Shown: one piece after another, positions 1 to 64,000 of the stretch
How positions within the stretch are numbered: the stretch's first letter is position 1
Layout: each line of letters starts with the position of its first letter
NCBI RefSeq assembly: GCF_031458325.1
Contig: NZ_JAVDYG010000001.1
Location: forward strand, 1,054,001 to 1,118,000
Source of the DNA: Nocardioides marmoribigeumensis
Lineage (GTDB): Bacteria > Actinomycetota > Actinomycetes > Propionibacteriales > Nocardioidaceae
Length of the DNA: 64,000 nucleotides
Reading direction: 5' to 3'
Notes under the pieces: model-generated
What the model saw: only the letters and a program-made list of their open reading frames with translations
Database searches by the model: none
Told to the model about the DNA's origin: nothing
Program-made: the position numbers and the translations under genes

Positions 1-568
1 GCTTGGCGCCGGGGGCGAGGTAGTCCCGCTCCTCCAGCGGGGTGCCGTTGACCCGCAGGCGGCCCAACTTGTCGCAGCAGCGCACGGTGTCACCGCCGAC
101 CCCGATCACGCGCTTGACCAGGTGACCGCCGGTCGGGAAGAGGCCGAAGGCCTCCAGGGTCTTGGCGAGCGGGTTGCGGGCCTGCGGGGCCTGCTGCTCG
201 TCGAGCCAGCCGCCCGGGTCGGCGAAGACCACGATGTCGCCCCGCTGGGGGCTCCCGTCGCCCCAGTAGGAGACCTTCTCCACCAGGATCCGGTCGTTGA
301 AGACCAGGGTGTCGTTCATCGAGCCCGACGGGATGTAGAAGGCCTGCATGAACAGGGCCTTGATCCCGACGGCCAGGATCAACGCGACGACGAGCAGCAG
401 GACCATCTCCTGCCAGAACGGCAGGTGGTCGCGCTCGTCCTCGCCCTCCTCGAGCTCCTCGTGCTCCGACCCGGGGTGCCGGTCGTCGGCCCCGACGGGG
501 TCGGAGGAGGTGGTCGCCCGGTCCGCTCGATGACGTCCCGGCACCGGGCGATCCTCGTGGTCGGTCAC
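1..568 (-). CDS. lepB: Signal peptidase I, C-terminus cut off by the window edge
   Basis: Type I signal peptidase that cleaves signal peptides on the outer face of the membrane; 189 residues are visible and the C-terminus lies outside the window. An acidic cytoplasmic N-terminus of about 50 residues precedes one membrane segment (about 55-76). The motif IPSGSM places the nucleophile at Ser83, and VKRVIGVGGD gives the general base Lys152 and the following conserved GD. The GTG start at 568 gives a full family-like N-terminus; no better upstream start exists before rplS. It lies 47 bp downstream of rplS on the same strand, the usual actinobacterial position. Confidence 0.93.
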   Translation of the reverse strand, partial: MTDHEDRPVPGRHRADRATTSSDPVGADDRHPGSEHEELEEGEDERDHLPFWQEMVLLLVVALILAVGIKALFMQAFYIPSGSMNDTLVFNDRILVEKVSYWGDGSPQRGDIVVFADPGGWLDEQQAPQARNPLAKTLEAFGLFPTGGHLVKRVIGVGGDTVRCCDKLGRLRVNGTPLEERDYLAPGAK

Positions 569-615
569 CCCGGGAGCCTAACCGGGCGGGGTCTGGTGAC
601 CGGAGGCGGCGCGGG

Positions 616-969
616 TCAGCGGACCTCGCGCTTCTCCTTGATCTTGGCGGCCTTGCCGCGCAGGTTGCGCAGGTAGTAGAGCTTGGCGCGGCGGACGTCA
701 CCGCGGGTCACGACCTCGACATGGTCGATGATCGGGGTGTGCAGCGGGAAGGTGCGCTCGACGCCGACGCCGAAGGAGACCTTGCGGACCGTGAAGGTGC
801 GCCCGACGCCCGAGCCCTGGATGCGGATGCAGACGCCCTGGAAGACCTGGATGCGGGAGCGGTTGCCCTCGACCACGCGGACGTGGACCTTGAGGGTGTC
901 ACCGGGGCGGAACTCCGGGAGGTCGTCGCGCTTGTGGCCGGCGGCGAGCTGGTCGATGACGTTGGTCAT
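616..969 (-). CDS. rplS: 50S ribosomal protein L19
   Basis: L19 of the large subunit, at the 30S-50S interface; 117 residues, the normal family length. The start at 969 gives [11 protein letters not shown] and follows GAGGAG about six bases upstream. Conserved blocks include [26 protein letters not shown] and the basic C-terminus. It is the last ribosomal gene of rpsP-khpA-rimM-trmD-rplS but is separated from trmD by 198 bp, far more than the other gaps in the operon; that gap carries a large inverted repeat annotated separately as a possible leader RNA. Confidence 0.97.
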
Positions 970-1052
970 GGTGTCTCCTCGTCGGCGCCACAGGTCGCCC
1001 ACGGTCGTGGGGGTGGATCGGTGCCCGGCGTGCTGTGTCAGTGGCGGCGTGC

Positions 1053-1146
1053 CCCCTGTGGCAGGTGCACCGCTGACCGTCGCCCCACGAGGGAGCTTGC
1101 GCGGTCGTCGTGACGGCCGGACCAACCCAGGATTCTGCCACAGGGG
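1053..1146 (-). ncRNA. Possible structured leader RNA upstream of rplS
   Basis: The 198-bp trmD-rplS gap contains a perfect 12-bp inverted repeat, CCCCTGTGGCAG with CTGCCACAGGGG, at 1135-1146 and 1053-1064. On the transcribed (minus) strand it would close a stem around about 70 nt. Inside, CCGTCACGA can pair with TCGTG and ACGG to form a nested interior hairpin. The element ends 83 nt before the rplS start. Position and structure suit a ribosomal-protein leader or an internal terminator/attenuator; there is no U-tract. Function is inferred. Confidence 0.45.
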
Positions 1147-1167
1147 CCGCGGCCGGACGAAATCGCC

Positions 1168-2337
1168 TCAGCGCCGGCGCTTGGTCATCCACATCGTCGG
1201 GTCGCCCGGGGTGAAGCCGGCCGGGCGGTAGCCCGCGCGGCGGTACATCCGCTGGTTGCCCGCGCTCGTCCCGCCGGTCACCAGGCCGTAGGACGTCGCC
1301 TCGGCCGGCGCCCACTCCTCGCAGCGTTCGAGCAGCCAGCGGCCCAGCCCGCGGCCCTGCAGGTCGGGGGCCACCATCAGGCGGCCGACGACCCAGGTGG
1401 TGCCGTCGGAGCCGCCCAGCTGCCCCCGGACCGACCCGACCAGCCGGCCGGCGCTGCGCAAGACCCAGGTGCGCCAGCGGTCGAGGTCCGAGACGACCTG
1501 GTCGAGGTCCTCGTGCAGCGCCGGGACCTCCAGGGTGTCGAGCCCCAGTGCCTCCTGGAGCCAGCACGCGCGCTGCAGCGTCCAGAGCTCCCCCGCGTCG
1601 GCCCGGGTGGCCGGCCGCCACTGCGCGTCGGTCACGGTCGCCGGGGCGAGCAGTGCGCTCGGCGGGAGCAGGTCCGGGCGGCGCGCCGCCGTACGGGCGA
1701 GGGACTGGGTGTGGCGCCACCGCTCGATCGCGCCGTGGTCGCCGCCGAGCAGGACCTCGGGGACCTCGAGGCCGCGCCAGGACGGGGGGCGGGTGTAGAC
1801 GGGGTACTCCAGCAGGCCCGACTCGTGGGACTCCTCGAGCAGCGAGTCGGGGTTGCCCATGAACCCCGGCAGGAGGCGTACGACCGCCTCGAGCACCGCG
1901 AGCGCGGCCACCTCGCCGCCGTTGAGCACGTAGTCGCCGAGGCTCACCTCGAGGACCCGCACCCGGGTGGCGGCGTGGTCGAGGACGCGCTGGTCGATGC
2001 CCTCGTAGCGGCCGCACGCGACGACCAGGTGCTCCTCGGCCGCCAGGGCGCGGGCGTGGATCTGGGTGAACGGGACGCCGGCGGGGGTGGGGACCACCAG
2101 GACCGCATCGTCCGTGGCGAGCGCGTCGAGGGCCTCGCCCCACGGCTCGGGGCGCATCACCATGCCCGCTCCCCCGCCGTAGGGCGCGTCGTCGACGGTG
2201 CGGTGACGGTCGTGGGTCCAGTCCCGCAGGTCGTGCACGCGCAGGTCGAGCAGGCCGCTGCGGCGGGCCTTGCCCGGCAGGGAGAGGTCGAGGGCGTCGA
2301 GGTACGCCGGGAAGATCGACACCACGTCGACGCGCAC
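1168..2337 (-). CDS. trmD: tRNA (guanine37-N1)-methyltransferase fused to a GNAT acetyltransferase domain
   Basis: Residues 1 to about 235 are a complete TrmD, which methylates N1 of G37 in tRNAs to prevent +1 frameshifting. Knot motifs are visible: [13 protein letters not shown] (about 106-118), [11 protein letters not shown] (132-142) and the GFMGNP/EESHE segment. Residues about 238-389 form a second domain with the GNAT acetyl-CoA loop [11 protein letters not shown] (about 327-337) and a C-terminal [10 protein letters not shown] block. The total of 389 residues compares with about 230-270 for ordinary TrmD. Both domains are in one uninterrupted frame. The ATG at 2337 is one base past the rimM stop, so translation is probably coupled. 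The acetyl acceptor is unknown. Confidence 0.95.
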
Positions 2338-2338
2338 G

Positions 2339-2878
2339 TCAGTCCTCGGGGTCGAGCAGCCCGGGCCGGTCGGCGACCGTGATGGTCCCCGCGGTCAGGT
2401 CGACCTCGGGGACCAACGCCGAGACGAACGGCACCATCGCCTCGCGGCCGTCGTCACGTCGTACGACGAGCACGTCCTGGGCGCCGGAGTGCAGCACCTC
2501 CGCCACGACCCCGACCCGCTCCCCCTCGAGCGGCTGGACGGCCAGGCCGACGAGCTGGTGGTCGTAGAATTCCTCGGGGTCCTCGGGCCGCTCCTCAGGG
2601 GTGACCTCCACCGACAGGAGGCCGTTGCGCAGGCCCTCGGCCGCCGTACGGTCCGAGACGCCGGCGAAGGTCGCGAGCAGCCGCTCCTGGTGCCAGCGGG
2701 TCCGCTCGACGGTGAGCGTGGAGGGCCCGGGTGCCGCGCCGCGGGGCGCCTGCAGCCTCACGACCGCCCCCGGGGCCAGCCGGCGCTCCGGCTCGTCGGT
2801 CCGCAGCTCGAGGCTCACCTCACCGCGGATCCCGTGCGGCCGCCCGATCCGGGCGACGACGACCTGTCCCGGCTCCAT
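2339..2878 (-). CDS. rimM: 16S rRNA processing factor RimM
   Basis: RimM binds S19 and helps mature the 30S head. At 179 residues it is normal length: an N-terminal RimM beta-barrel beginning [18 protein letters not shown], and a C-terminal PRC-barrel with [10 protein letters not shown] and [14 protein letters not shown]. The ATG at 2878 has a GAGGAG ribosome-binding site. It is followed by trmD with one intervening base and preceded by a nested-palindrome repeat that separates it from khpA. Confidence 0.96.
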
Positions 2879-2902
2879 CGCTCCTCCTCAGGTGGGGGGT
2901 GC

Positions 2903-2990
2903 GGTTTCACTAGGTACCTAGTGAAACTGGCACTCCCCGAGCGAAACTTCGCTCGGGGAGTGACAACACCACTAGGTACCTAGTGAAACC
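2903..2990. repeat. 88-bp nested-palindrome element, copy 1
   Basis: Terminal inverted repeats of 21 bp (2903-2923 and 2970-2990) flank a central hairpin with 15-bp arms and a 2-nt loop (2931-2945 and 2948-2962). The left end is itself a 24-bp perfect palindrome (2904-2927); both ends share the core CACTAGGTACCTAGTG. It lies between khpA and rimM inside the ribosomal operon, 11 bp after the khpA stop. A near-identical copy lies at 24351-24436. It looks like a REP- or MITE-type dispersed element; no transposase is linked to it here. Confidence 0.9.
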
Positions 2991-3001
2991 GAACCAGGGC
3001 C

Positions 3002-3241
3002 TCAGCGGCGGCGGTCGACGTCCACGAAGTCGATGCGCGCGCCCCCGCGGCCCAGGGCCCCGACGACGGTGCGCAGCGAGGTGGCCGTGCGGCCGTTGCG
3101 TCCGATCACCTTGCCGAGGTCGTCGGGGTGCACCCGCACCTCGAGCAGGTCACCACGACGGGTCTGCTTGTCGCGCACCGAGACGTCGTCGGGGTGCTTG
3201 ACGATCCCCCGGACCAGGTGCTCCAGCGCGTCGGCGAGCAT
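3002..3241 (-). CDS. khpA: KH-domain RNA-binding protein KhpA
   Basis: A 79-residue single KH domain with the GXXG loop GRNG at 47-50 (context DLGKVIGRNGRTATSLR). KhpA proteins bind RNA and, in firmicutes, work with KhpB in cell-division and sRNA control; that role is not shown here. The ATG overlaps the rpsP stop by one base (TGATG), so translation is probably coupled. The position between rpsP and rimM is conserved in Gram-positive bacteria. Confidence 0.93.
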   Translation of the reverse strand: MLADALEHLVRGIVKHPDDVSVRDKQTRRGDLLEVRVHPDDLGKVIGRNGRTATSLRTVVGALGRGGARIDFVDVDRRR

Positions 3242-3828
3242 CAGGACTCGGTGGTCTCGGTCGACTCGGAGGCGGCCTCGACCGGAGCGGCCGGGTCCTC
3301 GATGCCCTCCGACGAGGCGCCCGTGGCCTCGACGGCCGGGGTGTCCTCGGTCGTCGCGTCGCCACCGGTGGCCTCGACACCGGCCTCGGCGGTCGCCGCG
3401 GTCGCCTCGGGGGTCTCCTCGGCGGCGGCCTTCTTGGCCGGCTTCTTCTCGGCCTTCTTGGTCACGGCCTCGGTGTCGAGCGAGCCGCCGGACTCCTTGA
3501 GGATCTCGTTGAAGATCTCCTGCTTGGACTTCTTGGGCTCGGCGACCTTGAGGGTGCCCTCGGCGCCCGGCTCACCGGTGAACTTCTGCCAGTCGCCGGT
3601 GATCTTCAGCAGCGCGGCGACGGCCTCGGTCGGCTGCGCGCCGACACCCAGCCAGTACTGCGCGCGCTCCGAGACGACCTCGATGACCGAGGGGTCGTGC
3701 TTGGGGTGGTACTTGCCGATCTCCTCGATGACCCGGCCGTCACGGCGGGTGCGGGAGTCGGCGACGACGATGCGGTAGTAGGGCTGACGGATCTTGCCCA
3801 TCCGCTTCAGGCGAATCTTGACGGCCAC
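3241..3828 (-). CDS. rpsP: 30S ribosomal protein S16 with long acidic/Ala tail
   Basis: S16 assembles early into the 30S body. The first 110 or so residues are a standard S16 ([33 protein letters not shown]). The remaining ~85 residues are a Lys/Ala stretch followed by a Glu/Thr/Ala-rich disordered tail, making 195 residues against about 80-90 in Escherichia coli. Extended S16 tails are common in actinobacteria. The start is GTG at 3828, with GAGGAG about 13 bases upstream. It heads the operon rpsP-khpA-rimM-trmD-rplS; the 124 bp upstream should hold the operon promoter. Confidence 0.97.
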
Positions 3829-3952
3829 GAGTGTGGTGTCTCCTCAGGTGTGGTGTTCGGGTTGAGGCGACCACGACCGGTGGGGAAACATCGGCGGGTC
3901 AGTCTCGAGTGGGCCTGCCCGGTCGGGTGAGAGGGGCCGTCACGGTCAGGAC

Positions 3953-4852
3953 TCAGCGGGTCATTGTGCCAGACACGTCGGGATCGGTTCCAATCGGCGC
4001 GACCGACCCCCTCCCGAGCACGAGCACGCCCGCGGCGACGACCGCCGCCATCCCGGCCAGCTGCGAGAGGTGCAGCGTCTGGCCCAGCACCCACAGCCCC
4101 ATCAGCGCCGCCGCGGCGGGCTCGAGGCTGAGCAGCACCCCGAAGACGCCTGCGGCGAGGCTGCGCAGCGCCACCAGCTCCAGGGAGTAGGGCAGCGCGG
4201 AGCTGAGCACCGCGACCCCGAGCGCCAGGCCGAGCACGCCGGGGTCCTGGAGGCCCGACGCCGGCGCGGCGAGGAAGTACGGCGCCGCCAGCACAGCGGC
4301 CACGCCCATCGACAGCGCGATCCCGTCGAGGCCCTCGAAGTGCGCACCGGCGCGCCCGCTCAGCAGGATGTACGCCGCCCAGCAGGCGCCTGCGGTCGCG
4401 GCGAGCCCGATGCCGACCAGGTCGAGGTCGGCGGGCGAGACCCGGAGCACCTCGCAGATGAGCACCACCCCGGCGACGGCCAGCCCCACCGCCGCGACGT
4501 CGCGCACGTGGCGCGAGGACAGGGCGGCGAGCAGCAGCGGCCCGGTGAACTCGATCGTCACCGCGACCCCGATCGGCAGCCGGTCCAGCGAGCCGTAGAA
4601 CGCGGTGTTCATCGCCAGCAGCGCCAGTCCGAACGCGACGGCGGTGCCCCACTCCTGGCGGGTCCGGCCGGTCAGGCGTGGCCGCGCGATCGCCAGGAGG
4701 AGCGTCGCGGCGAACCACATCCGCAGCGCCACCGAGCCCAGCACCCCCACCTCGGGCAGCAGGGTCGCGGCGAACGCCCCACCCAGCTGGACCGACAGGA
4801 CTCCCGCGACGACGAGGACGACCGCCCGGCGCTCGGCGGATGCGGAGGTCAA
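3953..4852 (-). CDS. EamA/DMT-family transporter (RhtA-like)
   Basis: About 299 residues with ten predicted hydrophobic segments arranged as two EamA repeats, resembling RhtA-type amino-acid or metabolite exporters (AMNTAFYGSLDRLPIGVAVTIEF, split here only for description, is the typical inter-repeat signature region). The substrate cannot be read from the sequence. The frame is open further upstream, but that part overlaps the amidohydrolase; the TTG at 4852, directly after the TGA of the upstream gene, is the start that avoids overlap. The pair is probably cotranscribed. Confidence 0.85.
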   Translation of the reverse strand: MTSASAERRAVVLVVAGVLSVQLGGAFAATLLPEVGVLGSVALRMWFAATLLLAIARPRLTGRTRQEWGTAVAFGLALLAMNTAFYGSLDRLPIGVAVTIEFTGPLLLAALSSRHVRDVAAVGLAVAGVVLICEVLRVSPADLDLVGIGLAATAGACWAAYILLSGRAGAHFEGLDGIALSMGVAAVLAAPYFLAAPASGLQDPGVLGLALGVAVLSSALPYSLELVALRSLAAGVFGVLLSLEPAAAALMGLWVLGQTLHLSQLAGMAAVVAAGVLVLGRGSVAPIGTDPDVSGTMTR

Positions 4853-4853
4853 C

Positions 4854-5930
4854 TCAGGCCACGACGCGGCCGCGCAGGACGACCTGCTTCGGCTTGAACA
4901 GCAGGTCGAGGTCGGCACGCGGGTCGGCGTCGTAGACCACCAGGTCGGCCGGCGCCCCCTCCTCCAGCGAGGGCCGACCGAGCCACGACCGGGCACGCCA
5001 GCTCGCTGCGCCCAGCGCGTAGTCGACCGGCATCCCCAGCCCGACCATCGCCACCACCTCGCCGGCCAGGTTGCCGTGCCGCGAGATCCCGCCGCCGTCG
5101 GAGCCGGCGTACATCGGGACACCCGCCTCGTACGCCGTCATCAGGGTCGAGCGGGTCCGCGCGTGCAGGTCGGTCATCGTCGAGGAGTACGCCGGGAACT
5201 TGGCGCGCCCCGCGGCGGCGTACTCCGGGAACTTGGCCAGCTGCATGACCGTCGGGACCAGGGCCGTCCCCTGCGCGACCATCTGGTCGACGAGGTCGAC
5301 GCTGAGCCCCGTGCCGTGCTCGATGCAGTCGATGCCCGCGTCGAGCAGGCCCTGGAGCACGTCGCGGCCGAAGCAGTGCGCGGTCACCTTGGCGCCCTCG
5401 GCGTGGGCGGCGTCGATCGCGGCGGCGAACGCCTCGGCCGGGAACGACGGGACCAGGTCGCCCGCGTCGCGGGAGATCCAGTCGCCGACGAGCTTGACCC
5501 AGCCGTCACCGGCCCGGGCCTCCTGCGCGGCGTACTCCGCCAGCTGATCGGGCTCGACCTCGTGGGCGTAGTTGCGGATGTAGCGCTTGGTCCGCCCGAT
5601 GTGGCGTCCGCAGCGGATCAGCCGAGGCAGGTCCTCGCGCTCGTGGATCCACCGGGTGTCGGCGGCCGACCCGGCGTCGCGGATGAGCAGCGCGCCCGCG
5701 TCGCGGTCGAGGACCGCCTGCTCCTCGGTCTCGGCGGGCCCGACCGGACCGTGCTCCTCGAGGCCGAGGTGGCAGTGGGCGTCGACCAGGCCGGGGACGA
5801 TCCAGCCGTCGACGCGCTCCGCGCCGGCCTGCGGCTCGTAGGTGACGTGTCCGTCGACGACGTACAGGTCGCGCGTCTCGCCGTCGGGGAGGACAGGTCC
5901 GGAGAACCTCAGTGCGGGCGGTGTCGGCAT
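4854..5930 (-). CDS. Metal-dependent amidohydrolase (imidazolonepropionase/prolidase-like)
   Basis: 358 residues from the ATG at 5930. Metal ligands of the amidohydrolase superfamily are all present: HxH at His52/His54 (VDAHCHLG), a candidate carboxylated lysine Lys146 (GWVKLVGDW), His185 (TAHCFG), His205 (CIEHGT) and Asp278 (AGSDGG). Such enzymes hydrolyse cyclic amides, dipeptides or related bonds; the substrate is not identifiable. It is cytoplasmic, with no signal peptide. It starts 23 bp from a divergent secreted-protein gene and is followed immediately by an EamA exporter. Confidence 0.88.
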   Translation of the reverse strand: MPTPPALRFSGPVLPDGETRDLYVVDGHVTYEPQAGAERVDGWIVPGLVDAHCHLGLEEHGPVGPAETEEQAVLDRDAGALLIRDAGSAADTRWIHEREDLPRLIRCGRHIGRTKRYIRNYAHEVEPDQLAEYAAQEARAGDGWVKLVGDWISRDAGDLVPSFPAEAFAAAIDAAHAEGAKVTAHCFGRDVLQGLLDAGIDCIEHGTGLSVDLVDQMVAQGTALVPTVMQLAKFPEYAAAGRAKFPAYSSTMTDLHARTRSTLMTAYEAGVPMYAGSDGGGISRHGNLAGEVVAMVGLGMPVDYALGAASWRARSWLGRPSLEEGAPADLVVYDADPRADLDLLFKPKQVVLRGRVVA

Positions 5931-5953
5931 GCTGCCGAACCTATCCTCGCCCG

Positions 5954-6415
5954 ATGGAGCCGGACAGCGGGGTCGTGCGTCCCAGTGGCGTGCGCCGATC
6001 GTTCCTCGCCCTGCTCCTGGCCCTGCTGGCACTCACGCTCCTGCCCGCGGGCGGGCCCGCGAGCGCGTCGTGCGCCGGCCCGACGGTCCAGGTGCCGCCG
6101 GTGCTCGCCCCCGGCGCAAGAGCCCAGGTGAGGGGCGAGCGCTTCGTCGACGGGTGCCGCGACTCGATGAGCTGCCCGGCGTTCGGCTGCGGCGAGTGCG
6201 AGTACGACGACCCGCCGCCGGTCCCGACCCCCGACGTGACGCTGCGGCTGACCCAGCGGGGCCGCACCTGGGACCTCGGGGCCGCCGACGCCGACCGGCG
6301 CGGGAGGGTGAGGTGGACGTTCACGGTGCCCGACGACGTACGCCCCGGCCCGGCCCGGCTCAGCTGGGGCGACGAGCAGAGCGTGCCGGTGCGGGTCGGG
6401 CCTACTGCTGGTTGA
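5954..6415 (+). CDS. Small secreted protein, function unknown
   Basis: 153 residues from the ATG at 5954. A basic N-terminus (VRRS) and a hydrophobic segment ending near PASAS form a cleavable signal peptide; the mature part carries several cysteines, including a CPAFGCGECEYDD cluster, then a beta-rich C-terminal half. It does not match a family I can name. Divergent from the amidohydrolase, it overlaps the 3' end of ffh by 14 bp in convergent orientation, which is unusual for a real gene, but base composition and signal peptide support coding. Confidence 0.7.
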   Translation: MEPDSGVVRPSGVRRSFLALLLALLALTLLPAGGPASASCAGPTVQVPPVLAPGARAQVRGERFVDGCRDSMSCPAFGCGECEYDDPPPVPTPDVTLRLTQRGRTWDLGAADADRRGRVRWTFTVPDDVRPGPARLSWGDEQSVPVRVGPTAG

Positions 6416-7952
6416 GGTACTTCGCGACCTCGGGCGGCAGGTTGAAGTCGCTGGGGTCGAAGTCCTGCTCCTCGGTGGGCAGCCCGAACGGGTTGGCGAC
6501 AGGCGCCTTGTCCGCGGCGGCCTGGGCATCCTGGGCGCGCTTGGCCGGGTTGCCGGACTTGCGGGCGCCCTTGCCCTTCTGCGGCTTCTTCTTCTGCTGC
6601 GCGCGCTTGCCGGCCCCGGGGATGCCCGGCATGCCCGGGATCCCGCCGCCGCCGGCGAGCGACTTCATCATCTTGCGCGCCTCGAAGAACCGCTCGACGA
6701 GGTTGTTGACCTCGGAGACGTGCACCCCCGAACCGCGCGCGATGCGGGCGCGCCGCGACCCGTCGATCATCTTCGGGTCGTTGCGCTCGGCCGGGGTCAT
6801 CGAGCGGATGATCGCCTGCACGCGGTCGATCTCGCGCTCGTCGAAGTTGGCCAGCTGGTCGCGGAACTGCCCCATCCCGGGCAGCATCCCCATGATCTTG
6901 GTCAGCGAGCCCATCTTGCGCAGCTGGAGCATCTGCTCGAGGAAGTCGTCGAGGGTGAACTCCCCGCCCTGCCCGGTCAGCTTGGCCGCGGCCTTGGCGG
7001 CCTGCTCGGCGTCGAAGGCCTTCTCGGCCTGCTCGATCAGCGTGAGCACGTCACCCATGTCGAGGATGCGCGAAGCCATCCGGTCGGGGTGGAAGGTGTC
7101 GAAGTCGGTGAGCTTCTCGCCGGCGGAGGCGAACATGATCGGCCGGCCGGTGATCGAGCGGATCGACAGCGCGGCGCCACCGCGCGCGTCGCCGTCGAGC
7201 TTGGTCAGCACGACCCCGTCGAACCCGACGCCGTCGAGGAAGGCCTGCGCGGTGTTGACCGCGTCCTGGCCGATCATCGCGTCGACGACGAACAGCACCT
7301 CGTCGGGGTCGACCGCGTCACGGATGTCGGCGGCCTGCTGCATGAGGTCGGCGTCGACGCCGAGTCGACCGGCGGTGTCGACGATGACCACGTCGTGCAG
7401 GGTGCGGCGGGCCTCCTCGACGCCACCGCGGGCGACCGCGACCGGGTCGCCGACGCCGTTGCCCGGCTCGGGCGCCCACACCTTGACCCCGGCGCGCTCG
7501 CCGTTGACCTGGAGCTGGTTGACCGCGTTGGGCCGCTGGAGGTCGGCGGCGACCAGCAGCGGGCTGTTGCCCTGCTCCTTGAACCACAGCGCGAGCTTGG
7601 CGGCCAGGGTCGTCTTGCCGGCGCCCTGGAGGCCGGCGAGCATGATCACCGTCGGCGGCTGCTTGGCCATCCGCACGCGGCGGGTCTCGCCGCCGAGGAT
7701 CGTCACGAGCTCCTCGTGGACGATCTTGACGACCTGCTGGGCCGGGTTGAGCGCCCCGCTCACCTCGGCGCCGCGTGCCCGCTCCTTGACCGCGGCGACG
7801 AACTGCTTGACCACCGGCAGGGCGACGTCGGCCTCGAGCAGCGCGATGCGGATCTCGCGCGCGGTGGCGTCGATGTCCGCCTCGGAGAGCCGGCCCTTGC
7901 CCCGGAGGTTCTTCAGGGACGCGGTGAGGCGGTCGGACAGGGTGGCGAACAC
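6402..7952 (-). CDS. ffh: Signal recognition particle protein Ffh
   Basis: SRP54 homologue that binds 4.5S RNA and nascent signal sequences and docks on FtsY. 516 residues: N domain (1-90), GTPase G domain with P-loop GLQGAGKT (107-114), VDTAGR and TKLDGDARGG, and a Met-rich M domain (GMLPGMGQ, MKSLAGGGG) followed by a Lys/Gln/Pro-rich C-terminal extension ending near EVAKYLNQQ. The start is GTG at 7952. FtsY is encoded about 6 kb away on the same strand. Confidence 0.97.
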   Translation of the reverse strand: MFATLSDRLTASLKNLRGKGRLSEADIDATAREIRIALLEADVALPVVKQFVAAVKERARGAEVSGALNPAQQVVKIVHEELVTILGGETRRVRMAKQPPTVIMLAGLQGAGKTTLAAKLALWFKEQGNSPLLVAADLQRPNAVNQLQVNGERAGVKVWAPEPGNGVGDPVAVARGGVEEARRTLHDVVIVDTAGRLGVDADLMQQAADIRDAVDPDEVLFVVDAMIGQDAVNTAQAFLDGVGFDGVVLTKLDGDARGGAALSIRSITGRPIMFASAGEKLTDFDTFHPDRMASRILDMGDVLTLIEQAEKAFDAEQAAKAAAKLTGQGGEFTLDDFLEQMLQLRKMGSLTKIMGMLPGMGQFRDQLANFDEREIDRVQAIIRSMTPAERNDPKMIDGSRRARIARGSGVHVSEVNNLVERFFEARKMMKSLAGGGGIPGMPGIPGAGKRAQQKKKPQKGKGARKSGNPAKRAQDAQAAADKAPVANPFGLPTEEQDFDPSDFNLPPEVAKYLNQQ

Positions 7953-7985
7953 GGGCAGTCAGTCCTCGAGAGGTCGGTACGGCGG

Positions 7986-8009
7986 GCGGGCGCCCCTGCG
8001 GGGCCGCCC
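7986..8009 (-). terminator. Possible terminator hairpin after glnD
   Basis: GGGCG-CCCC TGC GGGG-CCGCCC forms a 9-bp GC stem with one bulge and a three-base loop directly downstream of the glnD stop. There is no U-tract on the minus strand, so intrinsic termination is only possible, not shown. Confidence 0.3.
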
Positions 8010-8011
8010 GG

Positions 8012-10234
8012 TCAGGCGTCCAGGGTATCGGCGGGGCCGAGTGAGCGTCGTACCGCTTCCGCAGCGGCCCTCGCCGCCTCCGGCGAGAGCTGCCCGCCCG
8101 AGGCGTCCTGGAGGTAGAACACGTCGACGACCTGGGGGCCGACGCTGCCGACGTGCGCGGAGCGAACGGACAGGTCGAGCCCGGAGAGCGCGCGCAGGAC
8201 GGCGTAGAGGGTGCCCGGACGGTCCGAGGCCCGGACCTCCATGACGGTCGAGTCCGCCGACGCGTCGGGCAGGAGCACCTCGGCCGGCAGGCCGGTGGCG
8301 TCGGCCAGCGCCCGGTCGGCGGCGGCCGGCGGCCCGCCGCCGTCCAGCGCGGCGGTCACCCGGCGGACCAGCCCGGCGGGGTCGGGCACCTCCCCCTCGA
8401 GCAGCCACTCCGAGCCGGCGTGGCCGTCCTGGGTCCACGCCCGCGCGGCGACCACCGGCGTGCGCGAGGCGAGGAACGTGCCGGCCAGGTCGGCCAGGAT
8501 GCCGACCCGGTCGGGCTCACGGACCCGGACCACCAGGCCGACCGGGTCGGGCAGCACCTCGACCCGCTCCGCGCTCAGCTCGGGGTACGACGACGGGGCG
8601 GTCTGTGCCCGTCCCGCGAGGGCGTGGCGCGCGGACTCGGCCAGGTCGGCGACGAGCCCCGCGCGCCACCGGGTCCACGCCTTGGGGGCGGTCGCCCGGG
8701 CATCGGCCTCGGTGAGCACCTCGAGCAGGTCGAGCACGGTGGCCTCCTCGACCCGGGTGGCGACCTCCTCGGCCGTGGCCGGGTCGTCGAGGTCGCGGGT
8801 CGTGGCGACCCGGGCCAGCAGCAGGTGGTGGAGCACGAGGCGGCCCACCACCTCGACGTCGTCCTCGTCGAAGCCCCAGCGGCGCGCCACCGTCCGCGCG
8901 ATCGGGGCACCGGCCTCGCTGTGCTCGACCGTGCCGCCCTTGCCGATGTCGTGCAGGAGGGCGCCGACCATGAGCAGGTCGGGCCGCGAGACGCGACGGA
9001 TCAACCGGGAGGCCTCGACGCAGGTCTCGACCACGTGCCGGTCGACGGTGAACCGGTGGACCACGGAGGCGTGCGGCAGCAGCCGGATGCGCTCCCACTC
9101 GGGCAGGAAGAGGGCCAGCGCGTCGGTCTCGTCGAGGGTCTCCCAGACCGGCAGGAGGCCACGCCCGGAGGCGAGCAGCCGCACCAGGAGCGAGCGGGCC
9201 TCCGCGGGCCAGGGCTCGGCGACCGGGGCCGACTCGCGCACGAGGCGCGCGACCGAGGCCGGGGAGAACGGCAGGTCGCGCTCGGCCGCGACGACGGCCG
9301 CGCGCAGGAACAGCAGCGGGTCGCGCCGCGGGTCGGCGCCCTTGTCGAGCACGACCTCGCCGGCCGACACGGCCACCCCGGCGGCTGCCCGCTCGAGGGA
9401 CGGGACGCGTCCGTGGGCGGCGCTGGGCGGGGGGTCGAGCACGCGGTCCACCCGTCGCCACGAGATCCGCGACAGGTGCGTGATGCGGCGCCCCAGCTGA
9501 CGGACGTGTCGCTGCGCCGCGGCGGCGTCGGGCAGCCCGAGAGCCTCCGCGACGGCAGCCCACTGCTCGGGCACGACGCGGTCGACCGCACGCCCGGCGA
9601 CCTCGTGCAGGACGTCGCGCACGTCGAGCAGCGCGAGCCGGCTGCGCTCGAGGTCGGCGTGCGGCACGTCGACCATCCACGTGGCGACCAGCGCCTTGAG
9701 CATCGTGGCGTCGCGCAGGCCGCCGGCCGACTCCTTGAGGTCGGGCACCGACGCGTGGGCCAGCTCGCCGCGCTGCTCCGCGCGACCGCGCGCGAGGTCG
9801 CGCAGCAGCGGCAGGTTGCGGCGCGCGTCGCGCCGCCAGGTCGACAGCACGCCGGCGCGGAGCCGCAGCGACACCGCGGTGTCGCCGGCGAGGTGGCGGG
9901 CGTCGAGCAGCCCCAGCGCGACGCGCAGGTCGTCGCGCGCCGCGGCGGTCACCTCGTCGAGCGCGCGGACGGCGTGGTCGATCTTCGTGCCCGAGTCCCA
10001 GAGGGGGTACCACAGCTCCTGCGCCAGCGACCCCACGTCGACGTCCTCGTCGTGCACCAGCACCAGGTCGAGGTCGGAGTACGGCGCCAGCTCGCTCCGC
10101 CCGTAGCCACCGACCGCGAGCAGTGCGACCCCGGGCAGCGGGTCGCTCTCGTCGCGCCCGGTCACCCCGTGCAGGGCGGCGGCACAGACCTGGTCGGCCT
10201 CGGCCGTGCGGGCCAGCCGGTCGGCGGCGGTCAC
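8012..10234 (-). CDS. glnD: [Protein-PII] uridylyltransferase/uridylyl-removing enzyme GlnD
   Basis: Bifunctional nitrogen sensor that modifies the PII T-loop tyrosine; in some actinobacteria the modification is adenylylation. 740 residues: nucleotidyltransferase domain with GGYGRSELAPYSDLDL (42-57; metal ligands Asp54 and Asp56), a GlnE-like linker, an HD domain with LLHDIGKGG, and two C-terminal ACT domains (VRVREPDRVGILADLAG and VRASDRPGTLYAVLRAL). The GTG start at 10234 is one base past the glnK stop (TGAGGTG). The order amt-glnK-glnD puts transporter, PII protein and PII modifier in one operon. Confidence 0.95.
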   Translation of the reverse strand: MTAADRLARTAEADQVCAAALHGVTGRDESDPLPGVALLAVGGYGRSELAPYSDLDLVLVHDEDVDVGSLAQELWYPLWDSGTKIDHAVRALDEVTAAARDDLRVALGLLDARHLAGDTAVSLRLRAGVLSTWRRDARRNLPLLRDLARGRAEQRGELAHASVPDLKESAGGLRDATMLKALVATWMVDVPHADLERSRLALLDVRDVLHEVAGRAVDRVVPEQWAAVAEALGLPDAAAAQRHVRQLGRRITHLSRISWRRVDRVLDPPPSAAHGRVPSLERAAAGVAVSAGEVVLDKGADPRRDPLLFLRAAVVAAERDLPFSPASVARLVRESAPVAEPWPAEARSLLVRLLASGRGLLPVWETLDETDALALFLPEWERIRLLPHASVVHRFTVDRHVVETCVEASRLIRRVSRPDLLMVGALLHDIGKGGTVEHSEAGAPIARTVARRWGFDEDDVEVVGRLVLHHLLLARVATTRDLDDPATAEEVATRVEEATVLDLLEVLTEADARATAPKAWTRWRAGLVADLAESARHALAGRAQTAPSSYPELSAERVEVLPDPVGLVVRVREPDRVGILADLAGTFLASRTPVVAARAWTQDGHAGSEWLLEGEVPDPAGLVRRVTAALDGGGPPAAADRALADATGLPAEVLLPDASADSTVMEVRASDRPGTLYAVLRALSGLDLSVRSAHVGSVGPQVVDVFYLQDASGGQLSPEAARAAAEAVRRSLGPADTLDA

Positions 10235-10235
10235 C

Positions 10236-11962
<1,727 letters not shown>

Positions 11963-11986
11963 GGGGGCTCACCCTGCTGGGCGATT

Positions 11987-12013
11987 GTTTCCTCCGCCGT
12001 CACGTCGTGTTAC
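11987..12013. promoter_or_regulatory. Degenerate GlnR-like site upstream of amt copy 1
   Basis: On the minus strand GTAAC, GTGAC and GGAAAC occur within 27 bp, 25-50 bp upstream of the amt start. The outer GTAAC and GAAAC motifs are 22 bp apart, matching two 11-bp GlnR half-box steps, but the middle box is off register. GlnR control is inferred only. Confidence 0.3.
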
Positions 12014-12107
12014 GGCCAGGTGAACCGGCCTCACCCCCCGAGCCGGGTGCGGGCTCGGGGGGCGAGGTTCCACGCTGGGCGACCCCGGCGTCGGAGCGAG
12101 ACCGGTC

Positions 12108-13777
<1,670 letters not shown>

Positions 13778-13871
13778 GAAACCTCCAAGTCATCGTCGCC
13801 GGGCCACAGGGCCGACCCGGCCGGAACGCGTCCAGCGTCGGCCACGCAGGTTTCGACGGCGGGCGGCTCGT

Positions 13872-13918
13872 GTTGCGGTGGCGTGACGAATCGGTGGGTC
13901 GTGTTTCGGCGGCGTGAA
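13872..13918. promoter_or_regulatory. Two GlnR-like boxes upstream of amt copy 2
   Basis: On the minus strand TTCAC-N6-GAAAC (13903-13918) and GTCAC-N6-GCAAC (13872-13887) both keep the a-box/b-box spacing of GlnR sites (gTnAC-N6-GaAAC), each with one mismatch. The two boxes start 31 bp apart. They lie about 95-141 bp upstream of the amt start, after the ftsY terminator. Binding is inferred from the published GlnR consensus. Confidence 0.5.
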
Positions 13919-13937
13919 CGCCCCCTACCGACGTACG

Positions 13938-13968
13938 ACGGCCCTCACCGCAGCGCGGTGAGGGCCGT
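13938..13968 (-). terminator. Hairpin terminator downstream of ftsY
   Basis: A 14-bp perfect stem (13938-13951 with 13955-13968; ACGGCCCTCACCGC and its complement) and an AGC loop lie 57 bp past the ftsY stop. There is no U-tract, as is common in high-GC actinobacteria. Confidence 0.7.
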
Positions 13969-13987
13969 GGGCCGGTGATCGAGCCCG

Positions 13988-14027
13988 GTCGAGATCGGTC
14001 GAGATCAGTCGAGATCAGTCGAGATCA
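13988..14027. repeat. Four tandem 10-bp repeats at the ftsY stop
   Basis: The unit GTCGAGATC(G/A) occurs four times head-to-tail; the last copy supplies the ftsY stop codon (14025-14027). A slippage-type microrepeat with no evident function. Confidence 0.8.
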
Positions 14028-15167
14028 GTCGCCGAGCAGCGCGTCGACGAACGTGCCGGGGTCGAAGGGGGCGAGGTCGTCGGGACCCTCGCCGAGCCCG
14101 ACGAGCTTGACCGGGACGCCGAGCTCGCGCTGGACCGCCACGACGATGCCGCCCTTGGCGGACCCGTCGAGCTTGGTCAGGACGATGCCGGTGACGTCGA
14201 CGACCTCGGAGAACACGCGTGCCTGGATCATGCCGTTCTGGCCGGTCGTGGCGTCGAGGACGAGCAGCACCTCGGTGACCGGTGCCTGCTTCTCGACCAC
14301 GCGCTTGACCTTGCCGAGCTCGTCCATGAGCCCGGCCTTGTTCTGCAGGCGGCCGGCGGTGTCGACGATGACCGCGTCGACCTCCTGCTCCATGCCGGTG
14401 CGCACCGCCTCGAACGCGACGCTCGCGGGGTCGCCGCCCTCGGGCCCGACGACGGTGTCGACGCCGACCCGCTCGCCCCACGTGGTGAGCTGGGCGGCAG
14501 CCGCGGCGCGAAAGGTGTCGGCCGCACCGAGCACGACCGAGCGGTCCTCGGCCACGAGGATGCGGGCGAGCTTGCCGACGGTGGTGGTCTTGCCGGTGCC
14601 GTTGACCCCGACCATGAGGACGACGGCCGGGCGGCCCTCCTGGCGGCTCACCGAGAGGCGGCGGTCCATGGTCGGGTCGACCAGCGCGAGCAGCTCCTCG
14701 CGCAGCACCTCGCGCACGGGGGCGGAGTCGGCCCCCTCGACCCGTAGCCGGGTGCGCAGGCGCTCGACCAGCTCCTGGGTCGGGCCCACCCCGATGTCGG
14801 CGGTGATGAGGAGGTCCTCGATCTCCTCCCAGGTGTCCTCGTCGATCTTGTCGCGGGACAGCAGCGCGAGGAGGCCGCGGCCCAGGACGCCCTGGGAGCG
14901 CGCGAGCCGCTGGCGCAGCCGGACCAGGCGACCGGCGGCCGACTCCGGCCGCTCGAGCGTGGGGGCCGGTGGCGCGGGAGGCGCCCCGAGGGTCTCGGCG
15001 GGGGCGGTCGGCGCCTCGGGCGCCGGCCTCGGCGGCGCGAGGACGTCGGTGCCGCCGCGCCGCTCGTCGAGCTCGGCACGTCCTCGCCGGGCACCCGTGG
15101 TGACGAGGCCGGCGACGACGACGATCGCCACGACGGCGATCGCGATGATCAGGGAGAGCAGTTCCAC
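14025..15167 (-). CDS. ftsY: SRP receptor FtsY
   Basis: Membrane docking GTPase for Ffh-ribosome complexes. 380 residues: an N-terminal membrane segment (3-25), a Pro/Ala linker (about 41-75), then the N domain and G domain with P-loop GVNGTGKT (187-194), DTAGRLQNK and TKLDGSAKGG. The N-terminal anchor replaces the long acidic A domain of E. coli FtsY, as is typical in actinobacteria. It is followed by four 10-bp repeats and a strong hairpin. Confidence 0.96.
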   Translation of the reverse strand: MELLSLIIAIAVVAIVVVAGLVTTGARRGRAELDERRGGTDVLAPPRPAPEAPTAPAETLGAPPAPPAPTLERPESAAGRLVRLRQRLARSQGVLGRGLLALLSRDKIDEDTWEEIEDLLITADIGVGPTQELVERLRTRLRVEGADSAPVREVLREELLALVDPTMDRRLSVSRQEGRPAVVLMVGVNGTGKTTTVGKLARILVAEDRSVVLGAADTFRAAAAAQLTTWGERVGVDTVVGPEGGDPASVAFEAVRTGMEQEVDAVIVDTAGRLQNKAGLMDELGKVKRVVEKQAPVTEVLLVLDATTGQNGMIQARVFSEVVDVTGIVLTKLDGSAKGGIVVAVQRELGVPVKLVGLGEGPDDLAPFDPGTFVDALLGD

Positions 15168-15218
15168 GGCGGCGATTCAACCACCCGGCCGGTCACCCGA
15201 CCCAACTGGTCGGAGGCG

Positions 15219-15509
15219 TCAGTCGTTGCCGCGGGCGCCGTGCGAGCCGACCGGCTCGACGGTGGGGAGGGAGTCGACGAACCTGGCGAGGGCGTCTCCG
15301 GCGGCCGGGACCACCGGGAGGTCGACGCCGCGCCGCGGGAACGCGACGTAGGCCGCCACGACGCCGGCGGCGAGCAGGCAGAAGACCATGAAGAGCACGA
15401 TGAACAGCAAGGGGTTCCCCGATCGGTGCGCGGTCAGGACCTCTCCACCCTGCCACAGGTGTGGGTCCGCTCCGACCTGACGTACCCACCCGTCACACCC
15501 GTCACACAC
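15219..15509 (-). CDS. Small single-pass membrane protein
   Basis: Up to 96 residues, with one strong membrane segment (NPLLFIVLFMVFCLLAAGVV, about residues 32-51) followed by a short basic stop-transfer (FPRRG) and a soluble C-terminus. The start is uncertain; sequence before the TM segment is poorly protein-like and the true start may be internal. Between ftsY and the secreted hydrolase, same strand. No recognisable family. Confidence 0.55.
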   Translation of the reverse strand: MCDGCDGWVRQVGADPHLWQGGEVLTAHRSGNPLLFIVLFMVFCLLAAGVVAAYVAFPRRGVDLPVVPAAGDALARFVDSLPTVEPVGSHGARGND

Positions 15510-15527
15510 GCCCCTGCGGGCAGGTCC

Positions 15528-17042
15528 TCAGCGGCAGCCGGCACCCGTGACGTCCCCGTCGGCGTAGCGACGCCCCGCCTGGCGGAACGAGTACGCCGAG
15601 CAGAACTGGTAGCTCATCAGCTCGTGCGTGCGCAGCGAGACCGGCGCCCACCGCCCGCCGCCGACCGGCTCGAGGTAGCGCAGCCGCGTCGCCAGGAGGG
15701 TCGAGCGGGTGTCGCGGTGCTTGAGGTAGTGGTCGAGCCAGCCCTGGACGTACCTGCTGGTCAGGTCCTGGCCGTAGCGGCTGGCGGGCAGCGCGAGCGG
15801 GATGTCGGTGTAGTCGAGGTGGGTCGAGGCCCGCGGGACGACGAGCATCGTGTCGACGCCGGCCCTTCGCCACGGCTCGAAGCCCGTGCGGCGCTCCCGG
15901 CGCGGGTCGGGCCCGTCGGGTGACGGCTCGGGGTTGAGCGACGAGCCGCCCGCCAGGAACCAGGGCGCGACGGTGAAGCCGTACTCCGACTGGACGGCGA
16001 GACCGGGCACGACCGGCTCGGCGCCGGTCGCGAGCGCACCGGCTCCCTGGCTGCCACTGAGCTTGTCCAGGCCGACGACGGCGGCGACCCGCTTGTCGTC
16101 CTCCTGGACGATCGAAACCGCCGCGGCGCCGAGCGAGTGCCCGATGATCGCGATCCTGCTGGTCCTGCCCGGGGTGAACGGACGCCGGTCGGCGCTGCGG
16201 TCGAAGGACCGCCAGTAGGGGTTGAAGTCGTCCACCTGCGCGTCGGCCTTGTTCGGGTTGGCATAGTGCCGGCTCGGGGTGCTGGTGAAGAAGCTCAGCG
16301 CGTTGCGGGTGCCGATGGTGAAGTTGGCCAGCTGCTGGGCGGGCACGCCCGGGCAGCCGGACATCTCCCCGCTCTGCGGGTCGGCGAACGGGTTGCAGAA
16401 CGGCACGGCGTCGGTCGGGCCGCCGTCCTCGTGCGGGAAGGTCTCCCCCGCCCCCTGGCCCTGCACGTCGTAGGTCAGGACGACGTAGCCGCGCTCGGCG
16501 AGGTCCTGGGCGAGCCAGCGGTACATCCCCTCGCTGCCCTGCACGGACCCGGTCGTGATGACGACACCTGGGAACGGGCCCGTGAGCGCGCGACCGGTGT
16601 AGGGGTCGACCGCCCCCGGCAACGGCTTGTAGACGGTGCCGTGCAGCAGCGCGCCGTAGCGGTTGGTGAAGGAGACCCGGCGCGACCGCCCGCGGGTGCC
16701 GTTCCAGCCTGCGCGCAGCGGGTTGCCGACGTTCCAGCCCGGGAAGACGACGCCGGGGGTGATCGCGGGCCGGCCCGGCTGGGCGGCCTGCTCGAGCAGC
16801 AGCGAGAGCGACTCCTGCGGGACCTGGGTGGCCAGCGCAGGGAGGTACGCCGGGTTGCGCAGCTGGCCGTTGGGCCCGGTCTGGCGTCCGTAGGCGTCGG
16901 CGATGTTCTGGGCGTCGCGCGCCTGGTAGTCCGGCGACCCGGGCTCGGGGCCGCTGGCCAGCGCGGGCGACGGCAGGGCGGCCGCAGCGGTCGTGAGCGC
17001 GGTCAGGGCGCCGGCGAGCAGGGTGGCGGTGCGTCGTCGCAT
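15528..17042 (-). CDS. Secreted alpha/beta hydrolase
   Basis: 504 residues from the ATG at 17042 (a GTG 18 bp upstream is an alternative). An N-terminal signal peptide (MRRRTATLL to about PALASG) directs export. The core has an alpha/beta-hydrolase fold with nucleophile elbow GHSLGA, an upstream VVLTYDVQGQGAGE strand and a late THLDYTD segment that may supply the catalytic His/Asp. It resembles dienelactone-hydrolase or acetyl-xylan-esterase-like secreted enzymes; substrate unknown. Confidence 0.82.
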   Translation of the reverse strand: MRRRTATLLAGALTALTTAAAALPSPALASGPEPGSPDYQARDAQNIADAYGRQTGPNGQLRNPAYLPALATQVPQESLSLLLEQAAQPGRPAITPGVVFPGWNVGNPLRAGWNGTRGRSRRVSFTNRYGALLHGTVYKPLPGAVDPYTGRALTGPFPGVVITTGSVQGSEGMYRWLAQDLAERGYVVLTYDVQGQGAGETFPHEDGGPTDAVPFCNPFADPQSGEMSGCPGVPAQQLANFTIGTRNALSFFTSTPSRHYANPNKADAQVDDFNPYWRSFDRSADRRPFTPGRTSRIAIIGHSLGAAAVSIVQEDDKRVAAVVGLDKLSGSQGAGALATGAEPVVPGLAVQSEYGFTVAPWFLAGGSSLNPEPSPDGPDPRRERRTGFEPWRRAGVDTMLVVPRASTHLDYTDIPLALPASRYGQDLTSRYVQGWLDHYLKHRDTRSTLLATRLRYLEPVGGGRWAPVSLRTHELMSYQFCSAYSFRQAGRRYADGDVTGAGCR

Positions 17043-17081
17043 GCGGGACCAACGAGCCACCCGGCAGAAGGTGACTGAAGC

Positions 17082-17531
17082 TCAGGTGCGGACGAGCGGC
17101 TCCACCGCGGCCCGGATCGCGTCCGGCACCGGCACGACCGGCCGCGGGGCGGGGACCGTGTTGTCGACGTAGACGTGCACGAAGCGCCCCTCGGCGCGCG
17201 CCTGGTCGCCGTCGCACTGGAACAGTCCGATCCGGTAGACGACCGACGAGCGCCCCAGCCGCTCGACGGCCAGCCCCAACTCGACCGGCTCGGGGAAGCC
17301 CATCTCCTCGAAGTAGCGGCACGACACCTCGGCCACGATGCCGATCGCGGGCAGCCCGCGGATGTCGCCGCGGGTCGCCTCGATCAGGTGGGCGTTGACC
17401 GCGGTGTCGATCAGCTCGAAGTAGGTGGCGTTGTTCATGTGGCCGTAGACGTCGTCGTCGGCCCACCGGGTCGTGGCCGTGCGCCACGCGGTGTAGTCGG
17501 CCCGGGTGGGCCGCGGCTCCCGCTCGCTCAT
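17082..17531 (-). CDS. Hot-dog-fold acyl-CoA thioesterase (4HBT family)
   Basis: 149 residues with the 4-hydroxybenzoyl-CoA thioesterase signature: TRWADDDVYGHMNNATYFELIDTA near residue 20-43 (described in parts: W-x-D-x-D-x-Y-G-H-x-N-N), with the catalytic Asp in the DVYGHMNN segment. It probably hydrolyses short or aromatic acyl-CoA esters in the cytoplasm. Its start overlaps the smc stop by 4 bp (ATGA), so it is translationally coupled to smc. Confidence 0.88.
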   Translation of the reverse strand: MSEREPRPTRADYTAWRTATTRWADDDVYGHMNNATYFELIDTAVNAHLIEATRGDIRGLPAIGIVAEVSCRYFEEMGFPEPVELGLAVERLGRSSVVYRIGLFQCDGDQARAEGRFVHVYVDNTVPAPRPVVPVPDAIRAAVEPLVRT

Positions 17532-20500
17532 GCGGTGGCCGGCTCGTCCTCGCGCAGCCGCTGGCTGATCACCGTGGTGACGCCGTCGCCGCGCATGGTC
17601 ACGCCGTAGAGCGCGTCGCCGATCTCCATCGTGCGCTTCTGGTGGGTGATCACCAGCAGCTGGGAGGAGTCGCGCAGCTCGGCGTAGATGTCGAGCAGGC
17701 GCCCGAGGTTGGTGTCGTCGAGCGCCGCCTCGACCTCGTCGAGGATGTAGAACGGCGACGGGCGGGCCTTGAACAGCGAGACCAGGAACGCGACCGCGAC
17801 CAGCGAGCGCTCACCGCCGGAGAGCAGCGAGAGCCGCTTGACCTTCTTGCCGGGCGGGCGGGCCTCGACCTCGATGCCGGTGGTGAGCATGTCGCTGGGG
17901 TCGGTGAGCACCAGGCGCCCCTCACCGCCGGGGAACAGCCGCTTGAACACGTGGTCGAAGGCCGTGCGCACGTCCTCCCACGCCTCGGTGAAGACCTCCT
18001 CGACCCGCTGGTCCACCTCGCGCACGATGTCGAGCAGGTCGCGACGGGTCTTGCGGAGGTCCTCCAGCTGCTCGGTGAGGAACTTGTGCCGCTCCTCCAT
18101 CGCGGTGAACTCCTCCAGCGCGAGCGGGTTGACCTTGCCCAGCTGGGCCAGGGCCCGCTCGGCGGTGCGCAGGCGCTTCTGCTGCTCCTCGCGCACGAAC
18201 GGGATGCTCTCCCCCTCGATGGCCTCGCCGTCGTCGCCGACGACCAGCACCGGCACCTGGTTGTGGGGGCCGTAGTCGGCGACCAGGTTGTCGGGGTCGA
18301 GCCCCAGCTCCTCCAGCGCCCGCTCGGTGAGCTGCTCGATGCGCATCTGCTGCTGGGCGCGCGCCATCTCGTCGCGGTGGGCGGTGCTGACCAGCTCGTC
18401 GTGGCGGCGGGCCAGGTCGCGCAGCTGGGCACGCACCTCGAGCAGCTCCTGCTCGCGGCCGCGCCGGCTGGCCTCGACGGCAGTCCGCCGCTCGGCGGCC
18501 AGCGCCAGGGAGCGCTCGAGCAGGGCCGCGACCCGCTCGCAGGCGGACGCGACGGCGCGCGCGGTCTCGCCCTCCCGGCGTACGCGCTCGCGGTGGGCCA
18601 GGGCACGCGCGCGGGCGTCGCGCTCCTGCTGGGCGCTGCGGAGCAGGGCGTCGGCGCGGCCGGCCAGCGCCCGCGCCCGCTCCTCGGCGGTGCGCAGGGA
18701 CAGCCGGGCCTCGGTCTCCGCAGCGCGCGCGGCGCGGGCGGCGTCGGCCAGCCGCTCGAGCACCGAGGCGTCGGGCTCCTCCTCGGCCCCGGCCTCCGCG
18801 GCGGCCAGGCGCTGCTCGAGCTCGCCGAGCTGGGCCTGGTCGGCCTCGCGGGTGGTGCGCACCTCGGCCATCGCGCGCTCGGCCCGCTCGGCCTCGGCGC
18901 GGGCCGCCCGCACCGTGCTGCCGTGCTGGGCCAGCTCCTCGGCGATGGCGGCCAGGTGGGCGTCGGACTCGTGCAGCTGGGCCAGCGCGACCTCGACCCG
19001 CTGCGCGGCGTCGTGGCGCTCCTGCTCCAGCCGGTTGAGGTCGAAGGCGAGCCGCTGGGCGGCGTGGGTGACCTCGGTGATGCGCTCGGTCGCCTCGTCG
19101 ACGGCGGCCTGCACCTCGAGCAGGCTGGGCGCCGAGGCCGAGCCGCCGGCCGCGAAGTGGGCGCCGAGCACGTCGCCCTCACGGGTCACGCAGGTGAGCT
19201 CGGGCAGGTCGCGCACCACGGACCGGGCGGTCTCCAGGTCGTCGACCACCGCGACCCGCGCGAGCAGGCGGACCAGCGCGGGCCGGGCGTGGTCGGGGCA
19301 CTCCACCACGTCGACGGCGTACGACGCGTGGCCGGGCAGGTCGGGCCAGGTGGCGGACTCCACCGGGGCACCGCCGAGCAGGATGCCGGCGCGGCCCAGG
19401 TCGTCGGCGCGCAGGCGGCCGATCGCCTCGACCGCGGCGTCGACGCCGTCCATGACCACCGCGTCGGCGGCCGAGCCGAGCGCGGCGGCGACCGCGGTCT
19501 CGTAGCCGGGGCGCACCGTGACCAGCGCGGCGACCGACCCGAGCAGGCCGGAGACGGGCTCGGTGGCCGCGAGCAGGGCGCCGCTGCCGTCCTTGCGGTT
19601 GAGGCCCAGCTCGAGGGCCTCGCGGCGTGCGGCCAGGGCGGCGCGCTCACGATCGGCGGCGTGGGCCTCCTCGCGCATCTTGACCAGCCGGGACTCGACG
19701 TCCTCCAGCGTGGTGGCCGCGACCTCGTGCTCGGTGTCGAGGCCCCGCTCGCCCGCGTCGAGGCCGGCGATCTGGGTCTCGAGCGCGGTGAAGTCGCGCT
19801 GGGCGCGCTCGGCGCGGCTGAGCGCCTCGCGGCGGGTCACCTCGAGCCGCCCGAGCTCGTCGTCGGCGCCGGCCAGGCGGCTGCGCTTGGCGTTGACCTG
19901 CCCCTGGAGGCGGGCCAGGCCCTCACGGCGGTCGGCCGCCGCGCGGTGGAGGGCCGCGACCCGGCGCTCCTCGTCGGCGTGCTCCTGCTCGGCCTGCTGA
20001 CGGGCCTGCAGGGCGGCGTCGAGCGCGTCGCGGAAGCCCGCGACCTCGGCGTCGATGCGCTGCTCCTGCTCACGGACCCGCTCGGCCTCGGCGACCAGCG
20101 CGTCGGGGTCGCGGCCGGCGGGCACCTCGGGCTCGGTCTGGGCGTTGCGCACGCGCTCGGCGGCCAGCGAGGCCGTGCCGGCGATGCGGTCGCGCAGTCC
20201 GGCGAGGGCGAACCAGGTCTCCTGGGCCGCCGCCAGCGCGGGGAGGTCCTCGCGCAGCGCGGCCTCGAGGGCCGACTCGGCGGCGCGCGCCTCGGCCAGG
20301 GCGGCCTCGACGGCCTGCTGCTGCTCGAGCAGCAGGGTCTCGTCGGCCAGCTCGGCCTCGAGGGTGGTGCGGATCGTGACGAGGTCGTCGGCCAGGAGCC
20401 GGGCGCGGGCGTCGCGGACGTCGGCCTGGACGACGGCTGCCTTGCGGGCGACCTCGGCCTGGCGGCCCAGCGGCTTGAGCTGGCGGCGGATCTCGGTGAG

Positions 20501-21082
20501 CAGGTCGGCGAGCCGGTTGAGGTTGCCCTCGGTCGACTCGAGCTTGCGCAGCGCCTTCTCCTTGCGCTTGCGGTGCTTGAGGACGCCGGCGGCCTCCTCG
20601 ACGAACCCGCGGCGGTCCTCCGGGGTGGCGCGCAGGATCGAGTCGAGCTGGCCCTGCCCGACGATGACGTGCATCTCGCGACCGATGCCGGAGTCGGAGA
20701 GCAGCTCCTGGACGTCGAGCAGGCGGCAGGACTGGCCGTTGATGGCGTACTCCGAGCCGCCGTTGCGGAACATCGTGCGGCTGATCGTGACCTCGGAGTA
20801 GTCGATCGGCAGCGCACCGTCGGAGTTGTCGATGGTCAGGGCCACCTCGGCGCGGCCGAGGGGCGCGCGACCGGCGGTGCCGGCGAAGATGACGTCCTCC
20901 ATCTTGCCGCCGCGCAGCGACTTGGCGCCCTGCTCGCCCATCACCCAGGCGAGGGCGTCGACCACGTTGGACTTGCCGGAGCCGTTGGGCCCCACGATGC
21001 AGGTGATGCCGGGCTCGAGCTGCAGGGTCGTCGACGAGGCGAACGACTTGAACCCCTTGAGGGTGAGGCTCTTCAGATACAC
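17528..21082 (-). CDS. smc: Chromosome segregation protein SMC
   Basis: SMC ATPase of the ScpAB condensin, compacting and segregating the chromosome. 1184 residues: N-terminal head with Walker A GPNGSGKS (31-38), long coiled coil, hinge around residues 500-660, second coiled coil, and C-terminal head with signature LSLLSGGERSLVAVAF and Walker B FYILDEVEAALDD. The frame is open upstream, but the GTG at 21082 (VYLKSLTLKGFKSFA) is the family-consistent start; extra upstream codons are not protein-like. It is followed by a thioesterase with a 4-bp overlap. Confidence 0.96.
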   Translation of the reverse strand: MYLKSLTLKGFKSFASSTTLQLEPGITCIVGPNGSGKSNVVDALAWVMGEQGAKSLRGGKMEDVIFAGTAGRAPLGRAEVALTIDNSDGALPIDYSEVTISRTMFRNGGSEYAINGQSCRLLDVQELLSDSGIGREMHVIVGQGQLDSILRATPEDRRGFVEEAAGVLKHRKRKEKALRKLESTEGNLNRLADLLTEIRRQLKPLGRQAEVARKAAVVQADVRDARARLLADDLVTIRTTLEAELADETLLLEQQQAVEAALAEARAAESALEAALREDLPALAAAQETWFALAGLRDRIAGTASLAAERVRNAQTEPEVPAGRDPDALVAEAERVREQEQRIDAEVAGFRDALDAALQARQQAEQEHADEERRVAALHRAAADRREGLARLQGQVNAKRSRLAGADDELGRLEVTRREALSRAERAQRDFTALETQIAGLDAGERGLDTEHEVAATTLEDVESRLVKMREEAHAADRERAALAARREALELGLNRKDGSGALLAATEPVSGLLGSVAALVTVRPGYETAVAAALGSAADAVVMDGVDAAVEAIGRLRADDLGRAGILLGGAPVESATWPDLPGHASYAVDVVECPDHARPALVRLLARVAVVDDLETARSVVRDLPELTCVTREGDVLGAHFAAGGSASAPSLLEVQAAVDEATERITEVTHAAQRLAFDLNRLEQERHDAAQRVEVALAQLHESDAHLAAIAEELAQHGSTVRAARAEAERAERAMAEVRTTREADQAQLGELEQRLAAAEAGAEEEPDASVLERLADAARAARAAETEARLSLRTAEERARALAGRADALLRSAQQERDARARALAHRERVRREGETARAVASACERVAALLERSLALAAERRTAVEASRRGREQELLEVRAQLRDLARRHDELVSTAHRDEMARAQQQMRIEQLTERALEELGLDPDNLVADYGPHNQVPVLVVGDDGEAIEGESIPFVREEQQKRLRTAERALAQLGKVNPLALEEFTAMEERHKFLTEQLEDLRKTRRDLLDIVREVDQRVEEVFTEAWEDVRTAFDHVFKRLFPGGEGRLVLTDPSDMLTTGIEVEARPPGKKVKRLSLLSGGERSLVAVAFLVSLFKARPSPFYILDEVEAALDDTNLGRLLDIYAELRDSSQLLVITHQKRTMEIGDALYGVTMRGDGVTTVISQRLREDEPATA

Positions 21083-21257
21083 GCGGGCTCCCTCGCCGTG
21101 TCGGCCGGTCCTGACTCGTGCGGCGTGCTCGTCGGGGAAGCCAGCACGTCGGCGCGGCCACCCTAACCAATCCGGGACGACGTACGACGGCAGCACGCCG
21201 CGGGGCCGCACGCGACCGCAGGTCGTCCGCAGAGGTCCGCCTGCCGGGCGCACAGGT

Positions 21258-21295
21258 GTGAGCCCCCGTCCCCTGGGGGTCAGACGGGGGCTCAC
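21258..21295. terminator. Strong hairpin terminator between the coiled-coil gene and smc
   Basis: A 13-bp perfect stem, GTGAGCCCCCGTC with GACGGGGGCTCAC (21258-21270 and 21283-21295), has a 12-nt loop that can fold further. It sits 65 bp after the small coiled-coil gene and 175 bp before smc, separating the two transcription units. Confidence 0.75.
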
Positions 21296-21359
21296 GGGCA
21301 TCCCGCTGCCCGCTGCGACCCGTCGTGGGGACGGGCGGCGGCGGCGGGAGCCGTCCGGG

Positions 21360-21581
21360 TCAGACCGGCTGCATGTCCTCCACGGTCGCGCCCTGAGCGG
21401 GCACGAGCAGCTCGGAGGGGTCGAGCCGATCCGTCAGCAGGTCGTTCTCGTGCTGCAGGCGGCGGACCAGCGACTGCAGGTCGGCCAGCTGCTGACGCAG
21501 GGCGCGGTTCTCGGCGGCGAACCGAGCGGCCTCACGAGGGTCGTACTGGGAGGAGACGTAGCCGAGCAGGGCCTTGGCCAT
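21360..21581 (-). CDS. Small coiled-coil protein of actinobacterial type
   Basis: 73 residues beginning MAKALLGYV, then a predicted coiled coil (AAENRALRQQLADLQSLV, about residues 22-48, with leucine heptads) and an acidic C-terminus. It resembles short MAKALLG-type conserved actinobacterial proteins of unknown function. It has its own terminator downstream and 123 bp of upstream DNA. No enzymatic motif; a protein-protein adaptor is possible. Confidence 0.75.
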   Translation of the reverse strand: MAKALLGYVSSQYDPREAARFAAENRALRQQLADLQSLVRRLQHENDLLTDRLDPSELLVPAQGATVEDMQPV

Positions 21582-21704
21582 GGGTGATGGGTCCTTCGGT
21601 GTTCGGGGCGCACGCCGTGCGGCGGCGCCGGTCAGGAGATCCTCTGCGTGGTCTGGGAACGGGTCATCCTGATCGTCAAGAGTGACACGACACCGTCCGG
21701 TCGG

Positions 21705-22601
21705 TCAACGCTGGGCGGGGCTGGTCGTGACCACCTTGCGGCGGGCCCGGGGCACCGGTTGGCAGCGGGGACAGAAGTACGACGAACGGTTCATGAACGA
21801 CACGCGCCGGATGGGTGTGCCGCACCGGCCGCAGGGCAGTCCCTCCTGCCCGTAGGCCGACAGCGAGCGGTCGAAGTAGCCGCTCTCGCCGTTGACGTTG
21901 ACGTAGAGCGCGTCGAACGACGTGCCGCCCTGGCGCAGCGCCGCCGACATCACCGCGCGCACCTCGGAGAGGATGCGGCGCACCTGCGCCGAGGTGAGCC
22001 GGTCACCGGACCGCTCCCCGTTGATCCCGGCGGCCCAGAGGGCCTCGTCGGCGTAGATGTTGCCGACCCCGGAGACCACCTTCTGGTCCAGCAGGACCCG
22101 CTTGACCGCGGAGCGGCGTCGGCGTACGTCGGCGATGAAGCGCCGGTCGTCGAAGGCGTCGTCGAGCGGGTCGAGCGCGATGTGCGCGATCTCGGGGGGC
22201 ACGTCGGCGCCGCCGGTGGAGATCGACAGCCCGCCGAACATGCGCTGGTCCACGAAGCGCAGCTCGGTCTCCGGGCCGGGCTCCCCCGCGGGGGTGAGCC
22301 CGAGACGGACCCGCAGGTGGCGCTCGTCGGCGGCGTCGGTCGGCTGGACCAGCATCTGCCCGCTCATGCCGAGGTGGGCCATGAGGGCGTCACCGCTGTC
22401 CAGCGGCAGCCAGAGGAACTTGCCGCGGCGACGGGCCCCGGTCACCTGCCGGCCGACGAGCAGGTCACGGAACGACTCCGCGCCGGCGACGTGGCGGCGT
22501 ACGGGACGGGGGTGGAGGACGTCGACCGCGGTGACGCTGCGGCCGACGACATGACGCTCGAGGCCGCGTCGTACGACCTCGACCTCGGGAAGCTCGGGCA
22601 T
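21705..22601 (-). CDS. mutM: Formamidopyrimidine-DNA glycosylase
   Basis: Bifunctional glycosylase/AP lyase that removes 8-oxoguanine and FapyG. 298 residues starting [10 protein letters not shown], giving the catalytic Pro2 and Glu3 after Met removal. The H2TH region ([14 protein letters not shown]) and a C-terminal zinc finger (CGRCGTPI...FCPRC) are intact. ATG start 14 bp after the rnc stop, cotranscribed with rnc, rpmF and yceD. Confidence 0.96.
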
Positions 22602-22615
22602 CGACGGGGCTCGGC

Positions 22616-23368
22616 TCAGCCGGTGCCGTCGGGACGCGCGGCGGCGGCGGCGCTCAGCTCGGTGTAGGCGGTCTCGGCGGCCTGCTGCTCCGCCTCCTTC
22701 TTGGACCGGCCCACGCCGAGGCCGTAGAGGCGCTCACCCACCCGCACCTGGGCGGTGAAGGTCTTGGCGTGGTCGGGGCCCTCGTCGGAGATGACGTACT
22801 CCGGGACGCCCGAGCTGAGCTGGGCCGTCAGCTCCTGGAGGCTGGTCTTCCAGTCCAGGCCCGCGCCCATGCGGGCGGCGTTGCGCATGACCGGGTCGAA
22901 GAGCAGGTGCACGACCTGACCGGCGACCTCGAAGCCGCCGGAGAGGTAGACCGCGCCGATGACCGCCTCGACGGTGTCGGACAGGATCGAGGCCTTGGTG
23001 CGGCCCCCGGTGATCTCCTCGCCACGGCCGAGCTTGACGTGCTCGCCGAGGCCGATGGTGCGGGCCACGTCGGCCAGCGCGCGGGCGTTGACCACCGCGG
23101 CGCGGAGCTTGGCCAGCCGACCCTCGGAGAGGTCGGGGTGGTCGGTGTAGAGGGTCTCGGTGACGACCACGCCGAGCACGGCGTCGCCCAGGAACTCCAG
23201 CCGCTCGTTGGTCGGCAGGCCGCCGTTCTCGTAGGCGTAGGAGCGGTGCGTCAGGGCGCGCTCGAGCAGGTCGGCGTCCACGTGGGGATCACCGAGCGCC
23301 TGGCGCAGGTCGGGGTAGTTGCCCCCCGAGGAGTCGGACGAGTCCGACCCGGCCGCCACCGACGTCAC
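22616..23368 (-). CDS. rnc: Ribonuclease III
   Basis: Endonuclease for double-stranded RNA, processing rRNA precursors. About 250 residues: catalytic domain with [16 protein letters not shown] and the later [12 protein letters not shown], then a C-terminal double-stranded RNA-binding domain ending [14 protein letters not shown]. The GTG at 23368 is 11 bp after the rpmF stop; a second in-frame GTG at 23359 is also possible. The stretch before the first domain is Ser/Asp-rich and unconserved. Confidence 0.94.
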
Positions 23369-23378
23369 CGCCGGACCG

Positions 23379-23564
23379 TCAGAGAACCGGCCGGCGGTTG
23401 TTGCGGGCGCCGTACTGCCCGCAGGAGGGGCACGCGCGGTGCGGCAGGTGCTTGGCGCCGCAGGCGGGGTTGGCGCAGGTCGCCAGGGCGGGCGCGCTCG
23501 CCTTCCACTGCGAACGGCGGTGGCGGGTGTTGCTGCGCGACATCTTCCGCTTCGGGACGGCCAC
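23379..23564 (-). CDS. rpmF: 50S ribosomal protein L32
   Basis: 61 residues, [20 protein letters not shown] at the N-terminus, and two CxxC pairs (CANPAC and CPSCG) forming the zinc ribbon. GTG start. It sits between yceD and rnc, the conserved yceD-rpmF-rnc-mutM order. Confidence 0.96.
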
Positions 23565-23658
23565 GATGTGCTCCTCGTCTTGCTGGGGTCGTGCGGGCTG
23601 GTGCTGCGGGGTGCTGCTCGTTCGTGCGGTGCTGCTGGTGCTGCTGGTGCTGCTGCGT

Positions 23659-24237
23659 CTACTGGTCCTTCGGGTCCTTCGGGTCCTGCTGGTCCCGCGC
23701 CAGGCCCTGCAGGGCTGCCCAGCGTGGGTCGATCTGGTCCTCGTGACCGTGCTCCGGATCGTCCGCGAGCCGGGCGCCGCACTCGACGCACAGCCCCGGG
23801 CAGTCCTCCCGGCACAGCGGCTGGAACGGTAGCGCAAGCACGACCGCATCGCGAAGCGGTGGCTCCAGGTCGAGCAGGTCGCCCTCGAGCCGGCTGGTCT
23901 CGTCGTCCTCGTCCCCGGCGGCTTCCCGCGCGGACTCCTCGTCGTCGTACACGAAGAGCTCCACGAGGTCGACCGTCACCTCGTCGGTGACCGGGTCCAG
24001 GCACCGCACGCACTCCCCGCGCAGCTCGGCGCGAGCCGTGCCGGTGACCAGGACGCCCTCGACGACCGCCTCGAGCCGCAGGTCGAGGTCGACCGGCGAG
24101 CCCTCGGGGACGGAGAGGACCTCGATCCCGAGATCTGCCGGTGCCGGCACCGAGGTGGCCACGTGACGCTCGGTCCCCGGCCGTCGGCCGAGGTCACGAG
24201 TGTCGAGCACGAGCGGCGCTCGTCGGTCGAGACGCAC
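23659..24237 (-). CDS. yceD: YceD family protein (DUF177)
   Basis: 192 residues with the paired cysteines of the family: CVRCLDPV in the middle and [13 protein letters not shown] near the C-terminus. YceD-family proteins are linked to 23S rRNA accumulation; in bacteria and plastids they are found beside rpmF. The C-terminal DPKDPKDQ tail is followed by a CAG/CAC-rich 94-bp gap before rpmF. Confidence 0.92.
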
Positions 24238-24350
24238 GGCACAACCTTCGGATCACGGCGGACAGATCACGGCCCTCGCATCGTCAGACGCCACGAGGAC
24301 CGTCGTCCATCGTATCGCCGGACCCCCGGACGGCCAAAACGCCGGGTGCA

Positions 24351-24436
24351 GTTTCACTAGGTACCTAGTGAAACTGTCACTTCCCGAGCGAAGTTTCGCT
24401 CGGGGAGCGAGAACTTCACTAGGTACCTAGTGAAAC
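24351..24436. repeat. Nested-palindrome element, copy 2
   Basis: Terminal inverted repeats of 20 bp (24351-24370 and 24417-24436) with core CACTAGGTACCTAGTG flank a central hairpin (about 24381-24405). The left end is again a 24-bp palindrome. Compared with copy 1, the stem carries one G-U-compatible change and the loop region differs, so the structure is conserved more than the sequence. It starts two bases beyond the coaD stop and separates coaD from yceD. Confidence 0.9.
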
Positions 24437-24438
24437 CG

Positions 24439-24921
24439 TCAGCCCCGCTCCGCCAGCCGGGTGCGGAGGCGCTCCAGGACGTGGGGCGGCACGAGGGCCG
24501 AGACGTCGCCGCCGAAGGTCGCGACCTCCTTGACCAGGGAGGAGGCGAGGAAGGAGTACTCCGGGCTGGTCGGCATGAAGACCGTCTCGACCGGCGACAG
24601 GCTGGAGTTCATCTGGGCCATCTGGAGCTCGTAGTCGAAGTCGCTGACCGCGCGCAGGCCCTTGACGATCGCGCTGACCCCGCGCTCCTCGCAGAAGTCG
24701 GTGAGCAGCCCGGTGAACCCCGCGACCACGACGTTGTCCCACGGAGCGACGGCCTCGGTGAGCATCTCCAGCCGCTCCTCGGCGGTGAACAGCCGGTTCT
24801 TGGACTTGTTGACCCCGACCGCGACGATCACCTCGTCGAAGAGGGCGGAGGCACGGCCGACGATGTCGATGTGACCGTTGGTGACGGGGTCGAAGGACCC
24901 GGGGCAGGCGGCGCGTCGCAC
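24439..24921 (-). CDS. coaD: Phosphopantetheine adenylyltransferase
   Basis: Transfers AMP from ATP to 4'-phosphopantetheine in coenzyme A synthesis. 160 residues with the nucleotidyltransferase motif PGSFDPVTNGHIDI near the N-terminus and the substrate-binding region around SVSAIVKGLRAVSDFDYE. GTG start at 24921, nine bases after the rsmD stop. A palindromic element begins two bases past its stop. Confidence 0.96.
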   Translation of the reverse strand: MRRAACPGSFDPVTNGHIDIVGRASALFDEVIVAVGVNKSKNRLFTAEERLEMLTEAVAPWDNVVVAGFTGLLTDFCEERGVSAIVKGLRAVSDFDYELQMAQMNSSLSPVETVFMPTSPEYSFLASSLVKEVATFGGDVSALVPPHVLERLRTRLAERG

Positions 24922-24930
24922 CCCGCGACG

Positions 24931-25485
24931 CTACCAGCGCGCGTAGGCCAGCGACGTCTCGCCGTACGCCTTGACCTTGCCGGGCTCGTAGCCCTCCGGC
25001 CAGGCGACCGGCGCGCTGCGCGAGGAGCGCTCGACCACGACCAGCGAGTCCTCGGCCAGCCACCCCCGCCGGGCCAGGACCAGCAGGTCCGCGACCACGT
25101 CCTCCGTCGCCAGGGAGTACGGCGGGTCGCTGAAGACCACGTCGTACGGCGAGGGCTCGTGGTCGGTGAGGTGGGTCCGGACCGACCGGGTCACCACCTC
25201 GAGCCGCAGCCCGAGGGACTCGGCGTTGCGCCGGATGAGCTGGGCGGTGCGCACGTCGTGCTCGACGGCGGTCGCGGCGGCCGCGCCCCGGGACAGCGCC
25301 TCGAGGCCGATCGCCCCCGAGCCGGCGTAGAGGTCGAGCACGCGCAGGCCCGACCACACCCCCATGCGGGACTCGACCGCGGAGAAGAACGCCTCGCGCA
25401 CACGGTCGGACGTCGGCCGGGTGCGGTCGCCGCGCGGTGTCTGGAGCCGGCGGCCCCCGGCGGTGCCGCCGATGATGCGGGTCAT
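24931..25485 (-). CDS. rsmD: 16S rRNA (guanine966-N2)-methyltransferase
   Basis: 184 residues from the ATG at 25485, which overlaps the recG stop (ATGA). Class I methyltransferase with the SAM motif VLDLYAGSGAIGLEALS and the catalytic DPPYSL, corresponding to the (D/N)PPY motif. N-terminal RIIGGTAGGRRL is typical of the family. The recG-rsmD-coaD order is conserved. Confidence 0.95.
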   Translation of the reverse strand: MTRIIGGTAGGRRLQTPRGDRTRPTSDRVREAFFSAVESRMGVWSGLRVLDLYAGSGAIGLEALSRGAAAATAVEHDVRTAQLIRRNAESLGLRLEVVTRSVRTHLTDHEPSPYDVVFSDPPYSLATEDVVADLLVLARRGWLAEDSLVVVERSSRSAPVAWPEGYEPGKVKAYGETSLAYARW

Positions 25486-27668
25486 GTCTTGTCCAGGTAG
25501 GCGGCCGCCTCCTGGAGCGAGGCGACGGCGGCGGCCAGGGCGGGCGCGTGGGACAGGGTGGGGTCCTCCTCGACGATGGCGCTCGCGAGGTCGCGGGCGC
25601 GCTCGATGACGTCGCCGTCGCGGGCCACCGAGAGCAGGCGCAGGGTGCGGCGACGGCCGGACTGGTTGCTGCCGAGCACGTCGCCCTCGTGGCGCAGCTC
25701 GAGGTCGAGGTCGGCCAGCGCGAACCCGTCGGTCGTGCTCGCCACCGCCTCGAGGCGCTGCCGTGACCCGGAGGCGGCGGCCGCGTGGGTCACCAGGAGG
25801 CACAGGCCGGGGTGGCCTCCGCGGCCGACCCGGCCGCGCAGCTGGTGGAGCTGGGAGATGCCGAAGCGGTCGGCGTCGAGCACGACCATCGTGGTGGCGT
25901 TGCCGACGTCGACGCCGACCTCGACCACGGTCGTGCAGACCAGCACGTCGACCTCGCCCGCGGCGAAGCGGCTCATCGCGGAGTCCTTGGCCTCGGGCGT
26001 CAGCCGGCCGTGGAGCACGTCGACGCGCAGGCCCGCCAGCTGCTCCTGGGCGAGACCGACCGCGACCTCCTCCACCGCGGCGAGGGGCCGCTTGTCGCCC
26101 GAGGACCCGGCCGGTCCGTCGTCAAGGTCGGCGGGGTCGGCGGGCTCCTCCTCGTCGCCGGTGATGCGGGGGCAGAGGACGTAGGCCTGCCGCCCGGTGG
26201 CCACCTCCTCGCGCACGCGCGCCCAGACCCGGTCGGCCCAGCCCGGCTGGTCGGCGAGGGGTACGACGGTCGTCTGGATCGGCGCGCGGCCCGCGGGCAG
26301 CTGCCGCAGCGCGGAGGTCTCGAGATCGCCGAAGACCGTCATCGCGACGGTGCGCGGGATCGGGGTCGCGGTCATCACGAGCACGTGGGGCGGGTCCTCG
26401 GCCTTGGCCGTGAGGGCGGCCCGCTGCTCGACCCCGAAGCGGTGCTGCTCGTCGACGACCACGAGACCGAGGTCGGCGAACTGGACCTTGTCCTCGAGCA
26501 ACGCGTGGGTGCCGACCACGATCCCGGCCCGGCCCGAGGCGGCGTCGAGCATCGCCTCCTTGCGCGCCGTCGCACCGAGCGACCCGGTGAGCAGCGCGAC
26601 CGTCGTGGCGTGCTCGTGGCCGCCGAGCATGTCGCCGGCCGCGAGGTCGCCGAGCATGCGGGTGATCGAGCGGTGGTGCTGCTGGGCGAGCACCTCGGTC
26701 GGGGCCAGCAGCGCGGCCTGTCCCCCGGAGTCCACGACGCGCAGCATCGCGCGCAGCGCGACGACGGTCTTGCCGGAGGCGACCTCGCCCTGCAGGAGGC
26801 GGTGCATCGGGTGGTCGCGGGCCAGGTCGGCGAGGATCTCGGCCTCGACCTCGCGCTGGCCCTCGGTGAGCTCGAAGGGCAGCCGCTCGTCGAAGGCGTC
26901 GAAGAGGCCTCCGGCGCGCCCGGGCCGTGGCCGCGCCTGGACCCCGGCCGCCTCGTGGCGCCGCTGGGCCAGGGCGACCTGGGCGGTCAGGGCCTCGTCG
27001 AGCTTGAGCCGGTGGGCCGACGCCCACCACTGCTTCTCGGTGGTCGGCCGGTGGATGCCCTCGATCGCGGCGTGGGTCGGCATCAGGTCGGGCGGGAGGT
27101 GCTGGGGCGGCAGCAGGTCGGGCAGCGGGTCCACCACGTCGAGGGCCACCCGCACCGACCGCATGATCTGCCAGGACGTGACCTTGCCCCGGGTCGGGTA
27201 GATCGGGAGCAGCCCCTCGAGCAGCTCGGTCTCGCCGACCTCGACGTCGGGGTTGACCAGCTCCCACCGGCTCTTGAAGCGGTTCCACTTGGCCTCGCCC
27301 GCCGCCAGGAGCTTGGTGCCGCGGACCAGCTGGCGGCGGCGCCACTCGGCCTGGCTGGACCTCGGCTCGAAGAACGTCATGCCCAGCTGGCCGTCCGCGA
27401 GCGAGGTGGTCACCTCCACCCGCCAGCCGAGGCGGCCGGTGCGCTTGTTGCGGAAGTCGTAGACGGTGGCGGTGTCGGTGGTGACGACGAGGTTGACCCG
27501 CGCCCCCTCCTCGAGGTCCTCCACGCGGCTCACCGCCCCGGCGGCCACGAAGGTGCGGGGGTACCACCGCAGCAGGTCGCCGACCGTCGACATCTCGAGG
27601 TCCTTGAGCTTGGCGACGGCCTTGGCGTCACCGATGACGCCGACGAGCTTGTCGTCCCACCCGGGCAC
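25482..27668 (-). CDS. recG: ATP-dependent DNA helicase RecG
   Basis: Branch-migration helicase that regresses stalled forks and processes Holliday junctions. 728 residues: wedge/OB domain (about 1-250), then SF2 helicase motifs including LLQGEVASGKTVVALRAML (Walker A), VVDEQHRFGVEQR, TATPIPRTVAMTVFGD and VVEVGVDVGNATTMV. The GTG start at 27668 matches family length. A Pro/Asp-rich insert follows the TGDEEEPADPADL segment. Confidence 0.95.
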   Translation of the reverse strand: MPGWDDKLVGVIGDAKAVAKLKDLEMSTVGDLLRWYPRTFVAAGAVSRVEDLEEGARVNLVVTTDTATVYDFRNKRTGRLGWRVEVTTSLADGQLGMTFFEPRSSQAEWRRRQLVRGTKLLAAGEAKWNRFKSRWELVNPDVEVGETELLEGLLPIYPTRGKVTSWQIMRSVRVALDVVDPLPDLLPPQHLPPDLMPTHAAIEGIHRPTTEKQWWASAHRLKLDEALTAQVALAQRRHEAAGVQARPRPGRAGGLFDAFDERLPFELTEGQREVEAEILADLARDHPMHRLLQGEVASGKTVVALRAMLRVVDSGGQAALLAPTEVLAQQHHRSITRMLGDLAAGDMLGGHEHATTVALLTGSLGATARKEAMLDAASGRAGIVVGTHALLEDKVQFADLGLVVVDEQHRFGVEQRAALTAKAEDPPHVLVMTATPIPRTVAMTVFGDLETSALRQLPAGRAPIQTTVVPLADQPGWADRVWARVREEVATGRQAYVLCPRITGDEEEPADPADLDDGPAGSSGDKRPLAAVEEVAVGLAQEQLAGLRVDVLHGRLTPEAKDSAMSRFAAGEVDVLVCTTVVEVGVDVGNATTMVVLDADRFGISQLHQLRGRVGRGGHPGLCLLVTHAAAASGSRQRLEAVASTTDGFALADLDLELRHEGDVLGSNQSGRRRTLRLLSVARDGDVIERARDLASAIVEEDPTLSHAPALAAAVASLQEAAAYLDKT

Positions 27669-27681
27669 GGTCCGGTCCTCC

Positions 27682-29376
27682 CTACTCCACGCCGATCAGG
27701 ACCGGGTAGCGGTCCTGACCCCCGTCGTACACCAGGACGTCGACAGTCGGGTGCTCGCGCTCGAGGTAGGACGCGAGCCGAGCGGCGACCTCCTCGCCAC
27801 CGATGCCCGAGATCAGCGTCACCAGCTCGCCGCCGCCGCCGAGCAGCCGCTCGAGCACGGAGACACCGACCTCGACCTGGTCGCGCCCCACGACGCGGAA
27901 GTCGCCCTCCACCGCGCCCAGCACGTCGCCGGGCTCGCAGGGGCCCGCGGTCGTCATCGCCCGGCGTACGGCGACGGTCACCGCGCCGGACCGCGCGTGC
28001 CGTGCCGCGGCACTCATCTCGACGAGGTCCTGCTCGAACTCGCGACCCGGCTCGTGCACCGCGAGCGCGGCCATGCCCTGCACCTGCGTCGGGGTCGGTA
28101 CGACGGCCACGCGCGTGCCGTCCTCCTCCAGGGCGAGGCGCGCGGCCGCCTCGGCGGTCGGGACGACGTCGTGGGCGTTGGGGAGCACGACGACCTCGCC
28201 CGCCCCGGTCTCGCGGATCGCGGTGAGCAGCTCGCCGGTCGAGGGACGCGCGTCGCGACGCGCCTCGAGGACCACCGCACCGGCCTCGCGGAGCAGGGCG
28301 GCGAGCCCGTCCCCGACGGCCACCACGACGACCGCACGGCCACGACGGCGGTTGGCCGCCTCGGCCGCGGCCTCGACCTGCTCGGCGAAGTGGGTGACCC
28401 GGATGCGGTGGGGGCGGCCGGCCTCGATGCCGGCCTCGACGGCCGCGCCGACGTCGTCGACGTGCACGTGGACGTTCCACAGCCCCTCGCCGCCGACCAC
28501 GACGAGCGAGTCGCCGAGCGGGTCGAGCGCCGCGCGGAGGGTGGGGATCGCCTCGTCGTCGGCGTCGAGGAGGTACATCACCTCGTAGGCGGGCCCGCCC
28601 TCGGTCAGGTCGCCCTCGGGGAGCTCGGCGGCCGGGAGCGCGATCGTCCGCCGGGTCCGGCGGTCACCGGCGGAGACCAGTGCCTTGCGCCCGGTGTAGG
28701 CCGCCAGCGCGGCCTCGAGCACCAGGCACAGCCCCCGCCCGCCGGCATCGACCACCCCGGCCCGGCGCAGGACCTCCAGCTGGTCGGGCGTGCGCGCGAG
28801 GGCGTCGTACGCCGCCCCGACCGCGGCCTCGATGACCCCCGCCGTGCGCAGCACCGGGTCCTGGACCGCCACCTCGGCGGCCTCGGCCGCCGCCCGCGCG
28901 ACCGAGAGGATCGTGCCCTCGACGGGCCGGCCGACCGCGGAGTAGGCCGCCTCCACGGCGTCGTGCATGCCGCCGGCGAAGATCGCGGCCGCCCGCTCCC
29001 CCGGCTCGGCCGCGCCGATGCGGCGGAACAGCGCCCCCACCAGCTGGCTCATGATCACCCCGGAGTTGCCGCGCGCGCCGAGCAGCAGCCCCCGGGAGTA
29101 GGCGGCGATCGACGGCGCGAGCGTCGCGGCGTCCTCTCCGCCCTGCTCCTCCAGCGAGGACTTGAGCGCGTGGTGGGCGGCCTGGAACGTGAGGAACAGG
29201 TTGGTGCCGGTGTCCCCGTCGGGCACGGGATAGACGTTGAGCGCGTCGATCTCCTCGCGCGCGTCGCGCAGGGCGTCACGCACCAGCCGGGAGAACCGCA
29301 CCAGGGGCGGCACCACGAAGCCCTCGTCGGCGGAGCTCGGTCGGGTGGGCGCCCCGGCGGCCGAGTCGTCGTCCAC
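27682..29376 (-). CDS. DAK2/DegV-like protein (FakA-type fatty acid kinase or dihydroxyacetone-kinase-like)
   Basis: About 564 residues. The N-terminal DAK2 domain has NVYPVPDGDTGTNLFL (phosphate/Mg binding) and LLGARGNSGVIMSQLVG; the C-terminal half is DegV-like. This two-domain form matches FakA, which phosphorylates fatty acids bound to FakB, but a FakB partner is not in the window. I chose the GTG at 29376 because GGAGG lies six bases upstream; an ATG at 29454 would add 26 Pro/Thr-rich residues and overlap the rpmB promoter region. Divergent from rpmB. Confidence 0.82.
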   Translation of the reverse strand: MDDDSAAGAPTRPSSADEGFVVPPLVRFSRLVRDALRDAREEIDALNVYPVPDGDTGTNLFLTFQAAHHALKSSLEEQGGEDAATLAPSIAAYSRGLLLGARGNSGVIMSQLVGALFRRIGAAEPGERAAAIFAGGMHDAVEAAYSAVGRPVEGTILSVARAAAEAAEVAVQDPVLRTAGVIEAAVGAAYDALARTPDQLEVLRRAGVVDAGGRGLCLVLEAALAAYTGRKALVSAGDRRTRRTIALPAAELPEGDLTEGGPAYEVMYLLDADDEAIPTLRAALDPLGDSLVVVGGEGLWNVHVHVDDVGAAVEAGIEAGRPHRIRVTHFAEQVEAAAEAANRRRGRAVVVVAVGDGLAALLREAGAVVLEARRDARPSTGELLTAIRETGAGEVVVLPNAHDVVPTAEAAARLALEEDGTRVAVVPTPTQVQGMAALAVHEPGREFEQDLVEMSAAARHARSGAVTVAVRRAMTTAGPCEPGDVLGAVEGDFRVVGRDQVEVGVSVLERLLGGGGELVTLISGIGGEEVAARLASYLEREHPTVDVLVYDGGQDRYPVLIGVE

Positions 29377-29433
29377 CGGGGGCCTCCGTGGGGTCGTGGC
29401 AGGATCGGGATCGGGCCCCGTGGTCGTCGCCGA

Positions 29434-29464
29434 TTGGCTTCGGCCGCGGGGCATCGGATACGCT
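29434..29464 (+). promoter_or_regulatory. Candidate promoter for rpmB
   Basis: TTGGCT (29434-29439) and TACGCT (29459-29464) form a -35/-10 pair with 19-bp spacing, about 67 bp before the rpmB GTG. The -10 fits the actinobacterial TANNNT form; the spacing is long. Confidence 0.35.
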
Positions 29465-29530
29465 AGCGCGGTTGTCCGGTCGTGGATCGGACCCCGAATC
29501 TGATCGCCAGCAAGACTTCAGGAGTTCACG

Positions 29531-29716
29531 GTGGCTGCCGTCTGCGACATCTGCGCCAAGGGCCCCGGCTTCGGCAACAACCGGCCGTGGTCGCGCAAGA
29601 TCACGAAGCGTCGCTTCGACCCCAACATCCAGCGCGTTCGTGCCAAGGTCAACGGCACCCCCAAGCGCCTCAACGTGTGCACCGGCTGCCTCAAGGCCGG
29701 CAAGGTCACTCGCTGA
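29531..29716 (+). CDS. rpmB: 50S ribosomal protein L28, zinc-binding form
   Basis: 61 residues with CDICAK near the N-terminus and CTGCLKAGKV at the C-terminus, giving the two CxxC pairs of the zinc (C+) form. PWSRKITKRRFDPNIQ is the conserved core. GTG start preceded by AGGAG seven bases upstream. Followed by a strong terminator; the L28/DAK2/RecG neighbourhood is conserved in Gram-positives. Confidence 0.96.
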   Translation: MAAVCDICAKGPGFGNNRPWSRKITKRRFDPNIQRVRAKVNGTPKRLNVCTGCLKAGKVTR

Positions 29717-29733
29717 CCTGAGCACCACCGCTC

Positions 29734-29765
29734 GAGCCCCGTCCCGACCCGGGCGGGGCTCTTTG
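29734..29765 (+). terminator. Terminator after rpmB
   Basis: GAGCCCCG (29734-29741) pairs with CGGGGCTC (29754-29761), with further G:C pairing inside the loop, followed by a short TTT. It lies 18 bp past the stop. Confidence 0.75.
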
Positions 29766-29805
29766 CTGTGCCTCGGCGCAAGCCCGGGCGCACCCCAGCC
29801 GCTCG

Positions 29806-29866
29806 GCGTACTCCGACGTACGCGCTGGACAAATCGGACATCAGCCACGCGTACGTCGGAGTACGC
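29806..29866. repeat. 19-bp perfect inverted repeat with 23-nt spacer
   Basis: Left arm GCGTACTCCGACGTACGCG (29806-29824) and its exact complement (29848-29866). Each arm contains CGACGTACGCG, itself nearly palindromic. It lies between rpmB and thiL on converging strands. Could fold as a long bidirectional hairpin or be a binding site; no gene is present. Confidence 0.85.
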
Positions 29867-29941
29867 GCGGCGGGCGGGCCGGCGGGCGCGGCGGGCGGGC
29901 GGGCGCGGCGGGCGGGCCGGCGGGCGCGCCGGGCCGGCGGG
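29867..29941. repeat. G/C-only low-complexity tract
   Basis: About 75 bp composed only of G and C, built from short GGCGGGC/GGCCGGCG units in imperfect tandem. It begins directly after the inverted repeat and stops just before the thiL stop codon. Coding potential is nil. Confidence 0.85.
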
Positions 29942-29943
29942 GG

Positions 29944-30915
29944 TCAGAAGTGGCGCCAGCCCTGCTCGCCGTCGTACGCCGACCCGTCGACCGTGACCGT
30001 CCCGGCCTCGGCGTCGGGCCCGGGCTCGGAGACCGAGCCGATCACCGTCCACCCGTCCGGCACCGCCGAGGCCGAGGGGAAGGTGGCTGTGAGGGGGTGG
30101 TCGTCGCCGCCGGCGAGCACGAACGTCAGCGGGTCGGTGCCCGTCGCGGCGCCCACGGCCTGCAGGGGCTCGGCGACCGGGAGGGCGGCCGAGGTGAGGT
30201 CGACCACGACCCCGCTGGCCCGCGCCACGTGGCCGAGGTCGGCGAGCAGCCCGTCGGAGACGTCGACCATCGCGGTCGCACCGGCGAGCAGCGCCTCCGG
30301 TCCGGCGTCGTAGGGCACCTCGGGCCGGCGGTAGGCCTCGACCACGGCCCGCGGTGAGCGGAACCCGCGCGAGAGCACGGCCAGCCCCGCCGCGGCCCAG
30401 CCCTGGCGGCCGACCAGCGCGACCACGTCGCCCGGGCGGGCGCCGCTGCGCAGCACGGGGGCACCCCCCGCGTGCCCGATCGCGGTCACCGAGACCACCA
30501 GCACGTCGCCACGGGTCAGGTCGCCCCCCACCACGCTCGACCCGACGAGGTCGCACTCCTCCGCCAGCCCCGCGGCGAGTCCCTGCGCCCACGACAGCGG
30601 CAGGTCGGCCGGGGCCACGAGACCGACGGTGACCGCGGTCGTCGTACCTCCCATGGCGTTGAGGTCCGACAGGCTCTGCGCGGCGGCGCGACGGCCCACG
30701 TCCTCGGCGGTGGCCCAGTCGCGGCGGAAGTGGCGGCCCTCGACGAGCACGTCGGTGGAGACGAGCACGTCGCCCGGCACCCGCACGACGGCGGCGTCGT
30801 CGCCGGGGCCCACCACCACGGCGGAGGACTGGGCGAACAGCGCGGTGAACGCGGCGATGGCGCCGAACTCACCGGCGTCGGCGAGGGTGGCGTCGGGCGG
30901 GTGGGACGAGGTCAC
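29944..30915 (-). CDS. thiL: Thiamine-phosphate kinase
   Basis: Makes thiamine diphosphate from thiamine monophosphate. 323 residues: VVVGPGDDAAVVRV near the N-terminus, VSTDVLVEGRHFRRDW, the Mg/ATP site ATAMVDVSDGLLADLGHVA and the late VLAGGDDHPLTATF. The GTG at 30915 overlaps the upstream DUF3515 stop (GTGA). Its 3' end abuts the G/C-only tract. Confidence 0.94.
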   Translation of the reverse strand: MTSSHPPDATLADAGEFGAIAAFTALFAQSSAVVVGPGDDAAVVRVPGDVLVSTDVLVEGRHFRRDWATAEDVGRRAAAQSLSDLNAMGGTTTAVTVGLVAPADLPLSWAQGLAAGLAEECDLVGSSVVGGDLTRGDVLVVSVTAIGHAGGAPVLRSGARPGDVVALVGRQGWAAAGLAVLSRGFRSPRAVVEAYRRPEVPYDAGPEALLAGATAMVDVSDGLLADLGHVARASGVVVDLTSAALPVAEPLQAVGAATGTDPLTFVLAGGDDHPLTATFPSASAVPDGWTVIGSVSEPGPDAEAGTVTVDGSAYDGEQGWRHF

Positions 30916-31367
30916 AGGCAGCTCTCCGAGGCGGTGGTGTGCTTCTTGACGGCGGTGGACAGGTCGGCCAGGGCGGCGGCGGGCGGGAAGTACTCCTTGG
31001 GCAGGCGCACCTCGACGTCGACGTCGCGGAACAGCGTGGTCATGGTGAGGTCCTCGGCGCCGTCGGCCTGCATCTGCTCGTCGGGGATGAACCAGCCGAC
31101 CCCGTTGACGACGGTGCAGGAGGCCTCGGCGACGTAGCCCTTCGGCCGGCCGACCCCGCAGGTCAGCACGATCGCGGGGTCTCCCCACGCGGCGCCGAGG
31201 GCGTCGTCGGGCGAGACCGCGCGGGCCTCCTGGTCGTCCACCGCGGACGGCAGCGCGTCGACCAGGGCGCGGCACCTCGCCTCGGCCCTGCCGGAGAGCG
31301 AGGGTCCGTCGATCGACACGGCACCGGACCCGCAGCCGGTCAGGAGGCCGAGGGCGAGCAGGCACAC
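30912..31367 (-). CDS. DUF3515 lipoprotein, start uncertain
   Basis: 151 residues; a hydrophobic N-terminus ending in the lipobox LLTGC (Cys at about residue 12) and a C-terminal CL. DUF3515 proteins are actinobacterial, of unknown function, and usually lie beside ddl and thiL as here. The GTG at 31367 gives a signal sequence of only eleven residues with no positive charge, so translation probably begins upstream; the frame stays open upstream with Arg codons but no ordinary start codon is visible. Confidence 0.75.
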   Translation of the reverse strand: MCLLALGLLTGCGSGAVSIDGPSLSGRAEARCRALVDALPSAVDDQEARAVSPDDALGAAWGDPAIVLTCGVGRPKGYVAEASCTVVNGVGWFIPDEQMQADGAEDLTMTTLFRDVDVEVRLPKEYFPPAAALADLSTAVKKHTTASESCL

Positions 31368-31440
31368 GGCAACGCCCCGGGCCGGTGGCCCGAGGCGCGC
31401 AGGGAGGTACGACGGGGAGCGGGTCCCGCGTCGCGTCCGG

Positions 31441-31677
31441 TCAGATGTGGACGACAGGGCAGGTCAGCGTGCGGGTGATGCCGGGGATGGACTGCACGTT
31501 GGCCACGACCAGCTTGCCGAGCTCGTCGACGTCGTCGGCCTCCGCGCGCACGATCACGTCGTAGGGACCGGTGACGTCCTCGGCGAGGGTGATGCCCTTC
31601 ATGTCACGGATGGCGCTGGCGACCTCACCGGCCTTGCCGTTGTCGGTCTGGATCAGGATGAACGCCTGGGCGGTCAT
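31441..31677 (-). CDS. Stand-alone Lrp/AsnC effector-binding domain
   Basis: 78 residues consisting only of the RAM/AsnC ligand-binding fold (TAQAFILIQTDNGKAGEVA, then EDVTGPYDVIVRAEADD). No DNA-binding helix-turn-helix. Stand-alone domains of this type can act as effectors of full-length Lrp proteins or as small-molecule sensors; no function is assigned. Between the DUF3515 gene and ddl, same strand. Confidence 0.88.
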   Translation of the reverse strand: MTAQAFILIQTDNGKAGEVASAIRDMKGITLAEDVTGPYDVIVRAEADDVDELGKLVVANVQSIPGITRTLTCPVVHI

Positions 31678-31729
31678 GGGACTCCTTCAGGGGGATCGGC
31701 GGCGCGTGTGGGGGCCGCGCGCGCCCAAC

Positions 31730-32875
31730 CTAACGCAGCCCGGTGGGCCGCTCCAGGGCCAGTCGGACCAGGCGGTCGACCAGGTCGGCGTAGGCCAGGC
31801 CGCTGGCGGCCCACATCCGGGGGAACATCGAGGTCGGGGTGAAGCCGGGCATCGTGTTGATCTCGTTGATCACCAGGGAGCCGTCGGGCAGGAGGAAGAA
31901 ATCGACCCGGGCCAGGCCCTCGCACTCCACGGCCTCGAAGGCCGAGACCGCGAGCCGCTGGATCTCGTCGGCCACCTCGTCGTCCAGGTCGGCCGGCACG
32001 TCGAGGCGGGTGGCCTGCTCGGGGAGGTACTTCGCCTCGAAGTCGTAGAAGTCGTGCTCGTCGTCGACCACGATCTCGGCCACCACGCTGGCCTCGGCCG
32101 GGTCGTCACCGAAGGAGTCGAGGACGCCGCACTCGACCTCGCGGGCACCGTCGCCGGCGTAGGACTCGACCAGCACCTTGGGGTCCCAGCGCTGCGCCTC
32201 GGCCATCGCCTCGTCGAGCTCGTCGGCGGAGCGGACCTTGCTGATGCCGATGCTCGAGCCACCTCGGGCGGGCTTGACGAAGACCGGGAAGCCCAGCGCC
32301 TCGACCTCCGCCCGCACACCGGCGGCGTCGGTGCGCCACCGCGCGGCGGGGACGACGACGTAGGGCAGCACCGGGAGGCCCGCGGACTCCAGCACCACCT
32401 TCATGAAGTGCTTGTCCATGCCCACGGCGGAGGCGGTGACCCCCGACCCGACGTAGCGCACGTCGGCGATCTCCATCAGGCCCTGGATCGTGCCGTCCTC
32501 GCCCCACGGCCCGTGGAGCACGGGGAACACGACGTCGACGCTGTCGAGCGCCTGGGGGGCCTGGCCGGGCTCGTGCACCGACAGCGAGCCGTCGGCGGCG
32601 TCGTGGTGCACCGACAGCACGGGCCGCGTGGTGTCGACCTCGGGCAGCTGGTCGGGCCCGGCGATCGCCAGGCGCGAGACGTCGCCGGACTCGAGCACCC
32701 AGCGGCCGTCACGAGCGATGCCGATCGGCACCACGTCGTACTGCTCGGGATCGAGGGCGGCGAGCACGCTGCCCGCGGTCACGCAGGAGATCGCGTGCTC
32801 GCTGGAACGGCCGCCGAAGAGGACGGCGACACGGGGCTTGCGCGGGGCGGCGCTCTCGTCGTTCTGTGCTGGCAT
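31730..32875 (-). CDS. ddl: D-alanine--D-alanine ligase
   Basis: ATP-grasp ligase of peptidoglycan precursor synthesis. 381 residues with VAVLFGGRSSEHAISC at the N-terminus, the active-site segments HGPWGEDGTIQGLME and KPARGGSSIGISK, and the C-terminal RVDFFLLPDGSLVINEINTMPGFT. ATG start. Divergent from the cystathionine lyase-like gene (47 bp apart). Confidence 0.96.
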   Translation of the reverse strand: MPAQNDESAAPRKPRVAVLFGGRSSEHAISCVTAGSVLAALDPEQYDVVPIGIARDGRWVLESGDVSRLAIAGPDQLPEVDTTRPVLSVHHDAADGSLSVHEPGQAPQALDSVDVVFPVLHGPWGEDGTIQGLMEIADVRYVGSGVTASAVGMDKHFMKVVLESAGLPVLPYVVVPAARWRTDAAGVRAEVEALGFPVFVKPARGGSSIGISKVRSADELDEAMAEAQRWDPKVLVESYAGDGAREVECGVLDSFGDDPAEASVVAEIVVDDEHDFYDFEAKYLPEQATRLDVPADLDDEVADEIQRLAVSAFEAVECEGLARVDFFLLPDGSLVINEINTMPGFTPTSMFPRMWAASGLAYADLVDRLVRLALERPTGLR

Positions 32876-32922
32876 GGTGGCCCGACCCTACCGGCGCCCG
32901 ACGGGCTCCTAGGGTTGACGAC

Positions 32923-34056
32923 ATGCCCGACCTGCCCGACGTCCAGCACCCCCTCTCCCCCGCGACCCTCGCCGTCACAGCGGGGCGCCCGCCGCACGAG
33001 CCCGACCGGCCGCTCAACGAGCCGATCACGATGGCCTCGACGTACGTCGCGGGAGGCGACCGCGAGTACGGCCGCTACGCCAACCCGTCGTGGACCGCCT
33101 TCGAGGAGGCCCTCGGCGCGCTCGAGGGGGGCCGGTGCCTGGCGTTCTCCTCCGGGCTGGCCGCGGTCGACACGCTGCTCGACCTCGTGGGCCAGGGAGG
33201 GGTCGTGGTGGCGCCGCGCCACTCCTACAACGGCACGATCATGCAGCTGGCCGACCTGGAGTCCCGCGGCCGCCTGAAGGCGCACCTGGTCGACGTCCTG
33301 GACACCGACGCGGTGGTGGCGGCGTGCGCGGACGCGGACCTGGTCTGGATGGAGTCGCCCACCAACCCGGCGCTGGAGGTGGTCGACCTCCCGCGGGTCA
33401 TCGAGGCGGCCCACGAGGCCGGTGCCAACGTCGTGGTCGACAACACCTTCGCGACCCCGCTGCTGCAGCAGCCGCTGGCCCTCGGCGCCGACGTGGTGAT
33501 CCACTCCGCGACGAAGTTCATCGCCGGTCACAGCGACGTGGTGATCGGCGCGCTGGTGACCCGCCACGACGAGCTGCACGACGTGCTCAAGGCCCGGCGC
33601 GACCTGATCGGCAACTCCCCCGGACCGTTCGAGGCCTGGCTCGCGCTCCGCGGCCTGCGCACCCTGCACGTGCGCCTGGAGCGCGCGTGCGCCAACGCCG
33701 CCGAGCTGGTCCGGCGCCTCGAGCAGCACCCGGCGGTGGCGGAGGTGCGCTATCCCGGCTGGGGCGCGATCGTCTCGCTGGTGACCGCGGGCGGGGCACC
33801 GGCGGCCGACGTGCTCACCCACTCGACGTCGCTGTGGGTGCACGCGACCAGCCTCGGCGGGGTCGAGTCCACCTTCGAGCGGCGGCGGCGCTGGAAGCTC
33901 GAGGCACCGACCATCCCCGACGGGCTGGTGCGGCTCAGCGTCGGCATCGAGGACGTCGAGGACCTGTGGCGCGACCTGGCGCAGGCCCTGGACCGCGCGT
34001 CGCAGGTCGGCGACGGCGCGCCCGCCGTCGGGTCCAGTGCGACGATGGGCCCATGA
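32923..34056 (+). CDS. Cys/Met metabolism PLP enzyme (cystathionine gamma-lyase/synthase type)
   Basis: 377 residues from the ATG at 32923. Fold-type I aminotransferase-like enzyme: SSGLAAVDTLLDLVG, the Tyr stacking region around HSYNGTIM, and the PLP-lysine motif HSATKFIAGHSDVV. Family members catalyse gamma- or beta-elimination or replacement of sulfur amino acids; the reaction cannot be set from sequence. The C-terminus overlaps the next gene by 4 bp (ATGA). Confidence 0.9.
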   Translation: MPDLPDVQHPLSPATLAVTAGRPPHEPDRPLNEPITMASTYVAGGDREYGRYANPSWTAFEEALGALEGGRCLAFSSGLAAVDTLLDLVGQGGVVVAPRHSYNGTIMQLADLESRGRLKAHLVDVLDTDAVVAACADADLVWMESPTNPALEVVDLPRVIEAAHEAGANVVVDNTFATPLLQQPLALGADVVIHSATKFIAGHSDVVIGALVTRHDELHDVLKARRDLIGNSPGPFEAWLALRGLRTLHVRLERACANAAELVRRLEQHPAVAEVRYPGWGAIVSLVTAGGAPAADVLTHSTSLWVHATSLGGVESTFERRRRWKLEAPTIPDGLVRLSVGIEDVEDLWRDLAQALDRASQVGDGAPAVGSSATMGP

Positions 34057-34403
34057 CGGTCATCAAGATCAACGCGATCACGGTCGACCCCGACAGCGGC
34101 GACGAGCTCGCGCACCGCTTCGCCGCTCGCGCCGGCGCGGTCGACGACCAGGACGGCTTCGAGGGCTTCGAGCTGCTCAAGCCGGCCGACGACCGCAACG
34201 TCTGGCTCGTCCTCACGCGCTGGCGCGACGAGGAGTCGTTCCAGGCGTGGCTCGGGTCCAACGCGTTCGGTCGGGGACACCAGGGTGCCGGCGGTGCCGA
34301 GGGTGGCACGGGCCACGGCCACGGCGGGGGGCAGCAGCCGGTCGCCAAGGGCGCCGAGCTGTGGTCCTACGAGGTGGCGGGGGGCTCACCCGGCCGAGGC
34401 TGA
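34053..34403 (+). CDS. Antibiotic-biosynthesis-monooxygenase (ABM) domain protein
   Basis: 116 residues with the dimeric alpha/beta-barrel ABM fold: an initial MTVIKINAITVDP strand, GFEGFELLKPADD, WLVLTRWRDEESFQAWLGS. This fold includes heme-degrading monooxygenases (IsdG/HmoA-like) and quinol oxidases; a Gly/His-rich insert (QGAGGAEGGTGHGHGGG) interrupts the C-terminal part. Overlaps the upstream PLP enzyme (ATGA), so the two are probably coexpressed. Confidence 0.85.
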   Translation: MTVIKINAITVDPDSGDELAHRFAARAGAVDDQDGFEGFELLKPADDRNVWLVLTRWRDEESFQAWLGSNAFGRGHQGAGGAEGGTGHGHGGGQQPVAKGAELWSYEVAGGSPGRG

Positions 34404-34542
34404 CAGCCGGGTCGCCGGCGTCGGACTCGACCAGGAGGCCACTGACCCGGGCCGCGTCGTCGCGCTGCTCGAGCACGCCGAGCAGGTCGCGCTCGGCGTA
34501 CGCCTCGTGCCAGGCGTGCCAATCGGTGCGGGCCGTGCCCAC
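34404..34542 (-). pseudogene. Probable methyltransferase remnant
   Basis: From a GTG at 34542, two bases past the gpsA stop, the frame reads VGTARTDWHAWHEAYAERDL, which resembles the N-terminus of class I SAM-dependent methyltransferases (DWHAWHEAYA), then jumps directly to RDDAARVSGLLVESDAGDPA, which resembles the C-terminal end of such proteins. The SAM-binding core is missing, so it looks like a gene collapsed by internal deletion. Assignment by eye, uncertain. Confidence 0.45.
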
Positions 34543-34543
34543 C

Positions 34544-35545
34544 TCAGTCGCGCTCGTGCTTGGTGTCGCGGCTGAGGAAGCTGCCCATCATCTCGTCGAC
34601 GGTGCGCTCGCCGACGACGACGCCGTGGACGCCCTCGGCCATCGGCGCGTAGACGTCGTGGCGGGCGGCCAGCGCGAGGATCGACCCGCAGGACTTGACG
34701 CCCTCGGCCACCTGACGGGTCGAGGCGGTGATCTCCTCGGTCGTCATCCCCTGGCCGAGCTTCTCGCCGAACGTGCGGTTGCGCGAGAGCGGCGAGGAGC
34801 ACGTCGCGACCAGGTCACCCATGCCGGCGAGCCCCATGAGCGTGAGCGGGTCGGCGCCGAGCTCCATCGCGAGGCGGGCCGTCTCGGCCAGGCCGCGCGT
34901 GATGAGCGAGGCCGTGGTGTTGTCACCGAAGCCCTTGCCCACCGCCATCCCGACGGCCAGCGCGATGACGTTCTTGTAGGCGCCGCCCAGCTCGGTGCCG
35001 ATCACGTCGACCGAGGAGTAGGGCCGGAAGCTCGAGGTGTGCATGGCCTCCCGCAGCCGCGAGGCGACCTCCTCGTCGGCGCACGCGACGACGCTGGCAG
35101 CGGGCTCCCTCGCGGCGATCTCGCGGGCCAGGTTGGGGCCGGAGAGGACGGCGATGCGCTCGGGGCCGGCACCGGTCACCTCGGCGATCACCTCGCTCAT
35201 GCGCTTGATCGTGCCGAGCTCGACGCCCTTCATCAGGGAGACCAGCGGGGCGTCGGGAGGCAGGGCGGCCGCCCAGTCCTCGAGGTTGGCGCGCAGGGTC
35301 TGGGACGGGACCGCGAGCACCACGAAGTCGGCGCCCGACGCGACCTCGGAGGGGTCGTGGCCGGCCCTGATGCTGCTCGGCAGCTCGATGCCGGGGAGGT
35401 AGTCGGCGTTCTCGTGCGTCTCGTTGATCGTGGTGCACAGCTCCTCGCGCCGCGCCCAGATGCTCACCTCGTGGCCCGCGTCGGCGAGCACCAGCGAGAA
35501 CGCCGTGCCCCACGACCCTGCCCCGAAGACCGCCACCTTGCTCAC
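34544..35545 (-). CDS. gpsA: Glycerol-3-phosphate dehydrogenase [NAD(P)+]
   Basis: Reduces dihydroxyacetone phosphate to sn-glycerol 3-phosphate for phospholipid synthesis. 333 residues: N-terminal Rossmann motif [24 protein letters not shown], the catalytic-lysine region [16 protein letters not shown] and [13 protein letters not shown]. Start ATG at 35545. Downstream of plsC in the same direction (17 bp), forming a phospholipid-precursor pair. Confidence 0.96.
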
Positions 35546-35561
35546 GCGTCGCCCACTCTCC

Positions 35562-36341
35562 TCATCCGGTCCTCCTGCGCGCGGCGCGCTTGTCGGTGTG
35601 CGGGTTGCCGATGGTCCGCACGCCCGCGCGACGCGGGTCGAAGCGCTCGGCCGGCGCCTTCTCGCCGCGGACCTGCTCGAGCAGCGCGGTGATCGCGGCC
35701 ATGATGCGGTCGGTCGCCTCGTGGATGGTCTCGGGGGTGACCGGACGAGCCCGCAGGTCCTCGAGGTCGACCGGGTCCCCCACCAGCATGTCGATCCGGG
35801 TCGGGGGGAACAGGCGCGGCTTGGCGGAGTAGGGGTAGAGCAGGTGGTGCGCGCCCCACTGCGCCACGGGTACGACGGGCGCTCCGCTCGCCAGCGCGAT
35901 GCGGGCCGCGCCGGTGCGCCCGACCATCGGCCACAGGTCGGGGTCGCGGGTCAGCGTCCCCTCGGGGTAGACGATCACCGCCTTGCCCTCCTCGACCGCG
36001 GCCACCGCGCTGGTGAACGCCTGCGAGGCGTCGTCGCTCTCGCGGTGGACGGGGATCTGGCCCATGTCGCGCAGCAGCCAGCCCAGGACGCGGATGCGGA
36101 AGAGCCCGTCCTTGGCGAGGTAGCGCGGAAGGCGTCCGTGGTCCCACATGAAGTGGGCGAACGTGACCGGGTCGACGTGCGAGACGTGGTTGGCCACCAC
36201 CACGACTCCCCCGGTCTCGGGCAGCTTGGTGCCCTCGCGCCAGCGGTGCCGCGTGAAGGTCCACAGCAGCGGCTTGAGCAGCATGACTCCGATGGTGAAG
36301 CCGATGCCCTTGTGCTCCCGCATCGGTCGTGGCTTGGCCAC
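35562..36341 (-). CDS. plsC: 1-acyl-sn-glycerol-3-phosphate acyltransferase
   Basis: 259 residues; acylates lysophosphatidic acid to phosphatidic acid. The catalytic HX4D motif is NHVSHVD (His52 to Asp57) and the substrate motif is [13 protein letters not shown] start at 36341 with GGAGG five bases upstream; a longer open frame upstream is Arg-rich and not used. The Lys/Arg-rich C-terminus is typical. Divergent from cofC. Confidence 0.93.
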
Positions 36342-36452
36342 TGCGACCTCCCTCCGACGTCCCGTCCGTCCAGTGGGGAGACGATATCGCCCGGCCCGCC
36401 GCCGACGGAGGCGCAGCACCGCGTCGGCGCACCGGCTGGCAGGATCGGCACG

Positions 36453-37130
36453 ATGACCGAGCCCACGCAGCGATCCGACGGCACCTCACCGGTGGCCGCG
36501 GGCTCGTGGGCCGCGGTGCTGCCGGTCAAGCCGTTCGTCCGCGCCAAGTCACGGTTGGCGGCCCTCGGCGACGAGGTCAGGCGCGACCTGGTCGCGGCGT
36601 TCGCCCAGGACACGATCGAGGCGCTGCTCGACTCCCGCCGCGTGGGGCTCGTCGTGGTGGTCACCGACGAGGTCGGCCTCGGCCGCGCCCTCGCGGGGAC
36701 CGGCGCGGTCGCCGTACCCGAAGGACATGGGGGCGACCTCAACGCGACGCTGGTGCAGGGCGCAGCGGAGGCCGCACGACGGCGACCGGACCTGCACCCG
36801 CTCGCGGTCTGCGCCGACCTCCCCGCGCTGAGGGGCGAGGCGATGGACGGCTTCCTGTCGTCGCTGCCCGACGGCGGTGACGGCTGGTTCGTGCCCGACG
36901 CCGCGGGGACCGGGACGACGACCTACCTCGCGGTCGACCTGGCGCGCTTCGCACCGTGCTTCGGACACGGCTCGGCGCAGGCCCACCGCGCCGGCGGTGC
37001 GCTCGACGTCGGCGACGCCGCGCCCGGGGTCCTCCGACGTGACGTCGACACCCCCGAGGACCTGGCCCAGGCGATCGCCCTGGGTGTGGGCGAGCACACC
37101 CGGTGGGCCGTCACGCGCCACCGTCTCTGA
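36453..37130 (+). CDS. cofC: Phosphoenolpyruvate/2-phospho-L-lactate guanylyltransferase (CofC/FbiD)
   Basis: 225 residues from the ATG at 36453. Activates 2-phospho-L-lactate or phosphoenolpyruvate with GTP to start coenzyme F420 side-chain assembly. Nucleotidyltransferase features: AVLPVKPFVRAKSRL at the N-terminus, VVVVTDE, DLNATLVQG and VCADLPALRGEAM, followed by GTGTTTYLAVD. Its presence implies F420-dependent redox chemistry in the organism. Converges on hup. Confidence 0.92.
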   Translation: MTEPTQRSDGTSPVAAGSWAAVLPVKPFVRAKSRLAALGDEVRRDLVAAFAQDTIEALLDSRRVGLVVVVTDEVGLGRALAGTGAVAVPEGHGGDLNATLVQGAAEAARRRPDLHPLAVCADLPALRGEAMDGFLSSLPDGGDGWFVPDAAGTGTTTYLAVDLARFAPCFGHGSAQAHRAGGALDVGDAAPGVLRRDVDTPEDLAQAIALGVGEHTRWAVTRHRL

Positions 37131-37150
37131 GCAGGACCGCCGGACAGCAC

Positions 37151-37182
37151 GAACGGGCCGGCCCCGCAGGGCCGGCCCGTTC
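37151..37182. terminator. Bidirectional terminator between cofC and hup
   Basis: A 14-bp perfect stem, GAACGGGCCGGCCC with its complement (37151-37164 and 37169-37182), and a CGCA loop, 20 bp after cofC and 9 bp before the hup stop. Serves both converging genes. Confidence 0.85.
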
Positions 37183-37190
37183 GCGGTGCT

Positions 37191-37967
37191 TCAGGACTTC
37201 TTGGCGGTCTTCTTGGCCGGAGCCTTCTTGGCCGTGCTGCTGCTCGACTTCTTCGCCGCGCCGGTCTTCTTGGCGGGGGCCTTCTTGGCGGGCGCCTTCT
37301 TGGTCGCGCTGCTGGAGGTCTTCTTGGCCGTCGACTTCGCGGCACTCGACTTCTTGGCCGCGCCACCACTGGCCTTCTTGGCGGTGCTCGAGGACGAGCT
37401 CGAGGTCTTCTTGGCCGTCGACTTCGCCGCCGACTTGGTGGCGGTCGCCTTCGACGCGGTGGACTTCGCCGCCGACTTGGCCGGCGCCTTCTTGGCGGTG
37501 CTCGACGAGCTGGCCGTCGTCTTCTTGGAGGTCGCCTTCTTGGCGGCGTCCGCGGCCTTCTTCGCCGGAGCCGTTGCCCGCTTGGCCGCGCTCGCCGCCG
37601 CCTTGCCCGGGCCCGAGTTCTTCGCCGCGTCCGCCGCCTTGCGCGCCGGAGCCGTGGCCTTCTGCGCGGTCGGCAGCTTGGGGAGCTTCTTGGCGCCGGA
37701 GACGATCGCCTTGAGGTCGGCGCCCGCGGTGAACTTGGGGATCGCGGTCTTCTTGGCGCGCATGCGCTCGCCGGTCCGCGGGTTGCGCACCATCCGAGCC
37801 TCACGGATCTGCTTGCTGAACGAGCCGAAACCCGTGATGGCGACCTTCTCGCCCTTGGCCACCTCGCGTGTGATGACGTCGAGGACGCTCTCGAGCGCGT
37901 GCTGGGCCTGCTTGCGATTTCCCTCGTAACGCTGGGAGAGCGCGTCGATCAGCTGAGTCTTGTTCAC
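37191..37967 (-). CDS. hup: HU-family nucleoid protein with histone-H1-like tail
   Basis: 258 residues. The first ~90 are a standard HU/HupB ([37 protein letters not shown]). The remainder is a Lys/Ala/Ser tail rich in PAKKA/TAKKA units, like mycobacterial HupB or eukaryotic H1. It compacts DNA; the tail adds non-specific binding and may be modified. GTG start at 37967 preceded by AAAGGGAA; a candidate promoter lies about 60 bp upstream. Confidence 0.95.
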
Positions 37968-38026
37968 TGGAATTCCCTTTCGTGAACGACTGTGGCCGGG
38001 CACCTTTCGCTCGGCGGATGTGAGGC

Positions 38027-38055
38027 ACGCTAGGGAAAAGTGGGGTGTCTCACAA
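38027..38055 (-). promoter_or_regulatory. Candidate hup promoter
   Basis: On the minus strand TTGTGA (38050-38055) and TAGCGT (38027-38032) have a 17-bp spacer, a good match to actinobacterial -35/TANNNT promoters, with about 60 bp of leader before the GTG. Confidence 0.5.
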
Positions 38056-38123
38056 CGATATGGGCCCGTTTCCCGCCTGTTTCCTGGGAATTCGGGCCTT
38101 TCGAGGCCCTCGGGAAGGCGAAA

Positions 38124-38155
38124 GCCCCACCACGGAAGGGTTTCCGGGATGGGGC
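38124..38155 (-). terminator. Candidate terminator after leuD
   Basis: GCCCCA...TGGGGC stem with internal CCGGAA/TTCCG pairing (two mismatches) followed by TTTCG on the minus strand, 17 bp past leuD. A second small hairpin, GGGCCT-TTCG-AGGCCC (38094-38109), lies just beyond. Confidence 0.5.
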
Positions 38156-38171
38156 CGTGGCCTCGCGTGCG

Positions 38172-38759
38172 CTACTGCGTGACCGGTTTCCAGCTCGGGC
38201 GACCGCTCTCGAAGTCCTTGATCCGGTCGTCGTGACTCAACGTGATGCTGATGTCGTCGAGGCCGTTGAGCAGGCGGTGACGCGTGTAGTCGTCGATCAC
38301 GAACGGCGCCACGAGGTCGCCGGCGCGCACCTCGCGCTGCTCGAGGTCGACGGTCACCTCGACGGTCGGGTCGGCCTCGGTCAGCGCCCAGAGCTGCTCG
38401 ACGACGTCCTGGCCGACCTGCGCGGCGAGGAGCCCCGCCTTGCCGGAGTTGCCGCGGAAGATGTCGGCGAAGCGGCTGGAGATCACGACCTTGAAGCCGT
38501 AGTCCATCAACGCCCACACGGCGTGCTCGCGCGAGGAGCCGGTGCCGAAGTCGGGACCCGCGACGAGGACCGAGACCCCTTCGCGCTCGGGCTGGTTGAG
38601 CACGAAGTCCGGGTCGTTGCGCCAGGCACCGAAGAGCCCGTCCTCGAAGCCGGTGCGCGTGACCCGCTTGAGGTAGACCGCCGGGATGATCTGGTCGGTG
38701 TCGACGTTGCTGCGTCGCAGTGGCAGGACGGTGCCGGTGTGCTGGGTGAAGGCGTCCAT
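38172..38759 (-). CDS. leuD: 3-isopropylmalate dehydratase, small subunit
   Basis: 195 residues, partner of LeuC in isomerising isopropylmalate for leucine synthesis. [16 protein letters not shown] and the swivel-domain [15 protein letters not shown] are diagnostic. ATG at 38759, 27 bp after leuC. Confidence 0.96.
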
Positions 38760-38786
38760 GTCGTTGTCCTCCTCAGGAGCCGGCGC

Positions 38787-40196
38787 TCAGCCGACGGGGG
38801 TCAGGTCGGCGGGACTGGCGAGGTGCCCGGCCACCGCCGTGGCGGCGGCGACCGGCACGGAGACGAGGTGGGTGCGACCGCCCTTGCCCTGCCGTCCCTC
38901 GAAGTTGCGGTTGGAGGTGGAGGCGCTGCGCTCACCGGGTGCGAGCTGGTCGGGGTTCATGCCCAGGCACATCGAGCACCCTGCCCCGCGCCACTCGGCA
39001 CCGGCCTCGACGAAGACCTTGTCCAGGCCCTCCTCCTCGGCCTGGAGCCGCACGCGCACCGACCCGGGCACCACGAGCAGCCGCGTGTCCGGGGCGACCT
39101 TGCGTCCCTTGATCACCTCGGCGGCGAGACGCAGGTCCTCGATACGGCCGTTGGTGCACGAGCCCACGAAGACGGTGTCGACCTTGATCTCGCGCATCGG
39201 GGTGCCGGCGGTCAGACCCATGTACTCCAGCGCCTTCTGCGCCGCGACCTGGTCGGACTCGTCGGCGAAGTCGTCGGGCGACGGCACGCTCGCGCCGAGC
39301 GGGACGCCCTGCCCGGGGTTGGTGCCCCAGGTGACGAACGGAGTGACCTCGGCCGCGTCGAGGACGATCTCCTCGTCGAAGACGGCGTCGTCGTCGGTGA
39401 CCAACGAGCGCCAGTGCGCGACCGCGGCGTCCCAGTCCTCGCCCTGCGGGGCCTCGGGCTTGCCCTGGATGTAGTCGAACGTGGTCTGGTCGGGGGCGAT
39501 GAGGCCGGCCTTGGCACCCCACTCGATCGACATGTTGCAGACCGTCATGCGGCCCTCCATCGAGAGCTCCTCGATGGCCTGGCCGCGGTACTCCACGATG
39601 TAGCCCTGGCCGCCGCCGGTGCCCGTGCGGGCGATCAGCGTGAGGATCAGGTCCTTGGCGGTGACGCCCTCGGACAGCGAGCCGTTGACGGTGACCGCCA
39701 TCATCTTCGGCTTCTGCTGCGGGAGCGTCTGCGTCGCCAGGACGTGCTCGACCTCGGAGGTGCCGATGCCGAAGGCGATCGCCCCGAACGCACCGTGGGT
39801 CGAGGTGTGCGAGTCACCGCACACGATCGTCATGCCGGGCTGGGTCAGGCCGAGCTGCGGCCCCACGACGTGCACGATGCCCTGCTCGACGTCGCCGAGC
39901 GGGTGCAGGCGCACGCCGAACTCCTCGGCGTTCCTGCGCAGGGTCTCGACCTGGGTGCGGCTGACCGGGTCGGCGATCGGCTGGTCCCAGTCGAGGGTCG
40001 GGACGTTGTGGTCCTCGGTGGCGAGGGTCAGGTCGGGCCGGCGGACCGTGCGGCCGGCCAGGCGCAGACCGTCGAAGGCCTGCGGGCTCGTGACCTCGTG
40101 GATGAGGTGCAGGTCGATGTAGAGGAGGTCGGGCTCTCCCTCAGCGGTGCGGACGACGTGCTCGTCCCAGACCTTCTGCGCCAGGGTCTTCCCCAT
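38787..40196 (-). CDS. leuC: 3-isopropylmalate dehydratase, large subunit
   Basis: 469 residues from the ATG at 40196, preceded by GGAGAGGAG. Aconitase-family [4Fe-4S] dehydratase: [29 protein letters not shown] and [11 protein letters not shown] supply the three cysteine ligands. Forms the heterodimer with LeuD. A 107-bp divergent region separates it from its IclR regulator. Confidence 0.97.
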
Positions 40197-40267
40197 GATG
40201 CGCTCCTCTCCTTCGGCTCTCCCGGCCGTGGGTGGACCGGGTGTGGTGACGGACACCCTGATGGTCG

Positions 40268-40287
40268 CTTGCATATCAGTATGCGAG
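40268..40287. promoter_or_regulatory. Palindromic operator between leuC and iclR
   Basis: CTTGCATA-TCAG-TATGCGAG, 8-bp arms with one mismatch, in the 107-bp divergent region. It overlaps the -35 proposed for the regulator gene, so it probably mediates autoregulation and leuCD control. The protein is inferred from neighbourhood. Confidence 0.55.
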
Positions 40288-40297
40288 ACGGCATTAT
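40269..40297 (+). promoter_or_regulatory. Promoter of the iclR gene, apparently leaderless
   Basis: TTGCAT (40269-40274), a 17-bp spacer and CATTAT (40292-40297). The expected transcription start coincides with the ATG at 40304, so the mRNA is probably leaderless; no Shine-Dalgarno is visible. Confidence 0.5.
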
Positions 40298-40303
40298 CAG
40301 AGT

Positions 40304-41023
40304 ATGGACAACTCTAGCGGAGTCGGCGTTCTCGACAAAGCGGCCCTCGTGCTGACCGCCCTCGAGTCGGGCCCGGCGACCCTGGCCGGTCTGGTCACCG
40401 CCACCGGCCTGGCCCGTCCCACCGCCCACCGTCTCGCCGTGGCGCTGGAGCACCACCGCCTCGTCGCGCGCGACCTCCAGGGCCGCTTCGTCCTCGGCCC
40501 GCGGTTGGGCGAGCTCGCCGCCGCGGCCGGCGAGGACCGCCTGCTCGCCGCAGCCGGTCCCGTCCTGGCCCGGCTGCGCGACATCACCGGCGAGTCCGCC
40601 CAGCTGTGGCGCCGGCAGGGCGAGCACCGCATCTGCGTCGCCGCCGCCGAGCGCCCCTCCGGCCTGCGCGACACGATCCCCGTCGGCTCGCAGCTCACCA
40701 TGCGCGCCGGCTCCGCGGCCCAGGTGCTGCTGGCCTGGGAGGAGCCGGAGAAGGCCAACCGGCTGCTGCAGACCGCCACCTTCGCGCCGACGGCGCTGAC
40801 CGCCGTACGCCGTCGTGGCTGGTCGCAGTCGGTCGGTGAGCGAGAGGCCGGCGTCGCCTCGGTCTCCGCCCCGGTCCGCTCCCCCTCCGGCAAGGTCCTG
40901 GCGGCCGTCTCGGTCTCGGGCCCGCTCGAGCGCCTCACCCGCCAGCCCGGCCGCATCCACGCCCCGGCCGTCATGGCCGCCGCCGAGCGCCTCTCGGAAT
41001 CCCTGCGCCGGGCCGCGGAGTAG
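40304..41023 (+). CDS. IclR-family regulator of leucine biosynthesis (LtbR/NdgR type)
   Basis: 239 residues: N-terminal winged helix-turn-helix ([27 protein letters not shown]) and C-terminal IclR effector domain. In Corynebacterium (LtbR) and Streptomyces (NdgR) the IclR gene divergent from leuCD represses leucine and other amino-acid genes; the same arrangement here supports that role. Start ATG at 40304, probably leaderless. Confidence 0.9.
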
Positions 41024-41094
41024 CCCTCATCCCTCAGCGGCGCCCCCGGTCCGTGCAGAGCTCGGAGGTACGGCGGCCGGGAGGGTACGGCGGG

Positions 41095-41817
41095 TCAGCC
41101 CAGCGCGGCGAGCGCCTTGAGGGCGAGGTGCTCGTGCGCCCCGGGACCGGGGTGGAAGCCGTCGTCGGCGAAGCCCTCGATCGAGCCCGGCAGGTCGTCG
41201 GGTCGGAGCGCGATGCGTCGCACCCGCTCGTGGTCCGCCGCCACGCGGGCGCCGGCGCGGTCGAGCATGCGGGACCGGCCGCCGAGCGCCCAGCCGAGGG
41301 TGCCGGTCAGCGCCGGGAACGCCTCCATCGGCGGGATGCCCAGCAGCAGCACCCGCGCGTGCGGGGCGTTGCGCTCGACCTGGGAGAGCAGCGCATCGAG
41401 GTCGCGGCTCCAGCGGCGCACGGAGTGCAGGTCCTTGGCGTCGTTGACGCCCACGGACACGAGGACCACCGAGGCGGACGCGAGGTCGTCGGCGTGCTCG
41501 ACGACCAGCTCGCGCACCCCGACCGCGTCGAGCCCGGAGGTGGCGAAGACCCGCCACTCGACGGGACGGCGGTGTCGCAGGTGAAGGCGGCGGGCGAGCT
41601 CGGCCGAGATCGTGCGGCGGGGGTCGGCCACCCCGGTGCCCGCGGCCACCGAGTCGCCGAGCACCACCAGGCGGATCGGCTCGCCCTCCTCGCCGAGACG
41701 TCCGGAGGTCACCTGCGACGGCGGGAGCACGGGCGTGCGCCGGCGTACGTCGCGACCCTGCGCTGCCAGCACGGGCAGGAGCGGCAGCAGGACCGGGAGC
41801 GGCAGGCGAGGAGGCAC
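41095..41817 (-). CDS. SGNH/GDSL hydrolase with N-terminal signal anchor
   Basis: About 240 residues from the GTG at 41817. A hydrophobic N-terminus (PLPVLLPLLPVL) precedes the SGNH catalytic blocks: VVLGDSVAAGTG (Ser), VSVGVNDAKD, and DDGFHPG (Asp/His). Probably an extracytoplasmic esterase or lipase. Not homologous to ogt next door; 68 bp separate them. Confidence 0.85.
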   Translation of the reverse strand: MPPRLPLPVLLPLLPVLAAQGRDVRRRTPVLPPSQVTSGRLGEEGEPIRLVVLGDSVAAGTGVADPRRTISAELARRLHLRHRRPVEWRVFATSGLDAVGVRELVVEHADDLASASVVLVSVGVNDAKDLHSVRRWSRDLDALLSQVERNAPHARVLLLGIPPMEAFPALTGTLGWALGGRSRMLDRAGARVAADHERVRRIALRPDDLPGSIEGFADDGFHPGPGAHEHLALKALAALG

Positions 41818-41885
41818 GTCCTCATGGTCGCACCGCTCACCCGTCCAGGACGCGCGCCCCGCCCGGGCGACGGCCCGGAACCCGC

Positions 41886-42410
41886 TCAGAACAAGGCGTC
41901 CTGCTCCAGCTCGAGGAGCAGCTGCTTGCGGTGCAGCCCACCGCCGTAGCCGGTGAGGGAGCCCGAGGAGCCGACCACCCGGTGGCACGGCACCACGACC
42001 GGGACCGGGTTGCGGCCGTTGGCGGTGCCGACCGCCCGCGCCCCATGGCCGGTGAGGCCGAGGGCGGCAGCCACCTCTCCGTAGGTCGCCGTGGAGCCGT
42101 AGGGGATCGCGCGCAGCTGCTCCCACACCCGCAGCTGGAACGGCGTGCCGCTCGGGACCACGGGGAGGTCGAACTCCTCGAGCTCACGCCGGAAGTACGC
42201 CGCGAGCTGGGCGGCCGCGTCGCGCAGCAGCGGGTCGCCGTCGGCCTGGTCGTCGAGGACCCGGGTGTCGATGCGCAGCGCCGCGTTGCGGACGCTGGCC
42301 GCCTCGCCGACGCCGGTGGGCATCTCGCCGAGGAAGTCGATCGCGGTGAGGGCGGAGCCGTCACCGACCAGGCGCAGCGGGCCGACAGGGGTCTCGATCA
42401 CGGTCCACAT
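41886..42410 (-). CDS. ogt: Methylated-DNA--[protein]-cysteine S-methyltransferase
   Basis: 174 residues; removes the alkyl group from O6-alkylguanine by transfer to Cys142 in the motif VVPCHRVVG. GTANGRNPVP is the conserved Asn-hinge region. Start ATG at 42410, one base past the stop of the Ada-AlkA gene (TGACATG), so the two are in one operon. Confidence 0.95.
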   Translation of the reverse strand: MWTVIETPVGPLRLVGDGSALTAIDFLGEMPTGVGEAASVRNAALRIDTRVLDDQADGDPLLRDAAAQLAAYFRRELEEFDLPVVPSGTPFQLRVWEQLRAIPYGSTATYGEVAAALGLTGHGARAVGTANGRNPVPVVVPCHRVVGSSGSLTGYGGGLHRKQLLLELEQDALF

Positions 42411-42411
42411 G

Positions 42412-43923
42412 TCAGTTCTCCTTGGTGGGGTCGAGGATCGTGGCCCACAGGTGGTGCAGGGCGTATGAGCGCCACGGCCGCCAGGACTCGGCGCGGTGGG
42501 CGAGCGCTCCGCGGTCGGGCGGGCCACCGGGGAGAGCGGCGGCCGCGCGGACCGCGGCGACGTCGGTGGGCAGGAACCGGTCGGGATCGCCGAGAGCGCG
42601 GACCAGGACGTAGTCGGCCGTCCAGGGCCCGATCCCCGGCAGGGCCAGCAGCCGGGCGCGGGTCTCCTCGCGGTCGGCGCTGCGGTCGAGCACGACGTGC
42701 CCCTCGGCGAGGGCCTCGGCCAGCGCGACGAGGGCCCGCGCGCGGGCTCGTGGCATCGGGAGCGTGTCGGGGTCGAGCGCCGCCACCGCCGCCGAGGTCG
42801 GGAAGGTGCGCTCGACGCCGTCGAGCCTCAGCCCCGCTGGCAGCGGCTCGCCCGCCGTCTCGGCGACCAGCGCGGCGAGCCGGTTGGCGGACGTCAGGGT
42901 GACCTGCTGGCCCAGGACGGTGCGGAGCGCGACCTCGTCACCGTCGACCGCACCGGGCACCCGGATGCCGGGACGACGGGCGACCAGCGGGGCGAGGAGC
43001 TCGTCGCGCCCGAGCGCGTCGGTGACCACCAGGGGGTCGGCGTCGGCGTCGAGGAAGCGGCGACACCTCTCGACGGCGGCCGCGAGGTCGCGCAGGTCGG
43101 TCAGGCGCAGGGTCGCGGGGACGGTCGCCACGGGCACGCCCGGCTCGAGCCGGGCGAGGTCGAGCGTCACGGTCGCAGGACCGTGCGGGAGGCGCAGGGC
43201 CCGGACGTAGGTGGTCCCGTCGGCGGCCATCGCCTCCAGCCCCGGGGCGACGTGGCGCTCGGCGAAGACCCGCGCGTAGTCCAGGTCGTACGGCGTGCGG
43301 ACCGCGAGCTGCAGCGTGATCGCCCCGGTGGCCGGCGGGCCCGCGGGGCGCTGCCGGCCCAGGGCACGCAGCTCGGTCGGCGTGGCGGCGTAGACCTCGC
43401 GGATCGTGTCGTTGAACTGCCGCACGCTGGCGAAGCCCGCCGCGAAGGCGACCTCCTGCAGCGGCCATTCGGTGCGCTCGACGAGGGTGCGGGCGTGCTG
43501 GGCGCGCTGCGCGCGGGCGAGGGCCAGCGGCCCGGCCCCGAGCTCACGACCCAGCAGCCGGGTCAGGTGGCGGGTGCTGAAGCCCAGGCGCGAGGCCAGC
43601 CCCTCCACGCCCTCGCGCTCGACCAGGCCGTCGGCGATCAGGCGCATCGCGCGCCCGGCCACGTCGGCGTCCACGTCCCACTCCGGCGAGCCCGGAGAGG
43701 CACCCGGGAGGCAGCGCTTGCACGCCCGGAAGCCCGCTGCCTGCGCCGAGGCAGCCGTGCGGTGGAAGGAGACGTTGGCGGCCTTGGGCGTGCGAGCCGG
43801 GCACGAGGGACGGCAGTAGATGCCGGTGGAGTGCACCGCGGTGAAGAAGACCCCGTCGAACCGGCGGTCGCGGCCGGCGACGGCGCGGTAGCAGGTGTCG
43901 TGGTCGAGCTCCATGACGACCAT
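42412..43923 (-). CDS. alkA: Ada N-terminal domain fused to AlkA 3-methyladenine DNA glycosylase
   Basis: 503 residues. Residues 1-80 are the Ada metal-binding/methyl-acceptor domain with Zn ligands Cys37, Cys41, Cys68 and Cys71; Cys37 would take the methyl from phosphotriesters. An AraC-type helix-turn-helix follows (about 85-185), then an AlkA_N and HhH-GPD glycosylase domain with LPGIGPWTADYV and a catalytic Asp in RFLPTDVAAV. It combines a methylation-activated regulator with base-excision repair; ogt next to it supplies the separate O6-methyl acceptor. Confidence 0.93.
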   Translation of the reverse strand: MVVMELDHDTCYRAVAGRDRRFDGVFFTAVHSTGIYCRPSCPARTPKAANVSFHRTAASAQAAGFRACKRCLPGASPGSPEWDVDADVAGRAMRLIADGLVEREGVEGLASRLGFSTRHLTRLLGRELGAGPLALARAQRAQHARTLVERTEWPLQEVAFAAGFASVRQFNDTIREVYAATPTELRALGRQRPAGPPATGAITLQLAVRTPYDLDYARVFAERHVAPGLEAMAADGTTYVRALRLPHGPATVTLDLARLEPGVPVATVPATLRLTDLRDLAAAVERCRRFLDADADPLVVTDALGRDELLAPLVARRPGIRVPGAVDGDEVALRTVLGQQVTLTSANRLAALVAETAGEPLPAGLRLDGVERTFPTSAAVAALDPDTLPMPRARARALVALAEALAEGHVVLDRSADREETRARLLALPGIGPWTADYVLVRALGDPDRFLPTDVAAVRAAAALPGGPPDRGALAHRAESWRPWRSYALHHLWATILDPTKEN

Positions 43924-43969
43924 CCTGCCTGGGCCGACCGACAGTTCCTAGCGGGAATCGGACGTCGCA

Positions 43970-44772
43970 GTGGGCGCGGTGTCCCGGGTCGGCCCGGGAC
44001 ACCGACGGGACCCCGATCCGGCACCGCGCAGCGGGAGCGGTGCGCTGACCAGCAGGTACCTCTCCGCGCGCACGGTGCTCATCTCCACGGCCGGCAAGAA
44101 GCTCGTGCTGACGATCGGCGCCTCACCCTCGTCCCAGGGAAGTGACGTCACGGTGGGCCTCGCCCAGGGCACCGAGAGCCACGTCTGGAGCTTCCGGGCG
44201 CGGGCCTCGGACCTCGGGATCGGCTCGACCGGCGCGGGCACGCTGAAGCTGCCGGACAGCCAGACCGGCACGCGGGGGCGGCTCGACCTGAGGTTCTCCC
44301 CCACCGACACCGCCCGCACCCGCTCGTGCGGCGGCAAGGTCGCGAGCAGGACCAGGCCGATGGCGGTCTCCGGCATCGCGTGGTTCAAGTCCGGGGCGAG
44401 CCCCTGGGGCAACGTCGGCAGCGCGACCCGGACGACCAGCTCCACCGCGGCGTCCATGGTGGGGATGAGCGGCTCGACCAGCGGCTCGACGGCGAGCATC
44501 ACGGCGCACCGGTCCCGACCCTCACCCGGAGCGGGTCCTCGGCGACCGTGCTCGCCACGCTGGGCAAGGGCAGCCTGAGGGTGAAGGTCGACGGCGGCTT
44601 CGGCAGCACCTACCACTGCCGTGACGGGTCCCTCACCCGGACGGCCACGGACACCAGCTGGTTCGGCTCGGTGACCAACGGCACCACGGCGCTCAGCGTG
44701 CCGGCGCAGGTGTTCGGGGCGTTCGCGCTGCCCGACGGGTCCACGGGATCGATCGGCCGCCAGACCTACTGA
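43970..44772 (+). pseudogene. Frameshifted gene of unknown function
   Basis: A protein-like reading frame runs from about 43970 to about 44500 (YLSARTVLISTAGKKLVLTI...), then continues in the -1 (or +2) frame from about 44500 to a TGA ending near 44772 (LTRSGSSATVLATLGKGSL...CRDGSLTRT). Both parts look like beta-rich, possibly extracellular domains with matching GC3 bias; the gene has no recognisable family. The 5' end lies close to the alkA promoter, and no signal peptide is present, so it may also be 5'-truncated. Confidence 0.65.
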
Positions 44773-44868
44773 GGGGCGCGATCCGGTCGGGGAGAGTCGA
44801 GCACGACCTCGACCGTCTCGGCCCCCGGTGACGACGCACGAGACAGGTCCGCAGGGCGCTCGAGAGGC

Positions 44869-46374
44869 TCACCGGCCCGGAGACGTGCGGCGGCCCCACT
44901 CGATGGAGAGCTCCACCGCCTCGCGCCACTGCGACAGCTGCTCTCGGCGGTGCTCGGCGGTCATGCTCGAGCGCCATTCCGCGGCCCGGTGCCAGTGCGA
45001 GCGGAGGAGCGAGCGGTCGGGCCAGTAGCCGGCGCTCAGGCCGGCGGCGTAGGCGGCGCCCAGCGCGACGCTCTCGGCCATCATGGGCCGTTGCACGGGC
45101 ACGTCGAGGACGTCTGCCACGGCCTGCATCAGCAGGTTGTTGGAGGTCATCCCGCCGTCGACGGCGAGGAACGACACGGGTACGCCGGCGTCGGCGTTCA
45201 TCGCGTCCACCACGTCCTTGGTCTGCCAGGCGGTGGCCTCGAGCACCGCGCGGGCGAGATGTCCCTTGGTGACGTAGGAGGTCAGGCCCACGATGACGCC
45301 CTGCGCGGCGGGCTCCCAGTAGGGCGCGTAGAGGCCGGCGAAGGCGGGCACCACGTAGCAGCCGCCGTTGTCCTCCACGCTGAGGGCGAGGGTCTCGATC
45401 TCCGCCGGGTGGCGGATCAGACCGAGGCTGTTGCGGCACCACTCCACCAGCGCTCCGGCGACTGCCACCGAGCCCTCCAGCGCATAGACCGTCTCCTCGC
45501 CCTCGACCGAGGGCGCGACGGTCGTGATCAGGCCGGAGCGCGAGCGCACCAGCTCGGTGCCGGTGTTCATCAGCAGGAAGCTGCCGGTCCCGAAGGTGCA
45601 CTTGGCCTGCCCCGGCTCGAACGCGGTCTGACCCAGCAAGGACGCCTGCTGGTCGCCGACCAGCGCGCACACCGGAATACCGTCGATCGGGTGCCGGGTG
45701 GTGCCGAAGCTGCCCATGCTCGGCCTGATCTCCGGCAGCATCTCCCGGGGGATGTGCATGCAGGCGAGCAGCTCGTCGTCCCAGCGCAGCGTCTCGAGGT
45801 CCATCAGCAGGGTGCGGCTGGCGTTGGTCACGTCGGTGACGTGCAGGCCGCCGGTGAGCTTCCAGACCAACCAGGTGTCCATGGTCCCGAACAGCAGCTC
45901 ACCCCGCTCGGCGCGGTGACGCAGCGCGGGGTCGCTGTCGAGGATCCACCGCAGCTTGGGCCCGGAGAAGTAGCCCGCGAGCGGCAGGCCGGTGCGCCGG
46001 GTCAGCTCGGCGGGGTCGAAGTCACTGGTCAGCTCGCTGAGACATGCCGAGGTCCGGGTGTCCTGCCAGCCGATCGCGGGGGCGACGGGCAGTCCGGTCA
46101 CCCGGTCCCACACCACGGTGGTCTCGCGCTGGTTGGTGATGCCCAGGCCGGCGATCTGGTCCGGCGCGGCGTCGACGTCGGCGAGTGCCTGCGGCACCAG
46201 CCGGCACACCAGCTGCCAGATCTCCTCGGCGTCGTGCTCGACCCAGCCCGGCTGCGGGTAGTGCTGCCGGTGCAGCTGCTGAGCGACCGAGACCATCCTG
46301 CCCTCGCGGTCGAAGAGCAGGCAGCGGGTCGAGGTGGTGCCCTGGTCGATGGCGGCGACGTACGTCGGCCTCAT
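44869..46374 (-). CDS. glpK: Glycerol kinase, copy 1
   Basis: 501 residues; phosphorylates glycerol to sn-glycerol 3-phosphate. FGGY-kinase features: [46 protein letters not shown] and AVDGGMTSNNLLMQ. The ATG at 46374 overlaps the gylR stop (ATGA), so it is a two-gene operon with the regulator. It is a diverged paralogue of the kinase at 48163 and carries no disruption. Confidence 0.95.
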   Translation of the reverse strand: MRPTYVAAIDQGTTSTRCLLFDREGRMVSVAQQLHRQHYPQPGWVEHDAEEIWQLVCRLVPQALADVDAAPDQIAGLGITNQRETTVVWDRVTGLPVAPAIGWQDTRTSACLSELTSDFDPAELTRRTGLPLAGYFSGPKLRWILDSDPALRHRAERGELLFGTMDTWLVWKLTGGLHVTDVTNASRTLLMDLETLRWDDELLACMHIPREMLPEIRPSMGSFGTTRHPIDGIPVCALVGDQQASLLGQTAFEPGQAKCTFGTGSFLLMNTGTELVRSRSGLITTVAPSVEGEETVYALEGSVAVAGALVEWCRNSLGLIRHPAEIETLALSVEDNGGCYVVPAFAGLYAPYWEPAAQGVIVGLTSYVTKGHLARAVLEATAWQTKDVVDAMNADAGVPVSFLAVDGGMTSNNLLMQAVADVLDVPVQRPMMAESVALGAAYAAGLSAGYWPDRSLLRSHWHRAAEWRSSMTAEHRREQLSQWREAVELSIEWGRRTSPGR

Positions 46375-47141
46375 GGCACGCGCCCGTGCCCGAACTCGCG
46401 CGAGATCGATCGCCCTGTCTGCACGACGAGCGTCGCCAGCGCCGTGCGGGGCCGGTGCCGGGCGTCGCACAGCGCGTCGACGGGACCCTTGATCCCCACT
46501 GCCGCGATCACCTGCCCGCTGCGGTCGCGCACCGGGGCTGCGAGGCCGGCCTGGTCGGGGTGCCGCTCCTCGACCGCGGCCGCCCAGCCGAGGTCGCGGA
46601 CGTCGGCCAGCTCGCGCAGCAGCCGGGAACGGTCGGTGACGGTGCGATAGGTGAAGCTCTCCAGCGGGCCGGCGCCCAGGGCGCGCACGGCCCGCGGGTC
46701 GTAGGCGAGCAGGACCTTGCCGAGCGCGGTGGCGTGCAGCGGGTGGGTCGAGCCGGTCTGCACCTGTTGCACGCTCGCGTCCGGCCGGAACACGTGGTGG
46801 GCGATCAGGACCTCGCCGGAGTCGAACACCGCGACGTGGGCTGCCTGTGCGCTGCGGGCCGCGAGCGCGTCGGTCCAGTTCAGCGCGCGACTGCGCACCT
46901 CGTTCAGGTCGACGTTGCGGCTGCCGAGCTCGAGCAGTCCGGCCCCGATCAGGTAGCCACCCGACTCGGGGTCCTGGTCGACGAAGCCGACGTCTCGCAG
47001 GGTCTGCACCAGCCCGTGGGTCGTTGCCTTGGCGAGGCCGAGCGCGACGGCGAGCTGGCCCAGGCTGGTCGGCGCATCCTCGACCGCGAGCACCTGGAGG
47101 ATCGCGGCAGCTCGCTCGACCGACTGGACTCGCGTCGCCAT
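46371..47141 (-). CDS. gylR: IclR-family glycerol regulator (GylR-like)
   Basis: 256 residues: N-terminal winged HTH (SVERAAAILQVLAVED, LGLAKATTHGLVQTL) and C-terminal IclR effector domain. Its position divergent from a glpF-glpK-glpX-glpD operon matches GylR in Streptomyces. Start ATG at 47141 with GAGGAG. The two palindromes upstream are probable operators for both directions. Confidence 0.88.
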   Translation of the reverse strand: MATRVQSVERAAAILQVLAVEDAPTSLGQLAVALGLAKATTHGLVQTLRDVGFVDQDPESGGYLIGAGLLELGSRNVDLNEVRSRALNWTDALAARSAQAAHVAVFDSGEVLIAHHVFRPDASVQQVQTGSTHPLHATALGKVLLAYDPRAVRALGAGPLESFTYRTVTDRSRLLRELADVRDLGWAAAVEERHPDQAGLAAPVRDRSGQVIAAVGIKGPVDALCDARHRPRTALATLVVQTGRSISREFGHGRVP

Positions 47142-47162
47142 CAGAGCTCCTCACCGCGAGCG

Positions 47163-47202
47163 TTCGGCGATGCCGAACGCGGATCCTTTCGGCGATGCCG
47201 AA
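47163..47202. promoter_or_regulatory. Two identical palindromes, probable GylR operators
   Basis: TTCGGCGATGCCGAA occurs at 47163-47177 and 47188-47202, 25 bp apart centre to centre, in the 136-bp divergent region. Each is a 6-bp inverted repeat with a 3-bp spacer. Placement between gylR and glpF suggests the GylR binding site; the protein-site match is inferred. Confidence 0.65.
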
Positions 47203-47211
47203 CAGCCTCCA

Positions 47212-47241
47212 TTGTGGCCCCCATCACAAGAAACCTACTGT
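47212..47241 (+). promoter_or_regulatory. glpF promoter overlapping a CRP-like site
   Basis: TTGTGG (47212-47217) and TACTGT (47236-47241) with an 18-bp spacer lie 37 bp before the glpF ATG. The -35 overlaps TGTGG-N6-TCACA (47213-47228), a good match to the CRP/GlxR consensus TGTGA-N6-TCACA. This places carbon control over the same region as the GylR operators. Confidence 0.5.
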
Positions 47242-47277
47242 CCGAGTCCGTCACCACCCCCGACGAGGAGACAGCGC

Positions 47278-48135
47278 ATGGAACGGCTCACCCGACGCAC
47301 CCTGTTCGGCGAGATGGTCGCCGAGTTCACCGGGACGATGATTCTGATCCTGTTCGGGGTCGGGGTGGTCGCCCAGGTCGTCACCAGCAAGGGCACGCTC
47401 GGCGACCACGACTCGATCGCCTGGGCCTGGGGCCTCGGGGTCACCTTCGGCGTCTACACCGCGGCCCGGATCAGCGGGGCGCACCTCAACCCCGCCGTCA
47501 CCGTGGCCCTGGCCGCGTTCAGCGACTTCTCCTGGCGCAAGGTGGCGCCGTTCGCGCTGGCCCAGACCCTGGGCGCCTTCGTCGCGGCACTGCTGGTCCG
47601 GGTGGTGTACGCCGACGCGATCGCCAGCGTCGACCCGGGCCACACCATCGCCACCCAAGCCATCTTCTCCACCCTGCCCGGCAACGGCGCGATGGACGTG
47701 AGCACCGGCACGGCGTTCCTCGACCAGATCGTCGGCACCGCCATCTTGCTGTTCCTCGTCCTCGCCGTCACCGACTCGCGCAACGACGCCCCGGTTGCCT
47801 GGATGGCGCCGTTCATCGTCGGCCTGATCGTGGTCGCGATCGGGATGGCCTGGGGCACGAACGCGGGCTACGCCATCAACCCGGCGCGCGACTTCGGTCC
47901 CCGCCTCGCGTCCTTCTTCACCGGCTACGGCACCGCGTTCGAGGACCAGCACGGCTCGCTGTACTTCTGGGTGCCCATCATCGCCCCGCTGATCGGGGGC
48001 GTGCTCGGCGCCGGGGCCTACAAGCTCGCCATCTCCCGCTTCATGCCCGACGACGACGAGCCCGGGGAGGTCGGCGAGATCCCGACCACCGAGCCGCACG
48101 TCTACCGCGCCCCTGCCGCTTCCCCGCGCAGCTGA
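47278..48135 (+). CDS. glpF: Glycerol facilitator (aquaglyceroporin)
   Basis: 285 residues, six membrane helices and two NPA motifs: HLNPAVTVAL and AINPARDFGP, the second being typical of glycerol-permeable channels. First gene of the glpF-glpK-glpX-glpD operon, 27 bp before glpK. Confidence 0.95.
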   Translation: MERLTRRTLFGEMVAEFTGTMILILFGVGVVAQVVTSKGTLGDHDSIAWAWGLGVTFGVYTAARISGAHLNPAVTVALAAFSDFSWRKVAPFALAQTLGAFVAALLVRVVYADAIASVDPGHTIATQAIFSTLPGNGAMDVSTGTAFLDQIVGTAILLFLVLAVTDSRNDAPVAWMAPFIVGLIVVAIGMAWGTNAGYAINPARDFGPRLASFFTGYGTAFEDQHGSLYFWVPIIAPLIGGVLGAGAYKLAISRFMPDDDEPGEVGEIPTTEPHVYRAPAASPRS

Positions 48136-48162
48136 ACCCGACCACGACCGAGAGGAACCACC

Positions 48163-49676
<1,514 letters not shown>

Positions 49677-49680
<4 letters not shown>

Positions 49681-50726
49681 GCGCGCCGGCTCCCGCACCC
49701 GGGCTCCCCCTCGACCCGGACCGCAACCTGGCCCTCGAGCTGGTGCGCGCCACCGAGGCCGCCGCGATGGCCGCCGCCCGACAGGTCGGGCACGGCGACA
49801 AGACCGGGGTCGACCAGGCCGCGGTGGACGCCATGCGGCCGGTCCTCGGATCGGTCGGCATGCGCGGCGTCGTGGTGATCGGCGAGGGCGAGAAGGACGA
49901 GGCTCCGATGCTCTACAACGGCGAGCACGTGGGCAACGGTTCCGACCCGGAGGTGGACATCGCGGTCGACCCGGTCGACGGCACCACCGCCGCGGCGAAG
50001 GGCCTGCCCGACGCGGTCGCGGTCGTCGGGCTGGCCGAGCGAGGCACCATGTTCGACCCCGGTCCGTGCGTCTACATGGACAAGCTCGTGGTGCCGGCGG
50101 CGGCCGCGGCCGCGGTCGACCCGACCGCACCGGTCGCCGAGCTGCTCGACACCGTCGCCCGGGCGCTGGGCAGCAGGCGCGAGGAGATGACCGTCGCGGT
50201 TCTCGACCGCCCGCGTCACCAGGCGCTCGTGGAGGAGATCCGGGCGGCCGGCGCGGCGGTGCGCTTCCTGCTCGACGGCGACGTCGCCGGGGCCATCGCC
50301 GTGGGTCGCGGATCCGGCGTCGACGTGCTGATGGGCATCGGCGGCACTCCGGAGGCGGTCCTGGCGGCGTGCGCACTCCGGTGCAACGGCGCCGCGATGT
50401 TCGGGCGGCTGCACCCGCGCGACGACGCCGAACGCCGAGCGGCGCTCGAGTTCGGCCACGACCTCGACCGGATCCTGACCACCGAGGACCTGGTGCGCGG
50501 CGACGACGTGTTTTTCGCGGCCACCGGCGTCACCGACGGCACCCTGCTGCGCGGTGTCCGGTTCGAGCCGGAGACGGTCGTCACCCACTCCCTCTCCATG
50601 CGGTCCCGCTCGGGCGCGGTGCGTGTGATCGAGACCAGGCACGACCGGGCCCAGTCCAACCTCATCGACGCGCACGAGCACACCATCCACCGCGGACCGA
50701 AGACCCCCGATCGAAAGGCTTCCTGA
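49677..50726 (+). CDS. glpX: Class II fructose-1,6-bisphosphatase
   Basis: 349 residues; dephosphorylates fructose 1,6-bisphosphate so that glycerol-derived triose can enter gluconeogenesis. Metal/phosphate motifs [11 protein letters not shown] and [12 protein letters not shown] are intact, plus the C-terminal [18 protein letters not shown]. Overlaps glpK by 4 bp and ends one base before the glpD start. Confidence 0.95.
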
Positions 50727-50727
50727 C

Positions 50728-52437
50728 GTGAACTCGCAACCCCTGAGTCCGGCCGCCCGCAACGCCGCGCTCGCCCGGCTCTCCTCCGAGGAGCTCGACG
50801 TGCTGGTCATCGGCGGGGGCGTGGTCGGGGCCGGCGCCGCCCTCGACGCGGTCACCCGCGGGCTGAAGGTCGGCCTCGTCGAGGCCCGCGACTACGCCTC
50901 CGGCACGTCGAGCCGGTCCAGCAAGCTGTTCCACGGCGGGCTGCGCTACCTCGAGCAGCTCAACTTCGGGTTGGTCTTCGAGGCGCTGCGCGAGCGCGCG
51001 CTCGTCCTCAACACGCTCTGCCCGCACCTCGCTCGGCCGGTGCCGTTCATCTACCCTCTGGAGAAGCCGATCGACCGCGGGTACGTCGGGCTCGGGGTCG
51101 GCGTGTACGACGTGATGGGCGCCGGTCGCGGCGTGCCGTCCCACATGAAGCACCTGAGCCGCAAGAAGACGATGGAGTCGTTCCCGTCCGGGAAGCTGTC
51201 GACGATCCGGGGAGCGGTCCGGTTCTACGAGGGCCAGGTCGACGACGCCCGACACACCATGATGCTGGCCCGCACCGCCGCGGAGTACGGCGCGCTGTGC
51301 GCCAACAGCACGCGGGTCACCGGCTTTCTGCGCGAGGCCGACCGGGTGGTCGGCGTGGTGGCGAAGGACCTCGAGTCGGGCGCCGAGATCCGGATCCGGG
51401 CCCGCGAGGTGATCAACGCCGCCGGCGTGTGGACCGACGAGATCCAGCGGATGGTCGGCGGGCGCGGCCAGTTCCAGGTGCGGGCGTCCAAGGGCATCCA
51501 CATCGTCGTCCCGCGCAACCGGATCAACTCCGCCACCGGGATCATCACCCGGACCGAGAAGAGCCTGCTGTTCATCATCCCGTGGGGCAGCCACTGGATC
51601 ATCGGCACCACCGACACCGACTGGAACCTCGACCTGGCGCACCCCGCGGCGAGCAGCACCGACATCGACTACGTGCTCGACCACGCCAACCGGCTGCTGG
51701 CTGACCCGATCACCCGCGAGGACGTCGTCGGGGTCTATGCCGGTCTGCGGCCGCTGCTGGCCGGCGAGTCCGACTCGACCAGCAAGCTCTCGCGCGAGCA
51801 TGCCGTCTCCAGCCCGGTCCGCGGCCTGACCATGATCGCCGGCGGCAAGTACACGACCTACCGGGTGATGGCCAAGGACGCCGTGGACTCCGCAGTGCAC
51901 GGGCTGGAGCAGGTCGTGCCCGCCTCGTGCACCGAGCGGGTCCTGCTCGCCGGCGCCGACGGCTACCGCGGCGACTGGAACGCCCGCCACCTGATCGCCG
52001 AGCGGAGCGGGCTGCACGTCTCCAAGATCGAGCACCTGCTCGGCCGCTACGGCAGCCTCGTCTCGGAGCTGCTCGACCTGGTTGCCGAACGGCCCGAGCT
52101 CGGTGAGCCGCTGGCCAGCGCACCGGAGTACCTGCGCGTGGAGGCGTACTACGCCGCCAGCCACGAGGGCGCCCTGCACCTGGAGGACGTGCTCACCCGT
52201 CGGACCCGGATCTCGATCGAGGTGCCCGACCGCGGCGAGGCCGCCGCCGCGGAGGTCGCCGAGCTGATCGCCCCGGTCCTCGGCTGGGGCGAGGACCACG
52301 TCGCGCGCGAGATCGAGCACTACCGGGCCAGGATCAAGGCCGAGCGGGACTCGCAGACCAAGCCCGACGACGACACCGCCGACGCAGCACGCCTCGGCGC
52401 CCCCGACGTCAGGGTCGGTGCACGCGGCACGGACTGA
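50728..52437 (+). CDS. glpD: Aerobic glycerol-3-phosphate dehydrogenase
   Basis: 569 residues; FAD-dependent oxidation of glycerol 3-phosphate to dihydroxyacetone phosphate, feeding electrons to the quinone pool. N-terminal dinucleotide motif VLVIGGGVVGAGAALDAV, then SSKLFHGGLRYLEQLN and the C-terminal GGKYTTYRVMAKDAVD. GTG start at 50728. A long hairpin terminator follows the stop by 45 bp. Confidence 0.96.
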   Translation: MNSQPLSPAARNAALARLSSEELDVLVIGGGVVGAGAALDAVTRGLKVGLVEARDYASGTSSRSSKLFHGGLRYLEQLNFGLVFEALRERALVLNTLCPHLARPVPFIYPLEKPIDRGYVGLGVGVYDVMGAGRGVPSHMKHLSRKKTMESFPSGKLSTIRGAVRFYEGQVDDARHTMMLARTAAEYGALCANSTRVTGFLREADRVVGVVAKDLESGAEIRIRAREVINAAGVWTDEIQRMVGGRGQFQVRASKGIHIVVPRNRINSATGIITRTEKSLLFIIPWGSHWIIGTTDTDWNLDLAHPAASSTDIDYVLDHANRLLADPITREDVVGVYAGLRPLLAGESDSTSKLSREHAVSSPVRGLTMIAGGKYTTYRVMAKDAVDSAVHGLEQVVPASCTERVLLAGADGYRGDWNARHLIAERSGLHVSKIEHLLGRYGSLVSELLDLVAERPELGEPLASAPEYLRVEAYYAASHEGALHLEDVLTRRTRISIEVPDRGEAAAAEVAELIAPVLGWGEDHVAREIEHYRARIKAERDSQTKPDDDTADAARLGAPDVRVGARGTD

Positions 52438-52481
52438 CGCACGACCCGGCTGGCTCGCCACCCACCGTGCCAGAGGAACAC

Positions 52482-52524
52482 GAGAGCGGCCCCACCCAGC
52501 GTTCTGCTGGGAAGGGCCGCTCTC
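52482..52524 (+). terminator. Terminator of the glycerol operon
   Basis: GAGAGCGGCCC pairs with GGGCCGCTCTC (52482-52492 and 52514-52524), enclosing a second stem CCCAGC/GCTGGG around GTTCT. A strong long-range hairpin 45 bp after glpD, upstream of the tRNA pair on the opposite strand. Confidence 0.8.
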
Positions 52525-52532
52525 GGATGAGT

Positions 52533-52604
52533 ACCCCCGACCGGATTCGAACCGGCGCTACCGCCTTGAGAGGGCGGCGTGCTAGGCCGCTACACAACGG
52601 GGGC
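52533..52604 (-). tRNA. tRNA-Glu(CTC)
   Basis: 72 nt, minus strand. Acceptor GCCCCCG pairs with CGGGGGT, D-arm, anticodon stem CCGCC/GGCGG with loop CTCTCAA giving anticodon CTC, and GGTTCGAATC T-arm. No encoded CCA. Next to tRNA-Gln; gltX is 1.3 kb away, consistent with the Gln-tRNA (GatCAB) route. Confidence 0.95.
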
Positions 52605-52652
52605 GTGAAGCGGTCGAAACTCTAGCGGAGGCTAGGGAAGCGACCAAATCGC

Positions 52653-52723
52653 TGGGGTACTAGGACTCGAACCTAGACTAACTGGACCAGAACCAGTCGG
52701 GCTGCCAATTACCCCATACCCCA
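52653..52723 (-). tRNA. tRNA-Gln(CTG)
   Basis: 71 nt, minus strand. Acceptor TGGGGTA/TACCCCA, anticodon stem ACTGG/CCAGT with loop TTCTGGT giving anticodon CTG, T-arm GGTTCGAGTCC. No encoded CCA. It precedes tRNA-Glu in transcription, separated by 48 bp. Confidence 0.95.
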
Positions 52724-52789
52724 TGGGATCGAGCTCCTTGCGAAGCCCGGACGAGAATACACGGCGGCGACTCCCCCACCAAAGCGGGG

Positions 52790-53899
52790 TCAGGCCCCCA
52801 CGGTGGCCTGCGCGACCTGGGGAGCCGGAGGCCTCGTGCGGTCGTCGAGCCCCATCCTCCGCGCCACCAGCAGCACCAGCACGACGTAGACCGCGGACTG
52901 CGTGAGGGTCACCGGGATGTTCCACCAGGAGATCTCCGAGACGTTGAGCATGTCGCTCACGTCGCCCAGCAGGATCGCACCGCCGAAGGCCAGCAGGTTG
53001 TTGAGCACGTGCAGCGCGATGCCCGCCTCGAGGCCGCCGGTGCGGATCACCAGCCACGCGGCGATGAGGCCGAACATGAAGCGGTCGAAGAACAGCGGCG
53101 GGTTCTGGAGGCCGTGGGCCATCGCGAAGAGGACGGCCGAGCCGAGCACCGCGACCCAGGCCCGCTTGCTGAGGGCACCGACGGCCTGCAGCAGGTAGCC
53201 ACGGAAGACGTACTCCTCGCCGGCCGCCTGCAGCGGGGTCGTGAGGAGCACCACGACGATCAGCGCGATCGTCTTGCCGGTGATCGGGTTGAGGTCGCCG
53301 CCCATGCCCGTGTCGCCGGCCGGGACCACCGCGCCCACAACGACCTGGGCGACCAGGGCCAGCACGCTCAGGCCCAGGCAGGCGAAGAAGAACTTCCACC
53401 GGATGCGCGGCCGGACCGAGGCCAGCCACCGCGGCCGCAGCTGGTGCAGGACGCGGATGAGCATCCAGGTCCACAGCACCATCGCGCCGAGCACGAGGTT
53501 GAGCCACAGCAGCCCCGAGACCGTGACCTCCTTGAGCCCCAGCGCCGCGGTGACCGCGTCGCCGTACTGCTGGGCGTCGGTGGCGCCGGACTCGATCGCG
53601 GTGCCGACCAGCAGCACCGGGATCATCACCACCGGCACCACGACGAGCATGCCGGCGAGCAGGAGCAGCAGGCCGACCACCGGGCGCCACCACGCGTAGG
53701 TCCACGTGCGCAGCATGAGGTGGTAGGGCATCGGCTCGGCGTGCTGGAACGTCGGGCGCTGCTCCGGCGGCCGGGTGTAGCGGTGCCAGTCCCCAGGCGG
53801 GCCGGCGTACGGCGGCACGGGGCCGAGCGCCCCGGGCGGCGTCGCGTAGGGGTCCTGGGAGTACGGCGGCCGGGCGTCGGGGCCGGGCGGCTGGGTCAT
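52790..53899 (-). CDS. CPBP-family intramembrane metalloprotease
   Basis: 369 residues. A long Pro/Tyr-rich cytoplasmic N-terminus (about 1-62) precedes eight predicted membrane segments. The CPBP (Abi) motifs are EEYVFRG (Glu228, Glu229), His262 in FAMAHG and HVLNN (His297, Asn300). Such proteases process membrane proteins or bacteriocins; target unknown. ATG at 53899, 7 bp from the gltX stop. Confidence 0.88.
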   Translation of the reverse strand: MTQPPGPDARPPYSQDPYATPPGALGPVPPYAGPPGDWHRYTRPPEQRPTFQHAEPMPYHLMLRTWTYAWWRPVVGLLLLLAGMLVVVPVVMIPVLLVGTAIESGATDAQQYGDAVTAALGLKEVTVSGLLWLNLVLGAMVLWTWMLIRVLHQLRPRWLASVRPRIRWKFFFACLGLSVLALVAQVVVGAVVPAGDTGMGGDLNPITGKTIALIVVVLLTTPLQAAGEEYVFRGYLLQAVGALSKRAWVAVLGSAVLFAMAHGLQNPPLFFDRFMFGLIAAWLVIRTGGLEAGIALHVLNNLLAFGGAILLGDVSDMLNVSEISWWNIPVTLTQSAVYVVLVLLVARRMGLDDRTRPPAPQVAQATVGA

Positions 53900-53906
53900 G
53901 GGGTCA

Positions 53907-55391
53907 TCATGACGGGGCGAGCCGGGCCAGGGAGGTCTCTCGGCCCAGGAGCTCGAGGCTCTCGAACAGCGGCGGCGAGACCCGGCGCCCGGTGACCGCG
54001 ACCCGCACGGCGCCGAAGGCGTTGCGCGGCTTGAGGCCGAGGTCCTCGATCAGCGCCTGACGCAGCGCCTCGTCGATCGACGCCGTGTCCCAGGTGCCCA
54101 GCGCCGCGAGGGCGTCGTGGGCGGCCTTGACGACCTGGCGTCCGTCGTCGGTCTCGAGCAGCTTGGCGGCGTCGGCGGGGTCGCGGGTGAAGGAGTCGCC
54201 GGCGAAGAGGAAGCCGAGCATGCCGACCGACTCGTCGAGGGTCACCATGCGCTCCTGCACCAGCGGGGTGGCGGCGGCCAGCAGGGTCTCCTGCTCGGCG
54301 GTGGGCGGGTCGCTGACCAGCCCGGCGGACGCGAGGTGCGGGACCATCCGCCGCGCGACCTCGTCGGCCGGCAGCGCCCGCAGGTGCGTGGCGTTGATCG
54401 CCTCGGCCTTCTTGAGGTCGAAGCGCGCGGGGTTGGGGTTGACCCGGCTGATCTCGAACGCCTCGACCATCTCCTCCATCGAGAAGATGTCGCGGTCCTC
54501 CGCGATCGCCCAGCCGAGCAGGGCGAGGTAGTTGAGCAGCCCCTCGGGCAGGAACCCGCGGTCGCGGTAGCCGAGCAGGTTGGACTCGGGGTCGCGCTTG
54601 GAGAGCTTCTTGTTGCCCTGGCCCATGACGTAGGGCAGGTGGCCGAACTGCGGGGTCCGGCCGTCGCCGACGCCGATCTCGGAGAGCGCGTCGTACAACG
54701 CGATCTGGCGCGGGGTCGAGGAGAGCAGGTCCTCGCCGCGCAGCACGTGGGTGATGCGCATGAGCGCGTCGTCGACCGGGTTGACCAGCGTGTAGAGCGG
54801 GTGGCCGTTGGCGCGCACGAGCACGAAGTCGGGCACGTGCGCAGGCCCGAACGAGATCTCACCGCGCACCAGGTCGTGGAAGGTGATCTCGCGGTCGGGC
54901 ATGCGGAAGCGCAGCACCGGCTCGCGGCCCTCCGCGACGTAGGCCGCGACCTGCTCCTCGGTGAGCTCGCGGCAGTGGCCGTCGTAGCCCGGGGCGCGCT
55001 TCTCCTCGCGGGCCTTGGCGTTGCGCGCCTCGAGCTCCTCGGTGGAGCAGTAGCAGTGGTAGGCGCGGCCGGCCTCGTGCAGACGCCGCGCGACGTCGGC
55101 GTAGGTCTCGTAGCGCTCGGACTGGCGATAGGGGCCGTGCTCGCCGCCGACCTCCGGACCCTCGTCCCAGTCGAAGCCGAGCCAGCGCATCACCTCGAGG
55201 ATCGTGTCGTAGGACTCCTGGGAGTCGCGCGCGGCGTCGGTGTCCTCGATGCGGAAGACGAAGGTGCCGCCGTGGTGGCGGGCGAACGCCCAGTTGAACA
55301 AGGCGGTGCGCGCCATGCCGACGTGGGGCGAGCCCGTCGGCGACGGGCAGAAGCGCACGCGGACGGTGGGATCACGGTGGAGCTCAGTCAC
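53907..55391 (-). CDS. gltX: Glutamyl-tRNA synthetase
   Basis: 494 residues of class I aminoacyl-tRNA synthetase; charges tRNA-Glu and, in organisms without GlnRS, tRNA-Gln with Glu for GatCAB. HIGH-like [14 protein letters not shown] (about 17-30) and KMSKS-like [11 protein letters not shown] are present. GTG start at 55391; its 5' end overlaps the FAH gene's 3' end by 8 bp, unusually tight. Confidence 0.96.
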
Positions 55392-56184
55392 GGGAGACGA
55401 CCTTGTTGGTGAGGGTGCCGATGCCGGAGACGACGACGTCGACCTCGTCGCCCACCTCCATGGGTCCGACGCCGTCGGGGGTGCCGGTGAGGATCACGTC
55501 GCCGGGCAGCAGCGTCATCACGCTGGTGACGTGGGCGACCAGCGTCGGGACGTCGAAGACCAGGTCGCGGGTGGTGCCGTCCTGCTTGAGGTCGCCGTTG
55601 AGGTAGGTCTGCACGCGCAGGTCGGAGGGGTCGAGGTCGGTCTCGATCCACGGGCCGAGCGGGCAGAACGAGTCGAAGCCCTTGGCGCGGGTGAACTGGA
55701 CGTCCTTGCGCTGCAGGTCGCGCGCGGTCACGTCGTTGGCGACGGTGTAGCCCATGATCACGTCGGAGGCCCGCTCGGCCGGCACGTCGCGGCAGATGCG
55801 CGAGATGACGACCGCGAGCTCGCCCTCGTAGTGGACCTCCTGCGACTGGCGGGGGTAGAACACCGGGTCGCCGGGGCCCACGACCGAGGTGTTGGGCTTG
55901 AGGAACATCAGCGGCTCCTCGGGCACCTCACCGCCCATCTCGGCCGCGTGGGCGGCGTAGTTCTTGCCGATCGCCACGACCTTGCTGCGCGGGATGACCG
56001 GCGCGAGCAGCCGCACGTCGGCGAGCCGCAGCTGCTGGTCGGTGGGCTCGTAGCCCACGTAGAGGGGGTCGCCCTTGAAGACGGTCACGACGGCGTCGGG
56101 GTCGAGCTCGCCGTGCTCGTCGAGGTCGCCCGACACGACGCCGTACAACGGCTCGTCGGCAGTGGTGAACCTTGCGATGCGCAC
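55384..56184 (-). CDS. Fumarylacetoacetate hydrolase (FAH) superfamily protein
   Basis: 266 residues of the FAH fold: metal-site segment [26 protein letters not shown] and [13 protein letters not shown]. This family hydrolyses or decarboxylates 2-hydroxy-muconate and related acids; substrate not readable. Its stop lies inside the gltX 5' end (8-bp overlap), so the two are translationally coupled. Divergent from the next gene by 52 bp. Confidence 0.9.
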
Positions 56185-56236
56185 CCCGCGAGCCTACCGA
56201 GCGCGCGAGTGCCGGAGCCCGCCTACCCTGGCGCCT

Positions 56237-57094
56237 GTGGATGTGCCGACGGTTCTCGAGCGGGCGGAGTGGGAGTCCCTCGCCGCCGCCCACCACGCGC
56301 GCGTCGACGCGTGGGTCGACCCGCACCTCGCCCGACGGCGCGCCGGGGTCAAGCACCCGGTCGAGGACTTCCTGTTCGGCTACTACTCCTTCCGGCCGGC
56401 GGCGCTGCGCCGCTGGCACCCGGGGTACGGCGTCGGGCTGGTCGGCCTGGACGCCCCCGAGCGCGGCTACGAGACGGTCGACGGCGTGACCCGGGTGGCC
56501 GCGTCGGTCCTCGAGGACCGCGAGCCGCTGCTGCGCGAGGTCCGTGCGCTGCTCGCCGCGACCGCGGCCCGCGCCCCGCACTTCGGCTGCTTCGGCCTGC
56601 ACGAGTGGGCGATGGTCCACCGCCTCGACCAGGAGGAGGTCCGGCACGCCGCGTGGCCCCTGCGGCTCGGGACCGCCGGCACCGACGAGGTGGTCGAGTC
56701 GCACCGCATCGCCTGCTCGCACTTCGACGCGTTCCGGTTCTTCACCCCGAGCGCGCGCCCGCTCAACACGTTGCGGCCCGGCCGCGACGACCGGCCGTCG
56801 TACGAGCAGCCGGCGTGCCTGCACGCCGGGATGGACCTCTACAAGCACGCCTTCCGGCTCGTGCCGCTCGTGCCGTCGTCCTTGGTGGCGGACTGCTTCG
56901 AGCTCGCGCGGGACATCCGCACCCTCGACATGCGCGCGTCGCCGTACGACCTGAGCGCGCTCGGCCACTCCCCCGTGCGCATCGAGACCCCCGAGGGCAA
57001 GCAGGAGTACGTCGCGGCGCAGCGCGGCTTCGCGGAGCGGGGAGCTCCCCTGCGCGCGCGGCTGCTCGAGGAGTGCGACCGGCTGCTGGGCTGA
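56237..57094 (+). CDS. Conserved actinobacterial protein annotated elsewhere as 3-methyladenine DNA glycosylase
   Basis: 285 residues from GTG at 56237. Conserved features include ARRRAGVKHPVEDFLFGYY, SFRPAALRRWHPG and HEWAMVHR. Related actinobacterial proteins are often annotated as 3-methyladenine DNA glycosylase, but no HhH or AAG fold is visible, so I give only the family likeness. Start choice between GTG at 56237 and a GTG at 56243 is uncertain. Confidence 0.65.
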   Translation: MDVPTVLERAEWESLAAAHHARVDAWVDPHLARRRAGVKHPVEDFLFGYYSFRPAALRRWHPGYGVGLVGLDAPERGYETVDGVTRVAASVLEDREPLLREVRALLAATAARAPHFGCFGLHEWAMVHRLDQEEVRHAAWPLRLGTAGTDEVVESHRIACSHFDAFRFFTPSARPLNTLRPGRDDRPSYEQPACLHAGMDLYKHAFRLVPLVPSSLVADCFELARDIRTLDMRASPYDLSALGHSPVRIETPEGKQEYVAAQRGFAERGAPLRARLLEECDRLLG

Positions 57095-57099
57095 CCGAA

Positions 57100-57735
57100 G
57101 CCCCGTGGCGGCCCGCTCCGCGGCCCTCGAGTCGGCGCCGTCACCGACGGACGGGCGCGCTTCCAGGTCGTCACGCCCACGCTCGTCCGGCTGGAGTACG
57201 CCGCGGACCGGCGCTTCGAGGACCGGCCGACCCTGACGCTGGGCACACGGTCCCCGGGCGGGCTGGGGCCCTTCCGCGCTTCACCACCTCGGTCGACGGC
57301 GCCTGGCGCGTCGTCCGCACCAGCCGGGTCGAGCTGCGCTGGCGCCGCGGCCACGGGTTCTCCGCGGACAACCTCGTGCTCCGGTTCCGCGACAGGTCGG
57401 CCACCCGCCGCGTGCGGCCCACGCCCGGCGCGCGCCACGTCCCGCTCAACCCCGGCATCCTCACCCGCGAGGGGTGGTACGTCCTCGCCGACACCGCCAC
57501 CGCCCTCCTGGTCGACCAGGGGGCCGGCTTCCGCGTGAGGCCGCCGCACGACGGCGCCTACCGCGACTGGTACGCCTTCGGCGACGGGCACGACCTTCAG
57601 CGGGCCCTGGGAGACCTGCGTGCGCTCACCGGGCGCGCGCCGCTGCTGCCGCGCCACGCATTCGGCGTGTGGTTCTCGAAGTACTTCGCCTTCATCGTCC
57701 CGAGCCGGTCCGGAGCGACGGTGCGCGTGCGCTGA
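57100..57735 (+). pseudogene. Broken GH31-type glycosidase (N-terminal part only)
   Basis: Reading frame about 57119-57270 gives RARFQVVTPTLVRLEYAADR, the N-terminal beta-domain of GH31 alpha-glucosidase-type enzymes; the frame shifts near 57260-57280 to RFTTSVDGAWRVVRTSRVEL, NPGILTREGWYVLADT and DWYAFGDGHD, and ends with VWFSKYFA and an unrelated tail before a TGA at 57733. The catalytic barrel is absent and no start is visible. Assignment by recognisable GH31 N-terminal motifs. Confidence 0.7.
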
Positions 57736-57744
57736 GGCGCCGGC

Positions 57745-58410
57745 TCAGCTGTCGACGCGGAAGCGCGGGACTCCCCCCACGCACTCGGCCCGGACCTCGA
57801 CCGAGTCGGCGGTCTCGCTCTCGGACTCGGCCTCCCGGTCGGAGCGGGCGAGGTGGAACTCCACCTTGACGCGGGACGGTCCGCGCTCGTCGACCTGCAT
57901 CCGCCACCCGTCGCCGGGCCAGGCGGAGGCCAGGCCGATGGTGGAGCCGGTGCAGCGGGCCGCGACCGAGCCGGCCCGTCCGGACCACGTGCGCTCCTGC
58001 GGCCGCGGGGCGGGTGCCGGCGGCGTGGCCTTGGTGGCTGGACGGGTCGAGGGCCGGGGCGCGGGAGCGGTGGTGACCGGCGACGCAGGCGTGGTGACGT
58101 CGGGCTGCTCGGTGGCGACGGCGGAGGGCACCGGGACGGCGGGCGTGGTGCGCGTCCGCGAGGGCGTGCGGGTCGGGCGGGTCGGGCGGCTCGGGCGGCT
58201 CGGGCGCGGTCGCGCGGTCGGCGTCGCGCGAGGGGCCGAGGTCTCGGGCGTCACGGTCCGCAGGGCTCCGCCGGTGGCCGCCGGGTCGGCCGCGCGCCGG
58301 GTGGTGACGTCGCGGCCGGCGGCGTCGATGACCGCCCACGTCGCGCCGGAGACGACGACGACGACCGCGAGCCACAGCCCCACGGCCAGCAGCACCGATC
58401 GCCTGCCCAT
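57745..58410 (-). CDS. Membrane-anchored protein with Thr/Pro-rich linker
   Basis: 221 residues: an N-terminal membrane segment (VLLAVGLWLAVVVVVSG, residues 5-21), a long Thr/Pro/Arg/Ala linker (about 40-135), and a C-terminal domain of about 80 residues with two cysteines (VAARCTGSTIGLASAWPG, AECVGGV). No family recognised. Divergent from the response regulator by 70 bp, so it may be part of the same envelope-sensing unit. Converges on the broken glycosidase with 9 bp between. Confidence 0.78.
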   Translation of the reverse strand: MGRRSVLLAVGLWLAVVVVVSGATWAVIDAAGRDVTTRRAADPAATGGALRTVTPETSAPRATPTARPRPSRPSRPTRPTRTPSRTRTTPAVPVPSAVATEQPDVTTPASPVTTAPAPRPSTRPATKATPPAPAPRPQERTWSGRAGSVAARCTGSTIGLASAWPGDGWRMQVDERGPSRVKVEFHLARSDREAESESETADSVEVRAECVGGVPRFRVDS

Positions 58411-58480
58411 CCCGGCTCCTCCCCTGGTCCTCGCGGTGCGTCCGGGGACGCGAGGACCATCCTCACCGTACGGTCGTGCC

Positions 58481-59167
58481 ATGACCAGCGTCCTGGTCGT
58501 CGAGGACGACGACGCGATCCGCACCGGCGTGGTGCGGGGTCTGCAGCAGCGCGGCATGGCGGTGGCCAGCGTCCCCGCCGGTCTCCCCGCCCTGGAGCTG
58601 GTCGTCAAGGACAAACCCGACGTGGTGCTCCTCGACCTCGGCCTGCCCGACGTCGACGGCCTGCAGGTGCTGGCGATGATCCGCGCGGTCTCGCAGGTGC
58701 CGGTGATCGTCGTCACCGCCCAGGACGACGACCGGACGGTCGTCGCGGCGCTCGACGCCGGGGCCGACGACTACGTGGTCAAGCCGTTCGGCCTCGACCA
58801 GGTCGCGGCGAGGGTGCGGGCGATCCTGCGCCGGGGCGGCTCCAACCGCACGGTCGAGCCCTACGTCGTCGGCGACCTCGTCGTCGACCCGCGCACTCGC
58901 ACCGCCACCCTGGCCGGCAAGCCGCTCGAGCTGGCCCGCAAGGAGTTCGAGCTGCTGCTCGCGCTGGCCGGCCGCCGCGGCGACGTCGTCACCCGCAAGG
59001 AGCTCCTGGTCGAGGTCTGGCAGATGCCCTACGGCGGTGGCGACCGCACGGTCGACGTGCACCTGTCCTGGCTGCGCCGCAAGCTGGGCGAGACCGCGGC
59101 CGAGCCGCGCTACCTGCGCACGGTGCGCGGGGTCGGCGTACGCCTGGTGGAGCCCGGGGCGGACTGA
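58481..59167 (+). CDS. OmpR-family response regulator
   Basis: 228 residues: receiver domain with VLVVEDDDAIRTG, the phosphoacceptor Asp52 (LLDLGLPDVDG) and Lys101 (VVKPFG), then a winged-helix DNA-binding domain (about 125-225). Translational coupling to the kinase gene: TGATG, 1-bp overlap. Confidence 0.95.
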   Translation: MTSVLVVEDDDAIRTGVVRGLQQRGMAVASVPAGLPALELVVKDKPDVVLLDLGLPDVDGLQVLAMIRAVSQVPVIVVTAQDDDRTVVAALDAGADDYVVKPFGLDQVAARVRAILRRGGSNRTVEPYVVGDLVVDPRTRTATLAGKPLELARKEFELLLALAGRRGDVVTRKELLVEVWQMPYGGGDRTVDVHLSWLRRKLGETAAEPRYLRTVRGVGVRLVEPGAD

Positions 59168-60438
59168 TGCGCCGGCGCATCTCCTGGCTGGTCGCGGCGA
59201 CCACATCAGCGGTCGTCCTCGCGTTCGTGATCCCGCTGTGCCTGCTGGTGCGTTCGATGGCCGCCGACCGGGCGCTCGCCACCGGCAACGACGAGGCCCG
59301 CTCGGCCGCGATCGTGGTCTCCGGCCTGCACGACTCGCCGCAGCTCTCGCGCTCCATCGAGCAGGTGGACGCGCGCTCCCCCGCCCGCACCACGGTCGTC
59401 GCCCCCGACGGCACGACGTACGGCGACCCGGGCGAGGGCCTGCTGCTCGACGACGACGTCCAACGCGCCCGCGACGGCGAGGCCTTCACCGACGTCGACG
59501 ACCGCGGTGGGGAGGTCGTGATCCCGGTCGACACCGAGGACGGCGTATTTGTCGTGGTGACAACCGTGGCCCCCGAGCTGATGCGAGCAGGGGTCTATCG
59601 CGCCTGGGCGAGCATCGCCGCACTGGGCTTCGCCCTGCTCGTCGCCGCGCTCCTCGTGGCGGACCGCCTCGGCCGACGGGTCAGCGAGCCGCTCACCCTG
59701 CTCGCCGGCGTCGCCGAGCGTCTGGGCGACGGTGACCTCGACGCCCGGGCCGAGCTCCACGGCCCACCGGAGACCGTCGAGCTGGCGGACACGATGAACC
59801 GCATGGCCGACCGCATCGAGGAGCTGCTGATCGCCGAGCGGGCGACGGTCGGCGACCTGTCGCACCGGCTCCGCACGCCGGTGACCGCGCTCCGCCTCGA
59901 CGCCGAGTCGCTGACCGACGCCGACGTGGGCGAGCGCCTCGGGCGGCACATCGAGCAGCTGCAGACGACCATCGACACGATCGTGCAGGACGCCCGGCGT
60001 CCGCTGCGCCACACGATGAGCGCGGAGTGCGACGCCCGCGCGGTCGTGGCCGAGCGCACGGCGTACTGGTCGGCCCTGGCCGAGGACCAGGGCCGCGAGG
60101 TCCGTCTCGCCCTGCCCGACGGTCCGGTGCACTGCGCGGTCGACGCCCAGGACCTCACCGACGTGGTGGACGTGCTGGTCGACAACGTCTTCGCCCACAC
60201 CTCGGAGGGGGCGGGGTTCTCGGTCACGCTCGAGGTGGAGGACGGCCAGGTCGTCCTCGAGGTCGCCGACGACGGCCCGCCGCTCGTCGTCGGGCTGGAC
60301 CAGCCCCGTCCCGGCACCAGCGGGCTCGGGCTGCAGATCGTGCGCCGCACGGCGGCGCGCGCCGACGGCCACTTCTCCTGGCAGCACGACGGCAGCGGCA
60401 CCGTCGCCCGGGTGACGCTCGCCCGCGTGGACGTCTGA
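59167..60438 (+). CDS. Sensor histidine kinase (HisKA family)
   Basis: 423 residues: N-terminal transmembrane helix (5-30), extracytoplasmic sensor of about 110 residues (SPARTTVVAPDGTTYGD), second TM (145-167), HAMP (about 168-220), and HisKA/HATPase with phosphoacceptor His233 in GDLSHRLRTPVTAL and ATP lid GTSGLGLQIVRR. Partner of the preceding regulator. The HTH output of the pair is probably the flanking envelope genes, but no operator is visible. Confidence 0.94.
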   Translation: MRRRISWLVAATTSAVVLAFVIPLCLLVRSMAADRALATGNDEARSAAIVVSGLHDSPQLSRSIEQVDARSPARTTVVAPDGTTYGDPGEGLLLDDDVQRARDGEAFTDVDDRGGEVVIPVDTEDGVFVVVTTVAPELMRAGVYRAWASIAALGFALLVAALLVADRLGRRVSEPLTLLAGVAERLGDGDLDARAELHGPPETVELADTMNRMADRIEELLIAERATVGDLSHRLRTPVTALRLDAESLTDADVGERLGRHIEQLQTTIDTIVQDARRPLRHTMSAECDARAVVAERTAYWSALAEDQGREVRLALPDGPVHCAVDAQDLTDVVDVLVDNVFAHTSEGAGFSVTLEVEDGQVVLEVADDGPPLVVGLDQPRPGTSGLGLQIVRRTAARADGHFSWQHDGSGTVARVTLARVDV

Positions 60439-60456
60439 GCCGGCGGCCGGACGCAC

Positions 60457-60506
60457 AGCAGGGCGGCGGTCACCGGCGTGGGACCCGGTGGACCACCGCC
60501 CGCTGC
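60457..60506. terminator. Likely bidirectional terminator
   Basis: GCAGGGCGGCGGTCACCGG and its near complement around CCGGTGG-CCACCGCCC form a long, bulged G/C stem between the kinase (+) and the next minus-strand gene. No U-tract. Confidence 0.5.
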
Positions 60507-60520
60507 TCGTGGGTGCGGGC

Positions 60521-61045
60521 TCAGTCGTCGTCGGGCTCGTCCGGCTCGTCACCGTGCTCCGGGTCCTCGCCGGCCCCGTCCTGGTGCTCGACCTCGTCGG
60601 CGTGGTCGTCGTCGCCGTGCTGCGCGGCGGTGGCGTGCTCGGCTCCGCCGTGGTCCTCGCCCTGCTCGTGACGTGGGCCGTCGTCGCCGGCCTCGTGGGT
60701 CGCGGGGGCGCTCGCAGTGCGGGTGACCGGGCGCGGTGCGGGGGCGGCAGCCGGCGCCGCCGCAGCGGGGGCGGCGGGCGGCGCGACGTCGATGACGACC
60801 GTGCGCTCGACGAGCCGCACGCACGTGCGGTGCCGCAGGTCGAAGCCGCGCGGGCAGTCGCGCAGGCGCACCTTGGTCACGGGCGTCGGCGGCGTCGGGG
60901 TGGCGCGCGCGGTCGTGGTCGCGTCGGCCACCTGGACGGTCTCGGAGTGCCGCGGCGGTGCGGCGAGGTGCTGGTAGCCGACGGCGGCTCCCGCCAGCCC
61001 GGCCACGCCGGCGACGACGCCGGCGGTGATCGTCGAGAGTCTCAT
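60521..61045 (-). CDS. Membrane-anchored protein with acidic His-rich tail
   Basis: 174 residues: an N-terminal TM (about 5-28), then a short conserved-looking core with two Cys in DCPRGFDLRHRTCVRLV, a Pro/Ala linker, and a C-terminal tail from about residue 118 rich in Asp, Glu, Gly and His (HEAGDDGPRHEQGEDHGG). The tail resembles metal-binding His/acidic regions. No family recognised. Converges on the kinase; divergent from the Ser/Pro-rich gene. Confidence 0.75.
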   Translation of the reverse strand: MRLSTITAGVVAGVAGLAGAAVGYQHLAAPPRHSETVQVADATTTARATPTPPTPVTKVRLRDCPRGFDLRHRTCVRLVERTVVIDVAPPAAPAAAAPAAAPAPRPVTRTASAPATHEAGDDGPRHEQGEDHGGAEHATAAQHGDDDHADEVEHQDGAGEDPEHGDEPDEPDDD

Positions 61046-61162
61046 GCGACCACGGTGGGGCCTGGCGCGTCATGACTTCCTCGACGGGACCTCAAGTCTT
61101 CCTCAAGCCGCTTCCCCGCCCCGGCTCCCGGGGCGACCGTGGAGGTCGAGAGGAGCCCACCC

Positions 61163-61666
61163 ATGTACGACGCACGACGCCGCGACCTGTTCCGGGCCGC
61201 CGTCACCGTGGCCACGGGGCTGGTCACCGCAGGCTCGGCCTGCGCCGTGGGGGTCACCGCCGGGCTGGCCGCGCGTGCCTCGGCGCCGGAGCAGGGCGGC
61301 CAGTCCGGGCAGGCCGACCAGCAGCCCCCGGCTGCCGGGGCGGCCCCGGCCGCCCGGCCCGTCGCGCGACCGGCGGTGCGGCCGGTCGTCCGGTGGCGCG
61401 ACCGGCCCCGCAAGGTGGTCGTCCGCACGCGGACCGTCTACCGCACCCTGCCGACCACGCTGGCCGGCGGGTCGGTGTCGTCCGGGGCCCCGTCCTCGTC
61501 CTCGTCCTCGTCCTCGTCCGGGTCGTCGGGGGCCTACGTGCCGCCCACCACCCACGTCTCGGGCTCGAGCGGCTCCGGCGGGCACGGGTCGTCCGGGTCC
61601 CGGCCGGCACCCGCCCCGCCGCCACCTCCGCCGCCACCACCACCGGCCCCGTCGTCGGGGTCGTGA
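61163..61666 (+). CDS. Secreted Ser/Pro-rich protein of the flavin operon
   Basis: 167 residues from the ATG at 61163, with GAGAGGAG upstream. RRRDLFRAAVTV resembles a Tat signal. Beyond it lie an Arg-rich region (VVRWRDRPRK), a run of nine Ser and a run of about eleven Pro. It does not carry the flavinylation motif of FMN-binding domains, so I do not assign it as the ApbE substrate; it is probably a wall-spanning spacer or anchor. Overlaps apbE by 4 bp (GTGA). Confidence 0.75.
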   Translation: MYDARRRDLFRAAVTVATGLVTAGSACAVGVTAGLAARASAPEQGGQSGQADQQPPAAGAAPAARPVARPAVRPVVRWRDRPRKVVVRTRTVYRTLPTTLAGGSVSSGAPSSSSSSSSSGSSGAYVPPTTHVSGSSGSGGHGSSGSRPAPAPPPPPPPPPPAPSSGS

Positions 61667-62577
61667 GCGACGTGAGCGCACTGCCGACCCGCGCGACGCC
61701 GTACGCCCGGTGGACGCTGTGGGGCACCTACGCCTTCCTCGCCGTCGACCCCCCCGAACTCCTGGCCCGGGCGGGGGCGATCGCCGACGACCTGCTCGCC
61801 GGCGTCGAGCAGGAGCTCAGCCGCTTCCGTCCCGACTCCGACCTGTCCCGGGCCAATGCCCGCGCGGGGTCGTGGTCACCGGCCGGACCGCTCCTGGTCG
61901 GTGCGACCCGTGCGGCGCTCGCGGCCGCTGCCCTGACCGAGGGGCTCGTGGACCCGTGCCTGGGCCGGACCCTCGTCTCGCTGGGGTACGACGACGACCT
62001 CGCGGCCGTGCGTCGACGGACCGCGTGGGGACCCGCCCCCGCCGGGGACCGGGCCGGCGCGTGGCGCGAGCTCGAGGTGCACGACGACGCGGTCCGCGTG
62101 CCGGCTGGGGCCGCCCTGGACCTCGGGGCGACCGGCAAGGCCTGGGCCGCCGACGTCGTGGCGAGCACCGTGGCGTCGGCCCTCGGGTGCACGGCCGTGG
62201 TGTCGCTCGGCGGCGACGTCAGCGTGCAGGGGCAGGACGCGCCCTGGCCGGTGCGCGTGAGCGAGACCCCCGACGGGTCCGGACCGGTGGTCTGGGTGGA
62301 GGGCGGCCTGGCCACCTCCTCCACGCTGGTGCGCCGGTGGCGGGGACGCTCGGGCTCGGTGGTGCACCACGTGGTCGACCCGCGCACGGGCCTGCCCGCC
62401 GAGGAGGTGCACCGCACGGTGACCTGCGGCGGACCCGACGCCCTGAGCGCCAACGCGGCGAGCACCGCCGCGCTCGTGCTCGGCGCCGACGCGCCGGCGT
62501 GGCTGGAGGAGCACGGGGTCACCGCCCGGCTGGTCGACGCGGACGGTGGCGTCACGACGGTGGGAGCGTGGCCGTGA
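61663..62577 (+). CDS. apbE: FAD:protein FMN transferase (ApbE)
   Basis: 304 residues. ApbE transfers FMN from FAD to Thr of exported FMN-binding domains, powering extracytosolic electron transport. Present are LDLGATGKAWAADVV and the FAD/Mg site region VVSLGGDVSVQG, plus VVDPRTGLP. No signal peptide, so the reaction probably occurs at the inner face or after Tat export of the target. Start GTG at 61663 overlaps the previous stop; the next gene overlaps its stop. Confidence 0.92.
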   Translation: MSDVSALPTRATPYARWTLWGTYAFLAVDPPELLARAGAIADDLLAGVEQELSRFRPDSDLSRANARAGSWSPAGPLLVGATRAALAAAALTEGLVDPCLGRTLVSLGYDDDLAAVRRRTAWGPAPAGDRAGAWRELEVHDDAVRVPAGAALDLGATGKAWAADVVASTVASALGCTAVVSLGGDVSVQGQDAPWPVRVSETPDGSGPVVWVEGGLATSSTLVRRWRGRSGSVVHHVVDPRTGLPAEEVHRTVTCGGPDALSANAASTAALVLGADAPAWLEEHGVTARLVDADGGVTTVGAWP

Positions 62578-63146
62578 CCGACGGGCCGTTCCTCTGGTAC
62601 CTCAACCGCGGCTCCGGCCTGGTCCTCCTCGCGCTCCTCACGTCCTCCGCCCTGATGGGCATGTGGGCCACCCGCGGCGACGCCGGCACCCGCGTGCCCC
62701 GCTTCGCGATCCAGGCCCTGCACCGCAACCTCGCCCTGCTCGGAGTGGTGATGACCGTCGTGCACGTCGCGTCGGCGGTCACCGACGAGTACGTCGACAT
62801 CCGGTGGTGGCAGTCGGTCCTGCCCTGGCACCTGGCCTACCGGCCGCTCTGGCTGGCGCTCGGGGTCGTCGCGCTCGACCTCCTCCTCGCCGCGGTCCTC
62901 ACCAGCCTGGTGCGCGAGCACCTCCCGCGCCGCGCATGGCTGGTCGTGCACCTCGGGGTCTACCTCGTCCTGGCGCTGGCCTTCGCGCACGGGCTCGGCA
63001 TCGGCACCGACACCGGCGAGGGCTGGGCACGCTGGACCTACGTCGTCTGCGGGGTCGCCCTGGTGGCTGCCGGGGTGGCGCGGGTCGTCGACGCGCGCCG
63101 CCGGTCCCGCCTCACCCCGCGAGAGCTCGAGGTGGTGACCCGATGA
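62574..63146 (+). CDS. Bis-heme membrane protein (ferric-reductase-like transmembrane domain)
   Basis: 190 residues, about six predicted membrane segments. His50 and His64, and His126 and His139, form two pairs 13-14 residues apart on adjacent helices, the arrangement that binds two b haems in ferric reductase/NADPH oxidase-type membrane domains. It lacks the FAD/NAD domains of true reductases. GTG start overlaps the apbE stop (GTGA). Confidence 0.88.
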   Translation: MTDGPFLWYLNRGSGLVLLALLTSSALMGMWATRGDAGTRVPRFAIQALHRNLALLGVVMTVVHVASAVTDEYVDIRWWQSVLPWHLAYRPLWLALGVVALDLLLAAVLTSLVREHLPRRAWLVVHLGVYLVLALAFAHGLGIGTDTGEGWARWTYVVCGVALVAAGVARVVDARRRSRLTPRELEVVTR

Positions 63147-64000
63147 CGTCGGTGGTCACCCTGGGCCGAGGTCCCTTGCTCCTGGCGGGATCCGGTCCCG
63201 AGCTCGGCGAGCACCGCCGCCGTTGGGGACCCCTGGCCCGGTTCTCCGCGACCGAGCTGGTCGCGCGGTGCCGCGCGCTCGACCTGCGCGGTCGCGGCGG
63301 GGCGGGGTTCCCCCTGGCCGACAAGCTGGGCGCCGTCGCTCGTGGGCGTGGCCGACCGGTCGTGGTGGTCAACCTCTCCGAGGGCGAGCCCGCCAGCCAC
63401 AAGGACGTCACGCTCGCCCGCACCTCGCCGCACCTCCTGCTCGACGGCGCGGTCGCCACGGCCCGGGCGGTCGGCGCGCGTCAGGTCCACCTCGTCACGG
63501 GTCCGCAGGGTGTCGCGGAGCTCGAGCAGGCCGTCGGGCAGCGGGAGGAGCGGCTGCGCTTCACCTTCCACCGCGCGGCCGACCTCTTCGTCGCCGGGCA
63601 GTCCGCCGCGGTGCTCGAGCTGGTCGCCGGCCGGCCCAACCTGCCGGTCACCACGTGGCAGCCGTCGGCCCACTCGGGCCTGCGAGGACGGCCGACGCTG
63701 CTGTCCAACGCCGAGACCTTCGCGGTCGCCGGGGTCCTCGCCACCGCCGGCCCCGAGGCCGTGCTGCGGCACGGCACGCCGCTGGAGCCGGGCACGACCC
63801 TGCTCAGCCTCGACGGCGACGGGCCACCCGCGACCCGGCAGGTGGTCGAGGTGGCGCACGGGACGCGCTGGGGCGCCGTACTCCCCCCGTCGCGGCTGGA
63901 CGCCCCCGTCCTCCTCGGCGGCTACCACGGCACGTGGGCGCCGGCCGGCGCCCTGCACGACCTGCCCGTCTCGCGCCGCGCGCTCGCCGGGGCCGGGCTC
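63143..64000 (+). CDS. NuoF-like flavoprotein/iron-sulfur subunit, runs off the window
   Basis: At least 286 residues; the C-terminus lies beyond the window. RGRGGAGFPLADKL (50-63) and NLSEGEPASHKDVTLAR correspond to the FMN/NADH-binding Rossmann motifs of NuoF/HoxF/RnfC-type proteins. Ferredoxin- or quinone-linked electron input is likely, though the C-terminal 4Fe-4S segment cannot be seen. ATG at 63143 overlaps the upstream stop (ATGA), the fourth gene of the operon. Confidence 0.88.
   Translation, partial: MTSVVTLGRGPLLLAGSGPELGEHRRRWGPLARFSATELVARCRALDLRGRGGAGFPLADKLGAVARGRGRPVVVVNLSEGEPASHKDVTLARTSPHLLLDGAVATARAVGARQVHLVTGPQGVAELEQAVGQREERLRFTFHRAADLFVAGQSAAVLELVAGRPNLPVTTWQPSAHSGLRGRPTLLSNAETFAVAGVLATAGPEAVLRHGTPLEPGTTLLSLDGDGPPATRQVVEVAHGTRWGAVLPPSRLDAPVLLGGYHGTWAPAGALHDLPVSRRALAGAGL

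Follow-up and report, generated by a model that had tools for sequence, protein, structure and literature searches.

Palindrome-flanked hairpin repeats in Nocardioides and their candidate partner, a gene for an AbiEi_4/PD-(D/E)XK-like protein

To our knowledge, dedicated pairs of a bacterial repeat family and a gene are known only with tyrosine transposases. In the REPIN-RAYT system (REPtron), as described in the relevant sections of PMC3116915, PMC8049555 and PMC3733652, the repeats have mirrored conserved ends, form a long hairpin, show compensatory changes in the spacer and lie outside genes, and the gene is flanked by a matching repeat. In TIRtrons, according to the sections of PMC3733652 devoted to them, inverted repeats lie on both sides of a gene and some of these repeats are also dispersed; the TIRYT proteins retain the HUH domain and the catalytic tyrosine. 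The repeat-gene system of Nocardioides marmoribigeumensis considered here resembles REPIN-RAYT in its many short extragenic palindromic repeats and in the mirrored doublets that fold into one hairpin, and resembles TIRtrons in its flanked gene and dispersed repeats. It differs from both in that the Y1/HUH tyrosine transposase domain (PF01797) has no match in seven genomes; the place of the transposase is taken by an AbiEi_4/PD-(D/E)XK-like protein. The repeat end also differs from that of REPINs, being a perfect palindrome with no GTAG/CGTC tag in the consensus of 21 copies (by eye), as do the hosts, which are Actinomycetes; the term "Actinobacteria" is absent from the main text of PMC3733652.

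The element was recognized in a window of 64,000 nucleotides, the whole stretch of DNA that was analysed. The original prediction had described an 88-bp element lying just past stop codons between same-strand genes, with palindromic ends around a central hairpin, and this observation is confirmed: both copies are in place, with conserved edges that give the limits in Table 1, and all the neighbouring genes are on one strand. The palindrome, P (CACTAGGTACCTAGTG), is perfect over 16 bp and occurs twice in each window copy, with starts 62 bp apart, flanking the hairpin, H; its halves (GTTTCAC...GTGAAAC, 10 bp apart) resemble parS half-sites. Because the two P's are mirrored around H, one strand by itself forms a single long hairpin, with a computed energy for single-stranded DNA of -45 kcal/mol for copy 1 (z -14.60) and -36.3 kcal/mol for copy 2 (z -10.63), values equalled by 0 of 200 shuffles in either case.

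Table 1. Features of the window around the two copies of the element (window positions)
Feature	Positions	Strand	Remarks
Copy 1, P-hairpin-P element	2902..2991		between khpA and rimM
Palindrome P left, copy 1	2908..2923		CACTAGGTACCTAGTG
Central hairpin H, copy 1	2931..2962		arms 15 bp, centre 2 nt
Palindrome P right, copy 1	2970..2985		
Copy 2 of the element	24349..24438		between coaD and YceD/DUF177-like gene
Palindrome P left, copy 2	24355..24370		
Central hairpin H, copy 2	24378..24409		
Palindrome P right, copy 2	24417..24432		
khpA-like gene	3002..3241	-	stop faces copy 1; name read from translation
rimM-like gene	2339..2878	-	downstream of copy 1; name read from translation
rpsP	3241-3828	-	copy 1 downstream of rpsP; name read from translation
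coaD-like gene	24439..24921	-	stop abuts copy 2; name read from translation
YceD/DUF177-like gene	23659..24237	-	downstream of copy 2; name read from translation

The further claim that differences between the copies keep the stem is not perfectly borne out by the window pair: the stem of copy 2 contains an A-C mismatch and a G-T pair. Over the 37 short copies of three genomes (G000, the source of the window; G002; G277), 83.8% of stem cells pair vs 31.4-48.5% in slid controls. These 37 copies have a covariation score of 0.180, which 0 of 500 shuffles reach (shuffled mean 0.123), while pairs altered on both sides number 8, no more than the shuffled mean of 8.0. In the same set P is almost invariant and H is variable. 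An intrinsic terminator with a T tract was rejected, none being present within window positions 2600-3400, and a known Rfam RNA was likewise rejected, positions 2700-3300 giving five matches at E<=1, all under their gathering scores. The element may yet have a role in termination or RNA processing. Near copy 1, at window positions 1168-2337 on the minus strand, lies a TrmD-like ORF with an additional C-terminal stretch that looks acetyltransferase-like by eye.

The number of copies had been put at two, and this proved far too low. In the genome that supplied the window (4,440,796 bases in one contig) P has 62 matches with up to two mismatches vs 1 for the reversed palindrome, and 56 exact matches vs 0 for the reversed control. 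The loci fetched from this genome, which by our own count cover 55 of the 56 exact matches, contain 21 short P-H-P forms of about 90 bp, found in both directions by the orientation rule, four long forms of the type P-H-inner ... inner-H-P, and seven single half-elements whose partner is absent from the stretch fetched. An ORF heuristic places a 3' gene end within 20 bp of 17 of the 21 short copies, three of the 17 overlapping the ORF by 14 bp; copy 1 itself is scored as a miss because khpA is below the 100-residue limit. Among the long forms, L005 encloses an AbiEi_4 gene, L019 a sigma-factor-like gene pair, and L010 and L031 have no long gene, their P's being 193 and 301 bp apart. The contents of L019 (G000 C1:2091940-2093418), a sigma-70 region-4 gene and a second ORF, look like passengers, as does a methyltransferase-domain ORF enclosed by P-hairpin ends in another genome (L039, G002 C1:736500-737576). 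In several of the long forms (L005, L010, L031) a motif, GTACGACG/CGTCGTAC, recurs close to the inner ends. Several draft contigs start or end near elements (L061, L064, L081; G010 C4, C13, C14, C16), as expected since repeats break assemblies.

The distribution of the repeat among relatives differs from species to species. At the site of copy 1 both flanks are matched in four congeners (G001, G002, G003, G004) and the element is absent between them, G004 having a different, longer spacer; at the site of copy 2 the same is true of G001 and G002, G003 being uninformative on the right side because only the left flank is matched. In the sequence retrieved from these four congeners P is absent, even with three mismatches allowed. 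The window copies, missing at the matching spots, therefore look like insertions, although the main flank matches are only about 70-85% identical, so that exact ends and target duplications are unreadable; a clear target-site duplication is not evident at the two window sites, the congeners being too diverged to read one. Exact P occurs in 3 of 294 family genomes, namely G000 (56), G002 (19) and G277 (28). In a contig collection, from which records near the source genome may be missing, extended P was found only in Nocardioides speluncae, in 22 stretches. The element is thus neither confined to two copies without relatives nor fixed at identical loci in all relatives, and its reading as a REP/MITE-type repeat is supported: the copies are scattered, form hairpins and lie for the most part close to the 3' ends of genes, and the two in the window are lacking at the matching spots of congeners. 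The original interpretation as a whole is partly supported; the RAYT-type transposase proposed as part of it gave way to a different partner, described below.

The gene found in long forms specifies a protein whose head is an AbiEi_4 domain (P0001 in G000, P0002 in G002). A search with P0002 (E<=0.001) gave 79 matches, distant DUF559-type proteins among them, with at least one in each of the 21 family genomes selected and in each of the 16 genera. An alignment was made of 26 of the 30 matches retrieved as loci, from 17 genomes, leaving out the distant L095-L098, and a search of 118 Actinomycetes genomes with this alignment (E<=1e-20) had matches in 87. Pfam AbiEi_4 is matched in 23 of the 26 proteins. 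E206, Q224, E249, D251, G252, K255, E273, R276 and R290 (numbering of L079) are among the residues invariant across the alignment and D238 is nearly so; the series E249-x-D251-G..K255 and its companions, together with D238, are interpreted as forming a PD-(D/E)XK-like core. Weak Pfam matches to DUF559 (2 of 26, best 1.8e-4) and MTES_1575 (3 of 26, best 0.041) go with this motif reading, and the tail is predicted to be a PD-(D/E)XK-like nuclease. The PDB holds no sequence relative. At E<=1 every one of the 26 is matched by the PADLOC AbiEi model, the best value being 2e-23; in the first of them the match covers the N-terminal half.

The Y1/RAYT transposase model (PF01797, Y1_Tnp) has no match in any of the seven genomes searched; a control search for PF01797 was positive in 5 of 14 named genomes, and the transposase search covered the Y1 type. 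This absence places the repeat-gene system outside the REPIN-RAYT family. With the DUF559/REase_MTES_1575 proteins the partner shares an E-x-D-G core and a tail that is probably related, but it differs from them in its EFDG..KY signature and in the bracketing repeats, ends that four DUF559-type relatives do not have. With the AbiE type IV toxin-antitoxin system it shares the AbiEi_4 N-terminal domain, but here the head is fused to a nuclease-like tail, and by eye no second plausible gene accompanies it in the two cassettes inspected (L005 and L040). Among the matches listed from the open-access literature, no title or opening of an abstract connects palindromic repeats with AbiEi, with DUF559 or with nucleases of this type. 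A phage or plasmid origin of P0001 was rejected (one weak plasmid match at 26.9% identity, 0 phage matches), as were a plasmid origin of the element (0 plasmid matches) and a viral origin (eight viral-contig stretches fit the P0002 pattern, 0 confirmed).

Repeats of the same kind bracket the gene itself. Scored for inverted repeats in 500-bp flanks, with 22 or more taken as strong, 22 of 25 scorable family genes have strong ends, whereas none of 600 random 945-bp blocks, overlapping and drawn from the window and stretches of four genomes, reaches 22 (maximum 18). L081, the 26th gene, lies near a contig end and was left out. The genes below the cut-off are L091 (10), L093 (14) and L103 (12), the last of which is a fragment and scores 28 with 1500-bp flanks. 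None of the four distant DUF559-type relatives (L095-L098, typed by motif, by eye) has strong ends. At the level of the class, 17 of 23 full-flank loci pass and 6 fail, the figure outside the family being 11 of 17, several of which share a locus; 7 of the 30 class-level loci have short flanks and are uncounted, and L150 and L153 duplicate earlier loci. Among the flanks listed, a hairpin and a perfect palindrome of short length are often present in the gene ends, their sequences varying from genome to genome; bracketed genes with differing palindromes span 13 genera.

Palindromes were read off gene flanks and each was searched in 17 genomes, giving four patterns beyond P. TTCACCGGCCGGCCGGTGAA occurs 48 times in G010 and 11 times in G008, TYCCCAGGTNNACCTGGGRA (a single degenerate pattern covering both genomes) 25 times in G023 and 11 times in G008, with 0 in the 15 others in each case; TTCGCTACACGTGTAGCGAA occurs 10 times in G017 and not in the 16 others; and TTACCACGTKMACGTGGTAA, with up to one mismatch, 16 times in G009, twice in G018 and not in the 15 others. 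All four are dispersed in the genome or genomes that supplied them, the only matches elsewhere being the two one-mismatch matches to the G009 pattern in G018, and the reversed controls give 0. Also counted are the copies that flank the gene, numbering two in every case but G010, where the gene lies close to the end of a contig and one is present. In G008 two palindromes each flank their own gene (L084, L102). In family f20 a hairpin taken from gene ends, searched with up to two mismatches in 14 genomes, has 35 matches in G333, 23 in G350, 12 in G365, 3 in G320, 1 in G390 and 0 in the remaining 9; its reversed control has 1, in G000. For G320 (3), G390 (1) and G018 (2) the near-matches are to patterns derived from the genes of other genomes, and the G365 gene that was read (L157) has a diverged hairpin. 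The gene of G277 (L099) has a palindrome differing from the dispersed P at 4 of 16 positions; this genome has four gene matches, two of which were left out of examination. The paired arrangement recurs with the other palindromes: of 20 regions taken from four further genomes, the majority of them chosen as pair-like, 16 contain a P-spacer-P pair, with spacings of 62 (G008), 61 (G017), 84 (G010) and 80-118 bp (G023).

The history of the gene appears unlike that of a proliferating insertion sequence, as judged from paralogues that are 33-45% identical (one pair per genome, nine genomes). Neighbours, identified by eye, point to common loci. L078 and L080 adjoin one thiolase-like neighbour, with ends that differ, and L099 and L100 adjoin another, possibly the same one. 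An FBP aldolase-like neighbour is found at ten loci of different genera (L087, L093, L094, L106, L164, L166, L167, L169, L173, L177), of which three (L093, L166, L177) are without strong ends. Common loci with differing ends suggest that the gene has been long retained while its ends changed fast. At three loci one genome has the gene and the other only repeats with its own palindrome (L031/L078, also L080; L042/L082; L016:5093/L083), hinting at homogenisation or at repeated insertion at hot spots; L031 of the source genome is the same locus as L040/L078 of G002. In G001, which has 0 exact P, L080 (C4:78808-79635) belongs to the gene family, but its C-terminus appears to be frameshifted and its palindromes are imperfect.

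The repeats are, on balance, probably non-autonomous, REPIN-like mobile elements mobilised by the paired AbiEi_4/PD-(D/E)XK-like protein. The data show the repeats, their architecture, their presence or absence in different species and, for the genomes tested, the coupling of a repeat family to a chromosomal gene that itself has P-hairpin ends of this type. The AbiEi_4 winged-helix head, expected to be a DNA binder, would most likely recognise P, and the PD-(D/E)XK-like tail would most likely nick or cut at or near the folded repeat, which could then be duplicated or transferred to other extragenic positions immediately after stop codons. Binding of P, nuclease activity and mobilisation by this protein are what we infer, and the system would most likely work like REPIN-RAYT with a non-homologous partner.

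Several other explanations have to be weighed against mobilisation by the paired protein. That the repeats are ordinary REP/RAYT elements, as mirrored, hairpin-forming palindromes near gene ends might suggest, is scarcely credible, being contradicted by the absence of PF01797 from the seven genomes searched, with a control that found it elsewhere. A more serious rival, though an unlikely one, holds that the protein binds P as a regulator or as a 3'-end factor and that the repeats, as its binding sites, are retained because they serve gene ends, whether by terminating transcription, insulating convergent genes or stabilising mRNA 3' ends; their spread would be due to recombination or another enzyme. 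The proximity of most short copies to a 3' gene end, the stricter conservation of P than of the hairpin, the occurrence of genes at common loci and the Pfam description of AbiEi_4 as a transcriptional regulator domain would all suit such a factor, but congeners lack the window copies, nuclease-type residues are invariant or nearly so over the 26 proteins, and 291 of 294 family genomes are without P, though a different palindrome is possible there.

The finding of other genes inside P-hairpin ends, the sigma-factor-like pair of L019 and the methyltransferase of L039, means that the AbiEi_4 gene could itself be a frequent passenger, and a rather improbable alternative therefore holds that it is the favoured passenger of an unrelated, unseen transposase recognising those ends. 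Gene-less long forms fit this as well as the other passengers do; against it, the gene is bracketed in 13 genera by differing palindromes, each tested one of which is dispersed in the genome supplying it, so that the unseen transposase would have to be a second family, as diversified as the first. Much less probable still is self-marking or defence, in which genomic palindromes would act as a DNA antidote that restrains or guides the nuclease and whose loss would be harmful: the PADLOC AbiEi model does match every protein, but the two cassettes inspected show by eye no second plausible gene, and P0001 has a single weak plasmid match and no phage match.

If the paired protein does mobilise the repeats, its AbiEi_4/PD-(D/E)XK-like family would be an unrecognised class of repeat-mobilising enzyme, and a role would be suggested for proteins that defence models label merely AbiEi. 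Chances seem about even for the broader proposition that these widespread actinobacterial proteins are an independent second solution of the REPIN-RAYT type, long kept and copying hairpin repeats, each with its own palindrome and with fast-changing DNA specificity. A non-homologous repeat-gene pair, its gene family being present in 87 of the 118 Actinomycetes genomes sampled, would, if true, provide a second independent case for studying how repeat populations persist, together with many ready-made pairs of protein and palindrome specificity.
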